In this document: positions 1 to 64,000 of the stretch, piece by piece
Numbering within the stretch: position 1 is the first letter of the stretch
Layout: every line of letters begins with the position of its first letter
Assembly: GCF_002104475.1 (NCBI RefSeq)
Contig: NZ_NBOF01000002.1
Span: forward strand, 930,001 to 994,000
Direction: 5' to 3'
Source: Cognaticolwellia mytili
GTDB lineage: Bacteria > Pseudomonadota > Gammaproteobacteria > Enterobacterales > Alteromonadaceae
DNA: 64,000 nucleotides
Translations under genes and position numbers: made by a program
Notes under the pieces: generated by a model
Database searches by the model: none
What the model saw: only the letters and a program-made list of their open reading frames with translations
What the model was told of the DNA's origin: nothing

Positions 1-755
1 CTTTATTACATTCTGATAGAAAACCTTTTTTAACTAACAAATTACAACAGCTCAATGATATCGTTCCGAGAAGTTTACTTAAAGGGGCAAAATCAGCGGC
101 ATTAACCCCATTATCATTGGAGGGTAAATTATTCGGCAGCTTATTGTTTACTGATAAAGCGTCAGCTCGATTTCATAACAATTTAGGCACATTTCATTTA
201 GAGCAATTAGCAGTCAAAGTCAGCCTATGTTTGTCAAATGTACTAATCCGTGAACAACTTGAATATATGGCACATTATGACCGCCTAACTGGTGTTGCCA
301 ACCGGCGTTTAATGGAAGTATGCATTAATGAGGAGCTTATTCGTCAACGCCGATATGGCGTACCTTTTTCAGTGTTATTTATAGACTGTAATAAATTCAA
401 AGCCATTAACGATACCTATGGCCATGATTGTGGCGACAAAGTGTTAGCATACGTTGCTAGCCAATTACAGGAATTGGTTCGAGAAAATGACAAATGCTTC
501 CGATATGCTGGCGATGAATTTGTTGTAGTACTAGCAAGTCAAACTTTACCTGAAGCAGAACAGGCCAGCGAGCGTTTATGCAACTTTTTTGTCAATAACC
601 CTATGCCCTTTCAAAATATGCACTTGCCAATAACCGTTAGTTGTGGCGCCGCAGCAAGTAATGGCCAGCAAAGTATGGATGAAATATTAAAAGTTGCCGA
701 TCAAAAGCTATATGCTAATAAAAAAACACAAAATGGTATGGTCTTTAAACTATAA
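1..755 (+). CDS. GAF-GGDEF diguanylate cyclase, 5' truncated by window
   Basis: The reading frame is open from base 3 with no stop, so the gene starts upstream of the window; the TTG at 117 is not a convincing start. The visible N-terminal part resembles the end of a GAF sensor domain. It is followed by a GGDEF domain that makes cyclic-di-GMP from two GTP. The signature is AGDEF rather than GGDEF, a variant known in active cyclases. An RxxD (REND) lies five residues before it, matching the product-inhibition I-site. The HD-GYP gene follows after 78 bp on the same strand, so the two may be co-transcribed. The family call is firm; the signal sensed is unknown. Confidence 0.9.
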   Translation, partial: LLHSDRKPFLTNKLQQLNDIVPRSLLKGAKSAALTPLSLEGKLFGSLLFTDKASARFHNNLGTFHLEQLAVKVSLCLSNVLIREQLEYMAHYDRLTGVANRRLMEVCINEELIRQRRYGVPFSVLFIDCNKFKAINDTYGHDCGDKVLAYVASQLQELVRENDKCFRYAGDEFVVVLASQTLPEAEQASERLCNFFVNNPMPFQNMHLPITVSCGAAASNGQQSMDEILKVADQKLYANKKTQNGMVFKL

Positions 756-833
756 GCTATAGCATTAGTGATAAAAGGAGCTATATTCTCATTAGCCTAT
801 AGTAATTAATAGTAATAACTAAATAGACTAATT

Positions 834-2003
834 ATGATCATAGAAGTCAGTATCAGTGAATTAAAAACAGGCCACTTTGTTGTTGATATCGTTAAACAAC
901 AAGGCTGCTATAATTTAGCCCGTGCTGGTCACATAAAAAATAACGACACAATTAACGGACTAAAATTAAAGGGCGTTGAGTCAGTATTGGTTGATACCAC
1001 TAAAACGATTGACGAAGCCTTAAAAACACAACTCCCGGAAGCCATTCCAAAGCCTGGACCAGTCATACTTGAAGTCACTAAAGCTAAAAAGTTATTTAAC
1101 CATTCTAAAAAAATTCAACAGCAAGTATTCCTCGATGTTCAACAAAGCAGGTCGATCAATATTGCGCCAATTATTGATGTCACTAATAAAACTATCGATG
1201 CAATATTTAAAAACCCGGATGCTTTAAGTTGCATCATTAACATTCGTAACAAGAACGAGTATTTACTCGAACATTCGGTTTCCGTTTCTGTACTAATGAC
1301 TATCTTTGCACGCTTTTTAAAAATTGACCGCGTAACAATTCAACAACTTGCCATTGGTGCATTTTTACATGATGTTGGTAAAATAATGATCCCTGATAAT
1401 ATCCTTAATAAAACAGGAAAACTATCAGCAAATGAATACAAAGTAATGCAAAGTCACATAGATCATTCAATCAGAATAACTAAAGCAACACCCGGTATTT
1501 CAGCACTTAGTTTGGAGGTAGTTGCCTTACATCACGAACGTTCTGATGGCTCTGGCTATCCATTAAAGTTGACTCAAGATAACATTTCAAATTACGGCGG
1601 TATGATCGCTATATGTGATGTTTTTGACGCTCTCACCACTGATCGCTGTTATAAAGGCAGCTACAATCACATCAAAGCTTTTAGTATTTTGAGAAATTTA
1701 GCCCTACAAGGTAAATTGATGCCTAGGCTCGTTGACCTATTCATTAAATGTTTAGGGATTTATCCGGTAGGCACACTAGTTGAACTGAATTCACACCACT
1801 TGGCCATTGTTGAAAGTCGTAACCATGACGACCCAACTAACCCCAAAGTACGTTGCTTTTATAACATCCAAAAAAAACGCTATATTTTGGCTAAGGACAT
1901 TGATTTAGCAAAAGAGGCTGACTTTATTATTCGTAATGTAAAAGCTGATGACTTTGACTTAAATATGAATAGTATTATTGAATTCTTGTTGATGGAAGGG
2001 TAA
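834..2003 (+). CDS. HD-GYP cyclic-di-GMP phosphodiesterase
   Basis: The 389-residue protein has a DUF3391-like N-terminal region (about 1-110) and an HD-GYP domain. The metal-binding HD pair is at residues 179-180 (HDVGK). The second signature, HHERSDGSGYP, is at 233-243 with GYP intact, so it should hydrolyse cyclic-di-GMP to GMP. No membrane segment or signal peptide is visible, so it is probably cytoplasmic. It follows the GGDEF gene by 78 bp, placing a synthase and a hydrolase of the same messenger side by side. An 11-bp perfect inverted repeat lies just downstream. Confidence 0.92.
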   Translation: MIIEVSISELKTGHFVVDIVKQQGCYNLARAGHIKNNDTINGLKLKGVESVLVDTTKTIDEALKTQLPEAIPKPGPVILEVTKAKKLFNHSKKIQQQVFLDVQQSRSINIAPIIDVTNKTIDAIFKNPDALSCIINIRNKNEYLLEHSVSVSVLMTIFARFLKIDRVTIQQLAIGAFLHDVGKIMIPDNILNKTGKLSANEYKVMQSHIDHSIRITKATPGISALSLEVVALHHERSDGSGYPLKLTQDNISNYGGMIAICDVFDALTTDRCYKGSYNHIKAFSILRNLALQGKLMPRLVDLFIKCLGIYPVGTLVELNSHHLAIVESRNHDDPTNPKVRCFYNIQKKRYILAKDIDLAKEADFIIRNVKADDFDLNMNSIIEFLLMEG

Positions 2004-2030
2004 ATAAAAAACTGACGCCGAACCTCATGA

Positions 2031-2058
2031 GTTGTTAGCTACTTTCATAGCTAACAAC
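2031..2058. terminator. Inverted repeat between convergent genes
   Basis: GTTGTTAGCTA (2031-2041) pairs perfectly with TAGCTAACAAC (2048-2058) across a 6-nt loop. It lies between the convergent HD-GYP and M28 peptidase genes and probably terminates both. There is no long U tract on either side, so it may be a weak or factor-assisted terminator. Confidence 0.55.
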
Positions 2059-2070
2059 TATAAAGATCGA

Positions 2071-3480
2071 TTATTTTCTAAAATCTACTGCCGCTTGCGC
2101 TGCAAAATACGCATACATGGTATAAATTGCCGTATTGAACTTTAATGCTTCAGGCTCCACTTTATCCAGAGTGTCATTTTCTGTGTGATGATAATCAAAG
2201 TAATTTGAGCCATCAGGTGAAAAGTTAATACTTGGCATACCTAAGTTGCTTAAAGCACTCATATCAGATTGACCTTTAGCATTATTATCAGGTGAAAGCG
2301 AAACACCTAAAGGCGCTAAGTATTGTGCTAGCTCACGAATAGCATTTAATGACTGCGCGCCAACACCTGGTGTCATTTTGTAAATACGGCCAATACCAAA
2401 ATCCCACTCAGCACCAATGGCATGATTCACCATATCGTTTTTGTGCACTTTTACATATTCTTTTGCACCTAATAAGCCCACTTCTTCCGCCGCAAATAAA
2501 ATCACCGGAATAGTACGTTTAGGACGTTTAGGTAGTTGCCCAATATGATGCGCTGCTGCAACAACCATACCTATGCCTAGACCATCATCTAGTGCACCTG
2601 TGCCGACATCCCAACTATCAAGATGTGCACCTAAAGCAACAATTTCATTCGGTAATTCACTACCAGTAAATTCACCTATCACATTAGCCGTTTTTGCAAT
2701 AACTTCAGCATCAGTTTTAGCGGTCATTTTAAGGAACAAGCTTACAGGTTTACCGCGCTTCAATTGGTTCACTAGCAAGTCAGCATCTGGGTTTGATAAT
2801 GTTGCCGCTGGAATTTTTTTCACGCCATCTTTATAACGCATAACACCAGTATGTGCTGTGCGATTGTTATCGGTTCCTACAGAGCGCATAACCAAAGCAG
2901 AAGCGCCCTTTTGAGCAGCTACAACAGCACCAGTAACGCGTGTACCAACAGCTGGCCCATAGCCTTTGCCGTCAATATGACGCTCCATTTGATAAGAAAC
3001 AAAAGCAATTTTACCGTTAAGGCTATTGTCAGGTGCTGCCTTTAAATCAGCAAAGGTTTCAAAGTGTGCAACATTTGCTGTTAAGCCTTTTTCAGCAGTG
3101 CCAACGCTACCACCTAGTGCTAACACCACGACATCATGTGGGTATGGTGCAATAATTTTTGCTTTAGCATCACCACGTAGCCAGTAACTACCAGTAACTT
3201 CTTCTGTCCATACTTTATCAAAACCAAGGGCTTTCATTTTATCTACTGCCCAAACGATTGATTTTTTATCACCTTCAGAGCCCATCAAACGATGACCAAC
3301 TTCCGTGGTTAATGATTCAATTAGCTGATAAGACAAGTCTGACTGTAATGCCGTATTTTTTAACTCATTTAGTTGTGCTTGCTGCTCTGCATTTAATTGT
3401 TGTGCAGACACAAAAAAACTGCCTACACTCATACATAAAGCTAAGCAAGTGCTTGCAATAATTTTTGTTTTTGGGCTCAT
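2071..3480 (-). CDS. Exported M28-family zinc metallopeptidase with PA domain
   Basis: The 469-residue protein starts with a clear signal peptide (about 1-26, ending near VSAQ), so it is exported. A PA-like insert covers roughly 120-250, and a dizinc M28 aminopeptidase/carboxypeptidase Q-type domain follows. Likely metal ligands are H286 (GAHLDSW), D298 (GALDDG), E333 (AAEEVG), D360 and H432 (HHTEND), with E332 as the general base, so the active site looks complete. It probably trims peptides in the periplasm or outside the cell. It is monocistronic, with a bidirectional-type terminator upstream at 3637-3672 isolating it from the RND operon. Confidence 0.9.
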   Translation of the reverse strand: MSPKTKIIASTCLALCMSVGSFFVSAQQLNAEQQAQLNELKNTALQSDLSYQLIESLTTEVGHRLMGSEGDKKSIVWAVDKMKALGFDKVWTEEVTGSYWLRGDAKAKIIAPYPHDVVVLALGGSVGTAEKGLTANVAHFETFADLKAAPDNSLNGKIAFVSYQMERHIDGKGYGPAVGTRVTGAVVAAQKGASALVMRSVGTDNNRTAHTGVMRYKDGVKKIPAATLSNPDADLLVNQLKRGKPVSLFLKMTAKTDAEVIAKTANVIGEFTGSELPNEIVALGAHLDSWDVGTGALDDGLGIGMVVAAAHHIGQLPKRPKRTIPVILFAAEEVGLLGAKEYVKVHKNDMVNHAIGAEWDFGIGRIYKMTPGVGAQSLNAIRELAQYLAPLGVSLSPDNNAKGQSDMSALSNLGMPSINFSPDGSNYFDYHHTENDTLDKVEPEALKFNTAIYTMYAYFAAQAAVDFRK

Positions 3481-3636
3481 GTTTTCCCTTAAGTTTATTT
3501 TTTAACTATTTACATTCTAATTACGCCTAAGTATCTATAAAAGCGTAATAACTTGCAATCAGTTCCCGTTATTGTGAAAAGATTATTTGGACAATACATT
3601 CAGTAATCGTAAAGAAAGAATGCCTAAATCAATGTT

Positions 3637-3672
3637 AAAAAAGCCCGGTGCACTTCAGCTACGGGCTTTTTT
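3637..3672 (-). terminator. Rho-independent terminator of RND operon
   Basis: AAAAAAGCCCG (3637-3647) pairs with CGGGCTTTTTT (3662-3672) around a 14-nt loop. The minus-strand transcript from the efflux operon ends here, giving a GC stem followed by a U run. Confidence 0.85.
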
Positions 3673-3715
3673 ATTTAACAACCATAGAACAGTTAAGCTA
3701 TGGCCCATTAAGCCA

Positions 3716-6700
3716 TTACGCCGCAGGATCACCAGTTTTTAAATCAATAGAGTCAGCTTGCTTGGTGGTTTGTTTTTTAGCTTTACGCAAATCACGTAAA
3801 GCTAATAACGAAGGCGTTAAAATCAATGTTAGTACGGTCGCAAACGCTAAACCTCCGGCAATTGCAGTTGCTAGTTGATTCCACCATTGTGTTGATGGTG
3901 CGCCAAAAACAGCCGTACGATTAAAGAAATCTAAATTAACCTGTAACACCATAGGTAACAAACCTAAAATTGTCGTCACTGTCGTTAACATCACAGGCCT
4001 TAAACGTTGAGCACCAGTTCTTAAAATGGCATCAACCACAGCATAACCTTCTCGGCGTAAAACATTATAGGTATCAATCAGCACAATATTGTTATTTACC
4101 ACAATACCGGCCAGAGAAATAACACCGATTCCCCCCATAACAATACCAAATGGTTTTTGTACTAAAAACAAGGCTAAGAACACGCCGACCGTTGAAAAGA
4201 TAACGGCACTAAGGATTAAAAATGCTTGATAGAAACTATTAAATTGGGTGACAAGAATAATCGCCATAACAAACAGCGCAATACCAAAAGCCTTCACTAA
4301 AAAATCTTCTGATTCTTGCTGGTCTTCATTTTGACCTTTAATGGCGATTTCAACTGATGGATCAATTCCTAGTTCAGGAAACTGGGCTTGTAATAAAGGT
4401 AACTCTTTAACTAGCTGTGCGCCAGGCACTAAGTTTGCTTTGATACTAACAACACGCTTACCATCCATGCGACGAATACTATCGATTTTCGGTGCAGCAC
4501 TACGCTCAACAAAACTGCTAACAGGTACTAAACCTGCTGAGGTTTTTAAGCGCAAAGTATCTAAACGTGAAATATTACGTTTATCCTCAGGAAAGCGCAC
4601 ACGAATATCTAGTTCGTCATCAACATCATCTGGACGATATTCACCAAGCTTTAAGCCGTTAGTGACCATTTGCACCGTTGAGCCGACAAGTGCAGCATCA
4701 GCGCCGTAGGTAGCCGCCAAACTGCGATCTATTTTCAGCTGCCATTCAATACCCGGTTTAGCACCTGAGTCTTCAATATCAGTAAACTGGCTATGATTAT
4801 GCAGTGCATTACTAATGATACGTGCAGATTCATTAAGCTTTTCTGGGAAGCGAGAACTCAACTCAATAACTAAATCTTTACCGTTTTGCGGTCCATCTTC
4901 ATTTTTTCTTACTTCAATTTCAACGCCAGCTAAGTCATCGGTACGCGTTCTTATTTCTGCAACAACCTCGTCAGCAGAGCGTCTAAATTGCCAGTTAGTG
5001 AAATTAACTTGGAAGGTACCAATTTGATCATTACCACCGGTGCGGGTATAAAGTGTTTTGATTTCAGGTAAGTCTAAAATTCGGTCCTCAATGGCAACCA
5101 TGATTTCATCTTTTTCTTTAATCGATAAATCACCATGCGAGCGCACCACCATTGTTGCGCTTGAAGGTTCGATCTCTGGAAAGAATATTGCGCCTAATCC
5201 TGAAGAACCATACAAAAATATAACAAAGACTGACATTGCTAAAGTGCCGCCAAGTATTTTCCAAGGGTGGTTAATCGCGCTTTTCAATACTCTGACATAT
5301 TTGCCAGTAAACCCCATCAACTGGGTTAAATCACCTTTTTCAGCCTGCTCAATTTGCGCCTGTTCTTTAACGCTTATTTTTCGCGACTTACCAATAACGC
5401 TACCAATAGTAGGTACAAATACCAACGCCATTGCTAAAGACGCTGTTAATACCGCAATTAAGGTAATTGGCAAGTACTTCATAAATTCGCCCATAATGCC
5501 CGGCCAAAACATCAGTGGCGCAAATGCAGCCAATGTTGTTGCGGTTGAGGCAATAATAGGCCAAGCCATGCGCCTAGCAGCTAAACCATAAGCTTGACGC
5601 TTAGATTTACCCTCATTAAGTTCTCGGTCTGCAAATTCAGTAACAACAATCGCACCATCAACCAACATACCGACAGCCATGATCAAACCAAATAGCACAA
5701 CGATATTGACCGTTAAACCAGCAATGGCCAGTACTAAAATACCAGTTAAAAATGCCCCAGGAATAGCTAAACCAACTAACAATGCAGTGCGTGAACCTAA
5801 GGTGGCAATGATAACAATAACAACCAATAACACCGCTGAAAGCACATTGTTTTGCAGGTCATTTAGGGTGTCTTGAACATCCACAGATTGATCACCAACA
5901 TAGTCAACAAACACTTGATTAGGCCAGCGCTGACGTTCAATTTCAATTAACGCTTTTACTTTTGCTACCGTGTTAATAATATTTTCACCTGAACGCTTTT
6001 TAACTTCAATGGCAACTGAGCGCTCGCCATTTAAGCGTGCAAATGAACTTGGATCTTTATAAGCTCTTCGAACCGTTGAAACGTCTTGGAAGGTAATAAC
6101 TTTATCGCCATCAACTTTAATCGGTAACTCTAATAAGTCTTGTATAGTTTCAAATACTGACGGTACTTTAATTGCAAAGCGACCTTTACCTGTATCCATA
6201 GTTCCTGCGGGTACTAAGCGGTTATTACGCTCAACTAAGTTGTAAATATCATTTTGATCTAAGCCGTAACTCTCCATCAATAATGGATCAACAATGATTT
6301 CCACCATGTCTTCACGGTTACCGCCGATATCAACTTCTAAAACTTCTTGTAAGGCTTCAATTTTATCTTTGACATCACGAGCGATAGTGATTAAACCACG
6401 CTCGGTTACCGCACCCGATAAAATAACCGTAATAGCAGGGTTTTGATTCGCCATGGTAACTTCATGTACTTCAGGCTCTTCTGATTCAGACGGCAATTTT
6501 GCTTTCGCTAATGTAACTTTATCGCGCACATCTGCTAAAGCTTCTTTCGGGTCTAAACCAGCAATAAACTCGAGATTAATAGAGGCATGACCTTCACTTG
6601 CCGTTGCTGACATTTCTTTAATACCAGCAATAGATTTTAACTCTTTCTCCATCGGACGAATCAGCATACGCTCAGCATCTTCTGGCGAAATGCCGTCATG

Positions 6701-6853
6701 AACGATAGATACGTAGATATTAGGAATGGTTATATCTGGGTTAGACTCTTTAGCGATATTGGCATAGGTAATTGCGCCAGAAATCAGTAAAAGTATAAAT
6801 ATCATTAACACCGAACGCGTTCGAGTTAATGCTGCATCAATTAATGTAAGCAT
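3716..6853 (-). CDS. RND efflux transporter, inner-membrane permease subunit
   Basis: At 1045 residues this has the usual size of a proton-driven AcrB/MexB-type (HAE-1) trimeric pump. TM1 is near residues 13-33, large periplasmic loops follow TM1 and TM7, and there is a C-terminal TM block. In TM4 the usual VDDAIVV reads LVDGAIVV (D399, G400), and the TM10 position normally holding lysine reads VVNNN (about 918-922). The proton-relay set of AcrB (D407, D408, K940) is therefore only partly kept, which points to another RND branch. The adaptor gene lies 12 bp upstream. No outer-membrane factor gene is nearby, so it probably borrows a TolC-type channel. Confidence 0.92.
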   Translation of the reverse strand: MLTLIDAALTRTRSVLMIFILLLISGAITYANIAKESNPDITIPNIYVSIVHDGISPEDAERMLIRPMEKELKSIAGIKEMSATASEGHASINLEFIAGLDPKEALADVRDKVTLAKAKLPSESEEPEVHEVTMANQNPAITVILSGAVTERGLITIARDVKDKIEALQEVLEVDIGGNREDMVEIIVDPLLMESYGLDQNDIYNLVERNNRLVPAGTMDTGKGRFAIKVPSVFETIQDLLELPIKVDGDKVITFQDVSTVRRAYKDPSSFARLNGERSVAIEVKKRSGENIINTVAKVKALIEIERQRWPNQVFVDYVGDQSVDVQDTLNDLQNNVLSAVLLVVIVIIATLGSRTALLVGLAIPGAFLTGILVLAIAGLTVNIVVLFGLIMAVGMLVDGAIVVTEFADRELNEGKSKRQAYGLAARRMAWPIIASTATTLAAFAPLMFWPGIMGEFMKYLPITLIAVLTASLAMALVFVPTIGSVIGKSRKISVKEQAQIEQAEKGDLTQLMGFTGKYVRVLKSAINHPWKILGGTLAMSVFVIFLYGSSGLGAIFFPEIEPSSATMVVRSHGDLSIKEKDEIMVAIEDRILDLPEIKTLYTRTGGNDQIGTFQVNFTNWQFRRSADEVVAEIRTRTDDLAGVEIEVRKNEDGPQNGKDLVIELSSRFPEKLNESARIISNALHNHSQFTDIEDSGAKPGIEWQLKIDRSLAATYGADAALVGSTVQMVTNGLKLGEYRPDDVDDELDIRVRFPEDKRNISRLDTLRLKTSAGLVPVSSFVERSAAPKIDSIRRMDGKRVVSIKANLVPGAQLVKELPLLQAQFPELGIDPSVEIAIKGQNEDQQESEDFLVKAFGIALFVMAIILVTQFNSFYQAFLILSAVIFSTVGVFLALFLVQKPFGIVMGGIGVISLAGIVVNNNIVLIDTYNVLRREGYAVVDAILRTGAQRLRPVMLTTVTTILGLLPMVLQVNLDFFNRTAVFGAPSTQWWNQLATAIAGGLAFATVLTLILTPSLLALRDLRKAKKQTTKQADSIDLKTGDPAA

Positions 6854-6865
6854 GATTCCCTCGCC

Positions 6866-7987
6866 TTATTCGCTTTTGCTAGCAAGTGCTGCATTAACAT
6901 TCGATGCTTTAGAGAAAATAGCTTCTACTTTATCGCCCGCTCTAACAAAGCCTTGGCCTAGGGTAATAATATCGGTTTGCTGACCTAAGCCTGATAACCA
7001 AATGCCATCTTTTTCACTTTTGATGATATTAATAGCAGTAAATTTCACATGGCTATCTTCAACCGTTTTAACGCCAATATTACCTTGTTCATCTAATGCT
7101 AATAATGCCGGAGAAACTTTAATAGCAGGTATTTCATCCAAGCTAATATTAACTTCACTACTTAAACCGGCCAGTAAGTCACTGTCATTATTAGCAATAG
7201 CAATCTCAATTTTAAAAGTATTGGTGGCATCATCAGCAACACTGGCAATGTAACGCACTTGTCCAGCCAAGTTTTCATGACTGAGTAATCGAATTTTTGC
7301 CTTTTGGCCAACAACAAGCTGGCCAATGTTGTTTTCACTTACATGCGCTCGTACGATAAGCGGGTCTAAATCAGCAATCATGGCAATGTCATCACCGCTT
7401 TGTACGTAGTCACCTTGCTCAACATAACGCGTATTTAATACACCATCAAAAGGCGCTCGAATTACCGTGTTGGCAATATCAATATTAAGTCGTTTAATTT
7501 GCGCTTGAACGGCTGCTAGATTTGCAGCTGCACTACTCACCTGCACTTTTCCTTGGTAGCCATCAGCACTTAACTTTAGAACACCTTGGTGTTCTATTTC
7601 GCGTTGAGTTAATAATGCTTTTGCTTGAGCTAATTGAGACTCTAAGTCATTAATTTCAAGCTTTACAATAACTTGACCTTTTTCAACTTTAGCACCACGT
7701 TTAGCCAGTACTTGTTCAATTTTCCCGGAGATTTCTGCTTTAAGCGTGGTTACGCGATCAGGCTCTGTTCGACCATATAATGCCACCGTGTCACTAATAA
7801 TTTTGGCATACATAGTTTCTACTTTAACTTTTGGCACAATAACACTATGTTCACTTTTCTCATTAGGAATTTCTTGTGCTTGCATCAAGCCCGAGGCCAT
7901 CCACAGCATTAATAATAGTGTAATAATAATCGCAATAATGTAAGGGCGTTCAGCGAACCATTGTCGACGTTGACTTGCGGTACTCAT
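6866..7987 (-). CDS. RND efflux periplasmic adaptor (HlyD/AcrA family)
   Basis: This membrane-fusion protein links the inner-membrane pump at 3716-6853 to an outer-membrane channel. I choose the ATG at 7987 (373 residues) because TAGGAAG lies at the right distance upstream; a longer reading from 8053 adds 22 residues with no ribosome site. One N-terminal membrane anchor (about 15-35 from this start) is followed by a biotinyl-lipoyl-like hairpin, a short coiled coil and beta-barrel domains. The key segments include IRAPFDGVLNTRYVEQGDYV, typical of RND adaptors. The substrate cannot be read from the sequence. Confidence 0.9.
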   Translation of the reverse strand: MSTASQRRQWFAERPYIIAIIITLLLMLWMASGLMQAQEIPNEKSEHSVIVPKVKVETMYAKIISDTVALYGRTEPDRVTTLKAEISGKIEQVLAKRGAKVEKGQVIVKLEINDLESQLAQAKALLTQREIEHQGVLKLSADGYQGKVQVSSAAANLAAVQAQIKRLNIDIANTVIRAPFDGVLNTRYVEQGDYVQSGDDIAMIADLDPLIVRAHVSENNIGQLVVGQKAKIRLLSHENLAGQVRYIASVADDATNTFKIEIAIANNDSDLLAGLSSEVNISLDEIPAIKVSPALLALDEQGNIGVKTVEDSHVKFTAINIIKSEKDGIWLSGLGQQTDIITLGQGFVRAGDKVEAIFSKASNVNAALASKSE

Positions 7988-8049
7988 AATTCTTCCTAAA
8001 TATTTAAAAAATGACATTTGGTTGACCATATTGCTAATAATGATACAGG

Positions 8050-8079
8050 GCAAAGCTTAAGCATTCTGTTTAGCTTTGC
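8050..8079. repeat. Inverted repeat upstream of efflux operon
   Basis: GCAAAGCT (8050-8057) and AGCTTTGC (8072-8079) form an 8-bp stem across a 14-nt loop in the gap between the hydrolase gene and the adaptor gene. There is no U run, so it may be a weak terminator, attenuator or regulator site. Confidence 0.4.
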
Positions 8080-8121
8080 AACAAAACGTAAACATCACGA
8101 AGCATTTCTACACTTCATTTA

Positions 8122-9252
8122 TTATTGCACTTTGGTAATTAAATTAGACAGCTCTTCAGTTTCTGTCGACATTACTTCTCGCCACCAGGCTTTTGTTGGT
8201 ATTGGCTGAGCAAGGTTAACCTCCTCACCAAAAGTAGGCGTTAGCAGTGATACTCCTTGTTGCTTTGCTAAAGTAACGATACGCTCAAACGGTTCAAACC
8301 AATCATGCAGTGCTAGATCAAAAGTGCCGTTGTGCACGGGAATCATAAATTCACCCTTAACATCCAGATGTGCTTGCAAACTTTCTTCTGGTGTCATGTG
8401 TATTTCACGCCATAGTGAATTATATGCACCAGTTTCTATCATCGTAAAATTAAATGGACCATAACGCTCACCTATTTCTTTAAAGCCAGAAAAATAACCA
8501 CCATCGCCACTATAAAAAAGTTTAATTTCTTTATATTCAATAACCCAACTAGCCCACAATGTTTCATCTTTATCAAACAGTCCTCGACCGGAAAAGTGTT
8601 GTGCCGGCGTTGCGGTGATAGTTAGCTCTGAAAGTTGTTTGCTTTGCCACCAATCTAGTTCAGTAATTTTATCATCTGCGATACCCCAATCTCGTAAGTA
8701 GTTGCCTACTTTTAATGGCGTAACGAACTGCTCGACTTTATCAGCAAGTGCTAAAATAGAGGCTTTGTCTAAATGATCATAATGATCATGACTAATAATA
8801 ACTGCTTTTACATTGGGTAGTTCTGCAATACTAATTGGTGGCTGGTGAAAACGCTTTGGTCCGGCCCATTGTACTGGCGACGCTCGGTCACTAAATACCG
8901 GATCAATTAATATAAAATCACTGGCTAACTTTAGCAGCAATGTCGAATGACCTAGACGATAAAGTGCATCATGCTTTTCACTGAGCAGGTTTTCTTTAGT
9001 TAATTGTTTAAGAGGTATAGTTTTTGTTGGCGTAGGAGCGGCTCTATCAGTTTGCCAATAAGCTTTTGCTATTTTCCAAACACTGCTTAGCGAACTTTGG
9101 TAGTTAATTTCACTATTTTGAAATTTCCCTTCTTGCTCGTTACTCACATTACTTTCACTACTATTCGCTAATGTTGTACTTGCCATCACAACGCCTCCAA
9201 AAATTATTGCTAAAACCCATTTATTGAAAATCAGTTTATTAAATTTATTCAT
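8122..9252 (-). CDS. Metallo-beta-lactamase-fold hydrolase (NAPE-PLD/UlaG-like)
   Basis: The 376-residue protein begins with a hydrophobic signal segment (about 10-30), so it is probably exported or membrane-anchored. The HxHxDH zinc motif is SHDHYDH at residues 154-160. Further likely ligands lie in AQHFSGRG, YSGDGGY and PVHNGTFDLALHDW. The start LGHSTLLLK and the GPKRF segment resemble N-acyl-phosphatidylethanolamine phospholipase D-type enzymes, but the substrate is not known. It is divergent from a TetR gene, with two operator-like repeats in between, which suggests TetR control. The efflux operon follows on the same strand. Confidence 0.85.
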   Translation of the reverse strand: MNKFNKLIFNKWVLAIIFGGVVMASTTLANSSESNVSNEQEGKFQNSEINYQSSLSSVWKIAKAYWQTDRAAPTPTKTIPLKQLTKENLLSEKHDALYRLGHSTLLLKLASDFILIDPVFSDRASPVQWAGPKRFHQPPISIAELPNVKAVIISHDHYDHLDKASILALADKVEQFVTPLKVGNYLRDWGIADDKITELDWWQSKQLSELTITATPAQHFSGRGLFDKDETLWASWVIEYKEIKLFYSGDGGYFSGFKEIGERYGPFNFTMIETGAYNSLWREIHMTPEESLQAHLDVKGEFMIPVHNGTFDLALHDWFEPFERIVTLAKQQGVSLLTPTFGEEVNLAQPIPTKAWWREVMSTETEELSNLITKVQ

Positions 9253-9296
9253 CTAAATTTTCACCACATCACATGCGCTTTAAATAACGCAAAAAG

Positions 9297-9317
9297 TAAA
9301 CTACACGGTGCAGTTTA
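9297..9317. promoter_or_regulatory. Candidate TetR operator O1 (21-bp palindrome)
   Basis: TAAACTACAC and GTGCAGTTTA flank a central G, giving a near-perfect 21-bp palindrome with one mismatched pair. It sits midway between the divergent hydrolase and TetR genes, as expected for a TetR-family operator. Confidence 0.6.
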
Positions 9318-9328
9318 AAATATAACAA

Positions 9329-9356
9329 TTGAAAAGTAAACTACTCAGTGTAAAAT
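9329..9356 (+). promoter_or_regulatory. Sigma-70-type promoter of TetR gene with operator-like spacer
   Basis: TTGAAA (9329-9334) and TAAAAT (9351-9356) are separated by 16 nt. The spacer holds a second copy of the O1 left arm (AAAAGTAAACTAC at 9332-9344; the first is at 9292-9304). Bound repressor would block the polymerase directly, giving autoregulation. Confidence 0.55.
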
Positions 9357-9386
9357 AGAGTTATTCCCACTTGATTTTTGAGTTTT

Positions 9387-10010
9387 ATGAAAACAGTTAG
9401 CAAAACGCGCAGCCAATTAAAACGAGAGGCTATTATTGCTGCTGCAAAAGCAGCTTTTAAAGAATACGGTGTTCAGGGAACCAGCATGGACAAGCTAGCT
9501 GAGCTCGCTCAAGTGTCAAAGCGCACGGTTTACAACCATTTCGAAACCAAAGAAGCGTTATTGATGTACTTAGTTGCAGAGCTTTGGCAAAAAGCTGAAG
9601 CGCAAGTAGATGTTAGTTATCAAAAAGATATAGCACTAAAACCTCAACTTATTGCTTTACTTAATGCTGAAATTAGTTTTATTTCTAGTGAAGATCACAT
9701 GGATGTGACTAAAGTCGCTATAGGGCACTTTTTTTATAATTCAGCAGCGCTACAGAAAGAATTCGAGAAAATATCTTGCCAAGAAAATGCTATTATTCGT
9801 TGGCTTAATAGCGCTATTGAAGACAATAAATTAGCAATTAATGATGTCGATTTTGCTAGCGACCAATTGCACGGCTTGATTAAAGCAAGTTGTTTTTGGC
9901 CACAACTATTTCAGATGGAAGATGGTATCAGTAAAGAAAAACGCGAATTTTTGGCAAAAGAAACTGCCGAAATGTTTTTGGCTCGTTATCAAGTAACAAT
10001 CGATAATTAA
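9387..10010 (+). CDS. TetR/AcrR-family transcriptional regulator
   Basis: The N-terminal helix-turn-helix (about residues 10-55, with AKAAFKEYGVQGTSMDKLAE and VSKRTVYNHFETKE) is typical of TetR. The all-helical C-terminal half should bind a ligand. I choose the ATG at 9387 (207 residues) over a TTG nine bases upstream. The gene is divergent from the hydrolase and has a palindromic operator and an overlapping promoter in the shared region, so it probably represses itself and the hydrolase. The efflux operon behind the hydrolase is another possible target. The inducer is unknown. Confidence 0.88.
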   Translation: MKTVSKTRSQLKREAIIAAAKAAFKEYGVQGTSMDKLAELAQVSKRTVYNHFETKEALLMYLVAELWQKAEAQVDVSYQKDIALKPQLIALLNAEISFISSEDHMDVTKVAIGHFFYNSAALQKEFEKISCQENAIIRWLNSAIEDNKLAINDVDFASDQLHGLIKASCFWPQLFQMEDGISKEKREFLAKETAEMFLARYQVTIDN

Positions 10011-10017
10011 AATCAAA

Positions 10018-10040
10018 AAAGCCGACTAGAAGTCGGCTTT
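10018..10040. terminator. Bidirectional terminator between tetR and erpA
   Basis: AAAGCCGACT (10018-10027) pairs with AGTCGGCTTT (10031-10040) around the 3-nt loop AGA. A-rich and T-rich flanks fit termination of both convergent genes. Confidence 0.85.
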
Positions 10041-10073
10041 CAACGTGATAGGTCACTGCAATCTTGCTAAATA

Positions 10074-10415
10074 TTAAATAGAGAAAGAAGAACCACAACC
10101 ACATGTTGTTGTAGCATTGGGATTATTAACTAAAAATCGACTTCCTTCCAAACCTTCTACATAGTCAACTTCACCGTCAACTAAATACTGCAAGCTCATC
10201 GGATCAATCACCATAGTGACACCTTTTTTGACAATGGTCATATCGCCTTCATTGATTTTCTCATCAAAGGTAAAGCCATAGGAAAAGCCCGAGCAGCCAC
10301 CGCCTGTAACGTAAACACGCAACTTCAGCTCTGGATTCTCTTCTTCCGTGATCAACGACAATACTTTAGTCGCAGCAGCATCCGAAAATTTAATGGGTAA
10401 CTCAAGATCTGACAT
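10074..10415 (-). CDS. erpA: Iron-sulfur cluster insertion protein ErpA
   Basis: The 113-residue A-type carrier delivers Fe-S clusters to apoproteins such as the isoprenoid enzymes IspG and IspH. The three cluster-binding cysteines are C41 (GGGCSGF), C105 and C107 (CGCGSSFSI). Length and sequence match E. coli ErpA closely, including EGLEGSRF and the C-terminal end. It is probably monocistronic and shares a terminator with the convergent TetR gene. Confidence 0.97.
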
Positions 10416-10457
10416 AAAACTCTACTTAATACAAAGGAACAAATACGATTATCTTAA

Positions 10458-10478
10458 ACTTGACTGTTTTAATCAAGT
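10458..10478 (-). terminator. Weak hairpin downstream of DUF6776-like gene
   Basis: ACTTGA (10458-10463) and TCAAGT (10473-10478) form a 6-bp stem right after the stop codon of the minus-strand gene. The following bases are T-rich but not a clean U run. Confidence 0.4.
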
Positions 10479-10479
10479 A

Positions 10480-11223
10480 TTATGGTGAACTCTGCGCAAT
10501 ATTTTCTAAAGCCTTTTGCCACAAGTAGCTTTCATCGACACGATTATATTCTTGCCATTTACCTTTTGGTAAAATGACAGACACGCTAATTTTTTCGGCA
10601 ATAAAATTTTCTGGCAGTGTTAACTCTCCACTAATCATTTGAAAATACTGAAAACTAAACGATAAATCCTGCTTAGTAATTGCTGAAAGCTTCGTTAAAG
10701 GGATATTGGTCGGTTTACCATTCAAACTTCCTGTTATCGACAACTCGACAAAACCTTTAGCAAAACGCTTTCGCAATAATTGCTGCACTAAAATAACTTG
10801 AAAGCGATAGTGGTTAGGGCTACCTGTTTTGGTTAAATTAACATCATCAATCACTAGACCATTAGCTTGCTTTTCAGGTGCCATAATTTTTTCATAAAAT
10901 GCTAAATCTTTTTTTACTTGAAAATGCTTTTGCTCAATCGACTTCAACACTTTTTGACTACGCTGATTAGCCATACGCTCAACTTCAAGCTCAACCTCTA
11001 AAGTGTTAAGCCGTTGTGATTTCTCTACTATGTTTTGATAAAGCGTATCTAAACGAGATTTCTGTAGCGCTAATGTTTGTACCTGATAACCATGATAAAA
11101 GTTGCCAATGCGGTAACCACAAAATAGTGAAATGATTATGATGCCGAGTAGAAGAATAGCAGAACGAAATGTCCCTAAACGTGTCACAACTGTACTGAGA
11201 TTTATTTTTGCTAACCAATTCAT
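10480..11223 (-). CDS. DUF6776-like inner-membrane coiled-coil protein
   Basis: The protein has one N-terminal membrane helix (LLLGIIIISLFCGYRIGNFY), then a coiled-coil stretch of about 70 residues, and a beta-rich C-terminal domain presumably in the periplasm. I use the ATG at 11223; a GTG at 11262 would add 13 residues, and neither has a good ribosome site. Its place between erpA and a ClC gene resembles that of DUF6776 proteins in related bacteria, but I assign the family from memory. No enzymatic motif is visible and the function is unknown. Confidence 0.6.
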   Translation of the reverse strand: MNWLAKINLSTVVTRLGTFRSAILLLGIIIISLFCGYRIGNFYHGYQVQTLALQKSRLDTLYQNIVEKSQRLNTLEVELEVERMANQRSQKVLKSIEQKHFQVKKDLAFYEKIMAPEKQANGLVIDDVNLTKTGSPNHYRFQVILVQQLLRKRFAKGFVELSITGSLNGKPTNIPLTKLSAITKQDLSFSFQYFQMISGELTLPENFIAEKISVSVILPKGKWQEYNRVDESYLWQKALENIAQSSP

Positions 11224-11281
11224 TTGAAAAGTATTATGATATCCAAAAGCCTGTGCATTCACTCAGCGTAAACAATAAAAT

Positions 11282-12964
11282 ATGAAAATGATGATACAAC
11301 TAAAAAAGCGTCTTGCTCTACCACAAACATCATGGCAACTGTGCTTGCTAGCTGCCATTGGTGGTTTCGTGTCTGCAATGTTGGTGGTTATATTCATTTT
11401 TGCCATTGAAGGCATTCAATCATTTTATTTGAGTGAAAAAGAAGACTATAGCAGCTTAACAGCACTAAGTCGTTTCCAATTACCAATTATTGGCGCTATA
11501 GTCATCCTCTTTTTCGCTTGGCTAACTGGCTATAAGTATATACGCACCGGTATTCCTTTCGTGTTGCATCGCTTGAAAATAGCTAACGGTGTAATGCCTC
11601 TGCGCAATACCATTAACCAATTTATTGGCAGTACTATTGCACTCGCTACCGGTTTTTCAGTTGGCAAAGAAGGCCCAGCAGTGCATTTAGGTGCCGCATG
11701 CAGTAGCTATATCGGTAGCAAGCTTAATTTACCTTATAATGCTATTCGCAGTTTAAGTGCTTGTGGTATTGCCGCAGGTATTGCCGCCTGTTTTAACACA
11801 CCAATCGCGGCAGTATTATTCGTAATGGAAGTTATTTTGCGTGAATATAAAGTACATATTTTTATTCCCGTGATGATCGCAGCAATTGTAGGTTCAATGA
11901 CAACCAGTACTATTTTTGGCCCTGTTCATGAATTTGAGTATTTCACTACCATTAGTTTGGACAGCAAGCACTACCTAACACTTGTAGTCTTAGGGGTAGT
12001 TTTAGGTGTTATTGCTTTTATCTTTAATCGTTATTTAGTGTTAATAATCAAGCACAGCGCACGCTTTCATATAATACCTCGTATTTTAACTGCCGCTTTT
12101 ATTACCGGGGCCATCGGTTATGCCGTACCTTATGCTATGGGCACAGATTTAAGTGCCATTGACTTTTCCCTACAAAATAATCCCGAGCTGCAGCTCTTGC
12201 TTGCCTTGCTAGTAGCTAAAATGTTAATGACCATTACCACTTTGGGCTTAGGTATTCCTGGAGGGATCATCGGCCCAATATTAGGTATTGGCGCTATTAT
12301 TGGCACCTGCATTTCAATTATTAACATGTACCTTTTCCCTACTACTTTACAAGCTAGTGATTTCGCTTTAATGGGCATGGCGGGTTTTATGGCAGCAACG
12401 TTAAACGCCCCCCTTGCTGCGCTACTTTGTGTGGTTGAACTGTCCAATCAAATCGAAATTATAGTGCCAGCGATGATTGTTATTGCTAGTTCTTGTATTT
12501 CATCTGGGCAATTCTTCCGCAATCGTTCAATATTTATTATGCAGTTAGAAGTTCAAGGTTTGGCTTATCGAAGACCTCCTATTGAGAAGTCTTTACAACG
12601 CGTTGGCGCTATAGGGGTAATGCAAGAGCAAATAACGCTAATTGCTGACAATGATAACAAAACTATTGCCAGCGAATTTCCAAAACACTCTTCCCATCAG
12701 TATTTCATTATCAAAAAAGAAAATATACAAGGAGAGCTTGAATATATTTGGTGCCAACCAGAGCACAAAAAGGACAATAACCTTATCCGGCAGAAGCTAA
12801 TACCACTATGTAGCCAGTCGACTTTAGCTGAAGCTTATTTACTTTTAGTGAAAAAAAGAAGCGGTGGAGTGTATATATATCAAGATAATCCAAATGATAT
12901 TATGGGTATAATAACTTTTGACGCTATTCGCTCTTATTTATTAAAAGGAAAAACCCATCAATGA
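11282..12964 (+). CDS. ClC-family chloride channel or H+/Cl- antiporter
   Basis: The 560-residue membrane protein has the ClC selectivity-filter segments RTGIP, GKEGPAVHLGA (holding the gating glutamate) and LGIPGGIIGPILGIGA in the expected order. About ten to twelve membrane segments cover residues 20-430. The last 130 residues are soluble and look like a poorly conserved CBS-type region. The filter segment GGIIGP differs from GGIFAP of E. coli ClcA, so chloride selectivity is likely but not certain. The stop overlaps the hemJ start by 4 bp (ATGA), so the two are translationally coupled. Confidence 0.88.
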   Translation: MKMMIQLKKRLALPQTSWQLCLLAAIGGFVSAMLVVIFIFAIEGIQSFYLSEKEDYSSLTALSRFQLPIIGAIVILFFAWLTGYKYIRTGIPFVLHRLKIANGVMPLRNTINQFIGSTIALATGFSVGKEGPAVHLGAACSSYIGSKLNLPYNAIRSLSACGIAAGIAACFNTPIAAVLFVMEVILREYKVHIFIPVMIAAIVGSMTTSTIFGPVHEFEYFTTISLDSKHYLTLVVLGVVLGVIAFIFNRYLVLIIKHSARFHIIPRILTAAFITGAIGYAVPYAMGTDLSAIDFSLQNNPELQLLLALLVAKMLMTITTLGLGIPGGIIGPILGIGAIIGTCISIINMYLFPTTLQASDFALMGMAGFMAATLNAPLAALLCVVELSNQIEIIVPAMIVIASSCISSGQFFRNRSIFIMQLEVQGLAYRRPPIEKSLQRVGAIGVMQEQITLIADNDNKTIASEFPKHSSHQYFIIKKENIQGELEYIWCQPEHKKDNNLIRQKLIPLCSQSTLAEAYLLLVKKRSGGVYIYQDNPNDIMGIITFDAIRSYLLKGKTHQ

Positions 12965-13392
12965 ATACCATTCTTTGGCTTAAAGCATTTCATGTTATTT
13001 TTATGGTGGCTTGGTTTGCGGGTATTTTCTATTTACCACGTATATTCGTTAATCATGCGGAGTCCGATGAGCCATTAGTGCACAAGCAACTTAAAGGAAT
13101 GGAACGACGTTTACTGTTTTTTGTTACACCATTTGCAATTTTTACAGTTGCTTTAGGTATCATTATTATCTACTACTACGGTTACACTTGGTTTGCCGCA
13201 GCAAAATGGTTACATGTAAAAATCAGCTTAGTCACGTTACTACTGATATATCATGCCTACTGCTTTAAACTAGTCAAAATATTCGCTGCAGACAAAAATA
13301 TTCGTTCTGGAAAGTTTTATAGATTTTTCAATGAAATACCTGTGTTAATTTTATTTATAGTAATAATTTTAGCCTACGTTAAACCTTTCTAA
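12961..13392 (+). CDS. hemJ: Protoporphyrinogen IX oxidase HemJ
   Basis: This 143-residue, four-helix membrane protein matches HemJ (formerly UPF0093), which oxidises protoporphyrinogen IX to protoporphyrin IX in bacteria lacking HemG/HemY. Typical segments are KAFHVIFMVAWFAGIFYLPR near the N-terminus, with a conserved histidine at residue 10, and AAKWLHVKI in the third helix. It overlaps the ClC gene by 4 bp. The haem gene hemL lies 2.2 kb downstream with two genes between, so this is a loose haem neighbourhood rather than an operon. Confidence 0.88.
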   Translation: MNTILWLKAFHVIFMVAWFAGIFYLPRIFVNHAESDEPLVHKQLKGMERRLLFFVTPFAIFTVALGIIIIYYYGYTWFAAAKWLHVKISLVTLLLIYHAYCFKLVKIFAADKNIRSGKFYRFFNEIPVLILFIVIILAYVKPF

Positions 13393-13394
13393 TT

Positions 13395-14267
13395 TCAATG
13401 AAAATAAGTTAACCAGAGTGACTTTTCATTCAAAATCGCTCGACTTTTTTCTGATAACAATGGGTTTTTTAAAGCAAATATTTTTCGCTGCGGTAAATTT
13501 GCTTTGACGAGAATATCTTGTGTTACTGAATGCTGATAGAAAAATTCATCAAACGCGCCTGACTCTATCAGTTTAGAAAAACCATAAGTTATCCGTTGTG
13601 CCAAACGAGTATTCTTTTTATTAGTAAAAAAATACATTGGTGCGGGATACTTTAATAAGAAATGATCTTCAATAATAAATTGATTTTTATTGGCTATTTC
13701 GACCCAAGGCTCATGCAACGCGCGAGGAAAGTAATCAAAACGATTTTTCTCTAACATAGCCAACAATGAGGACGCACGGCCTTCAATAACATCATAGCCG
13801 TTATAGCGAAGAATCTCACTATCTGGCCAATCATAACCCTGCCCCGCCGATAGCGACTTTAATTGTGCCAAAGATAAATTTGGAGAGAAAGTACTTGTAT
13901 CATCGCTATGAATTATAGCAATACGTACACCCATCAAACCTTTAAGTACAGGAATGTAAATCGCTTGTAAGTCGGTTTCTAATGTCTGGGACGTCATCCG
14001 CCAAGTCACATCAATGACTTTACCCTGCTGTACCATAATCGACGTGCGACCTTGCGACATTTCTTGTGTGACGGGAGTGAGTTGGTAAGCGCCATATTTA
14101 TCGCGTGATTCCTCTAAAATCAACGAGAGTAAATCAATATAGTAGCTTTGTTTAGCGTCAGGATGAGTTGTAGAAATATTGTAACGAACAGTATCAGCTG
14201 CTTGTGTGCTAATACTAGTCAGTAGCAATGGCATCGAAAACAGTAATAATAAAACTCGCATATCCAT
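13395..14267 (-). CDS. Periplasmic solute-binding-like protein, stand-alone
   Basis: The 290-residue protein has a signal peptide (about 1-23, ending ISTQAA) and a fold resembling family-3 solute-binding proteins (SBP_bac_3). The ATG at 14267 is supported by GGGAGAGG upstream. There is no permease or ATPase gene nearby, so it may be a receptor, an orphan binding protein or something with a changed role. It ends 2 bp from the convergent hemJ stop. The ligand is unknown. Confidence 0.7.
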   Translation of the reverse strand: MDMRVLLLLFSMPLLLTSISTQAADTVRYNISTTHPDAKQSYYIDLLSLILEESRDKYGAYQLTPVTQEMSQGRTSIMVQQGKVIDVTWRMTSQTLETDLQAIYIPVLKGLMGVRIAIIHSDDTSTFSPNLSLAQLKSLSAGQGYDWPDSEILRYNGYDVIEGRASSLLAMLEKNRFDYFPRALHEPWVEIANKNQFIIEDHFLLKYPAPMYFFTNKKNTRLAQRITYGFSKLIESGAFDEFFYQHSVTQDILVKANLPQRKIFALKNPLLSEKSRAILNEKSLWLTYFH

Positions 14268-14410
14268 CGCTACCTCTCCCTTTCTAGTGACAATTATAAC
14301 TTATATTTGAAAGCTTTGTCTTGTAAACATTTATCAAACGATTATCTAATTCAAATCAAGATAATACATTCTCAATAATTAAGTTTTGTGCTATATTTCG
14401 CTGCAAATTT

Positions 14411-14469
14411 CCGTTGTTACTTTACCAGCCAACGGCCCATTAAATTCAGGTATCAGCTCGGTTTATAAT
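14411..14469 (+). promoter_or_regulatory. Putative pyrB promoter region with upstream dyad
   Basis: A TATAAT box is at 14464-14469 with no clear -35. Upstream, CCGTTG (14411-14416) and CAACGG (14430-14435) form a perfect 6-bp dyad across 13 nt that could be a regulator site. I see no pyrBI-style leader peptide with a uridine-rich attenuator. Confidence 0.4.
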
Positions 14470-14510
14470 CATAAACACTAGCTTTAGATGCCACTTATTA
14501 GGTACAACCT

Positions 14511-15521
14511 ATGATGAAATTTGAAGGAAGTCATGTCCTGTCTGTCTCTCAATTTGATAGAGAGAGTATTTCTCGTATCTTGGAAATTTCGACATTAATG
14601 GCACCTTACGCCATGCGAAAAAAGCGCTGTCATGTACTCGAAGGCGCAATACTCAGTAATTTATTTTTTGAACCCAGTACTCGTACTCGAGTTAGTTTTG
14701 GCACCGCATTTAATCTATTAGGTGGCTTTGTCCGTGAAACAGTAGGACAGGAAAACTCTTCACTATCTAAAGGCGAATCTTTGTTTGACACCGCTCGTGT
14801 GATCAGTGGCTACTCCGATGTTATTGCGATGCGTCACCCAACAATGCATTCGGTAGAAGAGTTTTCTAAAGGTAGCAGTGTGCCGGTAATTAATGGCGGC
14901 GACGGTGCAAACGAACATCCAACTCAGGCGTTATTAGATTTATTTACCATCCAATCTGAGATGGCACGTTATGACATGGGCTTAGACGGCTTAAACATTG
15001 TTCTTATGGGCGACCTTAAACATGGTCGTACAGTACATTCATTGTCTAAACTTTTAAGCCTTTATAACAACATCACAGTGACCATGATTGCACCAACAGC
15101 ATTACAGATGCCTGATAGCATTATCTCTACATTAACAAATGCTGGCCATAACGTAGTTCTGACTGACAAAATTGAAGGTAATTTGGCCTGTGACGTAATT
15201 TATCAAACTCGTATTCAGCAAGAGCGATTCGCTAGCAAAGGTGAAGCTGATTTATACCGTGGCCATTTCAGTTTGAATCGCGAAATTTATCAGCAGTATT
15301 GTCAAAAAAATACCGTAATTATGCACCCGTTACCACGTGATTCTCGTGCTGAAGCGAATGAATTAGATACTGATTTAAATGATTTAGATAACCTAGCCAT
15401 ATTTCGCCAAGCACAAAATGGTGTTCTAGTGCGTATGGCATTGTTTGCCTTAAGTTTAGGGGTAGAAAGTAGACTTAGTCACTATGAAAAACCTGTTACT
15501 TGGCATACCAACAAATATTGA
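14511..15521 (+). CDS. pyrB: Aspartate carbamoyltransferase catalytic subunit
   Basis: The enzyme condenses carbamoyl phosphate with aspartate in the first committed step of pyrimidine synthesis. The carbamoyl-phosphate loop FFEPSTRTRVSF (STRTR at 56-60) and the motif NEHPTQALLDLF are intact. HPLPRDSRAEA near the C-terminus also fits. At 336 residues it is longer than E. coli PyrB (311). No pyrI regulatory-subunit gene follows, as hemL is next after 48 bp, so the catalytic trimer may work alone or use a PyrI encoded elsewhere. Confidence 0.95.
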   Translation: MMKFEGSHVLSVSQFDRESISRILEISTLMAPYAMRKKRCHVLEGAILSNLFFEPSTRTRVSFGTAFNLLGGFVRETVGQENSSLSKGESLFDTARVISGYSDVIAMRHPTMHSVEEFSKGSSVPVINGGDGANEHPTQALLDLFTIQSEMARYDMGLDGLNIVLMGDLKHGRTVHSLSKLLSLYNNITVTMIAPTALQMPDSIISTLTNAGHNVVLTDKIEGNLACDVIYQTRIQQERFASKGEADLYRGHFSLNREIYQQYCQKNTVIMHPLPRDSRAEANELDTDLNDLDNLAIFRQAQNGVLVRMALFALSLGVESRLSHYEKPVTWHTNKY

Positions 15522-15569
15522 TAGTAACCATAAATTTAACGTGGCTACACTAACAACGAGTAAGATATT

Positions 15570-16853
15570 ATGATGAAAAATTCACAGCAATTATTTGATG
15601 CTGCCCAAGATATTATTCCTGGCGGCGTAAACTCACCAGTACGTGCTTTCAATGGCGTAGGTGGTACACCATTATTTATTAAAAAAGCACAAGGTGCTTA
15701 TATTTTTGATGCTGAAGACAATAAATATGTCGATTATGTTGGCTCATGGGGACCAATGATTTTAGGTCATAACCATCCAAAAATTCTTGAAGCGGTTATT
15801 GAAACTGCCAAAAATGGCTTAAGCTTTGGCGCTCCCACGGAGTTAGAAATCACCATGGCAGAAAAAGTACGTGAAATTGTACCTTCTATGGAAAAATTAC
15901 GCATGGTGAGTTCAGGTACAGAAGCCACCATGAGCGCTATCCGCTTAGCCCGTGGCTTTACTGGTCGTGATAAAATTTTGAAGTTTGAAGGCTGTTACCA
16001 TGGTCATGCTGATTCATTATTAGTAAAAGCAGGTTCTGGCATGTTAACGATGGGCGTACCAAGCTCCCCGGGTATTCCAGACGATTTTGCTAAGCACACG
16101 CTAACGGTTAGCTATAACAACCTACAAGAAGTTGAACAAATATTTGCTGAACTTGGTGATGAAATTGCTTGTATTATTGTTGAGCCCGTTGCTGGCAACA
16201 TGAACTGTATCCCACCAGTTGAAGGTTTCCTTGAAGGTTTAAGAGCTATTTGTGATCAATACAAAAGTGTCTTAATTTTTGATGAAGTAATGACTGGCTT
16301 TCGCGTTGCTTTAGGTGGTGCACAAGCTCACTATAATATTGTTCCAGACTTAACAACCTTAGGTAAAGTTATTGGTGGTGGTATGCCAGTGGGTGCCTTT
16401 GGTGGTAAGCAAGAAATTATGGACTTTATTGCCCCTGTAGGCCCAGTTTATCAAGCAGGTACGCTATCAGGCAACCCAATTGCTATGGCAGCTGGTTTAG
16501 CATCATTAAATGAGCTTTGTAAAGGCAACAAGCATCAACAGCTTAGCGATGCGACAGAAAAGCTAGCCATGGGCCTTAAAGCGGCTGCAGAGCGCAATGG
16601 TGTATCACTAGCAATTAATTATGTTGGTGCAATGTTCGGCTTCTTTTTTACCGATGAAGAAAAAATCACTAGCTTCGCTCAAGCTACTGCATGCGACAGT
16701 GATAAATTTAAAAAGTTCTTCCACTTAATGTTAAACGAAGGGGTTTACCTTGCGCCTTCTTCGTTTGAAGCTGGTTTTTTATCTACTGCTCATGGCGAAG
16801 AAGAATTAGAATTCACATTAGCGGCCGCAGATCGTTGTTTTGCACAACTTTAA
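15570..16853 (+). CDS. hemL: Glutamate-1-semialdehyde 2,1-aminomutase
   Basis: This PLP enzyme turns glutamate-1-semialdehyde into 5-aminolevulinate, the precursor of all haem. The 427-residue length is standard. The PLP lysine is K266 in [18 protein letters not shown], and [10 protein letters not shown] near residues 18-27 is a family hallmark. It follows pyrB by 48 bp on the same strand and ends at a palindromic repeat followed by a strong terminator. Two adjacent ATGs (15570 and 15573) are possible starts. Confidence 0.97.
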
Positions 16854-16862
16854 CTAAACACT

Positions 16863-16909
16863 AATACCAATTGAATTAAGTAATGTTCAATTATTTCAAT
16901 TGGCATAAT
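16863..16909. repeat. Palindromic intergenic element
   Basis: CCAATTGA (16867-16874) pairs with TCAATTGG (16896-16903) across an AT-rich 21-nt interior. The left end, TAATACCAATTGAATTAA, looks like a dispersed palindromic repeat of Alteromonadales genomes. That family assignment is from memory and only one copy is visible here. Confidence 0.45.
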
Positions 16910-16941
16910 AACCTACGCCACGTTAGTAAAGTTTAGACAAT

Positions 16942-16973
16942 AAAAAAAGGTAAGCATGGTGCTTACCTTTTTT
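16942..16973. terminator. Bidirectional terminator between hemL and sspB
   Basis: AAAAAAGGTAAGC (16943-16955) pairs with GCTTACCTTTTTT (16961-16973) around a 5-nt loop, giving a 13-bp stem with A and T tails for both convergent genes. Confidence 0.9.
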
Positions 16974-17010
16974 AATAACAATTCTTTATCACATAGCCAA
17001 AAACGACAAA

Positions 17011-17493
17011 CTATTTCACCACTGTTAAACTTGGTTTTTTAGCTTTTGGCTTTTCGTTTTTCTCTGTTATTGTCTCATCCTTTACTGGATTATCAGTAGC
17101 TTTTACCGCTGCTATATTTGGCGCATCAACTTCACTTAATGTTAAGTCTTGCTCAAGAGCTTCGGGATCAGGATGCTCAATTTCGAGCGACGTACCTGCG
17201 CCATTTTCTTTCGCATAAATAGCAGAAATTGCACCATAAGGTACACTAATATGCTCAAGTTTACCGCCAAAACGTGCACTCAGTTCAATACTATTATCAC
17301 TTAATGCAATGCTACCAACAGCTGAGCCGGAAACATTTAAGACGATTTGACCGTCATTAACATATGCCATAGGCACCATAACGCCATACACATTAACATC
17401 AACAACGATGTAAGGTGTTAAGTCATTATCAGAAATCCACTCATAAAAAGCCTTAACAATATAAGGCTTATTTGATGTCATTTCGATGGTCAT
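17011..17493 (-). CDS. sspB: ClpXP protease specificity-enhancing factor SspB
   Basis: SspB binds ssrA-tagged proteins and hands them to the ClpXP protease. The folded domain covers about residues 1-115 (TSNKPYIVKAFYEWISDN, then VSGSAVGSIAL and ARFGGK). It is followed by an acidic flexible linker and a short basic C-terminal tail (KKPSLTVVK), which resembles the ClpX-binding peptide. It lies 11 bp after sspA in the usual sspAB order. Confidence 0.95.
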   Translation of the reverse strand: MTIEMTSNKPYIVKAFYEWISDNDLTPYIVVDVNVYGVMVPMAYVNDGQIVLNVSGSAVGSIALSDNSIELSARFGGKLEHISVPYGAISAIYAKENGAGTSLEIEHPDPEALEQDLTLSEVDAPNIAAVKATDNPVKDETITEKNEKPKAKKPSLTVVK

Positions 17494-17504
17494 AATCTGC
17501 GTCT

Positions 17505-18146
17505 TTAAACCGGAGCGCCAAAACGTAATTCACGCTCAGCTTCAGTTAATGATGCTTGAAAAGACTCACGTTCAAATACTTTTAACATATATGATTTAAG
17601 TTCTTTAGAGCCTTGACCATCAAGCTCAATACCCATTACAGGTAAACGCCATAATAGCGGTGCTAAATAACAATCAACTAAACTAAACTCTTCACTCATA
17701 AAGTAAGGGGCTTCGTTTAAAATTGGTGCAACACTTAATAAGCTTTCTTTTAATTCTTGACGAGCTTTAGCGGCTGCATCAGCTGGACCATTGTAAATAG
17801 TCTTCGCTAAGCTATACCAATCTTGCTCTACGCGATGCATCATTAAACGACTGCGACCACGAGATACCGGGTAAACAGGCATCAATGGTGGATGAGGAAA
17901 ACGCTCATCTAAATATTCAATAATGATAGACGCTTCATAAAGCGCTAATTCACGATCGATTAAGGTTGGTACGGTTCCGTAAGGATTTAGGTCAAGTAAA
18001 TCCTCTGGCAAATTGGCTAAGTCAACCAAATGGATGTCAACACCAACACCCTTCTCTGCCAACACAATGCGGGTTTGATGACTATACATATCATCAGCAT
18101 GCGAATATAAAGTCATAACAGAGCGTTTGTTTGCGGCTATGGCCAT
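17505..18146 (-). CDS. sspA: Stringent starvation protein A
   Basis: SspA is a GST-fold protein that binds RNA polymerase and shifts transcription during starvation and acid stress. The 213-residue protein begins like E. coli SspA (MAIAANKRSVMTLYSHADD) and keeps YLDERFPHPPLMPVYPVSRG. That segment includes the surface-exposed PHP loop reported to be needed for activity. It is followed by sspB and separated from petC upstream by a terminator-like hairpin. Confidence 0.96.
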   Translation of the reverse strand: MAIAANKRSVMTLYSHADDMYSHQTRIVLAEKGVGVDIHLVDLANLPEDLLDLNPYGTVPTLIDRELALYEASIIIEYLDERFPHPPLMPVYPVSRGRSRLMMHRVEQDWYSLAKTIYNGPADAAAKARQELKESLLSVAPILNEAPYFMSEEFSLVDCYLAPLLWRLPVMGIELDGQGSKELKSYMLKVFERESFQASLTEAERELRFGAPV

Positions 18147-18183
18147 AATGCCTCCAAAAAATTCTTATTAAAAAAACTAACAA

Positions 18184-18200
18184 AGGGGGCCAAAGCCCCC
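18184..18200 (-). terminator. Terminator of petABC
   Basis: GGGGGC (18185-18190) pairs with GCCCCC (18195-18200) around a 4-nt loop. On the minus strand the stem is followed by TTTGTTAGTTTTTTT, fitting termination after petC and before sspA. Confidence 0.75.
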
Positions 18201-18242
18201 AGTAATATCTAAAGTTTACACTGTTTTACACAACATAGAAAA

Positions 18243-18941
18243 CTAGTGTACATCTCTCCAATATTCTTTCTTCAGTAAGTAAGAGAAGAATAATAGGATA
18301 AATAGGAATCCAATAACCCAATAACCCATGCTTTCGCGCTCAAGTTTATTTGGCTCACCAGTATATTCCAAGAAGTTGGTTAAATCACGAGCAAAAGCAT
18401 CATACTCTTCTGCTGTCATTGAACCGCCTGTTGCTTCACTTAAGTTTCCGTGCTCATCCATAGTGCGAACACCTTGAAGGTTTTGCAATACATGCGGCAT
18501 ACCCACATCTTTAAAAACTTTATTGTTAACACCAAATGGACGTGCTTCATCAACATAAAAAGAACGTAAATAAGTGTAAATCCAATCAGGGCTTCTAAAG
18601 CGAGCTTCAAGTGTTAAATCTGGAGGTGTGCTACCAAACCACTTCGCGGCTTCTTTCCCTGGCATAGTATTAGTAATATGATCACCAACTTTTTCACCAG
18701 TGTACATATAGTTAGCCAAGCCATCTGCATCAGAAATGTTTAAATCAGCAAAAGTACGATTGTAACGCTGATATTTCAGTTCATGACAAGCTAAGCAATT
18801 ATTAATATAAGCTTCGAAGCCACGTTTTAGTGATGCTTTATCGCTTAAATCATTGTTTGCCTTGTCTAAATGTAAGCTAGGACCAGATGCTACAGCTAGC
18901 ATAGGGAGTACAGCTAAAACTGCTAAAATAAGTTTTTTCAT
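18243..18941 (-). CDS. petC: Cytochrome c1 of the bc1 complex
   Basis: This 232-residue subunit carries the c-type haem that takes electrons from the Rieske protein. A signal peptide covers about 1-19. The haem-binding CLACH is at residues 49-53. A C-terminal membrane anchor (about 207-225) is followed by LLKKEYWRDVH. The start overlaps the end of petB by 4 bp, so translation is coupled. Confidence 0.96.
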   Translation of the reverse strand: MKKLILAVLAVLPMLAVASGPSLHLDKANNDLSDKASLKRGFEAYINNCLACHELKYQRYNRTFADLNISDADGLANYMYTGEKVGDHITNTMPGKEAAKWFGSTPPDLTLEARFRSPDWIYTYLRSFYVDEARPFGVNNKVFKDVGMPHVLQNLQGVRTMDEHGNLSEATGGSMTAEEYDAFARDLTNFLEYTGEPNKLERESMGYWVIGFLFILLFFSYLLKKEYWRDVH

Positions 18942-20206
18942 TTTCCTGTAACCCTCTCTGGAACTGGTTTCGTTTTCTCGTTTTTACTGTAAACCCACAG
19001 CGCAACAAAGAAACCAAAATAACCGAAACTCGCAACGATACCAATCATGTTATTTAACGGTGTTGCAGGTAATGTACCTAGCGCACCAAGCACGATGAAA
19101 CAAATTGCAAATTGCACAAGGTTTACCGTATGAGCAGTACAACGGAAACGTAATGACTTAACAGTGCCACGGTCGAACCAAGGCAATAAGAATAATGCGA
19201 CAATTGCACCAAACATACCTACAGCACCTAGAAGCTTGTCAGGAATAATACGTAAAATCGTATAGAACGGGCCAAAATACCATACAGGAGCAATGTGCTC
19301 TGGTGTTTTCAAACCGTTAGCAGGTTCAAAGTTTGGCGCTTCCATAAAGTAGCCACCACCTTCTGGTGCGAAGAACATAACCCAGCAGAAGCCAATTAGG
19401 AAGATAACAACAGCAACTAAATCTTTCACCGTATAATATGGGTGGAAAGGTATCGCATCAACAATATCGTATTTCTTAGTGTATTGTTCGTGGAAAGTAA
19501 ATTTGCTTTGCTCCTCAAGAGGTACACTGCCTTTAGGCTTCTTGATATTAGTACCATCTGGGTTGTTTGAACCAACCTCATGTAACGCTAAAATGTGTAA
19601 GAAAACTAACACAACCAACACTAATGGCAAGGCAATAACATGCAATGCAAAGAAACGGTTTAGCGTAGCACCGGAGATAACATAATCACCACGTATCCAA
19701 AGCGTTAAGTCATCACCAATCACTGGTATCGCACCAAAGATAGAGATAATTACTTGTGCACCCCAGTACGACATATTACCCCAAGGTAATAAGTAGCCCA
19801 TAAATGCTTCAGCCATTAACACTAAGAAAATTAACATACCAAATAACCACAATAACTCGCGAGGTTTCTGGTAAGAACCGTACATCATGCCACGGAACAT
19901 ATGCATATAAACAACGATAAAGAATGCTGAGGCACCCGTTGAATGCATATAACGTAATAACCAACCGTAGTCGACATCACGCATGATGTATTCTACAGAA
20001 GCAAATGCACCTTCGCCTGATGGTTCGTAGTTCATTGTTAGCCATACACCAGTTAATAACTGGTTAACTAAAACAACACTTGCCAAAATACCGAAAACAT
20101 ACCAAAAGTTAAAGTTCTTTGGTGCAGGATATTGTGCAGCATGTTTGTTCATCGCATCCATTAGAGGTAGACGCTGTTCGATCCAAGCCATTAAGTTATT
20201 CAGCAT
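18938..20206 (-). CDS. petB: Cytochrome b of the bc1 complex
   Basis: The 422-residue membrane subunit holds two b haems and the quinol oxidation and quinone reduction sites. Hallmarks include the early helices with LLRYMHSTGASAFFIVVYMH, GYLLPWGNMSYWGAQV, and the PEWYF-like site, here PVWYFGPFYTILR. Its start shares one base with the petA stop, so the three pet genes form a tight operon. Confidence 0.97.
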   Translation of the reverse strand: MLNNLMAWIEQRLPLMDAMNKHAAQYPAPKNFNFWYVFGILASVVLVNQLLTGVWLTMNYEPSGEGAFASVEYIMRDVDYGWLLRYMHSTGASAFFIVVYMHMFRGMMYGSYQKPRELLWLFGMLIFLVLMAEAFMGYLLPWGNMSYWGAQVIISIFGAIPVIGDDLTLWIRGDYVISGATLNRFFALHVIALPLVLVVLVFLHILALHEVGSNNPDGTNIKKPKGSVPLEEQSKFTFHEQYTKKYDIVDAIPFHPYYTVKDLVAVVIFLIGFCWVMFFAPEGGGYFMEAPNFEPANGLKTPEHIAPVWYFGPFYTILRIIPDKLLGAVGMFGAIVALFLLPWFDRGTVKSLRFRCTAHTVNLVQFAICFIVLGALGTLPATPLNNMIGIVASFGYFGFFVALWVYSKNEKTKPVPERVTGK

Positions 20207-20796
20207 TATGCTTCTCCTTCAGATACACCAATTAATAAGGTATCTTCAGTAGGAAATGAATGTTCAGGGACCATCAAGTTTGTTGGTGCTGGTACACTTT
20301 GAAAAACACGACCAGCCATGTCGAATTTAGAACCGTGACACGGGCAAAAGAAACCATTTTTAACTCCGGCCACATGCTGTTCGAAATCACCTTTATGGTG
20401 AGTAGGGGCACAGCCTAAATGAGTACATACACCTAATGCTACCAAAAACTCTGGTTTAATTGAGCGAAACTCGTTAGTCGCATAAACAGGTTGTTGTGGA
20501 ACTTCAGAATTTGGATCTTTCAATTGGTCATCATGTACACTTAAACTAGCAAGTGTTTCATCTGTTCTACGTACAACATATACTGGTTTACCGCGCCATT
20601 CAGCACGAACTAATTGACCAGGCTCTATTTTACCAACATTGACTTCAACCGGCGCGCCTTTAGCTTTCGCTCGAGCGCTAGGGTTCCAAGATCCAATGAA
20701 AGGCACAGCCACACCGACAACACCAACACCACCAACTACCGAAGTAGCTGCAGTTAGAAAGCGTCGACGGCCGTTATTAACGGGCGCATTGCTCAT
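20206..20796 (-). CDS. petA: Rieske iron-sulfur subunit of the bc1 complex
   Basis: The 196-residue subunit passes electrons from ubiquinol to cytochrome c1. A twin-arginine type N-terminus (RRRFLTAATS) is followed by a hydrophobic helix that anchors it in the membrane. The 2Fe-2S ligands are C124 and H126 (CTHLGC) and C151 and H154 (CPCH), with C129 and C153 as the supporting disulfide. It is the first gene of petABC. Confidence 0.97.
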   Translation of the reverse strand: MSNAPVNNGRRRFLTAATSVVGGVGVVGVAVPFIGSWNPSARAKAKGAPVEVNVGKIEPGQLVRAEWRGKPVYVVRRTDETLASLSVHDDQLKDPNSEVPQQPVYATNEFRSIKPEFLVALGVCTHLGCAPTHHKGDFEQHVAGVKNGFFCPCHGSKFDMAGRVFQSVPAPTNLMVPEHSFPTEDTLLIGVSEGEA

Positions 20797-21195
20797 TCAA
20801 ACTCTCCAATTATTATCTAGCTAAAACAACAACACATGACTAAGAATTTCACCTAGTAATTGTGCCGATTGCTGATTGACTAAATCAACGACAAAAAAAT
20901 TGCTCTGATCATAAAGAAAACCCTTGTTTTTTACAAGGCAATTCCCCTTTTCAGCAAAGGTTTATGCAAATAAAAGTCAATTGCTAATCATCACACACAG
21001 TAAATAAAAACCATTCGCATTAACTGGTTTGTTGCCATGTCTATTGCAAATATATTTTGGCAAAATCTTTAAAGCTAATGACTACTTAGGAAATATGGGG
21101 TGAAATTATTATCGAGTAGTAAGTTGATATTTGCCAATATGAATTTTACGAAAAAAAATGTAAATGAATTATGATGCCAATCAAATTTTTGACAT
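20797..21195. other. Gene-free stretch upstream of petA
   Basis: The 399-bp AT-rich region should hold the pet promoter on the minus strand. A TTGACT-like -35 is at 20975-20980, but I see no good -10 at the right spacing. A small hairpin (CCTTGT 20922-20927, ACAAGG 20933-20938) is present. No convincing ORF is visible. Confidence 0.5.
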
Positions 21196-21197
21196 AA

Positions 21198-21221
21198 AAA
21201 AACCGGCATAAGCCGGTTTTT
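21198..21221 (-). terminator. Terminator of rplM-rpsI
   Basis: AAAAACCGGC (21198-21207) pairs with GCCGGTTTTT (21212-21221) around a 4-nt loop, just downstream of rpsI. Confidence 0.9.
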
Positions 21222-21240
21222 GAAATCGTAAACGTAAAAA

Positions 21241-21633
21241 TTAACGTTTTGAGAATTGTGGTTTCTTACGTGCTTTATGTAAGCCCACTTTCTTACGCTC
21301 AACTTTACGAGCATCACGAGTAACGAAGCCAGCTTGACGTAGAGGACTACGTAAAGTTTCATCGAACTCCATTAATGCACGAGTAATACCGTGACGAATT
21401 GCGCCAGCTTGACCAGAAATACCACCACCAGAAACAGTGATGTTAAAGTCAAACTTTTCTAACATTTCAACTAGTTCTAATGGTTGACGAACAACCATAC
21501 GAGCAGTTTCGCGACCGAAGTACACAGAAATGTCACGTTTGTTAATTGTGATTGCACCGTTACCAGCTTTCATGAACACACGAGCAGTTGAGCTCTTGCG
21601 ACGACCAGTACCGTAATATTGATTATCAGCCAT
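21241..21633 (-). CDS. rpsI: 30S ribosomal protein S9
   Basis: The 130-residue protein has the standard S9 length and ends in the basic tail KKPQFSKR, which reaches the ribosomal P site. [15 protein letters not shown] at the start is the usual signature. It lies 3 bp after rplM and shares its promoter. Confidence 0.99.
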
Positions 21634-21636
21634 TGC

Positions 21637-22065
21637 TTAAAGCTCCAAAAGTTGTGGTTGTTGTGCAGTATGTTTATGTTCAGTACCCGCGTAAACTTTA
21701 AGTTTACGGAACATTTCACGACCTAAAGGACCTTTAGGTAACATACCTTTAACAGCAAGCTCGATAACGCGCTCTGGTGCTTTTTCAATAAGCTTTTCAA
21801 AGCTTATTTGCTTAAGGCCACCAACATATTCAGTATGCGAATAGTAAATTTTACCTTTCGCTTTGTTACCAGTTACACGTACTTTCTCAGCATTGATAAC
21901 AACGATGTAATCGCCAGTATCTACGTGAGGAGTGTATTCTGCTTTATGCTTACCACGTAAACGGCTTGCAATTTCAGTAGCGATACGACCTAAAGTTTTA
22001 TCTTCGGCGTCCACTAAGAACCATTCGCGTTGTACGCTTTCTGGTTTAGCTACAAAAGTTTTCAT
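21637..22065 (-). CDS. rplM: 50S ribosomal protein L13
   Basis: The 142-residue protein is full length, with [20 protein letters not shown] at the start and the [20 protein letters not shown] segment that marks L13. It is the first gene of the rplM-rpsI operon. A promoter with a GC-rich start region lies about 150 bp upstream. Confidence 0.99.
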
Positions 22066-22132
22066 TAAAAACCCAATTATATAAATGTTACTTAAATAAT
22101 AACCTAAGAAAATCTTAAGTTATCCGTTATAA

Positions 22133-22222
22133 GACTACGCTGTTGCCCCTTCGAGCATCGAGTCCGTTGCAGATTCTCTGGAAAAAGAATAAGCTCTTGT
22201 AACGTAGGGACCGCGGATTATA
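22133..22222 (-). promoter_or_regulatory. rplM promoter and leader
   Basis: On the minus strand a perfect TATAAT (22217-22222) is followed by the GC-rich discriminator CCGCGGTCCC, a pattern typical of ribosomal promoters under stringent control. The leader holds complementary segments, CTACG near 22203-22207 and CGTAG near 22134-22138, that could close a stem-loop. No -35 consensus is seen. Confidence 0.55.
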
Positions 22223-22320
22223 CAGAAGAATTATTTAAAGATCACGCCTAATTTTTAATCTTTTAACTTTATCAATAAAAAAGCTGTTAAAAATATGAAA
22301 TGCTTATGATAACTTAGCCA

Positions 22321-23436
22321 CTAAGGTAAATGCTCGCTGGCTAGGTAGTCATGTGACTGCATTTCTTGTAAGCGGCTTAAACAGCGTTTAAATTCAAAGC
22401 TTAATCGTCCATCTGTATATAGTTGTTCAAGCGCGACTTCTGCCGACATTATTAACTTAACATTTCGTTCATAAAACTCATCAACCAAGGCAATAAATCG
22501 ACGTGTACTATCATCCTTATCTGCACCCATTTGCGTAACATTTGCTAATAGCACTGTATGATAAACTTTGCTTAGCTCCATATAGTCGCCTTGACTACGT
22601 GCAGATTCACACAACGTCGAAAACTCGAAATGCACCACGCCATCAGACTCTTGCACTGTTGGTAATGGTCGGTTATTAATTTCAATAACCTTCCCAAGAT
22701 TACCAACATCTGTAGATAATTGCTTAAAGTAATGATTTAAATTGTCGTCAGCTTGTTGGTCAAGTGGAAAATGGAAAATTTCAGCCTGCTCAAGTGTGCG
22801 CAAACGATAATCAACCCCGCTATCAACATTAACAATACTACAATGCTGATTAATTAGTTTAATTGCAGGTAAGAAACGCTCGCGTTGCAAACCATTACGA
22901 TATAAATCATTTGGTACTATATTTGACGTGGCAACTAACGTGACATTATGAGCAAATAACTCTTCAAACAACGTACCTAAAATCATCGCATCGGTAATGT
23001 CGGAAACAAAAAACTCATCAAAACAAATAATGCAACTTTCATCAGCAAAACGCTTAGCAATAATTTTCAACGGATCTGCCTGGCCATGCAACGTTTTTAA
23101 TTCTTCATGTACTCGATGCATGAAACGGTGGAAATGGACTCGTGTTTTATTTTCAAACGGTAGACAATCATAGAAGGTATCAACAAGATACGTTTTACCT
23201 CTACCAACCCCACCCCAAAAATATATGCCGGTAATGGTTTTTTGCTCTGATTTCGCAACAACACGTTTCCAACGATTTAGTACTTTTTTAAACCCCTTTA
23301 CAGGTAAAGGCTTATTCACTAAATCTTCATACAATCGCTGTAGATTCTTCACCGCATTTTCTTGTGCTGCGTCAAAGAGAAAATCATCTCGCGTTAAATC
23401 TTGGGTATACTTATCAATAGGGGATAATTTAATCAT
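22321..23436 (-). CDS. zapE: Cell division protein ZapE (AFG1-like ATPase)
   Basis: ZapE is a P-loop ATPase that acts on the FtsZ ring in E. coli. The Walker A motif GGVGRGKT is at residues 75-82, and the Walker B-like segment CIICFDEFFVSD follows. The length of 371 residues is normal. It lies between rplM and the divergent zapG-degQ-degS group, the same neighbourhood as in E. coli. Confidence 0.95.
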   Translation of the reverse strand: MIKLSPIDKYTQDLTRDDFLFDAAQENAVKNLQRLYEDLVNKPLPVKGFKKVLNRWKRVVAKSEQKTITGIYFWGGVGRGKTYLVDTFYDCLPFENKTRVHFHRFMHRVHEELKTLHGQADPLKIIAKRFADESCIICFDEFFVSDITDAMILGTLFEELFAHNVTLVATSNIVPNDLYRNGLQRERFLPAIKLINQHCSIVNVDSGVDYRLRTLEQAEIFHFPLDQQADDNLNHYFKQLSTDVGNLGKVIEINNRPLPTVQESDGVVHFEFSTLCESARSQGDYMELSKVYHTVLLANVTQMGADKDDSTRRFIALVDEFYERNVKLIMSAEVALEQLYTDGRLSFEFKRCLSRLQEMQSHDYLASEHLP

Positions 23437-23612
23437 TTAACAACCGTTTAGTTAGCAACTTATTTTGTTTTTCAATAACGTTTGCGCAAACTACACTTGA
23501 AAATTAGTTTTTTGCAAATATATTCACTAGTTAAGTGGCGTGAAGCACGTTATATTGAATTGAAGGTTATTTTCTCTAATTTTTTCCATGAATACAATGA
23601 AGGTACAATAAT

Positions 23613-24077
23613 ATGAATGTTGTTTTAGGACTAGGTCTATTTATCGTTGGCGCAATCGTCGGTTTTTTTGCTAACAAAGCACTTTTTTCATCATCTCAAG
23701 AAACTCAAAAATTGGCAGAAAAAGCCAGCCAAACTGAATCAGAATTAGCACAATATAAACTTGATGTTGCAGAACATCTTGAAAACTCAGCAAAACTGCT
23801 TGATCAAATGAATCATACTTGCCAAATCGCTATGACACAAATGGCGCAAAGCACACAATTGTTGCAACAAGCAACGCCTGAAAATATTGAAAACATGCCA
23901 TTTTTCTCAAAAGAAACACAAGAGCAGTTGGCACAAACTGTCAGCTTACGTCACAACAAAGATGCTCGTAAAAATGATGAAGTTATTTCAGAGCCACCAC
24001 TTGATTATTCTGGCGCACCAAGCGGTTTGTTTGATGATAAGAAACAAAGTGTTACAAATAGCGAAGCAAATAGTTAG
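23613..24077 (+). CDS. zapG: ZapG/YhcB (DUF1043) membrane protein
   Basis: The 154-residue protein has one N-terminal membrane helix (LGLGLFIVGAIVGFFANKAL), then a coiled-coil stretch (about 30-80) and a low-complexity acidic tail. This is the YhcB/ZapG layout; the E. coli protein links cell division with envelope growth. Synteny with zapE, degQ and degS supports the call. Confidence 0.9.
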   Translation: MNVVLGLGLFIVGAIVGFFANKALFSSSQETQKLAEKASQTESELAQYKLDVAEHLENSAKLLDQMNHTCQIAMTQMAQSTQLLQQATPENIENMPFFSKETQEQLAQTVSLRHNKDARKNDEVISEPPLDYSGAPSGLFDDKKQSVTNSEANS

Positions 24078-24143
24078 GAACTAATTTTTTTATTCCATGT
24101 CTTTAAATAGGTATAAATTATTTAATTAGGAGTTTTCTGTTGT

Positions 24144-25499
24144 ATGAAAAATTTATCAGTTTTAGTTAATACCGTGTTACTTTCCAGCACAATTGCGATG
24201 GCAAGCCTCCCAGTGCAAGCTGCATTACCTCATGTTGTAAATGGACAAAGCATGCCGAGCCTAGCTCCTATGCTTGAAAACGTAACACCGGGAGTCGTGT
24301 TAATTTCAGTTCGCGGCACCCATGATGTAAAACAACAAGTGCCTGACGCCTTTAAATTTTTCTTTGGTAAGCCACGCCAAGGCCAACAACAAGAACGTCA
24401 ATTTCGAGGTTTAGGCTCCGGTGTTATTATTAATGCTGACAAGGGTTATATTGTTACCAACAGTCACGTAGTTAACGATGCTGATGAAATTCAAATTACC
24501 TTAAAAGATGGTCGTCAAATTGAAGCGAAAAAAATTGGTGGTGACGAGGCAAGTGATATTGCGTTACTACAAATTGAAGCCGATGATTTAGTCGAAGTTA
24601 ATATCGCTGATTCTGATGAAATACGTGTCGGTGATTTCGCAGTTGCTATTGGTAGTCCATTCGGGCTTGGACAAACGGTTACTTCAGGTATTGTCAGTGC
24701 TTTAGGCCGCAGTGGTTTAAACATCGAAAACTATGAAGACTTCATTCAAACAGATGCCGCCATTAACAGTGGTAATTCAGGTGGCGCACTTATCAACCTT
24801 CGCGGCGAGCTTATCGGCATAAATACCGCAATACTTGGGCCTAATGGCGGCAATGTCGGTATTGGTTTTGCTATTCCAAGTAATATGGTTGAGAACTTAG
24901 TCAATCAAATTATTGAATTTGGTGAAGTTAGACGTGGTGTTTTAGGTGTTGCAGGTCGAAGCGTTAATAGTGAAATTGCTAAAGCGATGGAGCTTGATAT
25001 AAACCAAGGTGGTTTTGTTGAACAAGTAACACCGGATTCGGCAGCTGACGAAGCTGGTATTCGCGCCGGTGATGTCATTACTAAAGTAAATGGTAAGATG
25101 ATCAAAACCTTTAATGAGCTTAGAGGAAAAATTGGTTCAATCGGTGCAGGAAAAACCATACAAATTACTGTTATCAGAAAAGATGGCGAAGAAAAAGAAT
25201 ATGATGTAACACTGAAGAAATCTGAAGCAGCAAATATTGAAGCAGCAAGCTTACACCGTATGTTAGATGGCGCTGAGTTTGAAAATAACAATAATGGCAA
25301 TGGTATTTCGGTAGTCGACATTGCAGAGAATAGTCCTGCAGCTGCAACGGGCTTACGTAAAGGTGATGTTATCAACGGAATTAACCGCCAACGTATTAAG
25401 AATATTGGTGAATTACGTAGTTACCTAAGTGACCATAAAGGCGTATTTGCTCTTAACGTGGTTCGTGATAACTCTTCTTTATTCTTAATGATTCGTTAA
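24144..25499 (+). CDS. degQ: Periplasmic serine endoprotease DegQ (Do family)
   Basis: This HtrA-type protease-chaperone clears unfolded periplasmic proteins. A signal peptide (about 1-26) is followed by a trypsin-like domain with catalytic H108 (TNSHVV), D138 (SDIALL) and S212 (GNSGGA). Two PDZ domains cover about 255-350 and 370-450. At 451 residues it lacks the long loop expected of DegP, so DegQ is the better name. degS lies 204 bp downstream beyond a terminator. Confidence 0.95.
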   Translation: MKNLSVLVNTVLLSSTIAMASLPVQAALPHVVNGQSMPSLAPMLENVTPGVVLISVRGTHDVKQQVPDAFKFFFGKPRQGQQQERQFRGLGSGVIINADKGYIVTNSHVVNDADEIQITLKDGRQIEAKKIGGDEASDIALLQIEADDLVEVNIADSDEIRVGDFAVAIGSPFGLGQTVTSGIVSALGRSGLNIENYEDFIQTDAAINSGNSGGALINLRGELIGINTAILGPNGGNVGIGFAIPSNMVENLVNQIIEFGEVRRGVLGVAGRSVNSEIAKAMELDINQGGFVEQVTPDSAADEAGIRAGDVITKVNGKMIKTFNELRGKIGSIGAGKTIQITVIRKDGEEKEYDVTLKKSEAANIEAASLHRMLDGAEFENNNNGNGISVVDIAENSPAAATGLRKGDVINGINRQRIKNIGELRSYLSDHKGVFALNVVRDNSSLFLMIR

Positions 25500-25548
25500 A
25501 CCATGTTATTGAACAATTTAGCCTGTAGCTAACTGGCTAATAAACACC

Positions 25549-25578
25549 AAAAAGCCTGTCAAATTGACAGGCTTTTTT
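25549..25578 (+). terminator. Terminator of degQ
   Basis: GCCTGTC (25554-25560) pairs with GACAGGC (25566-25572) around AAATT, with flanking A and T runs that extend the stem. It separates degQ from degS. Confidence 0.88.
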
Positions 25579-25703
25579 AATGGACATTCATTGGTAACAA
25601 GAACGAAATTGACATCGATAATCGGTTAACTCTCGACAAAACTTTATCAGAACCAAAAGATTATGTTAGTCTACAAAAAATCAATTTAATAAAAATAATT
25701 CAG

Positions 25704-26765
25704 TTGAAAATTCTCAGTGTCTTAAAAACTATTTTTCGTTCTGCTAGTTATGGTGTAATGTTTGCGGTTGTTTTACTATTGCTTGTGCCTGAATTACGTG
25801 AGAATAAATTATCTCTTTGGCAAGTATTCAATAAATCAGAACAACAAGTTCAACCGCTATCCTATGCAAAAGCAGTAAGATTAGCGGGCCCAGCGGTAGT
25901 AAATATTTACTCTGAAGATATTCAAGCCGGCGATAGCTACAACCAGCAGCCTAGAGTAACAACTCGCTTAGGCAGCGGTGTTATCATGCATGAACGTGGC
26001 TATATTTTGACTAATTATCATGTAGTTCAAAGTGCAGATTTGATTATCGTTGTACTACAGCGAGGACAAGAGCTTCACGCGGAGCTTATTGGTTATGATG
26101 AACTAACTGACCTTGCGGTACTGCAAGTGCAAGCGAATAATTTACCGGTAATTCCACAAAGCCCTACACTTAAGTCTCAAGTGGGGGATGTAGTATTAGC
26201 CATTGGCAACCCCCTGAATTTAGGGCAAACAGTTACTCAGGGTATCGTTAGCGCAACAGGCCAAAGTGGCTTGAGCACTAGTTATTTACAATTTTTACAA
26301 ATGGACGCCGCAATTAATAATGGCAATTCAGGCGGCGCGTTGATCAACTCAAATGGTCAACTAGTTGGCATCAACTCAGCCAAGTTTGCCCAAGCTAATC
26401 GAAATGTAAATATACAAGGTATATCCTTTGCGGTGCCTTTCGAGCTTGCTCACAAAATCATGTTAAAAATAATTGAAAATGGTCAAGTTGTACGTGGCTG
26501 GTTAGGTGTTGATGCTAAAGATAACATGTCCAACTTTAAGGGCTTTATTATTGATGCTATCACGCCAAACAGCCCCGCTATGTTGGCCGGTCTACAAGCA
26601 GGTGATGTGGTTTATCAAATTAATGATATGCAATTAGGCAGTGTTAAGCAGGGCTTAGACGTTATTGCTGAAACAACACCGGGTACCATATTAAATTTCA
26701 CTATATCTCGAGAAAATAAGCAATTAACATTGCCTGTGACTATAGTTGAAATTCCAAAAAAATAA
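25704..26765 (+). CDS. degS: Membrane-anchored serine protease DegS
   Basis: DegS senses misfolded outer-membrane proteins and makes the first cut in the anti-sigma factor RseA. The protein has an N-terminal anchor (about 15-30), a protease domain with H106, D136 and S209 (GNSGGA), and a single PDZ domain. The start is a TTG with no strong ribosome site; the next ATG is inside the membrane helix, so TTG is preferred. A terminator follows before the convergent murA gene. Confidence 0.94.
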   Translation: MKILSVLKTIFRSASYGVMFAVVLLLLVPELRENKLSLWQVFNKSEQQVQPLSYAKAVRLAGPAVVNIYSEDIQAGDSYNQQPRVTTRLGSGVIMHERGYILTNYHVVQSADLIIVVLQRGQELHAELIGYDELTDLAVLQVQANNLPVIPQSPTLKSQVGDVVLAIGNPLNLGQTVTQGIVSATGQSGLSTSYLQFLQMDAAINNGNSGGALINSNGQLVGINSAKFAQANRNVNIQGISFAVPFELAHKIMLKIIENGQVVRGWLGVDAKDNMSNFKGFIIDAITPNSPAMLAGLQAGDVVYQINDMQLGSVKQGLDVIAETTPGTILNFTISRENKQLTLPVTIVEIPKK

Positions 26766-26798
26766 CCCTTCGTAATAGTTATATTTTATGAAATAAAC

Positions 26799-26826
26799 AA
26801 AAATCCCAGCTAAGGCTAGGATTTTT
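26799..26826. terminator. Terminator between degS and murA
   Basis: AAAAATCC-AGC pairs with GCT-GGATTTTT around TAAG with one C/A mismatch. A and T flanks suit both convergent genes. Confidence 0.75.
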
Positions 26827-26859
26827 ATTTCTTACATAAGTTGCAATAACCGATAAATA

Positions 26860-28149
<1,290 letters not shown>

Positions 28150-28419
28150 TTAAAGTGGTAAGTTAAACATTTTTTCACGTTGCCAGTCGGTTGTGGTAAA
28201 CGTTTTAATTGACACCGCATGAATGGTACCTGCGTTAATCACTTCTGCTAAAGGGGCGTAAATAGTCTGTTGTTTCTTAACACGACTTAACTCGCCTAAA
28301 AAATCTGCTACTGCAATCACTTTACATTGTGAACCATCAAAGGCAACATGAATTTCATCTAACTCAACTGCATCTGTAATGAGTTTTTCTATATCTTTTA
28401 TATCCACTTCTTGCTCCAA
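28150..28419 (-). CDS. ibaG: BolA-family protein IbaG
   Basis: The 89-residue protein has the BolA fold, with the conserved end IYAPLAEVINAGTIHAVSIK. BolA-like proteins pair with monothiol glutaredoxins in iron-sulfur traffic, and IbaG is linked to acid stress in E. coli. Its position between mlaB and murA matches E. coli. Confidence 0.93.
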   Translation of the reverse strand: MEQEVDIKDIEKLITDAVELDEIHVAFDGSQCKVIAVADFLGELSRVKKQQTIYAPLAEVINAGTIHAVSIKTFTTTDWQREKMFNLPL

Positions 28420-28431
28420 ATAGCGTTCTGG

Positions 28432-28740
28432 TTAGGTATTTTCAATTGGCATCTGTATTGGCAGTAATGTATCAACTGCACTTAGCTTTGCCAATTTCAA
28501 TAAATCTTCAGGTAAGTTAATCAACGCCATTTTACAAGCATTGTGGGCAGCTAATTCAACTAACATTAATATCCAAGCTAAGCCTGCAGTGTCTATTTTA
28601 CTGACTTTAGCCAAATCGATGATGATTTTTTTTTCGTCAACCAATTTTCGATATTTTTTATCAAATGCTCGCGTTATTGTAGCACGTGTTAGCACGCCAC
28701 TAATAACTGCTTTATGCTCTGATTGTTGCACTTCTATCAT
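28432..28740 (-). CDS. mlaB: STAS-domain protein MlaB
   Basis: MlaB is the small cytoplasmic STAS subunit that stabilises the MlaFE transporter. The 102-residue sequence carries the STAS core KIIIDLAKVSKIDTAGLAWI. It follows mlaC by 68 bp and precedes ibaG by 12 bp, in the standard order. Confidence 0.92.
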   Translation of the reverse strand: MIEVQQSEHKAVISGVLTRATITRAFDKKYRKLVDEKKIIIDLAKVSKIDTAGLAWILMLVELAAHNACKMALINLPEDLLKLAKLSAVDTLLPIQMPIENT

Positions 28741-28808
28741 ATCAACCTACCAATAACGCCATAGTACGCTATTTTTTCGTTATTCTAATAATAAAATTTT
28801 AAGCAATA

Positions 28809-29444
28809 CTACTTAAACACGATATTCTTTGTGCTTTTCTCTTTTAACATCGCTGTTACATGAGGTAAGCCCTTTTGACGAATCAAGCTACTTAATTCAG
28901 CTTGCTTGCTGTCAAGTAAACTAATGCCTTCAGCCACCATATCGTAAGCTTTCCATTCCCCGGTTTTTTTGTGCTTACGAACACGGAAAGAAATATTTAT
29001 CGGGTCACGTCCCGGCTCCATTACGCTGGTATTCACTGAAACAACACGCTCTTTTGAGAAGTTTTTTGCCGGTGCAAACTCAACTTTTTGATTATTGTAC
29101 AGGGTAAAAACTTGCGCATACGAAGTAATAAGGTATTCACGAAATGCCGGCACAAATTTAGCTCGATCTGCTTTATTGGTTTTCTTAAAGTTACTACCAA
29201 TCACTTTATAAGCTGCGTATTGATAATTGACGTAAGGCATTAATTCTTCGCGAACAATAGTTTTTAACAAATTTGGCTCTTTCCGTATTGCACTTTGCTC
29301 ATTAGCAAAACGTTTAAACGTGATGTCTGCAACCGTTTCAATCATTTTATAAGGGTCTTTTTTATCAACGTCTGCACTTGCTGCTGTCGATAGGCCCAAA
29401 AATACAATGCAAAAGAGAATTTTTTTCATTACGCTAGTAATCAT
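28809..29444 (-). CDS. mlaC: Periplasmic phospholipid carrier MlaC
   Basis: MlaC carries phospholipids between the outer membrane MlaA complex and the inner membrane MlaFEDB complex. A signal peptide (about 1-24) precedes the MlaC/Ttg2D domain (YKMIETVADITFKRF, REELMPYVNYQYAAYKVIG). Starts at 29444 and 29429 are both possible; AGTGGTGA upstream favours 29444. It begins 2 bp after the mlaD stop. Confidence 0.95.
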   Translation of the reverse strand: MITSVMKKILFCIVFLGLSTAASADVDKKDPYKMIETVADITFKRFANEQSAIRKEPNLLKTIVREELMPYVNYQYAAYKVIGSNFKKTNKADRAKFVPAFREYLITSYAQVFTLYNNQKVEFAPAKNFSKERVVSVNTSVMEPGRDPINISFRVRKHKKTGEWKAYDMVAEGISLLDSKQAELSSLIRQKGLPHVTAMLKEKSTKNIVFK

Positions 29445-29446
29445 AA

Positions 29447-29917
29447 TTAATCACCACTTCCTTGGCTAAACAAAAATTGCCCGATAAGCTCTTCTAACAC
29501 TAAAGCAGGCTTCGTATCCTCAATAAAGTCACCGGGCTGCAAAGTCTCAACTGATTCATCAATAAAACCGGGGAGTAAACCAACGTATTGTTCGCCCAAT
29601 AAACCGGCAGTCAAAATAGACACTGATGTTGCTTCTGAAAAGTCATTATATTCAGCATAAATATCTAAGGTCACCACTGGCGTATAATCTTCTGCATCTA
29701 GCGAAATATTGCTAACACGGCCAACCACTACCCCACCAACTTTAATGGGTGAGCGCACTTTAAGACCACCAATATTATCGAATTTCGCATGCAGCTGGTA
29801 AGTTTTACCATTGCCAGAAATACCACTGTCTGCAACCTTTAACGCCAACATCAATAACGCAGCAATACCTATTGCAGCAAATAAACCTACCAGTAACTCT
29901 ATTTTTTTCGACACCAT
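29447..29917 (-). CDS. mlaD: MCE-domain lipid transport protein MlaD
   Basis: MlaD forms the hexameric ring that receives phospholipids at the inner membrane. I choose the ATG at 29917 (156 residues), with GGTGGAAG just upstream; a TTG at 29935 would add six residues. One N-terminal helix (GLFAAIGIAALLMLALKV) precedes the MCE domain, which includes GGLKVRSPIKVGGVVVGRVS. The C-terminal part is helical. Confidence 0.95.
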   Translation of the reverse strand: MVSKKIELLVGLFAAIGIAALLMLALKVADSGISGNGKTYQLHAKFDNIGGLKVRSPIKVGGVVVGRVSNISLDAEDYTPVVTLDIYAEYNDFSEATSVSILTAGLLGEQYVGLLPGFIDESVETLQPGDFIEDTKPALVLEELIGQFLFSQGSGD

Positions 29918-29962
29918 GTCTTCCACCAAATTCAAAAATATTTAACTAAATAACAGCAATCA

Positions 29963-30739
29963 CTAGTTCGCAAACATTAATGCTGTTAAAACAAAATCTA
30001 AACCTAAAACCAATAATGACGACTGCACTACGGTTGAGGTTGTTGCTCGACTAATACCTTCAGATGTTGGTTCACAGGCATAACCTTTATAAACCGCTAT
30101 CCAAGTTACGACGAACGCAAAGACCAAACTTTTAATAATGCCATTAAGAATGTCTTTCTCAAATGATACTTGCGACTGCATAACCGACCAGAATGTACCA
30201 CTGTCAACGCCTAGCCAATCAACGCCGACTAAGTGAGCTCCAAGGATACCAACAGCCGAAAATATTGCCGCCAGCAATGGTAAACTAATAAAGCCAGCCC
30301 AAAAGCGCGGTGCAACAACGCGTCGTAATGGATCTACCGCCATCATTTCAAGGCTTGAAAGTTGCTCTGTTGCTTTCATTAAGCCAATTTCTGCAGTGAG
30401 TGCAGAGCCCGCACGACCGGCAAAAAGCAAAGCAGCAACAACAGGGCCAAGTTCACGTAACAATGACAATGCCACCATTGGCCCTAGACTTGCCTCGGCA
30501 CCGTATCCAACCAGAATAGTATAACCTTGCAAAGCCAACACCATACCGATGAACAATCCGGAGACTAGAATAATAATTAACGATAAAACACCAACCGAAT
30601 AAAGTTGGTTTAGTAATAAAGGAAAACCTTTGCGCGGGTTAGGTATATGGCACAACGACGATGCTAGCATCATCAATGCTCGTCCTAAGCCAGAAATTAG
30701 GTTGATAATGACACGACCTAAAGCTTGTATTTGCTTCAT
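29963..30739 (-). CDS. mlaE: Phospholipid transport permease MlaE
   Basis: The 258-residue membrane protein is the permease of the Mla lipid-asymmetry ABC system. It carries the MlaE core with [19 protein letters not shown]. Its ATG overlaps the stop codon of mlaF by one base (TAATG), so translation is coupled. Confidence 0.96.
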
Positions 30740-31545
30740 TATTTATCACCTCGGCCAATAAGTTCATCTTGGTAGGATGCAGCAGGAAAATGAAATGGCA
30801 CTGGGCCATCAGAATCTCCTTTGACAAATTGTTGTACTAGTGGTGACGTTTGCCCATAAATTTCTGCCGGTGTCCCTTGGCCAATAATTTTTTGTTCAGC
30901 AATGATATAAATATAATCGGCGATACTCATCACTTCTGGAACATCATGCGATACCACAACTGAAGTTAAGCCCAATGCCTGCCCTAAGTCCTTAATCAAA
31001 TGCACAATAACGCCCATTGAAATTGGGTCTTGCCCAGCAAAAGGTTCATCATAAAGAATGAGTTCAGGATCTAAAGCAATTGCCCGAGCCAATGCAGCAC
31101 GACGTGCCATGCCACCAGAAAGCTCACTAGGTCGAAGATTTCTAGCCCCACGCAGGCCAACTGCTTCGAGCTTCATTAAAACCATTTTTTCAATCAAATC
31201 TTCAGATAATTCCGTATGTTCTCTTATTGGAAAAGCAATGTTGTCGTAAACGCTCATATCAGTGAATAACGCACCGCTTTGAAAAAGCATACTCATACGT
31301 TTACGTACATCGTATAAAACACCGCGAGATAATTGCGGGATATTATGACCATCAAATAATATTTGCCCTGATTCAGGCTTTATTTGGCCACCAATCAAAC
31401 GTAGCAATGTTGTTTTACCGATACCACTAGGGCCCATGATTGCCGTAATTTTACCTTTAGGAATCGACAAACTGATGCCGTCATAAATGACACGCTCATC
31501 GCGTTTAAAGGTCATATCTTTAATATCAACTAAAATTTCGGACAT
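30739..31545 (-). CDS. mlaF: Phospholipid transport ATPase MlaF
   Basis: This 268-residue ABC ATPase powers phospholipid movement by MlaE. Walker A is GPSGIGKTT, the signature is [20 protein letters not shown], and Walker B is [13 protein letters not shown]. It is the first gene of the mla operon, with a 363-bp divergent region separating it from yrbG. Confidence 0.96.
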
Positions 31546-31908
31546 ATAATAGGGTTTAGCATCATTATTTATTGTTGTCTTATGTAGAAGAATTCTAACC
31601 TAGCGCAAGATATCAGTCATTAGAAATTAACAAATAATTGGTACTAAAAACGTATGGAAATGTAATAAAGTGTAAGATCTACTTTGCTTAATGTGATTTT
31701 CATGGTTTAGTACCTTTATCAATATTAGTGATGAATGCACCTGCCAAAAAACCCAGAAAATGTTTATAATGTTTCCTTCCAAACAAACTTATTGGCAAAA
31801 TGAATGTTAATTGCATGTCATCAAACTCAAAGATAGGTTTATAATCCCTCTTTTATTTCATTATTAACGCAAATTAATACAATTGACCTTAGCTAACAGG
31901 AGCTTTGA
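31546..31908. promoter_or_regulatory. Divergent mlaF/yrbG control region
   Basis: The 363-bp stretch has no gene. A TATAAT box at 31765-31770 fits a promoter toward yrbG, with only a weak -35 (CTGCCA at 31741-31746). A perfect 9-bp inverted repeat, GGTACTAAA (31640-31648) and TTTAGTACC (31706-31714), sits in the middle and may be a regulator site or a loop. Confidence 0.5.
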
Positions 31909-32889
31909 ATGTTCATCCAAATTTTGATCTTATTACTTTCACTAATCACTTTAGTGTGGAGTGCAGACAAATTTGTATTTGGTGCGTCATCGTTAGCGCG
32001 CAACTTTGGCATATCCCCTATGATCATAGGCTTGACTATCGTTGCCATGGGTTCATCCGCCCCTGAAATGATGATAGCGGCTACTGCTTCTTTACAAGAT
32101 AATCCAGATACTGCTGTAGGTAACGCCATCGGCTCGAATATTACCAACATTGCCTTAGTACTAGGTTTAACCGCTTTATTTCATCCGCTGTACGTCTCTT
32201 CATCAACCATCAAGCGTGAAATTCCTTTAATATTAGTAATTACTGCTATCGCTACGTATATGCTAGCTAATAGTAATTTTAGTTTTAACGAGGGACTCAT
32301 TTTAATTATCGGATTTTTTTCTTATCTTGCTATTTTATTATTGGTAACATTGAAGCGAGCTAAACAAAACCCAATTGACGATAAAATGGTCCTTGAAGCC
32401 GAAAAAGAAGTGCCTGATGCGGTAAGTAAACCACGCTCTTTCTTCTGGTTAATTTTTGGAATGATTCTATTGCCATTAAGTGCGAGTTTTTTAGTCGATT
32501 CTTCAGTATTCATTGCTAAAGCTTTCGGGATCAGTGATTTAGTTATTGGCCTAACTGTGATTGCTGTTGGTACAAGCCTACCTGAACTTGCGGCAAGTAT
32601 TATGAGTATAATCAAAAAAGAAGATGACTTAGCATTAGGGAATATTATTGGCTCAAATATTTTTAATATTTTAGCAGTATTATCACTAGCAGGGTTAATT
32701 TCTCCTGGCGACATTGACCAAGATGCTGCTGCACGTGATGCTCCTTACATGCTAGCTACCACCTTTTTATTATTCATTTTATGTTTTAGCCGCAGTGGTA
32801 AATTTCGTATAACACGAGCAAAAGGCTTATTACTACTAGCGGTATATATTGGTTACCAAGTCCTCCTTTTTAGCCAACTTAAAGCCTAA
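31909..32889 (+). CDS. yrbG: CaCA-family Ca2+/Na+ antiporter (YrbG-like)
   Basis: The 326-residue protein shows two inverted repeats of the Ca2+:cation antiporter family. Each carries an ion-binding alpha motif: MGSSAPEMMIA with NAIGSNITNIALVLG, and GTSLPELAAS with NIIGSNIFNILAVL. About ten membrane segments are present. An SD-like AGGAG lies just upstream. It leads the kds-lpt-rpoN run exactly as in E. coli. Confidence 0.93.
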   Translation: MFIQILILLLSLITLVWSADKFVFGASSLARNFGISPMIIGLTIVAMGSSAPEMMIAATASLQDNPDTAVGNAIGSNITNIALVLGLTALFHPLYVSSSTIKREIPLILVITAIATYMLANSNFSFNEGLILIIGFFSYLAILLLVTLKRAKQNPIDDKMVLEAEKEVPDAVSKPRSFFWLIFGMILLPLSASFLVDSSVFIAKAFGISDLVIGLTVIAVGTSLPELAASIMSIIKKEDDLALGNIIGSNIFNILAVLSLAGLISPGDIDQDAAARDAPYMLATTFLLFILCFSRSGKFRITRAKGLLLLAVYIGYQVLLFSQLKA

Positions 32890-32902
32890 CTAACGGTATA
32901 TT

Positions 32903-33871
32903 ATGATGAAAGATTTTAAGCAACTAGCACAGAATGTCATTGAAATAGAGCAACAAGCCATCGCTGAGTTATCAGCGTTTATTGATGATGACTTCGCTAA
33001 AGCCTGTGAACTCATGTTCAATTGTACTGGCAGAGTAGTCGTAATCGGCATGGGAAAATCGGGTCATATAGGCGGTAAAATCGCAGCAACATTGGCTAGC
33101 ACAGGCACACCGTCATTTTTCGTCCACCCAGGAGAAGCTAGTCATGGTGACTTGGGTATGATCACTCGAAATGACGTGGTATTAACCATATCTAACTCTG
33201 GTGAAACCGGCGAAGTACTAGCAATTATTCCTGTAATCAAACGCATTGGCGCAAAACTTATCTCCATGACAGGTAAACCTGACTCTACCTTAGCAAAATT
33301 AGCTGATAGGCATGTATGTGTACAAGTTTCACAAGAAGCTTGCCCGCTAGGCCTAGCACCTACATCAAGTACCACCGCCACATTAGTAATGGGTGACGCC
33401 ATTGCTGTGGCATTGTTAAATGCTCGTGGTTTTACCGCTGATGATTTCGCTTTATCACATCCAGGTGGCAGTTTAGGTAAGCGATTATTGCTACGTTTAG
33501 CCGATATCATGCATAAAAATGATCGAATTCCCATGGTTAACGTCAATGCTAAAATAAAAGATGCGTTAGTTGAAATGTCGCTAAAAGGTTTAGGTATGAC
33601 CGCTGTGGTAGATGATGAGACGGTCCTAGCAGGGCTATTTACCGATGGTGATTTACGTCGAATATTAGACGCACAGATAGATATTCATCAAGACATGATA
33701 TCTAGTGTCATGACGAAAAAACCTTATGTTGCTGAGCAAGATATGCTAGCAGCAGAAGCATTAAAAATAATGGAAGACAAAAAAATTAATGGTTTAATTA
33801 TTGTAGATAAGAACAACCAACCCGTTGGTGCAATGAATATGCATGATTTATTAAAATCAGGAGTGTTATAA
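32903..33871 (+). CDS. kdsD: D-arabinose 5-phosphate isomerase KdsD
   Basis: KdsD makes arabinose 5-phosphate, the first precursor of the LPS sugar Kdo. A SIS domain (about 35-170, with GMGKSGHIGGKIAATLASTG) is followed by two CBS domains (about 205-322). It is followed by kdsC after 2 bp. Confidence 0.97.
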   Translation: MMKDFKQLAQNVIEIEQQAIAELSAFIDDDFAKACELMFNCTGRVVVIGMGKSGHIGGKIAATLASTGTPSFFVHPGEASHGDLGMITRNDVVLTISNSGETGEVLAIIPVIKRIGAKLISMTGKPDSTLAKLADRHVCVQVSQEACPLGLAPTSSTTATLVMGDAIAVALLNARGFTADDFALSHPGGSLGKRLLLRLADIMHKNDRIPMVNVNAKIKDALVEMSLKGLGMTAVVDDETVLAGLFTDGDLRRILDAQIDIHQDMISSVMTKKPYVAEQDMLAAEALKIMEDKKINGLIIVDKNNQPVGAMNMHDLLKSGVL

Positions 33872-33873
33872 CG

Positions 33874-34419
33874 TTGGACAGTTTATATGGCAAAGTCGAC
33901 AGTGATATTTGGCAGAAGGCCCGTAACATCAAACTCTTTATTTGTGACATTGACGGAGTTTTTTCTGACGGACGTATCTACTTAGGTAATGACGGTGAAG
34001 AGCTAAAAGCCTTTCATACGAAAGACGGTTATGGCATAAAGGCCTTAGGCGCTAGCGGTGTTGATGTCGCAGTCATTACGGGTCGACAATCCAATATCGT
34101 TCAAACTCGCATGACAGCGCTAAATGTTAAACATATAATCCAAGGGCAAGAAAATAAGCTACCAGCACTAAAAACCATGGCTACTTCACTTAATTTACGG
34201 CCAGAGCAAATTGCCTACATAGGTGATGATATGCCAGACTTTGAATGTCTTAATTATGTTGGGTTAAGTATTGCTGTAAATGATGCACATCCAGCTATTT
34301 TAAAAATATGCGACTATATTACTTATACAAGTGGCGGTTTTGGTGCCGTGCGCGAAGTTTGTGATTTAATCATGCAGAGCCAAAAGACCCTAGCTGATGC
34401 AACGGGCGCAAGCATATGA
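33874..34419 (+). CDS. kdsC: Kdo 8-phosphate phosphatase KdsC
   Basis: This HAD-family phosphatase removes the phosphate from Kdo 8-phosphate. The catalytic DxD lies in LFICDIDGVFSDG near residues 20-32, and VITGRQSN is motif II. The start is TTG at 33874 with AGGAG upstream, because the next in-frame Met would remove the catalytic loop. It overlaps lptC by 4 bp. Confidence 0.95.
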   Translation: MDSLYGKVDSDIWQKARNIKLFICDIDGVFSDGRIYLGNDGEELKAFHTKDGYGIKALGASGVDVAVITGRQSNIVQTRMTALNVKHIIQGQENKLPALKTMATSLNLRPEQIAYIGDDMPDFECLNYVGLSIAVNDAHPAILKICDYITYTSGGFGAVREVCDLIMQSQKTLADATGASI

Positions 34420-34982
34420 ATCGAATATACAGTGCGACAATTGCCTTTTTCCTATTCGCTATAGCCACTTATGGTTTAATCGAATGGTATAGCGCCAAAG
34501 AAGTCGACACCAGTGTACTTGATAATAGTAACGAACCAGAATTTATCGCAGAAAACCTTAATAGTGACATTTATCAGGATGCCGGCGATTTATCATATGT
34601 TGTAGAAGCTCGACGTATGGAACATTATGAGCAATTAGAAGTTACACATTTTGAATACCCACGCTATACCTTGTATCCAAAAAATAGTAAGCCGGCTTGG
34701 CAAGTAACCGCCAACGAAGCCACCTTGTATAACAATAATCGTGTAAGATTGGAAAATCGTGTCAGGCTAATTGCCACAGACAAAGAAAGTCTAATACAAG
34801 AAGTGCATGGAAAAAATTTAGAAATGGACTTGAAAAGCAATATAATTAGCTCAGAGCAAACTATTCTAATATTAGGTAAAGGATTTACTATGTATGGCTC
34901 AGGATTAATTGTAGACTTAAACACAACACAGATGACATTGACCGAACATGTACAAACCATTTATAAAAACGTTAAAAATTAA
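34416..34982 (+). CDS. lptC: LPS export protein LptC
   Basis: LptC is a bitopic inner-membrane protein that passes LPS from LptBFG to LptA. The 188-residue sequence has one N-terminal helix (about 5-22) and a beta-jellyroll domain. It overlaps kdsC by 4 bp, and its last 35 bp overlap the start of lptA. Confidence 0.93.
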   Translation: MNRIYSATIAFFLFAIATYGLIEWYSAKEVDTSVLDNSNEPEFIAENLNSDIYQDAGDLSYVVEARRMEHYEQLEVTHFEYPRYTLYPKNSKPAWQVTANEATLYNNNRVRLENRVRLIATDKESLIQEVHGKNLEMDLKSNIISSEQTILILGKGFTMYGSGLIVDLNTTQMTLTEHVQTIYKNVKN

Positions 34983-35493
34983 ATTAACTTACTTAGTAGC
35001 ACTTATTCTATTAGTGCCAGTAGTAAACGCCGAAAAATTTGATGTTGAGCAAGAAATTAAAATTTCTTCGGATCGGCAAGCCGCAGATCTGAAAAATAAA
35101 ATTTTCAGTTATATTGATAATGTCATTATTTCTCAAGGCACTTTGACCATCAATGCTGATTTGGTGCAAGTTATCACACAAGATAAAAGCAATGAAAAAA
35201 CTTACATTGCTAAGGGCTCACCTGCGACATTCGAACAAACCTTAGAAGATGGCAGCCCAATTAATTTGCAAGCCAATGAAATTAGGTATGAACCAGCGAA
35301 GAACATGGTGGTCATTTCTGGTCATGCTCTGTTACGTCAAGAAGGCAGTGAAGTGAGCGGCAGTAAAATTACTTATAATTTCGAAACTGAGTATGTTAAT
35401 GCTGAAAGTTTAGAAAATGCTAAAGTTGAAACAGTACTGCAACCTAAAGCTAAAGCGGTATTACCGAAAGAACTTAAGGAAAAGCTCAAGTAA
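34948..35493 (+). CDS. lptA: LPS periplasmic bridge protein LptA
   Basis: LptA polymerises into the periplasmic bridge that carries LPS to LptDE. A signal peptide (about 1-28, ending VVNA) is followed by the OstA-like domain (ISSDRQAADLKNKIFSYIDN). The overlap with lptC is 35 bp in another frame. lptB follows directly after the stop. Confidence 0.94.
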   Translation: MYKPFIKTLKIKLTYLVALILLVPVVNAEKFDVEQEIKISSDRQAADLKNKIFSYIDNVIISQGTLTINADLVQVITQDKSNEKTYIAKGSPATFEQTLEDGSPINLQANEIRYEPAKNMVVISGHALLRQEGSEVSGSKITYNFETEYVNAESLENAKVETVLQPKAKAVLPKELKEKLK

Positions 35494-36225
35494 ATGTCGA
35501 ATTCAACATTATCTGCCACTGGCTTAGCAAAATCTTATAAAGGTAGAAAAGTCGTAAAAAACGTCAGTTTAAAAGTTTCAGCAGGGCAAATTGTTGGCTT
35601 ATTAGGGCCAAACGGAGCGGGTAAAACCACATCATTTTATATGATTGTCGGCCTAGTCGATAATGATGATGGTGCAATTAGTTTAAACGATGAAGACTTA
35701 ACCTTACTGCCTATGCATGAACGTGCACGTAAAGGGATTGGTTATTTGCCGCAAGAGGCATCGATATTTCGTAAACTATCCGTTTACGATAATATTATGG
35801 CAATTTTACAAACTCGAAAAACATTATCTGATGTTGAAAAAGAAGAAAAGTTAGAGCACTTGCTTGAAGAGTTCAATATTAGTCATATTAAAGACAACTT
35901 AGGCATGAGTTTATCAGGTGGTGAACGTCGACGCGTAGAAATTGCACGTGCGTTAGCAGCTGATCCAAAGTTCATTCTACTAGATGAACCTTTTGCTGGA
36001 GTTGATCCTATTTCGGTAGGTGATATAAAAAAAATTATCCTACACTTAAAGGACCGTGGTATTGGTATCCTGATAACTGATCATAATGTACGTGAAACAT
36101 TAGATGTTTGTGAACATGCCTATATTGTCAGTCATGGTGAACTTATTGCGGAAGGAAACTCAGATCAAATTCTTGCAAACCAACACGTAAGAGATGTATA
36201 CCTAGGCGAGCAATTCACGCTATAG
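35494..36225 (+). CDS. lptB: LPS export ATPase LptB
   Basis: The 243-residue ATPase drives LPS extraction with LptFG. Walker A is GPNGAGKTT, the signature is [19 protein letters not shown], and Walker B is [13 protein letters not shown]. It starts at the base after the lptA stop, and rpoN follows after 67 bp. Confidence 0.97.
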
Positions 36226-36292
36226 TTAATAATAGACTGTTAGCAGTAAAATAATAATGTTCTAAATTAGTCACAGGGAAACAAAAAACTAA

Positions 36293-37801
36293 ATGCGTCC
36301 TACTCTGCAACTCCGTATCGGACAACAGCTCACGATGACCCCACAATTGCAGCAAGCAATTAAGCTGTTGCAATTGTCTACCTTGGATCTACAACAAGAG
36401 ATTCAGGAAGCACTTGAAAGTAATCCATTATTAGAGATGGATGAAAATCAAGTCAACGCTTCAGAAAATACCCCAGATAATTTAGAAGAGGCCTTCTCAG
36501 TAAGTACTAATAACAGTAATGAAGTGACACCTTCAGATGGCAGTGAAGACTCAGCACCGACCATCGATGAAATTAGCTCTGCCGAAGGTTTAGCGAAAAC
36601 AGATATACCTGAAGAACTTAATACCGATACAACATGGGATGATAATTTCAGTGCGGGCACTAGCAGTAGTGGTGTTGGTCCAGCATCTGAAGACTATACG
36701 TATCAAGGTGAAACTAAAGACTCTATTCAAGATCACCTTATTTGGCAAATGGAATTAACGCCTTTTACAGAAACCGATCAAGCCATTGCTGTCGCGATTA
36801 TTGAAGCGATTGATGAAGCGGGTTATTTGACGGTATCTGCTGACGAAATCTTAGAAAGTGTTGGTATCGAAGGGTTAGAACTAGACGAAATTGAAGTGGT
36901 ATTGAAACGTATTAATGTTTTCGATCCTGTCGGTGTGGCAGCACGCTCAATTCCAGAATGTTTACTTATCCAGCTCAATCAGTTTTCTAAAGACACACCA
37001 TGGTTAGCGGAAACAAAAGTAGCTGTTAGAGACCATATTGATTTACTGGGTAATCGAGACTATCGTCAATTAATGCGCAAGCTACGCTTAAAAGAAGAAC
37101 AACTGCGCGAAGTTATACGCCTTATTCAAACCCTTGACCCTCGTCCTGGTGATAGTGTTATTAAAAGTGAAGAGCAATATGTCATTCCTGATGTTTCAGT
37201 CGAAAAGAAGAATGGCCGTTGGACCGTTGAATTAAACCCGGACACTGCACCTAAATTATCAGTCAATCAGCAGTATGCTGCGATGTCTAGATCCATGAAA
37301 TCAACCACTGACACACAATTTATTCGCTCTAATTTACAAGAAGCAAAGTGGTTTATTAAAAGCTTAGAAAGTCGTAACGATACCTTACTAAAAGTTTCTA
37401 ATTGCATTGTCCAACGACAACAAGGTTTTTTTGAGCACGGCCCAGAAGCTATGCGACCTATGGTGTTAAACGATATTGCTGAAGCTGTTGATATGCATGA
37501 GTCCACTATTTCTCGTGTTACTACGCAAAAATATATGCACACACCACGAGGTATATTTGAGCTTAAATATTTCTTTTCAAGTCACGTTAGTACTGAAAAT
37601 GGCGGGGAATGCTCATCAACCGCTATTCGTGAATTAATTAAAAAATTAGTCGCCGCAGAAGTAGCAGCTAAACCTCTAAGCGACAGTAAAATGGCCGATG
37701 TTTTAGCGGATCAAGGCATCAAAGTTGCCAGACGTACCATTGCTAAGTATCGGGAGTCACTCTCAATACCACCATCGAATCAACGTAAAAGCCTATTATA
37801 G
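36293..37801 (+). CDS. rpoN: RNA polymerase sigma-54 factor
   Basis: Sigma-54 directs polymerase to -24/-12 promoters that need enhancer-binding ATPases. The 502-residue protein has the glutamine-rich region I ([20 protein letters not shown]), an acidic region II, the core-binding region, and the C-terminal RpoN box [10 protein letters not shown]. The gene is flanked by lptB and hpf in the classical order. Confidence 0.98.
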
Positions 37802-37838
37802 GTTTGATTTATTAACCCGCAAAAGAGGATTGACGCAT

Positions 37839-38126
37839 ATGCAAATTAATCTTACCGGACACCATGTCGATGTTACTGATTCATTACGTGATTATGTTAA
37901 TGGAAAATTTGAAAAATTAGAGCGACATTTTGATCATATCAACAACGTTCATGTGGTTTTAACAGTCGAAAAACTCAACCAAATAGCAGAGTCGACGGTA
38001 CACTTAAGTGGCTCAGAAGTTCATGCGAAAGCAGAAAACCATGACATGTATGCTTCAATTGATTCACTAATTGATAAACTAGATCGCCAAATATTGAAAT
38101 ATAAAGGCAAAATAAATAAACATTAA
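37839..38126 (+). CDS. hpf: Ribosome hibernation promoting factor
   Basis: The short HPF binds the 30S subunit and helps form inactive ribosomes in starved cells. I choose the ATG at 37839 (95 residues) because AGAGGA lies upstream and the protein begins MQINLTGHHVDVTDSLRDYV; a longer reading would run back into rpoN. Placement between rpoN and ptsN is standard. Confidence 0.96.
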   Translation: MQINLTGHHVDVTDSLRDYVNGKFEKLERHFDHINNVHVVLTVEKLNQIAESTVHLSGSEVHAKAENHDMYASIDSLIDKLDRQILKYKGKINKH

Positions 38127-38156
38127 CCCCCTTCACATTAGGTTTTTGAAGTCATT

Positions 38157-38609
38157 ATGAAGTTGCAAGACATCTTAACCCCGGACTGCACAATATGTGC
38201 AGCACCGGGTGCCAGTAAAAAACGCATTTTAGAATATTTAAGCAGTTTAGCGGCAGAAAAACTCGAAGGCCACGATACTTTTCAATTGTTGGAAAGCCTG
38301 GTAAAGCGTGAAAAAATGGGTTCAACCGGTATAGGTAGTGGCATTGCTATTCCTCACGGGCGTTTAGAAAATGCTGAAAAAGCAATTGCCGTTGTTATCA
38401 CCACAGAACAAGCGATCAACTTTGACTCGATAGACCATCGCCCGGTTGATATTTTTATCGCATTATTTGCTCCAGAAGAAGAATGCCAAAACCATTTATG
38501 CACACTACAGAGCATCGCAACAATATTCCGTGATAAACAGTTTTGTAAACAAGTTCGTAAATGTGAAAGTAATCAAGCACTTTTTGAATTAATCCAACAA
38601 GCGAGTTAA
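38157..38609 (+). CDS. ptsN: Nitrogen PTS enzyme IIA (EIIA-Ntr)
   Basis: PtsN is the final phosphate acceptor of the nitrogen phosphotransferase chain and regulates potassium and stress functions by its phosphorylation state. The phospho-histidine lies in GSGIAIPHGRLENA. The 150-residue length is normal. Npr, its phosphate donor, is encoded two genes downstream. Confidence 0.97.
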   Translation: MKLQDILTPDCTICAAPGASKKRILEYLSSLAAEKLEGHDTFQLLESLVKREKMGSTGIGSGIAIPHGRLENAEKAIAVVITTEQAINFDSIDHRPVDIFIALFAPEEECQNHLCTLQSIATIFRDKQFCKQVRKCESNQALFELIQQAS

Positions 38610-38615
38610 AGAGCG

Positions 38616-39470
38616 ATGAAATTAATCATTGTCAGTGGGCGTTCTGGCTCAGGTAAAAGTGTTGCACTGCGAGTATTAGAAGATTTGGGCTACTACTGTG
38701 TTGATAATATTCCAGTAAATTTACTACCTGCGCTAACACATACTGTTATTAATGATTATGAAAATGTCGCCGTCAGCCTTGATGTTCGTAATCTACCAAA
38801 AGATCCAAATGATGTGCCGGAAATTATTGATTATCTCCCTAGCGCCGTTGAATTAAATTTACTCTATTTAGATGCCGATGATAGCGACTTAATTCGTCGC
38901 TTTAGCGAAACAAGACGTTTACACCCATTAATCAAACAAAATATAGCACTTGATCAAGCTATCGCACTGGAAAAGCAATTATTAGAGCCAATTGCAACAC
39001 GCGCACATTTATATATTAATACCAGTCAACTTTCACCACACCAATTAGCTGACTTAGTCCGAGAAAGAATTCTTGGCAAAAAATCTGGCTCTATGGTGGT
39101 AGTATTTGAATCATTTGGTTTTAAACATGGTGTGCCGCAAGATGCAGATTATGTATTTGATGCTCGATTTCTGCCTAACCCCTATTGGGATAAAGAATTA
39201 AAAGCTCACACCGGCTTAGATAAGCCAGTACAGGATTTTCTCGCGACTCAACCTATAGTCACTAAATTTATCTGGCAAATTAATAGCTTTATGATGACTT
39301 GGTTGCCACATCTAGAACGCAATAATCGTAGTTATGTCACGATTGCGATTGGCTGTACCGGTGGTAAACATAGATCAGTTTATATTGCAGAGTTGCTCGC
39401 CAACAATATGCGAAAAGAGCGTGTTGACGTGCAATCTCGCCATCGTGATTTAACACTTCCTAGCACATAA
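38616..39470 (+). CDS. rapZ: RNase adapter protein RapZ
   Basis: RapZ senses glucosamine 6-phosphate and guides RNase E to the GlmZ small RNA in enteric bacteria. The 284-residue protein has Walker A GRSGSGKS at the start and the conserved C-terminal GCTGGKHRSVYIAE. It follows ptsN by 6 bp. Whether a GlmZ-like RNA exists here cannot be seen. Confidence 0.96.
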   Translation: MKLIIVSGRSGSGKSVALRVLEDLGYYCVDNIPVNLLPALTHTVINDYENVAVSLDVRNLPKDPNDVPEIIDYLPSAVELNLLYLDADDSDLIRRFSETRRLHPLIKQNIALDQAIALEKQLLEPIATRAHLYINTSQLSPHQLADLVRERILGKKSGSMVVVFESFGFKHGVPQDADYVFDARFLPNPYWDKELKAHTGLDKPVQDFLATQPIVTKFIWQINSFMMTWLPHLERNNRSYVTIAIGCTGGKHRSVYIAELLANNMRKERVDVQSRHRDLTLPST

Positions 39471-39489
39471 CTTAATAACCGCACTTATT

Positions 39490-39762
39490 ATGCCAATTAG
39501 TCGTCAAGTAAGGATCATCAATAAGCTAGGACTCCACGCTCGGGCAGCATCAAAGTTAGCCCTGCTAAGTCAAAAGTTCAGCGCGACGATAACCTTAGAT
39601 TTGGGCAACAATAGCGCTGATGCCAATAGTATTATGGGTCTAATGCTACTGGCAGGTGCTCAAGGGAAAATCGTTAACGTAACCGCAACAGGCAAAGATG
39701 CAGAGCTCGCCTTAAATGAAATTTGCCAATTATTTAGTGATAGGTTTGACGAAGCAGAATAA
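39490..39762 (+). CDS. npr: Nitrogen PTS phosphocarrier Npr
   Basis: The 90-residue HPr-like protein carries phosphate from PtsP to PtsN. The active histidine lies in NKLGLHARAASKL. It closes the rpoN-hpf-ptsN-rapZ-npr run and is followed by a long imperfect hairpin (TTGACTTA at 39769, TAAGTCAA ending 39801) before mgtE. Confidence 0.95.
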   Translation: MPISRQVRIINKLGLHARAASKLALLSQKFSATITLDLGNNSADANSIMGLMLLAGAQGKIVNVTATGKDAELALNEICQLFSDRFDEAE

Positions 39763-39939
39763 GCACCGTTGACTTACCTGTTCAACCAGTTATTAAGTCA
39801 ATAAAAAAGCTGCGAAAAGCAGTAAATTACGATAAACTAATTTTCGATATTTATTAAACACTCACTGCAACATTACCTTAATAAATATCCTTCATAATAA
39901 AAATATCAAATTCGTTTTGCAACGGCACAGGATAATAAT

Positions 39940-41301
39940 ATGCCGGAAGTTTCTGAACAAGAGTACAGCCACCAACGTCTACAGCAAGTTAATGATGCCC
40001 TTGGTAGTGGTATGTACGTTTATGTCCGTAAACTACTGCAAGATATGCCAGCATTTGATCTCGCCTTACTATTAGAGTCTTCACCAACAAAAAGCCGTAC
40101 TGTCCTTTGGCAGTTAATCGACGCTGATCATCACGGTGAAGTGCTTGAAGAACTTAATGAAGAAGTTCGAAAGGGTATTCTTAAGAACATCCGCCCGGAA
40201 GAGCTTGCTGAAGTCGCAGAAGGCATGGACGTTGATGACTTAGCCGAAGTTTTCCGTACTTTACCTGATAGTGTTTATCGTAAAGTGCTGAGTTCTATGG
40301 ACTCGCAAGATCGCAGTCGTGTAGAAGCCGCGCTGTCATACGAAGAAGACACCGCCGGCGGTATCATGAATACTGATACCATCTCCATTCGCCCCGATGT
40401 TACCGTCGATGTAGTATTACGATATCTACGTTTACGTGGCGAATTACCGGAAGCAACTGACTCCTTTTACGTTGTAGACAGAGAAGATCATTTCATTGGT
40501 GCCGTATCATTATCAGCCATCGTTACAGCAAAACCAGAAACGATAGTTTCAACGCTGATTGATGATGAAATAGAAGCTATTACCGCTGATATGAACGAAA
40601 AAGACGTTGCGCAACTATTCGAACGCCATGATTGGTTTTCCGCACCTGTTGTTGATGAAGAAGGTCACTTACTCGGCCGTATTACGGTTGATGACGTGGT
40701 TGACATTATTCGTGAAGAAGCTGAACACTCGATGATGAGTATGGCCGGTTTAGACGATGAAGCTGATACCTTCGCACCCGTTTTTAAAAGTACCCAACAA
40801 CGCTCTGTCTGGTTGGGGGTTAACTTAATAACCGCATTATTAGCCGTTGCCGTATCAAGTATGTTTGAAGGCATTTTAAGCCAATTAGCCATACTCGCAG
40901 TGTTAAACTCTTTAGTTCCTAGCATGGGCGGCGTCGCTGGTAATCAAACCTTAACCCTAGTTATTCGTGGTATTGCTTTAGGGCATGTTGGCGAAAGTAA
41001 CTCACGTATTTTACTTTATAAAGAATTAGCGGTTGGCTTCTTTAACGGTATGATTTGGGCCATATTAATCGCAACCGTAGTGGCTATTTGGCAAGAAAAC
41101 ATCATGTTAGGGGCAATAATTGCTTTTGCTATGTTGATGAATATGACAGCGGCTGGTATTGCAGGTGTTACCATCCCATTGATGTTAAAAAAGATGAATA
41201 TCGATCCAGCGTTAGCTGGCAGCGTTATTCTAACCACTATCACTGATGTGGTAGGTATTTTTGCCTTTTTAGGTACCGCGACATTGTTTTTAGGCACTTA
41301 A
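39940..41301 (+). CDS. mgtE: Magnesium transporter MgtE
   Basis: MgtE is a homodimeric Mg2+ channel gated by its cytoplasmic magnesium sensors. The 453-residue protein has an MgtE N domain (about 20-130), two CBS domains (about 135-255) and five membrane segments at the C-terminus with NSLVPSMGGVAGNQTLTLVI. I see no Mg2+ riboswitch in the 177-bp upstream gap. A strong terminator follows. Confidence 0.96.
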   Translation: MPEVSEQEYSHQRLQQVNDALGSGMYVYVRKLLQDMPAFDLALLLESSPTKSRTVLWQLIDADHHGEVLEELNEEVRKGILKNIRPEELAEVAEGMDVDDLAEVFRTLPDSVYRKVLSSMDSQDRSRVEAALSYEEDTAGGIMNTDTISIRPDVTVDVVLRYLRLRGELPEATDSFYVVDREDHFIGAVSLSAIVTAKPETIVSTLIDDEIEAITADMNEKDVAQLFERHDWFSAPVVDEEGHLLGRITVDDVVDIIREEAEHSMMSMAGLDDEADTFAPVFKSTQQRSVWLGVNLITALLAVAVSSMFEGILSQLAILAVLNSLVPSMGGVAGNQTLTLVIRGIALGHVGESNSRILLYKELAVGFFNGMIWAILIATVVAIWQENIMLGAIIAFAMLMNMTAAGIAGVTIPLMLKKMNIDPALAGSVILTTITDVVGIFAFLGTATLFLGT

Positions 41302-41426
41302 ACCTTAATCTTTCTGTTTAAGTAGCTAGGTGTTGCCCGCATTCTTTAACTGCTATGTGACCGCGCCCCCGAATATATACATTCTTAGTATCCATGCATC
41401 CGCGTTTTACTGTACGTCCTAAACAT

Positions 41427-41453
41427 AAAAAGCGAGCTCTTGGCTCGCTTTTT
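41427..41453. terminator. Bidirectional terminator between mgtE and pmbA
   Basis: AAAAAGCGAGC (41427-41437) pairs with GCTCGCTTTTT (41443-41453) around TCTTG, an 11-bp stem with A and T tails. Confidence 0.92.
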
Positions 41454-41496
41454 AATTAACTAAACAAATTTCTAACTTAAACGTTAGGCAACTCGA

Positions 41497-42852
41497 TTAA
41501 TTACCTGCTACTTGCATTTCGTTAATAATAATTGAGCCTGTTCGAATGCTACCACGCATATCAATATCATTGCCGATAGCAACAATGCCCGCGAACATAT
41601 CTTGCAGCTTGCCCGCGATAGTAATTTCATCAACTGGGTAAGCGATTTCACCATTTTCAACCCAAAAGCCAGCTGCGCCACGTGAATAATCACCGGTTAC
41701 AACATTAACGCCTTGACCCATTAATTCAGTTACCAATAGCCCTGTACCTAGAGTTTTCAACATAGCATCGAAATCACCACCTTGCCCTGATTCTTTTATG
41801 CCTAACTGCCAATTGTGAATACCACCAGCATGACCAGTTGATTGCATACCAAGCTTACGGCCTGAATAACTTGTTAAAAGATAAGTTGCTAAGCGGCCAT
41901 CAGTGATAATTTCACGGTCTACTGTCGCAATTCCTTCGCTATCAAAAGCACTACTTGCTAAAGCTTTTTTCAGATGTGGACGCTCACTGACCGACAAAAA
42001 TTCAGGGAACACTTGCTTATCAATTGAATCCATTAAAAATGATGATTTTCGATATAAATTACCACCACTTATCGCCGCAATGTAGTGACCAAAGATACTA
42101 TTGGCAATATCTGCACGAAACATCACAGGTACTTTAGTGGTTGCTAGTTTGTGTGCACCTAAACGTGAAAGCGCTTCAATTGAAGACTGTTGGCCGATTT
42201 TAGTCGCACTATCCATAGCGTCAAATTCACGACTAACGGTGTATGCATAATCACGTTGCATATCTTCGCCTTCATTAGCGATCATCACACAGCTTAAATT
42301 ATGACGTGTACTCGGGTAGCCGACTAATTGACCATGACTATTACCATAAACTTTAAAGCCTTCAAAACTTGCTAGTGTTGCGCCGTCAGAATTAGTAATA
42401 CGTTCATCATAGGCAAGAGCAGTGTCTTCACATTCTTTTGCTAGACTAATCGCCTCTTCTGTCGACAGTACTTTTGGGTGATATAAATCTAAGTCTTCAG
42501 GGTTCATCGCCAATAATTCTTTATCAGCTAAGCCAGAACAATCATCAACAGAGGTATATCTAGCTATATTTACTGCCGCTTCAATCGCTTGCTTCAAGGC
42601 TTTTTCAGATAAATCAGCCGTAGAAGCACTACCTTTACGACCTTCTTTATATACGGTAATACCCAGCGCACCATCGCTAGTAAACTCAACATTTTCAACT
42701 TCCCCTAAGCGCGTACTCACACTTAAGCCTTGCTGGCGGCTCATGGCAACTTCAGCACCATCTGCGCCTAATGATTTGGCCATTGCCATTGCGTCGTTAA
42801 CGCGCTGCTTAACATGTTCTATTTGCGTTTGGATACTATCAGAATCGCTCAT
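41497..42852 (-). CDS. pmbA: TldE/PmbA protease subunit
   Basis: PmbA (TldE) pairs with the zinc protease TldD to process small modified peptides and antitoxins in E. coli. I use the ATG at 42852 (451 residues); a GTG six codons upstream is also possible. GFWVENGEIAYPVDEITIAG near the C-terminus is a family hallmark. As expected for TldE, there is no HExxH-type zinc motif. darP is divergent, as in E. coli. Confidence 0.95.
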   Translation of the reverse strand: MSDSDSIQTQIEHVKQRVNDAMAMAKSLGADGAEVAMSRQQGLSVSTRLGEVENVEFTSDGALGITVYKEGRKGSASTADLSEKALKQAIEAAVNIARYTSVDDCSGLADKELLAMNPEDLDLYHPKVLSTEEAISLAKECEDTALAYDERITNSDGATLASFEGFKVYGNSHGQLVGYPSTRHNLSCVMIANEGEDMQRDYAYTVSREFDAMDSATKIGQQSSIEALSRLGAHKLATTKVPVMFRADIANSIFGHYIAAISGGNLYRKSSFLMDSIDKQVFPEFLSVSERPHLKKALASSAFDSEGIATVDREIITDGRLATYLLTSYSGRKLGMQSTGHAGGIHNWQLGIKESGQGGDFDAMLKTLGTGLLVTELMGQGVNVVTGDYSRGAAGFWVENGEIAYPVDEITIAGKLQDMFAGIVAIGNDIDMRGSIRTGSIIINEMQVAGN

Positions 42853-42969
42853 GGGTAAATTATTTCTCACATTTGTTCGCTATTTTTTTCGATACCAGCA
42901 ACAGGAATGTTTTTGCTGTAACGGCTTTGTTGTATACTATAGGGAATTATCAATTTATTACCTAACATT

Positions 42970-43488
42970 ATGACAAAGTCTGCCAATCAGATCGACGAAT
43001 TAGAAGAAGAATTACTGAGTAAATCGGAAATAAAGCGTGAAATGCATCGACTGCAAGATTTTGGTCTTGTCATCGTAAAAATGTCTAAACACCAACGCAG
43101 CCGCTTACCACTTACTGAAGAGCTAAAGCAAGCCATGATCGTTGCTGATAAAATCACTAACAAACATGAAGCTTTACGTCGACATATTCGCCATATCGCA
43201 AAAATTCTGGCAGAAACCGATCTTGAACCCATCAAACACGCAATGGAAGTGATGGCGAACAAACATCAACAAGAATCAGTGAAGTTTGAAAAGCTTGAGC
43301 AAATGCGTGACGACTTAATTGCCCAAGGCAACGATGTCATTGAAGCCTTGTTAGCACAATTTGACACCATGGAAAGACAAAAGCTTAGACAGCTTGTACG
43401 AAATGCTAAAAAAGAGCACAGTGCTGAAAAAGTAGGTAAACATTACCGAGACTTATTTACTTACTTAAAAGAACATGTGGCTTTTTAA
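42970..43488 (+). CDS. darP: Ribosome biogenesis factor DarP (YjgA, DUF615)
   Basis: The 172-residue, highly charged helical protein matches YjgA/DarP, which associates with late 50S assembly intermediates. Typical segments are EIKREMHRLQDFG and LRQLVRNAKKE. Divergence from pmbA is the common arrangement. Confidence 0.93.
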   Translation: MTKSANQIDELEEELLSKSEIKREMHRLQDFGLVIVKMSKHQRSRLPLTEELKQAMIVADKITNKHEALRRHIRHIAKILAETDLEPIKHAMEVMANKHQQESVKFEKLEQMRDDLIAQGNDVIEALLAQFDTMERQKLRQLVRNAKKEHSAEKVGKHYRDLFTYLKEHVAF

Positions 43489-43517
43489 ACACTTTTTTAT
43501 CTAAAGTAAGTAATAAT

Positions 43518-43564
43518 AACGCCCTGATATAATCTCATTGTTCAGATTAAATCAGGGCGTTTTC
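43518..43564. terminator. Terminator between darP and deacylase gene
   Basis: AACGCCCTGAT (43518-43528) pairs with ATCAGGGCGTT (43551-43561), with an inner AATCT/AGATT extension. A TTTT follows on the plus strand. Confidence 0.85.
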
Positions 43565-43606
43565 AATGCCACTTTCTGTTAGCCTAAATGACTAACTGCG
43601 CATTAA

Positions 43607-44764
43607 TTACAGAACACTAAACTTACTAAATACTTTATACAGTTCAGTGCCTTGATTCACACTTGCTGAGGCAAAATGTAAAATAGGGATCACGGGATGA
43701 TCCAAATTTATATAATGTAATGGATCGCCATCACCATAATTATCCATTCGCAATATCCGTGCTAAGGGCTCTCCTGCAGGTAAAGGCTCGCCAAAACTCG
43801 CTAAGTAATCGACCATGCCGCCCATTGGCGAATATAACGCTTTATAATCTTCTAACATGCAGCTGTAACGAACCATAGCTTTCGGATGATAGTCATTAGA
43901 GTTAATCACATTCTGGTACTGTAAATAACTTAAAATACCAAGCGCATCTTGATGAGCTACATCTAAATCAATTTGCTCTTGCGAACCCAGTTCAACAGTA
44001 AAGCTTTCTTTAACGATACCACATTCGCCTTCAACATTATTTTTTCGAATAGGAAAGTCTCGCCCAAGCGCTTTAAGTGTTAACTGTAATTGCCACCAAG
44101 GACAAAAAGTAGCTTCATCTAACGCGCCATCAAAACTATTAGGGATCAATAAGGTATGCGGAATATCAAAATATTTGGCACTTTCCTTAGCATATTCAGG
44201 GCAATACAAATGTTTACTTGAGATAGGGCCAGTGTGTAAATCTAGCACAATATCTGCCTGATGAGCTAAGCGTTGCAATTGATAAGCAATTCTTTGCCCT
44301 GTCGTTAAACCGTAAATATTATGATTAAGTTTTTGCTCAATTTGCTCAAGCATTAACGCTTTAAACGCAGCCTCAATTTTTTCACTACTACAATTTACAT
44401 ATTCTTGTGCAAACGGTTCAATAATACTGGCGTCAAAATGGAACATACGATTCCAATTAACCCCGGTTATAGGGTCAAACCTACCTAAGGTATACTCGCC
44501 ATTTTTATGATTACAGCCAACCGGATTCGCATATGGTACTAAGGTAATATCGCCTTTTAGTTCAATGTGCTTTAATTGCTCTAATAGCTGAAAAATAACC
44601 GCATTGCCCTGTACTTCTGCACCATGCATATTCGCTTGAATATAAACGCTAGGGCCTTGCTCTGAGCCTTGTTGAGAGCCTTTAATGCGATATACCGGCA
44701 CCGTCAGTGCTGCGCCACTGGCCATCTCACCAACATGCATCACTTCTTTACTAATTACATTCAT
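43607..44764 (-). CDS. AstE/AspA-family zinc deacylase (succinylglutamate desuccinylase-like)
   Basis: The 385-residue protein belongs to the M14-related group that removes acyl groups from N-acyl amino acids. Zinc ligands are H47 and E50 (NMHGAE) and H177 (DLHTG), with catalytic E258 (TVELG). I use the ATG at 44764 because AAAAGG lies upstream at good spacing; an ATG five codons earlier exists only in this copy of the repeated junction. It is the last gene of the lysine-riboswitch operon. It may desuccinylate a late intermediate, a job normally done by DapE; that role is inferred. Confidence 0.82.
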   Translation of the reverse strand: MNVISKEVMHVGEMASGAALTVPVYRIKGSQQGSEQGPSVYIQANMHGAEVQGNAVIFQLLEQLKHIELKGDITLVPYANPVGCNHKNGEYTLGRFDPITGVNWNRMFHFDASIIEPFAQEYVNCSSEKIEAAFKALMLEQIEQKLNHNIYGLTTGQRIAYQLQRLAHQADIVLDLHTGPISSKHLYCPEYAKESAKYFDIPHTLLIPNSFDGALDEATFCPWWQLQLTLKALGRDFPIRKNNVEGECGIVKESFTVELGSQEQIDLDVAHQDALGILSYLQYQNVINSNDYHPKAMVRYSCMLEDYKALYSPMGGMVDYLASFGEPLPAGEPLARILRMDNYGDGDPLHYINLDHPVIPILHFASASVNQGTELYKVFSKFSVL

Positions 44765-45084
44765 ACATAACCTTTTCATCGACTACCGCTGCCATTAGCG
44801 TAAATACCAAGAGGCGAACTCTGCTGCACGTATCAGCTCCATTTCACCAACGCACATCACTTCTTTACTCATTACATTCATACATAACCTTTTTATCGAC
44901 TACCACAGTCATTAACGTAAATACCAAGAAGCAGACTCTGCTGCACGTATCAGCTCCATTTAACCAACACACATCACTTCTTTACTCATTACATTCATAC
45001 ATAACCTTTTTATCGACTACCACAGCCATTAACGCAAATACCAAGCAGCAGGCTCTGCAGCACGTACTAACTCAACCTCTCCAT
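44722..45084. repeat. Three-copy 117-bp tandem repeat at a gene junction
   Basis: Three direct copies with a 117-bp period start at CCAT in 44722, 44839 and 44956. Copies 1 and 2 are about 90% identical by eye, and copies 2 and 3 are closer. Each unit contains, on the minus strand, the end of the decarboxylase gene, the intergenic sequence and the first codons of the deacylase gene. Breakpoints coincide with short CCATYT matches present in both genes. Compared with the real decarboxylase end, the extra copies lack 8 bp lying between two GAG triplets. Confidence 0.9.
44795..44881 (-). CDS. Possible 28-residue chimeric mini-ORF made by the repeat
   Basis: Copy 2 carries a duplicate of the deacylase start (AAAAAGG, 6 nt, then ATG) whose frame runs into the duplicated decarboxylase end in copy 1. 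The product starts MNVMSKEVM like the deacylase (MNVISKEVM) and ends AAEFASWYLR like the decarboxylase (AAEPAAWYLR). The corresponding ORF from copy 3 (start 44998) stops after 12 codons at 44960. Translation is plausible, but a function is not shown. Confidence 0.3.
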   Translation of the reverse strand: MNVMSKEVMCVGEMELIRAAEFASWYLR

Positions 45085-46300
45085 TTTTCAGCACATATTC
45101 AGCCGCTATTTGATGACAGAGAAAAAATGGCATACTTTCAGTGAAGCCATAAGCACCTGATAAACCAAAAACTAACTGGTCATCGACAGCAATATCTTGT
45201 GGAAAAGCTAATCGACCAAGCTTATCCAAGCTAGTACATAGCGGGCCATGAACATCGAAGTTGACTAATGACTCGGTAGACTCTCGCAACATTACCGCAG
45301 GAAATGCTTGCTCAGTAATTGCCGGTCGTAATAAATGGTTGATACCACCAGCTAATACGAGTTGTTGCTGTTGAAAGTTTTGCTTTTTATCAACAACTGA
45401 CGTGACGTAATAGCCTGATTCAGCCACAGCATAACGACCGAGTTCAAGCCATAGTTCCTTAACGCCAGCTCGTGCTTTTATTTTCGCCAAGTCATCAACA
45501 ATTTGTTGCCAACTTAACGTCTGACCTTTTTGTAAATAGTCAACACCTAAGCCGCCACCTAAGTCGAGTACTTCGAGCTTTATGCCAACTTGTTCAGCTA
45601 GCTGAGTTAGTGGCTCAACCATTTGCGACCATAAATGGAACATTTTTTCATTGCTGAGCATATTGCCCCATTGAAATATATGTAGACCATTAATATTTAA
45701 TGCAGGGAAGTCACTGACGTTAATTGTTTGCCACTCATCACACGATAGACCAAAAGGCGTCACTTCAGTGCCACCAAGCGGGTTTTTTTCACCATCGGGC
45801 CACTGTAGTTGCACTCGAAGTAGTACCTGAGGTTTGCAATCCAGCTCTATCGCCGATTCATTAAGCCACTGCAGCTGCAACAAACTTTCAACAACAAAGG
45901 TGTTAACACCTTGCTGTAAAAAAGCTTTCATTTGGCGCTTAGACTTAGCAGGCCCAGTATTAAGAATACGCTTAGCAGCAACATTTTGCGCTAACACTTG
46001 GCTTAACTCACCTTGACTGGCAACGTCAAAGTTAAAGCCTTGTTCAGCTAAGGTAGTAATAACGCGTGACAAAGGGTTAGCTTTAACGGCAAACCAAAGT
46101 TTAATCACATCTTGCTGCATTAACTCCGACAAGTGTTGCTCAAGCGCATCTAAATCATAGAGAAAAAAACCAACTTCATCTTCATCAATCTCGTCGGCAT
46201 TTACCTGCAACTGATGGCGATTTTTCAATACTTTAAGCACTGTAGGATTAAGCCAATTTGGTCTAAATCTAGCACTTAACTTTTCTTGTCTTGCTTTCAT
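45029..46300 (-). CDS. Fold-III PLP-dependent amino acid decarboxylase, LysA/BtrK-like
   Basis: The 423-residue protein is an alanine-racemase-fold decarboxylase. The PLP lysine is K73 (WFAVKANPLS), the glycine loop is LDLGGGLGVDY (about 245-255), and the C-terminal active cysteine is C355 in HGPLCTSLDKLG. The end reads SGAYGFTES followed by FFLCHQIAAE. It lacks the Y-N-x-R-P-R-P-A-E type segment of diaminopimelate decarboxylases. The CTxLD and FLxH patterns recall BtrK/PvsE-type enzymes acting on acylated or unusual substrates. TabA of tabtoxin synthesis is another LysA relative to compare. It lies 8 bp after the DapD-like gene. Confidence 0.82.
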   Translation of the reverse strand: MKARQEKLSARFRPNWLNPTVLKVLKNRHQLQVNADEIDEDEVGFFLYDLDALEQHLSELMQQDVIKLWFAVKANPLSRVITTLAEQGFNFDVASQGELSQVLAQNVAAKRILNTGPAKSKRQMKAFLQQGVNTFVVESLLQLQWLNESAIELDCKPQVLLRVQLQWPDGEKNPLGGTEVTPFGLSCDEWQTINVSDFPALNINGLHIFQWGNMLSNEKMFHLWSQMVEPLTQLAEQVGIKLEVLDLGGGLGVDYLQKGQTLSWQQIVDDLAKIKARAGVKELWLELGRYAVAESGYYVTSVVDKKQNFQQQQLVLAGGINHLLRPAITEQAFPAVMLRESTESLVNFDVHGPLCTSLDKLGRLAFPQDIAVDDQLVFGLSGAYGFTESMPFFLCHQIAAEYVLKNGEVELVRAAEPAAWYLR

Positions 46301-46308
46301 TTTTTGCC

Positions 46309-47058
46309 CTAACGTAAAACAGCTTCAAGTTCTAAGGCCGCATTACTTTTTTCATCACGGTATTTAACAATCAATGCACACGCCATATTCAAGCCTTGTT
46401 TTTCCGCCCAACCGCCAGAAATAGGACGAGTTCCAGGTACAACAACTGCATTCTCTGGAATATCGGCGCCTTTCTCTAACATAATATTATTAACACAATC
46501 ATAAACAGGTACTGAGGCTGAAAGCGAAACTCCTGGTGCCAATACCGCACCTTTTTTCACTACAATACCTTCAACAATGATCACGCCAGCACTAAGAAAA
46601 GCGTTATCTTCAATAATCACCGGACTTGCTCCAATAGGCTCAAGTACGCCACCAATTTGTACCGCCGCAGAGACATGAACATTTTTACCTACCTGTGCAC
46701 ATGAGCCAATTAAGGCATGGCTATCAATCATAGTACCGCTATCAACAAATGCACCAACATTGATATAGGCAGGCGGCATAATAATCACACCGGGAGCAAC
46801 ATAAGCACCGCGACGAACTGATGAACCACCTGGTACCATACGGACATTATCACTGACCGAAAATTCACGTGCTGGTAAATTATGCTTATCAACAAATCCC
46901 TGATATATGCCACCAAATTCAGTATTATCACCGGCTTTAAATGCCGATAATATTGCTTGTTTTACGTCGACATTAGCACTCCAATTCCCACAACTACTTT
47001 GCTCTGCTGCACGTACACTTCCTGATTCTAACGCGGTTAAAGTTTCTTGCCAGTTCAT
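46309..47058 (-). CDS. DapD-like tetrahydrodipicolinate N-acyltransferase
   Basis: The 249-residue protein has the left-handed beta-helix hexapeptide repeats of DapD (about 75-200). AYINVGAFVDSGTMIDS and IGSCAQVGKNVHVSAAVQIG align well with E. coli DapD, including the D141 equivalent (D112). The E. coli GARSEVVEG segment reads SAGVIIVEG here, so the residue aligned with catalytic E189 is I160. It is also 25 residues shorter than E. coli DapD. The acyl donor or acceptor may therefore differ. It overlaps the DapA-like gene by 4 bp (ATGA). TabB is another possible relative. Confidence 0.83.
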   Translation of the reverse strand: MNWQETLTALESGSVRAAEQSSCGNWSANVDVKQAILSAFKAGDNTEFGGIYQGFVDKHNLPAREFSVSDNVRMVPGGSSVRRGAYVAPGVIIMPPAYINVGAFVDSGTMIDSHALIGSCAQVGKNVHVSAAVQIGGVLEPIGASPVIIEDNAFLSAGVIIVEGIVVKKGAVLAPGVSLSASVPVYDCVNNIMLEKGADIPENAVVVPGTRPISGGWAEKQGLNMACALIVKYRDEKSNAALELEAVLR

Positions 47059-48068
47059 TGATTCACTTCTCTTAAATTACTTGTTGATAAAGGGGCTGAT
47101 TGGGTATTATTGAGCGCAGGTTCAAAAGCAAATGATGCTTTGTCATTACTTTTAAGTGCTTGCTCTACAAACCATTGCTGAATTTCCTGATGAATAGTGT
47201 GCAAATTGTGATCGTTAGCTAACTCTTCTTGGCATAATGGCAAACGCAATGTCGCTGTACTAATAACGGCTAATTCGGTCATTAATACTTTTACCGGAAT
47301 AGGACTCGTGACTTGAAATAGCGCAGTAATGGCATTGTGCCAAAGTGGAAATAGGCCATCACATTGCTGAGATAATGCTAACGCCACATAACGCTGGGTT
47401 TCCTGCGGCCAAACATTGGCACAAACAGACACTAAGCCCCGCACACCGGCATTGCCTAAATAGGGCATCATGGCATCTTCACCGCTGAACAATTCGACAT
47501 CGGGGCAATGCTGACGATAGGCTAATAGCTTGTTAAGATCACCACTCGCTTCTTTAAGCGCCCAGCAATTCTCATGATGTTGCAGTGCTTGTAATGCCGA
47601 AATGGCAATTTCGACACCACTTCGTGATGGCACGTTGTATAGCATACAAGGGAAGTCTGCAGCGTCGAGCAAGGCTTGGTACCAAGCAGTTTGCCCAATC
47701 GGCCCTGGTTTGGCATAAATTGGGCTACCCAGTAGATATGCGCTAACAGGAAGTTGATTACATTGCCCTATCCAAGCTATTTGCGCAGCAAGGTTATGGC
47801 CTCCAACAGCAACCATCAAAGGCACATCAAGCGACAATGCCACAACGAATTCCACAATAGCGAGTTGTTCTTCACTAGTTAATGCCAGACCTTCACCTGT
47901 GCTGCCTAGCAATAAAATACCATTGGCTGCAGCATTTTGTTGCTCTGCAATAGCTTGTAAGCTGACATAATCAATCGCGCCATCACTAAGTAATGGCGTG
48001 ATCAAAGCCGTCCATACAATGGAAGATTCCGATTTTTGGGGTGTTTTACAATAAGTTATTTGATTCAT
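47055..48068 (-). CDS. DapA-like dihydrodipicolinate synthase/aldolase
   Basis: The (beta/alpha)8 aldolase has the Schiff-base lysine K172 (LKEASGDL), Y144 and R149 (YNVPSRSG), and the GSTGEG loop at 55-60. This fits condensation of pyruvate with aspartate semialdehyde. The start is the ATG at 48068 with GAGAGA upstream; a TTG at 48113 would lie inside the riboswitch terminator. A 40-residue C-terminal tail (rich in N, S, Q) is longer than usual. It is the first gene after the lysine riboswitch, so lysine should shut it off. The other genes in the operon differ from standard dap genes, so it may be a second copy. Confidence 0.88.
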   Translation of the reverse strand: MNQITYCKTPQKSESSIVWTALITPLLSDGAIDYVSLQAIAEQQNAAANGILLLGSTGEGLALTSEEQLAIVEFVVALSLDVPLMVAVGGHNLAAQIAWIGQCNQLPVSAYLLGSPIYAKPGPIGQTAWYQALLDAADFPCMLYNVPSRSGVEIAISALQALQHHENCWALKEASGDLNKLLAYRQHCPDVELFSGEDAMMPYLGNAGVRGLVSVCANVWPQETQRYVALALSQQCDGLFPLWHNAITALFQVTSPIPVKVLMTELAVISTATLRLPLCQEELANDHNLHTIHQEIQQWFVEQALKSNDKASFAFEPALNNTQSAPLSTSNLREVNQ

Positions 48069-48110
48069 TTCTCTCGAACTCGTTTCGTTCGGAGAACTTA
48101 TAGGCGCTTG

Positions 48111-48154
48111 CAAAAGCCAAATTCAAGAAATGAATTTTGGCCTTAACAAAGGCC
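48111..48154 (-). terminator. Riboswitch expression platform: terminator and competing antiterminator
   Basis: On the minus strand TGAATTTTGGC (48131-48141) pairs with GCCAAATTCA (48116-48125), followed by TTTTG: an intrinsic terminator. The competing hairpin GGCCTT-TGTT-AAGGCC (48139-48154) uses the P1 3' strand and the terminator's 5' arm. The two folds exclude each other, so lysine binding should favour termination. Confidence 0.78.
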
Positions 48155-48347
48155 AGAAGCTCTCCACCTAAAAGGTGACAGTTGCAAGGATTCAACCTAG
48201 CACTAAGCATAAAATATGACTTAGCGACAACAACCGATATTTGTATCAACAAAAATACAATTACCTCGGCGTTTTCCCCCCTCACTATTGCTCACTAGAG
48301 TTTGAACTCTTCACAATAGCTACCTGGTAAACGCTCCTCTTCTGGCC
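48151..48347 (-). promoter_or_regulatory. Lysine riboswitch (L-box) aptamer
   Basis: Read on the minus strand, the leader carries the conserved lysine-aptamer blocks in order: GGCCAGAAGAGGAGCG (48332-48347), then GAGGGGGGAAAACGCCGAGG (48264-48283), then GGTTGAATCC and TGTCACC, and a closing GGTGGAGAGCTTCTGGCC. P1 is a perfect 9-bp stem, 48339-48347 with 48151-48159. The blocks match the E. coli lysC leader as I remember it. It controls the four-gene operon downstream. Confidence 0.9.
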
Positions 48348-48405
48348 CTTCATCATTAGGCGAGTTACAAAATGAACTAACCCAACTGGAATAAGGGACT
48401 AAATT

Positions 48406-48435
48406 ATTAAAACATTTAAATCTAAGTCTCGTCAA
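48406..48435 (-). promoter_or_regulatory. Candidate promoter of the riboswitch operon
   Basis: On the minus strand TTGACG (48430-48435) and TTTAAT (48406-48411) are separated by 18 nt, about 60 bp before the aptamer. It lies just after the stop of the DsbA-fold gene, so the operon can have its own start site. Confidence 0.5.
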
Positions 48436-48467
48436 TAGACGTCTAAACGTATATTAACAATAAAAAT

Positions 48468-49754
48468 CTAATTTGTTGATATACTTGATCTTATTTCTTT
48501 TTCTAAAATAGATATTCGATCTTGCCCCCAATAGCTAAAGTTTTTCATTTTAAAACACGGCACTCCCCAAAACGCTAAACTTGTCAGTTCTGCTTGGTTA
48601 TTATCAGCCCACTGTTGCCAATTGTTTTTAGCTTTATAGGCATGCGCAGCTTGTTTATCTAATGCTAACTCTTCGATAATTATATCGATATTCTCGGTGT
48701 CTGATAAATCAATATTCTCTACATAGACCGCGCGAAAACACGCCAACATGTACTCTTTACCCTTACCTTGTTGCTGTGCCCAAGCAAACATACTATATGC
48801 GTTGATGACGCCATCACCTAGGGGATCTACAAAACCATTAAATTCAATATTAAGCTTTTTCGCTTCCCTTAAAGCATCCAAATAGATGTATTTTTGCTTA
48901 GCGATGGGAATTGAAGCACCACGCATCAATAAAGGTAAAACAGGTTTAATCACTAGTTCAAGTTGATAGCGCTCGGCCAATGCAATAGCTTGCACAAAAC
49001 CCAAATATGAATAAGGACTACGTAAAGACAAGAATATTTCTAGTTGCTGTAATTCTACGTTAATTGTCGGCTGTTTTTTAAAATCAGTAAACTTTGTGCT
49101 AACAAGTTCCTTACTGACATTTACATCGGCCAATAATTCATTACTAACCGATGTTATCAAGCTGTGTTGCTCTAAAGTCTTTTCAAAATGAAAAAGTCTA
49201 TCTACGCCAACAAACCAATCTCCAGCAAAATAAATAGCAGCAGCACAATAATGCCCTTTGTATTCAAGTCGAGCCTGGTTTTTCACTTGATGGGTAATGG
49301 TCGGTGTCGACGCAACATAATGTTCACTATAAGTACCGCCCCAAGTTTGTAAAAAAACTTGCTCGGCATTATTGATATTATTAGGCAGCAATTGCCAAGC
49401 TTGCTGGCCTGTAGAAAATAACCGTGGCGAAGGGACTTTATCTATTTTCACTAGGTGATATTGCTCAGCAATTAAATTAGCATCCTGAATTGCCCATTTT
49501 CGATGCAGCTTTGGAGCTATTGTCACTCCAGGTAAAGCGCCCCAAATAAAGAATATTTTTAACTCTACTTCATATTTTTCCTGTAAACGAGCTAGCATTT
49601 GTACCAACATAAAACTATGAGGGTCGTTTAACGCTAAATATACTTCTGCCTGCGCACTTTTCCCAAAAAAACGCCCTAATAGAAAATAACGGAAGGTCAA
49701 AAGCTTTTGCCTATTTTGGCTATGTAGCCATTTTATTTTCAGGCGAAAAATCAT
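48468..49754 (-). CDS. Tandem DsbA-fold protein (2-hydroxychromene-2-carboxylate isomerase family)
   Basis: The protein has two thioredoxin-like DsbA domains, about 30-205 and 240-425. The second carries the HCCA isomerase hallmarks FLSLRSPYSYLGF near its start and FWGVPCFKMKNFSYWGQDR near its end. The first is more diverged (YLALNDPHSFMLVQM). It may be a glutathione-linked isomerase or redox protein; the substrate is unknown. The start is uncertain: AAAGGAG sits directly before a TTG (49772) and 21 nt before the ATG at 49754 used here, while an ATT at 49766 has the best spacing. Confidence 0.75.
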   Translation of the reverse strand: MIFRLKIKWLHSQNRQKLLTFRYFLLGRFFGKSAQAEVYLALNDPHSFMLVQMLARLQEKYEVELKIFFIWGALPGVTIAPKLHRKWAIQDANLIAEQYHLVKIDKVPSPRLFSTGQQAWQLLPNNINNAEQVFLQTWGGTYSEHYVASTPTITHQVKNQARLEYKGHYCAAAIYFAGDWFVGVDRLFHFEKTLEQHSLITSVSNELLADVNVSKELVSTKFTDFKKQPTINVELQQLEIFLSLRSPYSYLGFVQAIALAERYQLELVIKPVLPLLMRGASIPIAKQKYIYLDALREAKKLNIEFNGFVDPLGDGVINAYSMFAWAQQQGKGKEYMLACFRAVYVENIDLSDTENIDIIIEELALDKQAAHAYKAKNNWQQWADNNQAELTSLAFWGVPCFKMKNFSYWGQDRISILEKEIRSSISTN

Positions 49755-49926
49755 TTTATTAAAAATAGCCAACTCCTTTAGGACTATTGATGGCGAGATG
49801 TTTAAAATCGCGTAGAATAGCTTGCATTATTACATACTAAAAATAACATCTGCGCATATTTGTAGCAAAATACGTACAAAAAATCGCAAGTATTATAATG
49901 AATTAAGCGCAAACACAGGTAATTCC

Positions 49927-50964
49927 ATGGCAATCAGCAATATTAATCAACTGTTAATACGAAATATCGATGGTATTTCAGCAGCTACTCCTCTTTTCGT
50001 TAATATTGTTAATGACGGCTTTATTGCCGAATATTTGACCCATCACACCACGGCAAAAATAACTTGTTACCACACTAATTTTGCCGATTACAAACTCAGC
50101 CAAATGAGCGAAAACAACCAAGTTACCAGCCATTTCTGTGTAGAATATAAAGCTCAAGTAAAACATGATTTAGTGATCATTAACTTTCCTAAAAGTAAGG
50201 CCGAATTTGGCTTTACACTAGCGATGCTTGCTGAATCAATGACAGAAGACGCTACAGTGATTATTGTTGGTGAAAACAAAGGCGGTATTAAATCGGCAGA
50301 TAAGTTAAGTAAAAACTATTTAAACTTTTGCAATAAGGTTGACGCAGCACGTCATTGTTTGTTGTATGTTGGGCAATTTCAGTCAGATTTACCAAAATTT
50401 GAACTCGATGAATTCTATAAATATTACTCAGTAACGGTTGGCGATAATCAACTAAAAATAGCGGCATTACCTGGCGTTTTTAGCCAGAATGGCTTAGATG
50501 TTGGCACCGATGTCTTGTTAGAAAACTTACCACAATCGATAAAAGGTAAAGTACTCGACTTTGGTTGTGGCGCTGGCGTTATAGCTGCATGTATAGGTAA
50601 GCTTTTTCCCGGCACTAAACTCACTTTAGTCGATGTTAGTGCCTTAGCATTACAGTCAGCGAAAACGACTTTAGCACTCAATGGACTAAACGGAGAAAGT
50701 CTCGCATCCGACAGCCTTTCTGATGTGAAAGAGCGCTATGATTTTGTTATTTCTAACCCGCCATTTCATCAAGGTGTTAAAACTCACTATGCAGCAACTG
50801 AGCAATTTTTAACGAAAATTAAGCAACATTTATCTACCCACGGTTGTATAACCATAGTCGCGAACAGTTTTTTAAAATACCCGCCAATTATGGAGAAGGC
50901 CATAGGTACAACAAAAACACTTGCAATTAAAAAAGGCTTTGCGGTTTATCAATGTTTTACTTAA
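49927..50964 (+). CDS. rsmC: 16S rRNA G1207 methyltransferase RsmC
   Basis: RsmC methylates N2 of G1207 in 16S rRNA. The 345-residue protein has the typical pair of methyltransferase-like domains. The C-terminal one is active, with VLDFGCGAGVIAACIG as the SAM loop and the catalytic motif SNPPFHQG. I choose the ATG at 49927, preceded by CAGGT; a longer reading from 49822 adds 35 unlikely residues. Confidence 0.93.
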   Translation: MAISNINQLLIRNIDGISAATPLFVNIVNDGFIAEYLTHHTTAKITCYHTNFADYKLSQMSENNQVTSHFCVEYKAQVKHDLVIINFPKSKAEFGFTLAMLAESMTEDATVIIVGENKGGIKSADKLSKNYLNFCNKVDAARHCLLYVGQFQSDLPKFELDEFYKYYSVTVGDNQLKIAALPGVFSQNGLDVGTDVLLENLPQSIKGKVLDFGCGAGVIAACIGKLFPGTKLTLVDVSALALQSAKTTLALNGLNGESLASDSLSDVKERYDFVISNPPFHQGVKTHYAATEQFLTKIKQHLSTHGCITIVANSFLKYPPIMEKAIGTTKTLAIKKGFAVYQCFT

Positions 50965-51058
50965 GCTAATAATAGTAATATCTACAAGAAGAGATTGTTG
51001 AAAACACTAAGATTTTCTACAATCATACTATTCATCATTTAACTGAGCTTGATATTTT

Positions 51059-52672
51059 ATGCCAACAACAATACGCATTTGGTCAATTCGACGAATATTT
51101 TTGCTCTCAATTATTGGCCTTGTGATCGCCTCTTGCATGGTTAACCTTGTCTTCATTTCACAGCAAAATATTGCAAGTTACCATAAGTTAGCTGCCGACG
51201 ACATCAAGTACTGGGCTGAAGAATTGGCAGATGAAAGTAAAAGTTATTTAATAAGTTCGGATCGACAAAGCTTGATGGATAACATGACTATAACTTCTCG
51301 AATTCCCAATTTAAATTATGTCCATATATATCAGCTAAACAATCAAAGTAACAAATTGGAATTATTTTATAGCTATAAACGCAGTGAGCGACGCTCTGCC
51401 ATTCCTGAGAAAAGCAATGAAATTAACAACTTGCTCAACCCGAGATTCAAAGACAACTATCTTGAGTATATGTATCCAATCAAAGCTGATGAAGAGGTAG
51501 TCGGCTTTGTATATTTGCAAAGTAGCAAGGAGTATATAACACTAATTACCGATAAATTACTAACCACTAGCATACTCATCATGTTTATTATTTTGCTAGT
51601 GACAATTTTCATCGTACTACAATTAAACCGTTACATCAGCGCCCCTTACCTTACGTTAGTGAATACTGTTCAAGCGGTAGCCAGACAGAAAAATTTTCAG
51701 CAAAGATGTCAAGCCATGCCTTATCGCGAAGCTGATATACTCGCACGCAATATCAATATTTTATTTGCACGCATGGAAAAGCATATTGCGCAGTTAGATG
51801 CCGCCGAGCAGCAAAGCATTGAACATTCATCTGAACTGGAAGATAAAATCAATAAGCGCACAGCTGCCCTAAAAGAGTCGAACCAAGAGCTACTTTCCAC
51901 TTTAGAAAAAATGCACCAATTCCAAGGGCAACTGGTTGAAAGTGAAAAGATGGCTTCATTAGGCGATATGGTTGCTGGGGTAGCGCATGAAGTTAACACG
52001 CCGATTGGTTTAGGTGTTACCGCCTCTACTTTACTCGCCGATCGCATTGAAGAAGTCACCACTGCCTTTGAAGATAAATCCCTAAAATCTAGCCAATTGA
52101 AAAAGTTTTTGCACGAAGGAGGAGAAAATGTTGCGATTATTTATCGCAATTTAAATCGTGCAGCAGACTTAATTTCCAGTTTTAAGAAAGTTGCAGTAGA
52201 TCAATCGAGCGAAGAGATTCGCAGCTTCGATGTGAAAGAGTTACTCAGTGAAGCATTACTGACTTTAAGGCCACAGCTACACAGTTTACCCTATATAATT
52301 GATATTGATTGCCCATCTAAACTAATCATTAACAGTAAACCTGGCCCTCTCAATCAAATATTGATCAATTTAATCATGAACTCTATTATTCATGGTTTTG
52401 AAGGTAGAGATAGTGGGAAAATAACTATTACCGTCATGCCTTTAAGCAACCAGCTCAATATGCTGTTTCAAGATGATGGTATTGGTGTTGATGAAACAAT
52501 AGAAAATAAGGTTTTTGAACCTTTTACCACGACTAAACGTGGCGAGGGCGGTAGTGGCTTAGGTTTGCACTTGGTCTATAATCTTGTCACCCAAGCACTT
52601 GGTGGTACTATTGTACTCAATAGTGAACTTGGCAAAGGGGTAACCATTGAAATTAATTTCCCTATTAGTTGA
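51059..52672 (+). CDS. Membrane sensor histidine kinase
   Basis: The 537-residue kinase has TM1 (about 13-34), a periplasmic sensor of about 130 residues, TM2 (about 169-190), a HAMP-like linker and a coiled coil. The dimerisation domain carries phospho-acceptor H310 (GVAHEVNTPIG), and the ATPase domain has an N box (NLIMNSIIHG), DDGIGVD and GEGGSGLGL. It has no receiver or HPt domain. arcA starts 204 bp downstream on the same strand, so it may or may not be the partner. The ligand is unknown. Confidence 0.9.
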   Translation: MPTTIRIWSIRRIFLLSIIGLVIASCMVNLVFISQQNIASYHKLAADDIKYWAEELADESKSYLISSDRQSLMDNMTITSRIPNLNYVHIYQLNNQSNKLELFYSYKRSERRSAIPEKSNEINNLLNPRFKDNYLEYMYPIKADEEVVGFVYLQSSKEYITLITDKLLTTSILIMFIILLVTIFIVLQLNRYISAPYLTLVNTVQAVARQKNFQQRCQAMPYREADILARNINILFARMEKHIAQLDAAEQQSIEHSSELEDKINKRTAALKESNQELLSTLEKMHQFQGQLVESEKMASLGDMVAGVAHEVNTPIGLGVTASTLLADRIEEVTTAFEDKSLKSSQLKKFLHEGGENVAIIYRNLNRAADLISSFKKVAVDQSSEEIRSFDVKELLSEALLTLRPQLHSLPYIIDIDCPSKLIINSKPGPLNQILINLIMNSIIHGFEGRDSGKITITVMPLSNQLNMLFQDDGIGVDETIENKVFEPFTTTKRGEGGSGLGLHLVYNLVTQALGGTIVLNSELGKGVTIEINFPIS

Positions 52673-52781
52673 TTATTTGATCTAAACAGAACAATTATTA
52701 AGCAAGTTACTTTACTATAGCCCCATTATTAGTAGTGATGATTGTGTTTTAACATCAGCTTCTATACCATTAACCCATATT

Positions 52782-52807
52782 TATAATATTTTGTAATCGT
52801 CTATAAT
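52782..52807 (+). promoter_or_regulatory. Candidate arcA promoter region
   Basis: Two TATAAT boxes (52782-52787 and 52802-52807) lie in the AT-rich gap before arcA. Neither has a clear -35 at proper spacing, but they suggest that arcA can be transcribed independently of the kinase gene. Confidence 0.4.
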
Positions 52808-52876
52808 TACAAGGTTCTAATCGATAATGATTAACTGTTGATTTACAAATAAACGAGACAAGACTGGACATTCAGC

Positions 52877-53578
52877 ATGCAAAAACCACATATACTAATC
52901 GTAGAAGACGAGGATGTAACACGCTTTAATCTACGAAATCTATTTGAAGCAGAGGGCTACCGTGTATCGGAAGCAGTAGATGGTGATAGCATGGAATGCG
53001 AATTACAAGATAATAATGTTAACTTGGTTATTATGGATATCAACTTACCAGGTAAAAATGGCTTGTTATTAGCGCGTGAGTTGACTAGCAATGACGATTT
53101 AGCCCTAATATTCTTAACTGGCCGAGATAGCGATATTGATAAAATTTTGGGATTAGAAATTGGCGCAGATGACTATCTGACTAAGCCATTTAATCCACGA
53201 GAGTTGACTATCCGCGCTCGTAACATATTAAATAGAATGTCGAGTACCAAATCAGAATTAAACGATTCGATTATCAACTTTAACCAATGGTCACTTGACA
53301 GCAACTCTAGAAAAATGATTTCTCCTGAAAATAAAGAAATTTCTATACCACGCGGAGAGTATCGTGCATTACGTTTATTAATTGCTAATGCAGGGCAAAT
53401 TGTCACGCGCCAACAACTAATCAAAGAAATGACCGGCAGAGATTTACGCTCCAATGACAGAACAGTCGATGTTACCATTCGTCGTCTACGTAAGCACTTT
53501 GAATCAATTGAAAATGCGCCAGAGTTAATTAATACCATTCATGGCGAGGGTTATCGCTTTATTGGAAGTGTTGATTAA
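52877..53578 (+). CDS. arcA: Response regulator ArcA
   Basis: ArcA controls the switch between aerobic and anaerobic metabolism. The receiver domain starts like E. coli ArcA ([16 protein letters not shown]), with phospho-acceptor D54 ([19 protein letters not shown]) and K in [16 protein letters not shown]. The winged-helix DNA-binding domain ends in [17 protein letters not shown] and [10 protein letters not shown]. At 233 residues it is close to the E. coli length. A convergent HPt gene follows. Confidence 0.95.
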
Positions 53579-53620
53579 GTGTTAATGTAGCTATTTCACA
53601 CGTCATACCTAGATTGTAGA

Positions 53621-53642
53621 GCAGGTTAAATCTATAGCCTGC
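53621..53642. terminator. Weak hairpin between arcA and hptA
   Basis: GCAGGTTA (53621-53628) pairs with TAGCCTGC (53635-53642) with one G-U pair. No U run follows on either strand. Confidence 0.4.
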
Positions 53643-53660
53643 CACTATACCCAATGAAAC

Positions 53661-54008
53661 TTATTGGCCAGACAACCATTCTTTAAATGCATCGATCGCC
53701 TGCTGATTTACTAACCTCAGTGCATTTGCGTGCTTTTCTTTAACTGACCATTCTTCAGCTGATTTTTCAATTGCAACAAGCTTATCGTAAACCTGCAATA
53801 AACCAGCACTAGCGGCAGAGCCTTTCATTTTATGACAGTGTTCTTGCCACAGCTTTTGATCTGTTTGAGTAATAGCCTCATCAATGCCAGTTAGGTAAAG
53901 CTGAGATTGCTGCACGTACAAGTCTAGCATCTGCTGCAATACCCCTATATCTAAAACTTCTAAATAACCATTAATCAAGGTTAAGTTTAAATGCTGGATA
54001 GTCACCAT
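53661..54008 (-). CDS. hptA: Stand-alone histidine phosphotransfer (HPt) protein, HptA-like
   Basis: The 115-residue helical protein carries the HPt motif HKMKGSAASAGL with phospho-histidine H59. It has no kinase or receiver domain, so it must relay phosphate between other proteins. In Shewanella, a free HPt (HptA) passes phosphate from the hybrid kinase ArcS to ArcA in place of ArcB. Convergence with arcA supports the same role here. No hybrid kinase is encoded in this window. Confidence 0.82.
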   Translation of the reverse strand: MVTIQHLNLTLINGYLEVLDIGVLQQMLDLYVQQSQLYLTGIDEAITQTDQKLWQEHCHKMKGSAASAGLLQVYDKLVAIEKSAEEWSVKEKHANALRLVNQQAIDAFKEWLSGQ

Positions 54009-54359
54009 AAAGTTTCCTTAGTTAAAACATTTTTGCCATTTTACCCCTACCATTTTCACCGCATTATGTAAAAAATACAATGCCGACGGTCTCAGTGCCC
54101 ATACGGTTTACATCAGCGATTAAAAGTAAATATCATATACTTGATCAATATCATTATCACCATGACAAGCATTGCTTTTAACGGGTGGATCGTTCAAAAT
54201 GGCGCCCTTTTTGAGGTTACTGCATTATATGCCACTTTTATAAGTTAAGAGCGGGCTATATCAAATTTTTTGATAGCAGTGCTAAATTACAATTTTTACT
54301 ATGTACTGCAGTTACACGATAGCCCTTTACATAGTGCACAAGCGAATAGCGGAGTCAAA
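54009..54359. promoter_or_regulatory. Divergent hptA/folE2 control region
   Basis: The 351-bp region has no gene. A palindrome TATCAAA-TTT-TTTGATA is at 54259-54275. A Fur-box-like half site reads GATAATGAT on the minus strand (54141-54160 region). I see no clear Zur box, although folE2 is often Zur-controlled in other bacteria. Confidence 0.4.
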
Positions 54360-55286
54360 ATGCCAACAATAATGCCTGATATAGCAAATCATACCACAGC
54401 ACAAACTGAGGGGACTTTGGATTGGGTCGGCATGAGTAATATAGAAATGCCCATCATGGTTGCATCAAAAGGCCAATCAGAGCGTATGGTTTCAGCTTAC
54501 ATTGACGCATTTGTAAACCTTAAAGAACCTAAAGCAAAAGGCATTCATATGTCGCGTTTGTATTTACTCATTGATGAGTTATCAAATTCAAATGTGCTTA
54601 ATCATCAGAGTTTAGTGACGTTGTTAGATGGTTTCATTAGCAGTCATCAAGAACTCAGCGACAATGCAAAAGTAAAATTTAGCTTTGACTATCACTTACG
54701 TCGTAAGTCTCTTATTAGTGGTAAACAGGGCTGGAAAGCCTACCCTGTTACTATTACGGGCCGCTTGAATAAAGGCCAATTAGATATCGAGCTTTCAGTT
54801 GATGTACGCTATTCTTCAACTTGTCCTTGCTCTGCGGCATTGGCACGCCAACTTATTCAAAAAGCTTTTAAAGATAAATTTTCAACTGATACAAATATTG
54901 ATTTAGATAGTGTGCATGAGTGGCTTGGTACAACCGAAGGGGTTGTTGCGACACCTCATAGTCAACGTTCAGTTGCTGAAATTAAAGTAAAATTAAACAG
55001 TGCAACAACAGAGTTTCCGATCACTGATTTAGTGGACTTAATTGAAAATTCACTTAAAACGCCAGTACAAGCAGCAGTCAAACGTGAAGACGAACAAGAA
55101 TTCGCGCTATTAAATGGCCAAAACCTGATGTTCTGCGAAGATGCTGCGCGTCGTTTGCAGCACAGCATGAATACGACAGAACAATTTGATGATTTCTGGT
55201 TACGCATTAACCATTTAGAATCATTACATGCTCATGATGCTGTCAGCATTACTACAAAGGGTCTAATAAACGGTTATCAGCCATAA
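54360..55286 (+). CDS. folE2: GTP cyclohydrolase IB (FolE2)
   Basis: FolE2 makes dihydroneopterin triphosphate from GTP, the first step to folate and queuosine. It works with metals other than zinc. I choose the ATG at 54360 (308 residues) with GGAG six bases upstream; an earlier ATG at 54270 adds unlikely residues. The active-site cysteine region is [10 protein letters not shown] (C155, C157). [11 protein letters not shown] and [12 protein letters not shown] near the end also fit the family. Confidence 0.95.
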
Positions 55287-55854
55287 TTACCGTTCTCTAT
55301 TAAGTAAATAGTGCTTTTACATAAGCCCGAGTAATTTTCATTACTCGGGCTTATTACTTTTAATAAATAACATAATTGTAATTTCCTCCAATATACAATC
55401 TATCTATTTTCCCTTACTTAACCTCAACTAGGAGTCACGGAAAAGTTAGCTTACCCTAAGATAACCTTTAAGTTACATCATTACTCACGCAATAAAAACC
55501 AAATTCCGGATTATAATCCTGCATAAATATTGAATATAACCTTAGTGAATATCTTTTAATTTATTTAATAATACAATGAAGTGAAATGTTGCTAAATTAC
55601 AAAAAATCATACAAGTTAACCAACCTAGGCCGATGCAAGCAGATACAAGTCCCATAACCCTCTTAACAAGCTAAATTTAGTGTAAAAATATTACGAGCAA
55701 ATACTCTATTTACATTGACGTTTCAATTGTAAATGTTTAATGTAAGAGTCAATCCAACAGAGTCATTTAGATTTTTTATGCATTAAAAGCGTAAATTTAT
55801 CCATTAAAGCCAAGTTAAATATCAATAGTTGGAGCGTTTATTTAGGAGAAGAGA
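55287..55854. promoter_or_regulatory. Long gltB upstream region with dyads
   Basis: The 568-bp AT-rich gap holds the folE2 terminator and the gltB promoter region. A bulged inverted repeat pairs ACTCT-TACATT (55703-55716) with AATGTA-AGAGT (55739-55749). A competing dyad pairs TTTACATTG (55709-55717) with CAATTGTAAA (55724-55733). A TATAAT box lies near 55513. No ORF of note is seen. Regulation of glutamate synthase is a likely purpose. Confidence 0.45.
55321..55354 (+). terminator. Terminator of folE2
   Basis: ATAAGCCCGAGTAA (55321-55334) pairs perfectly with TTACTCGGGCTTAT (55341-55354) around a 6-nt loop, about 35 bp after the folE2 stop. Confidence 0.85.
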
Positions 55855-58800
55855 ATGCAGCTTTACGATCATACTTATCAAAAAGACAATTGCGGTTTTG
55901 GTTTAATTGCCCATCAGCATGGAGAAAGAAGCCATAAACTGGTGAAGACTGCTATTCACGCTCTTGATAGGATGCAACATCGTGGTGGCATTGCAGCCGA
56001 TGGAAAAACGGGCGATGGTTGTGGCTTGCTAATGCAAAAGCCTGACAGCTTCTTTCGTGCCATTGCCGAAGAAAACAATTGGCAATTAGGTAGAAAGTAC
56101 GCTGTTGGTATGGTTTTTCTTAACCCTGATCCGGTTCAAGCCAATTTAAGTAAAAAAATTCTTGAAGAAGAGCTTGCCCGAGAAACCCTAACATTAGTCG
56201 GCTGGCGAGAAGTACCAACAGATATATCAACGCTAGGTGAAATCGCGAAAAGTAATTTACCGGGTATAGAACAAGTTTTTGTCGATGCTCCTCCGGGTTG
56301 GCGAAATCGTGATTTAGAACGTCGTTTATATATGGCTCGTCGTCGCACAGAAAAACGCATCACTGATGAACGCTTTTATGTTGCCAGTTTGTCTTGTTTA
56401 GTAACCATCTACAAAGGCTTGATGATGCCGGTAGATTTACCAAACTTTTATCTCGACCTTGCCGATATTCGCATGCAAACCGCCATTTGTGTATTTCACC
56501 AACGCTTTTCTACGAATACCTCACCTCAATGGCATTTAGCACAACCATTTCGTTACTTAGCTCACAATGGTGAAATTAATACGATTAAAGGTAACAGGCA
56601 ATGGAGTAGAGCACGTACTCATCGCTTTCGTTCACCTTTATTACCTGATTTAAAAGATGCAGCTCCTTTTGTTAACGAGAGTGGCTCTGACTCTTCTTCA
56701 TTAGATAACATGTTGGAATTATTTCTCGCCGGCGGCATGGACTTATACCGAGGTATGCGTTTATTAATGCCGCCTGCATGGCAAAATAGTCCGCTAATGG
56801 ACGATGATTTAAAAGCCTTCTATGAATTTAACTCTATGCACATGGAACCGTGGGACGGCCCAGCTGGTGTTGTAGTCACTAACGGGCGCCATGTAGCCTG
56901 TAACTTAGACCGTAACGGCTTACGTCCTGCTCGTTATGTTATCACTCGCGATGGCTTTATCACTTTAGCTTCCGAGGTCGGTATTTGGGATTACGGTGAA
57001 GATGAAGTAGTAGAAAAAGGCCGCTTAGGGCCAGGCGAAATGTTCGCCATTGATACCTACACAGGTAAAATATTTGACTCTAATGCAATAGACAACGAGC
57101 TAAAAGTTCGCCACCCGTACCGAAAATGGTTAGATAATAACATTCGCCGTTTAGTGCCTTTTGATAAGCTAGATGGTGAGCTCATTGGTCAACGCGTTTT
57201 TAGCGATCAAGAAATCGCTCAATATCATAAAATGTTCAACTACAGCTATGAAGAAATTCATCAAGTCGTAAAAACCTTGGCAGAAAATGGCCAAGAAGCG
57301 ACGGGGTCGATGGGTGATGACACACCAATGGCAGTGTTATCAAGCCAGCCACGTTCATTATTCGACTACTTTCGTCAGCAGTTTGCTCAAGTCACCAACC
57401 CACCTATTGACCCATTACGTGAACGTTACGTCATGTCATTAGGGACTTGTATTGGTCGTGAGCATAACGTTTTCAATGAAACCACTGGCCATGCTGATCG
57501 CATTTTATTTGCCACGCCAGTGCTAATGTATACCGGTTTAAAGCAGCTACGTGAACTTGACCCTGAGCATTATCGTTCAGATACGTTAACGCTAAATTAT
57601 GACCAAGAAGAAGGTTTAGAGGCAGCAGTATTACGTTTATGTGATGAAGCAGAAGAATTAGTACGTGAAAAAAATACGGTAATTTTAGTCTTATCAGATC
57701 GCCAGATACACCAAGGTATGCTCCCTATTCCAGCAGCAATGGCTGTTGGTGCGGTACAAAAACGTTTAGTCGATCAACAGTTGCGTTGTGATTCAAATAT
57801 TATTGTTGAAACCGCTTCGGTACGTGATTCTCATCAGTTTGCTGTGTTACTTGGACTTGGCGCAACCGCCATTTATCCATTCCTTGCTTATGAAACTATT
57901 GAGCAATTAGTACAACAAAAGCAAATTGATTTAACCCCTCGTCAAGCGGTAGTGAATTACCGAGAAGGCATCAATAAAGGGTTATTAAAAATACTCTCGA
58001 AAATGGGTATTTCTACCATAGCAAGTTATCGTTGTGCTGGGCTTTTCGAAGTCATTGGTTTAAGTCGCAATATCATGCAACTTTGCTTTCCTGATTTACC
58101 AAGCCGTATTGAAGGTGCGGATTTTTCCGACATTGAGCAAGACAGTATCAATCTTGCTCGTAAAGCATTTATGCCACATCAAAAAATTAGCCATGGCGGA
58201 CTTTTAAAGTATGTTCATGGTGGTGAATATCATGCCTACAACCCCGATGTTGTCAGTACATTGCAAACCGCTGTACGCAGTGGTGATTACAAAGACTATC
58301 GAATATTCGCTGAGCAAGTTAATAACCGCCCTGCCGCCGCGTTACGTGATTTATTAGCATTGAAAAATGATCAACAAGCCATAGATATTGCTAAAGTCGA
58401 ATCCGAAAGTGAATTATTTAAACGCTTTGATAGCGCTGCAATGTCAATTGGCGCCTTAAGCCCTGAAGCACACGAAGCATTGGCTATTGCCATGAACCGT
58501 TTAGGTGGCTTTTCAAACTCAGGTGAAGGTGGTGAAGACGAGCGTCGCTTCGGCACAGTAAAAAATTCACGTATAAAGCAAATAGCTTCAGGACGTTTCG
58601 GTGTTACGCCACACTACTTAGTTAATGCCGATGTCTTGCAAATTAAAGTCGCGCAAGGTGCTAAACCGGGAGAAGGCGGACAATTACCGGGCGATAAAGT
58701 AACCCCATTAATCGCTAAATTACGATTTTCAGTTCCGGGCGTAACCTTAATATCACCACCGCCTCATCATGATATTTATTCAATTGAAGATTTAGCCCAG

Positions 58801-60315
58801 CTTATTTTCGATTTAAAACAAGTGAATCCAAAAGCGATTATTTCCGTAAAGTTGGTCTCCGGCCCTGGTGTTGGCACCATAGCGTCAGGTGTCGCTAAAG
58901 CCTATGCTGATTTTATTACCATTTCTGGTTACGACGGCGGTACCGGTGCTAGCCCACTGACCTCAGTAAAATATGCCGGTTGTCCTTGGGAGCTTGGTTT
59001 AGCAGAGGCACATCAATCTTTAGTGACTAATGGTTTACGCCATAAAGTTCGTTTACAAGTAGATGGCGGTTTAAAAACAGGTATAGATATCGTTAAAGCC
59101 GCAATTTTAGGTGCTGAAAGCTTTGGTTTTGGTACCGCACCTATGGTAACTCTTGGTTGTAAATTCTTACGTATTTGCCATTTAAATAACTGTGCTACAG
59201 GTGTAGCAACTCAAGATGACGTATTGCGTGAACAATTCTTTAAAGGTTTACCTGATCAAGTGATGAATTATTTCAAATTCATCGCTCAAGATGTTCGTGA
59301 AATATTAGCTACACTGGGTGTAGAAAGCTTAACAGCGATCATTGGACGTACAGACTTACTCGAAATGCTACCTGGTGTTAGCGCTAAGCAACAGAAACTA
59401 GATTTGTCGCCTATTATCGCCCCCGTTGTTGCAAAGGATGATACTGCACTTTATCAAACACAGGATAATCAACCATTTGATAAAGGTGAACTAAACCAAA
59501 AATTAGTCTCACTCGCCTCAGACGCTATCGCCCACAGTCAGGGTGGTGAATATCGGCTAGCAATTCAAAACACCGATCGCTCAGTCGGAGCTTCATTATC
59601 AGGTGAAATTGCCCGTCAGCATGGCGATCAAGGCATGGCTTCTAGCCCAATAAAAGTATTCTTTAATGGCACTGCAGGTCAAAGTTTTGGTGTCTGGAAT
59701 GCTGGCGGCTTAGAAATGACCTTAACGGGTGATGCTAATGACTATGTTGGTAAAGGCATGGCCGGTGGTAAATTAACCATCAAGCCACCAAAAGGTGTCG
59801 AGTATTTGAGTCATGAAGCCATGATCATGGGAAATACCTGTTTATATGGTGCTACTGGCGGAAAACTTTATGGTTGCGGTAAAGCAGGTGAGCGATTTGC
59901 TGTTCGTAATTCAGGTTGTCATGCCGTGATTGAAGGTACAGGTGATCATGCGTGTGAATATATGACCGGCGGCATTGTCACTATTTTAGGACAAGTCGGC
60001 GTTAACTTCGGCGCAGGTATGACCGGCGGCTTTGCGTATGTTTTAGATGAAAATAATGACCTCGACGTGCGTTTAAATAATGAATCGATCGAAATGTTAG
60101 CCATCGATGAGCTTAATATTCATCAAGAACATTTACGCGGTATTATCAACCAACATTTCGACGAAACCAACAGCTTAAGAGCACAAGAAATTTTAAGCAA
60201 TTTCTCAAGTTATGCTCCGCTGTTTAAATTGGTGAAACCAAAAGCGGTTGATGTCAAAACATTATTGGGTCATCGCAGCCGTTCGTCTGCAGAACTTCGT
60301 GTTCAAGCACAATAA
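55855..60315 (+). CDS. gltB: Glutamate synthase (NADPH) large subunit
   Basis: GltB makes two glutamates from glutamine and 2-oxoglutarate. The 1486-residue protein begins with a 12-residue propeptide before the catalytic N-terminal C13 (DNCGFGLIAHQHGE). The glutaminase domain (about 13-430) is followed by the central, FMN-binding synthase and alpha C-terminal domains. The 3Fe-4S cysteines lie in LGCKFLRICHLNNCATGVAT. AGGAG precedes the start. gltD follows after 29 bp. Confidence 0.97.
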   Translation: MQLYDHTYQKDNCGFGLIAHQHGERSHKLVKTAIHALDRMQHRGGIAADGKTGDGCGLLMQKPDSFFRAIAEENNWQLGRKYAVGMVFLNPDPVQANLSKKILEEELARETLTLVGWREVPTDISTLGEIAKSNLPGIEQVFVDAPPGWRNRDLERRLYMARRRTEKRITDERFYVASLSCLVTIYKGLMMPVDLPNFYLDLADIRMQTAICVFHQRFSTNTSPQWHLAQPFRYLAHNGEINTIKGNRQWSRARTHRFRSPLLPDLKDAAPFVNESGSDSSSLDNMLELFLAGGMDLYRGMRLLMPPAWQNSPLMDDDLKAFYEFNSMHMEPWDGPAGVVVTNGRHVACNLDRNGLRPARYVITRDGFITLASEVGIWDYGEDEVVEKGRLGPGEMFAIDTYTGKIFDSNAIDNELKVRHPYRKWLDNNIRRLVPFDKLDGELIGQRVFSDQEIAQYHKMFNYSYEEIHQVVKTLAENGQEATGSMGDDTPMAVLSSQPRSLFDYFRQQFAQVTNPPIDPLRERYVMSLGTCIGREHNVFNETTGHADRILFATPVLMYTGLKQLRELDPEHYRSDTLTLNYDQEEGLEAAVLRLCDEAEELVREKNTVILVLSDRQIHQGMLPIPAAMAVGAVQKRLVDQQLRCDSNIIVETASVRDSHQFAVLLGLGATAIYPFLAYETIEQLVQQKQIDLTPRQAVVNYREGINKGLLKILSKMGISTIASYRCAGLFEVIGLSRNIMQLCFPDLPSRIEGADFSDIEQDSINLARKAFMPHQKISHGGLLKYVHGGEYHAYNPDVVSTLQTAVRSGDYKDYRIFAEQVNNRPAAALRDLLALKNDQQAIDIAKVESESELFKRFDSAAMSIGALSPEAHEALAIAMNRLGGFSNSGEGGEDERRFGTVKNSRIKQIASGRFGVTPHYLVNADVLQIKVAQGAKPGEGGQLPGDKVTPLIAKLRFSVPGVTLISPPPHHDIYSIEDLAQLIFDLKQVNPKAIISVKLVSGPGVGTIASGVAKAYADFITISGYDGGTGASPLTSVKYAGCPWELGLAEAHQSLVTNGLRHKVRLQVDGGLKTGIDIVKAAILGAESFGFGTAPMVTLGCKFLRICHLNNCATGVATQDDVLREQFFKGLPDQVMNYFKFIAQDVREILATLGVESLTAIIGRTDLLEMLPGVSAKQQKLDLSPIIAPVVAKDDTALYQTQDNQPFDKGELNQKLVSLASDAIAHSQGGEYRLAIQNTDRSVGASLSGEIARQHGDQGMASSPIKVFFNGTAGQSFGVWNAGGLEMTLTGDANDYVGKGMAGGKLTIKPPKGVEYLSHEAMIMGNTCLYGATGGKLYGCGKAGERFAVRNSGCHAVIEGTGDHACEYMTGGIVTILGQVGVNFGAGMTGGFAYVLDENNDLDVRLNNESIEMLAIDELNIHQEHLRGIINQHFDETNSLRAQEILSNFSSYAPLFKLVKPKAVDVKTLLGHRSRSSAELRVQAQ

Positions 60316-60341
60316 CAATGAACACGAATTGGAGAGATTAA

Positions 60342-61793
<1,452 letters not shown>

Positions 61794-61814
61794 CATAGTA
61801 ATTGTGTTAAATTT

Positions 61815-61839
61815 AAAAAGCGGCATGAGCCGCTTTTTT
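61815..61839 (+). terminator. Terminator of gltBD
   Basis: AAAAAGCGGC (61815-61824) pairs with GCCGCTTTTT (61829-61838) around ATGA, followed by T residues. Confidence 0.92.
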
Positions 61840-61924
61840 AGTAAGCTAAAAAAGCGCTAATTTAGACAATAACTTTCATCTAGACTAAGCTATCATTATG
61901 ATATGAGCGAGGTTATGCATAGTA

Positions 61925-62761
61925 GTGACTAAACTCAATAATATAGAAAATACAGCTGAGTCAAAACTATTGAGGACATTCTTAACACGCTACTTTTTAA
62001 TACCCATCTCAATATTACTCTGCACTTTACCCGTGAGAAGTAATGACTTACCCGAACTTACAATTGTTACTGAACATCTTGCACCATTTCAAATTCAAAA
62101 CTCAGACGGCTCACTGAGCGGCTTATCAATTGAAGTTATCAATGAATTATTTAAAATCATTACAATAGAACCTAATATAAAAATTATGCCTTGGGCAAGA
62201 GCCTATGAAGTAGCTAAGCAAAAGCCTAATGTGCTTATATTCTCCATTGCAAATACACCACATAGATCAGCAATGTTTAATTGGCTTGGCTGTATTACCA
62301 AAGAAAAATTTTCCTTTTGGGGACTGAAAAGTCATTATCAAAATATTCCGTATGGTATTGAACAGCTTAAGGATAAAAAAATAGCAGTTTCACGTTACTC
62401 AAATGCAGAACAATACCTGACTGACAAAGAATTCAATAACGTCTTGCGTTTAGTGCAACAAGAGCAAAACATTCAAATGCTATTTAGCGCTAGAGTCGAT
62501 TTAATTGTTGCAACAGAATTAACCGTTAAACATAGAGCTAAACGATTGGGCTTAGATTATCAAAAATTAGTAAAAGTACATAGTGCCTACGAGCTAAACA
62601 ATAAACTATGCGTTGCTTTAAGTTTAGGGACTGACCCTAGATGGCTGACGCGCTTAGGCAGCGCTTACCGGCAACTTGAAAATAATGGTACTATTTATAA
62701 CATTCGTCAAAAATGGTTAACAGGTGAGCAACTTGAGTCTAGCCTAAACCCAGGACAATAA
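61925..62761 (+). CDS. Periplasmic solute-binding protein family 3-like, stand-alone
   Basis: The 278-residue protein has a signal-type helix (about 20-36) and the SBP_bac_3 pattern LTIVTEHLAPFQIQNSDGSLSGLSIEVINEL and MPWARAYEVAKQKPNVLIFS. The start is uncertain: GTG at 61925 gives a long n-region, and a TTG at 61970 would give a more ordinary signal peptide. No transporter genes are nearby. Related stand-alone proteins are common in Alteromonadales; the ligand is unknown. Confidence 0.72.
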   Translation: MTKLNNIENTAESKLLRTFLTRYFLIPISILLCTLPVRSNDLPELTIVTEHLAPFQIQNSDGSLSGLSIEVINELFKIITIEPNIKIMPWARAYEVAKQKPNVLIFSIANTPHRSAMFNWLGCITKEKFSFWGLKSHYQNIPYGIEQLKDKKIAVSRYSNAEQYLTDKEFNNVLRLVQQEQNIQMLFSARVDLIVATELTVKHRAKRLGLDYQKLVKVHSAYELNNKLCVALSLGTDPRWLTRLGSAYRQLENNGTIYNIRQKWLTGEQLESSLNPGQ

Positions 62762-62839
62762 ATACCATAGACGCTCAGTTTAACGCTAAGGGTGGTTTAA
62801 AAAATATGCTGACCAAATACCACTTATCTATAATTCAGG

Positions 62840-64000
62840 TTAATCTATATGTGTCACCGACATTTTGTTACGTCCATTATTTTTGACCCAATAAAGTTGT
62901 TCATCAGCAAAATGTATCCATTGCTCTATTTTTTCTGAATAAGTTGCGTCAGCCGTCACGACACCTATAGAGACAGTAATACCAAAGTATTGTTGACCGT
63001 CATACGGAAAACAATGATGAGAAATTTCTTTTCTTAAATCCTCAAGCATTTCCATTACTGTTTGATTATCATCATGTTGAGCGACAATGATGAATTCTTC
63101 ACCGCCAAAGCGAGCAACAATATCACTACGGCGATCAAATTTGCTTTTCATAAGCTGACCAACATACTCCAAGCACTTATCACCAAGAAGATGGCCATAA
63201 TTATCATTCAAATCTTTAAAATGATCTAAATCTAGCATTGCAACCATCATACTGCCCTTATTACGTGACAATATAGCCTGTAATTCACTAAATTTATCAT
63301 CAAGATAACGACGGTTATATAAGCCCGTTAAGCTATCTCTATTAGCTAACTCTTTTAATGCTTCATTAGCTTGATTAAGTTCATACGTTCTTTGAGCAAC
63401 TTCCTCTTCTAGTAGGTGTTGGTGCTGAAGCTGACGCTTTTGTGCTTGCTGAAGCTCTGTATATAGGGTTATAAATTCGGTCGGTGCTTCAAAAGGAATC
63501 GTTTTATAGTTCTTTTTTTCACCCCCGCGGGCAAGCTCTTTAAGTGCATATTCTAGAGGTTGGTTTAATGTATGAGCAAACTGACTAGCTAACAACACAA
63601 CAAATACAAAAATTAAAAATAGTGACATAAAAATAGCTAAATATTGTTGCTCAATTAAATTTAACAGCTGAACATGCTCAATAATAACAAAAATCTTCCA
63701 ACCATTTTTTAAATCAACTTGGCGATATAAGTAGTTTTTGCTACTTCCGCCTTCTTTACCAACAACCATCAATTTATGTTTTGATTTATCTTGGGTAATC
63801 GAGAAGTTAAATTTGGCTAGGGTAATTAACTTTAAAGCTTTATCAGCATAGATAACATTGTCGTTTTCGTCAGTCAAAACAATAGCTATTTCATCACCGC
63901 CGCCCTCAACTTGTTTCACTTGTTCAAACATATTTAGATTAAGTGAGCCTTCTATAATTCCAGCAGGCTTATCACTATTTTGATAATAAAAGGGCGAACT
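62840..64000 (-). CDS. Membrane sensory diguanylate cyclase, 5' truncated by window
   Basis: The frame stays open to the last base of the window, past the ATG at 63931, so the true start lies outside. The visible N-terminal part looks like the end of a periplasmic dCache sensor. A membrane segment (AIFMSLFLIFVFVVLLASQF), a linker with coiled-coil character and a GGDEF domain follow. The active motif is GGEEF in ARFGGEEFIIVA, with an RxxD (RRSD) inhibition site five residues before it. It should make cyclic-di-GMP in response to an external signal. Confidence 0.9.
   Translation of the reverse strand, partial: SSPFYYQNSDKPAGIIEGSLNLNMFEQVKQVEGGGDEIAIVLTDENDNVIYADKALKLITLAKFNFSITQDKSKHKLMVVGKEGGSSKNYLYRQVDLKNGWKIFVIIEHVQLLNLIEQQYLAIFMSLFLIFVFVVLLASQFAHTLNQPLEYALKELARGGEKKNYKTIPFEAPTEFITLYTELQQAQKRQLQHQHLLEEEVAQRTYELNQANEALKELANRDSLTGLYNRRYLDDKFSELQAILSRNKGSMMVAMLDLDHFKDLNDNYGHLLGDKCLEYVGQLMKSKFDRRSDIVARFGGEEFIIVAQHDDNQTVMEMLEDLRKEISHHCFPYDGQQYFGITVSIGVVTADATYSEKIEQWIHFADEQLYWVKNNGRNKMSVTHID

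Follow-up and report, generated by a model that had tools for sequence, protein, structure and literature searches.

The window analysed here, i.e. the complete stretch of 64,000 nucleotides from Cognaticolwellia mytili, harbors a lysine operon that forms a second set beside the canonical lysine genes. It consists of a lysine riboswitch and four genes, which encode a DapA-like protein (A), a DapD-like acyltransferase (D*), a LysA-like PLP decarboxylase (L) and an AstE-like deacylase (E). We give an even chance to the reading that the encoded enzymes constitute a branch of lysine biosynthesis in which decarboxylation comes first, namely from N-acyl-LL-diaminopimelate (N-acyl-LL-DAP) via N2-acyl-lysine to lysine, by which DapE, DapF, LysA and free meso-DAP would be skipped.

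All parts of the operon lie on the minus strand, with the riboswitch upstream of A, D*, L and E. The aptamer (RF00168; 48149..48349) was recovered by cmscan with 92.5 bits (E 4.3e-23; gathering score 30) and covers positions 1-182 of the 182 in the model. The leader folds place a hairpin followed by TTTT at 48112..48141, which is probably a terminator that competes with a hairpin drawing on bases of aptamer helix P1; termination itself we infer. With P1 included the leader folds at -97.3 kcal/mol (z -4.65), and with the 5' strand of P1 removed at -25.7 kcal/mol (z -3.20). As the listed TTG start of A (47055..48113) falls at the T run, the ATG at 48068..48066 (yielding 337 aa) is the likelier start. 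The ATG of D* (46309..47058; 249 aa) overlaps the TGA of A, and L (45029..46300; 423 aa) and E (43607..44779; 390 aa, with the ATG at 44764 as a likely alternative start) complete the operon. Profile scores, positions and the conserved gene set thus bear out the riboswitch and the four gene families that a sequence-only reading had named, and the absence of dapB, an aminotransferase, dapE and dapF that it had noted is correct within the window. The missing aminotransferase is ordinary, because E. coli obtains its N-succinyl-diaminopimelate aminotransferase activity from argD and serC (PMC5764234).

Among relatives, D*, L and E were found together in all 80 named loci that were kept (E being broken by a contig end in two of them, L064 and L090), with the riboswitch upstream in 78 of the 80; the seed sequences came from seven of these loci, all seven of which also pass Rfam's own threshold. 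D* and L are confined to the identical 16 of 247 genomes, L never occurs without D*, and E follows L wherever the contig permits. The conserved D*-L-E set is not the result of chance. In family f16 the operon starts with lysC in 8/8 operon-bearing genomes, and it is on the basis of this position of lysC, together with the upstream riboswitch, that we consider the operon a lysine operon. One genome (G029) carries a dapB-like gene ahead of D*-L-E (106.7 bits, below the cut-off of 122), and the three operons listed in full (loci L165 and L099 and the window) contain neither a synthetase nor an exporter. A riboswitch operon dapA-dapD-lysA-hypothetical1-hypothetical2 has been published for Pseudoalteromonas haloplanktis (PMC5584792), which shares riboswitch and gene order with the operon described here (locus L118 displays the riboswitch followed by A-D*-L-E). 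In that paper L is named lysA and D* dapD, E would be a hypothetical protein, and the operon is confined to Pseudoalteromonas, whereas we find it in Colwellia, Thalassotalea and others as well.

The search for canonical genes that had been proposed along with the first reading of the sequence located lysA, dapD and dapE elsewhere in the genome of the window, together with another DapA; dapF is likewise present outside the operon and adjoins lysA. The possibility that the operon replaces the canonical genes was rejected, as among the genomes searched LysA scored above its cut-off in 39/40, DapE in 27/28 (including all 10 searched of families f6 and f15) and DapF in 23/23. The only genome without LysA (G096) likely owes this to an assembly gap, because its dapF is truncated where a contig begins, and dapF and lysA are neighbours in the genome of the window. 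DapE was not found in G029, a genome that is 92% complete and does contain DapF; its sister G003 has dapE. Degradation of the canonical LysA was not seen either: the Glu, both arginines, the Cys, the Asp and the Tyr are kept in 12/12 sequences, and the column of the PLP-lysine was readable in eight of the 12, the other four rows starting late.

The TIGR01048 score of L (199.3 bits) stays below the cut-off of 297.9, whereas the canonical LysA of the same genome reaches 540.6 bits, and in a profile ranking of solved sequences SbnH (186 bits) and BtrK (161) precede LysA (150), with FigC scoring lower; in a fold comparison of the L model, LysA, SbnH and BtrK tie. The glutamate that follows the active-site Cys in 12/12 canonical LysA sequences is a threonine in 95/95 L sequences (Thr356, at the place of Glu315 of Thermotoga maritima LysA), while R289, R325 and K73 (R249, R285 and K46 in T. 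maritima) are kept in 95/95. The L model has a mean pLDDT of 82.1, with values below 50 at residues 321-328 and 355-358, where R325 and T356 are located. In T. maritima LysA this Glu holds the distal amine of diaminopimelate, and the mutant E315T loses most diaminopimelate activity (PMC8277567). Judged by its sequence, L is not an ordinary LysA, because it falls below the TIGR01048 cut-off, ranks nearest to SbnH and BtrK by profile and has Thr for Glu, and its residues match what an enzyme for diaminopimelate with a blocked distal amine should have. Of the trees proposed along with the first reading, that of L, restricted to LysA and a set of other decarboxylases, shows it as a clade of its own apart from the canonical enzyme; that of E covers its own relatives.

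Among known systems, SbnH and FigC/FslC come close to L. They decarboxylate N-citryl-diamino acids and combine the fold and clade of LysA with a substrate that is a diamino acid acylated on the other amine (PMC7857480). Of the solved sequences, SbnH matches L best, and the two share Cys-Thr in the active-site loop. The sequence identity is about 30% or less, these relatives belong to siderophore pathways and L, unlike SbnH and FigC, keeps the arginines for the distal amino-acid carboxylate.

D* has diverged as well. It passes NF008808 (291.9 bits, cut-off 204) and stays below the cut-off of TIGR00965 (187.9 versus 375.4 bits). Where the DapD paralogue encoded by the same genome has Arg-Ser-Glu, the Glu being catalytic in DapD, D* has Gly-(Val/Cys/Ala)-(Val/Ile) in 95/95 sequences. 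A exceeds the TIGR00674 cut-off (242.3 versus 206.15 bits). At what we take to be the places of Y107, Y133, R138 and K161 of DapA it keeps the residues in 54/54 sequences, and it has Ser at the presumed Thr44 in 52/52. At the places assigned in the same way to the lysine site, Gln replaces E84 and one of Ile, Leu, Val and Met replaces Y106 (54/54), and H53 and H56 are variable; the other DapA of the genome likewise lacks E84. That A may be freed from lysine feedback is only suggested by these residues.

E falls in the domain family of the AstE/AspA deacylases (PF24827; 105.8 bits, cut-off 25) and has H52, E55 and H182 in 88/88 sequences, which we take to be the His-Glu-His metal ligands. Its solved relatives are 3fmc (E 3.6e-126) and 3lwu (E 1.4e-123). 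The nearest NCBIfam model, DoeB, yields 32 bits (cut-off 402.7), and the model for acetylornithine deacetylase (cut-off 400) scores a Shewanella relative of E at 20 bits. E is found without D* and L in ten riboswitch-lysC-E operons (10/11 of the f6 and f15 loci examined) and alone in one genome (G072), and no alignment column separates the 87 L-linked from the 11 unlinked E proteins. The above implies that E has a substrate independent of L.

In the preferred reading, the second, lysine-repressible route would leave the normal DAP pathway as follows. A, perhaps less than fully subject to feedback by lysine, would form the same heterocycle as in the normal route, and DapB of the household set would reduce it to tetrahydrodipicolinate, of which D* would acylate the L amino group, after which a shared aminotransferase would yield N-acyl-LL-DAP. 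L, having lost the glutamate that reads the free distal amine and retained the arginine pair that recognizes the distal carboxylate, would decarboxylate the free amino-acid end to N2-acyl-L-lysine, from which E would strip the acyl group to release L-lysine. The riboswitch would let lysine stop its own supply without starving the cell wall, as DapE, DapF, LysA and free meso-DAP are all bypassed. The order proposed from the sequence, with decarboxylation first and deacylation last, is favoured by the fit of the L residues and the restriction of D* and L to the same genomes, and the separate clade of L agrees; the part by which E would act on the product of L exclusively is weakened, because the riboswitch-lysC-E operons have neither D* nor L. 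Further points weigh against the shortcut: it would be redundant, canonical LysA, DapE and DapF being present, and the E315T mutant still prefers a D centre (PMC8277567), yet N-acyl-LL-DAP presents an L centre. The low confidence of the L model around R325 and T356, the tie of LysA with SbnH and BtrK in the fold comparison and the missing DapE of the incomplete genome G029 count against it as well.

The same occurrences of E speak for an alternative that we consider less likely, namely that the operon duplicates the usual sequence of steps under repression by lysine, in which E would be a DapE analogue on N-acyl-LL-DAP, DapF may epimerise and L would be a divergent DAP decarboxylase that acts last. 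E lacks a residue set of its own in the operons without D* and L and may indeed be a DapE analogue, for which SO_3749, a non-M20 hydrolase too, provides a precedent: it deacetylates acetylornithine in Shewanella, an amino-acid pathway thus employing an unrelated hydrolase (PMC3219624, PMC5764234). G029, with D*-L-E and DapF, would fit E as DapE as well, and A and D* exceed some DapA and DapD cut-offs. The duplicate order, however, has to accommodate the Thr of L, of which the matching mutant loses DAP activity (PMC8277567), and the finding that none of the 247 genomes has L without D*, an association for which a decarboxylase acting on free DAP would have no use; in the f6 and f15 genomes, moreover, E would be redundant with DapE. 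That the operon makes a lysine-related product (N2-acyl-lysine or an analogue), with lysine merely as the signal, is improbable. In its favour, the canonical lysine set is intact, D* and L have both diverged and the L relatives SbnH and BtrK serve secondary metabolism (PMC7857480), but this variant, which had been offered as the alternative from the sequence, is weakened by the lysC-headed f16 operons, the dapB-like gene in G029 and the lack of a synthetase or exporter in the three operons listed in full.

In the succinylase branch (DapA, DapB, DapD, DapC/ArgD, DapE, DapF, LysA), the homologue of A is DapA, that of D* is DapD and that of L is LysA. The proposed decarboxylate-first branch begins with the same compound and, on the preferred reading, ends in the same product. 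It differs in that D* and L have diverged at substrate-binding places, that E belongs to another family than DapE and that decarboxylation would precede deacylation. In LysW-dependent lysine synthesis (Thermus, archaea) the alpha-amine is blocked too and lysine is freed by a last deacylation; its carbon route, carrier protein and enzymes differ. In the textbook pathway meso-DAP is built into the cell wall and is also converted directly to lysine, and control by lysine must therefore spare the wall; if the proposal is true, a branch from an acylated intermediate would uncouple the supply of lysine from peptidoglycan. It would also add an order of steps to lysine synthesis, give functions to a LysA-like and an AstE-like family in one group of marine bacteria, and be a lysine route without DapE or DapF, which are both considered antibiotic targets. 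The passages of the open-access literature searched yielded no proposal of a decarboxylate-first order.

On plasmids, no match of at least 60% identity was found for L (188 records) or D* (47 records). Within the operon, Tandem Repeats Finder detected at 44722..45066 (no strand assigned; 91% matches) a 117-base unit repeated 2.9 times in tandem, which contains the 3' end of L and the start of E.

On the minus strand of the window a lysine riboswitch (48349..48149, 92.5 bits) is followed by genes for a DapA-like protein (A), a DapD-like acyltransferase, a LysA-like PLP decarboxylase (L) and an AstE-like deacylase (E). This operon is a second lysine gene set, as the same genome contains a canonical lysA (540.6 bits), a canonical dapD (371.9 and 441.2 bits with two models), dapE (561.7 bits), a dapF that adjoins lysA (319.1 bits) and another dapA (219.7 bits, cut-off 206.15). 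Canonical LysA was recovered above cut-off in 39 of the 40 genomes searched, DapE in 27 of 28 and DapF in 23 of 23. In five genomes (G194, G256, G257, G258 and G029; loci L175 to L179) the canonical LysA is of a second type, with 45-49% identity to that of the window's genome, and in four of these (G194, G256, G257 and G029) its gene and dapF are found on different contigs instead of side by side.

Within the operon, A and the acyltransferase gene overlap by ATGA and 8 bases separate the latter from L. Folding yields a hairpin plus TTTT on the 3' side of the aptamer and an alternative hairpin in the leader that takes bases of helix P1, from which we infer that transcription would stop with lysine. 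The L-E junction is repeated in tandem (2.9 copies of a 117-base unit, 44722..45066); the L-E gap is equally long in locus L041 (11269 to 11522) and short in most other loci. Directly upstream of the riboswitch, on the minus strand, a 434-residue protein is encoded (48468..49772) that has a DSBA-like thioredoxin domain at residues 244-427 and no NCBIfam match.

Orthologues of L (E at most 4.5e-95; the best match beyond them has 2.3e-45) occur in 16 of the 247 genomes of the order, and those of the acyltransferase in the identical 16 and, at 1e-62, in none of the remaining 231. The named-genome sample of loci comprised the best 80 of 279 relatives, spanning Colwellia, Cognaticolwellia, Thalassotalea, Litorilituus, Thalassomonas, Pseudoalteromonas and unnamed kin; the closest L in it (97% identity) is that of L041, from an uncultured Colwellia, and by this nearest named locus the window's genome is judged Colwellia-like. 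The acyltransferase, L and E stand together in 80/80 of these loci (a contig end cuts E in two) and A is missing in 21. Of the 80, 78 have a riboswitch ahead of A, or ahead of the acyltransferase gene in loci lacking A, as surveyed with 13 seed aptamers of which 7 were drawn from the same loci; none was found upstream in L073 and L089, and the Rfam threshold was passed by all 7 riboswitches scanned with Rfam. In L065 the DapA-like gene behind the riboswitch is reduced to a 76-residue match (8655-8879), which suggests that it may be decaying.

In family f16, all 8 operon-bearing genomes have lysC between the riboswitch and the same four genes (one is cut before E), and the lysC of L165 scores 648.8 bits with the model of lysine-sensitive aspartokinase 3 (cut-off 455). 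The G029 locus has a dapB-like gene ahead of the last three genes, scoring 106.7 bits and thus below the cut-off of 122, and a riboswitch was looked for at this locus and none found. A shorter operon, riboswitch-lysC-E, was seen in 10 of the 11 loci examined in families f6 and f15, and E in 17 of the 18 f6 genomes of the sample, which from their gene content are probably Shewanella and kin. The lysC of f16, the dapB-like gene and the shorter operon together make it very probable that the operon product is lysine. By eye, the neighbours of the G029 operon (L161, 1..6877) resemble mgtE, pmbA and yjgA, a setting like that in the window; in G243 the lysC-E pair (L155, 7461..12106) lies near an arcA-like gene, arcA being present in the window too. 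These neighbours hint at an old shared place. Homologues of E with 44-47% identity lie beside genes that by eye are molybdenum-cofactor-like (L159 and L167, in G031 and G121), at loci without riboswitch, lysC, acyltransferase or L.

L is not a typical LysA. Its score of 199.3 lies under the LysA-model cut-off of 297.9, and it is about 27% identical to the canonical LysA encoded in the same genome. In a midpoint-rooted tree of hand-picked rows, with long branches and with SbnH and BtrK left out, it belongs to a clade separate from canonical LysA (support 100/100). A profile of 15 L proteins matched SbnH best (186 bits), then BtrK (161) and the LysA of Aquifex (150), and in fold comparison of the L model LysA, SbnH and BtrK came out level. 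The substrates decarboxylated by SbnH and FigC are N-citryl-diaminopropionate and N-citrylornithine, respectively (PMC7857480). Two decarboxylases of another family (L027 and L028, in G021 and G114) join L in that tree (support 95/91); the top-scoring model for that of L028 is an exosortase-linked decarboxylase, yet under its cut-off.

LysA of T. maritima binds the distal end of diaminopimelate (DAP) through Arg249 and Arg285, at the carboxylate, and Glu315, at the amine; the mutant E315T loses most DAP activity and accepts 2-aminopimelate, which is without the distal amine (PMC8277567). All 95 L sequences have Thr at the place of Glu315 and both arginines and the PLP lysine, a mapping supported by matching spacings (K46-D65 of T. 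maritima corresponds to K73-D92 of L, and E246-R249 to E286-R289). With Thr for the amine-holding Glu and the arginines kept, the pocket of L looks suited to a substrate whose distal end has a carboxylate but no free amine, e.g. N-acyl-DAP. The comparison calls for caution, as E315T is still confined to the D centre (PMC8277567) and N-acyl-LL-DAP presents an L centre; SbnH, FigC and BtrK work on L-amino acids, and the analysis found no residue that sets this choice. The predicted model of L has a mean pLDDT of 82.1, and the two loops that bear R325 (321-328) and T356 (355-358) are modelled poorly.

H52, E55 and H182 of E are retained in 88/88 sequences. E also occurs without L in the riboswitch-lysC-E operons, a lone E in G072 (74% identity) falls within the clade of operon E proteins, and none of 106 shared columns tells the 87 L-linked E proteins from the 11 unlinked ones. 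E, being present without L and showing no separating column, thus probably has a substrate independent of L, such as N-acyl-LL-DAP. The strict linkage of the acyltransferase with L, together with L's Thr, speaks for the order proposed in the sequence-only reading, decarboxylation before deacylation. L would here decarboxylate N-acyl-LL-DAP to N2-acyl-L-lysine and E would then release L-lysine; that E serves both substrates, with L acting first, has in our view an even chance. The spread of E favours instead an analogue of DapE acting on N-acyl-LL-DAP, with L as the last-acting DAP decarboxylase, but DapE is present in 10 of the 10 f6 and f15 genomes searched and we regard this as rather unlikely. 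For the decarboxylate-first route no proposal was found in the open-access literature searched. The operon is already listed for Pseudoalteromonas, as dapA-dapD-lysA-hypothetical1-hypothetical2 after a lysine riboswitch, and described as restricted to that genus; a riboswitch ahead of dapD in Colwellia psychrerythraea is reported in the same paper (PMC5584792). It would encode a known pathway in a new form, its chemistry being putative.

The acyltransferase retains Asp112, and the Arg-Ser-Glu of its paralogue is replaced by Gly-(Val/Cys/Ala)-(Val/Ile) in 95/95 sequences. The Glu of this motif is catalytic in DapD and is not known from acetyl-type enzymes, so the acyl group added may be other than succinyl. 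In A the active-site residues are retained and two residues of the lysine-feedback site, E84 and Y106 in DapA numbering, are replaced in 54/54; E84 is also absent from the other DapA of the same genome.
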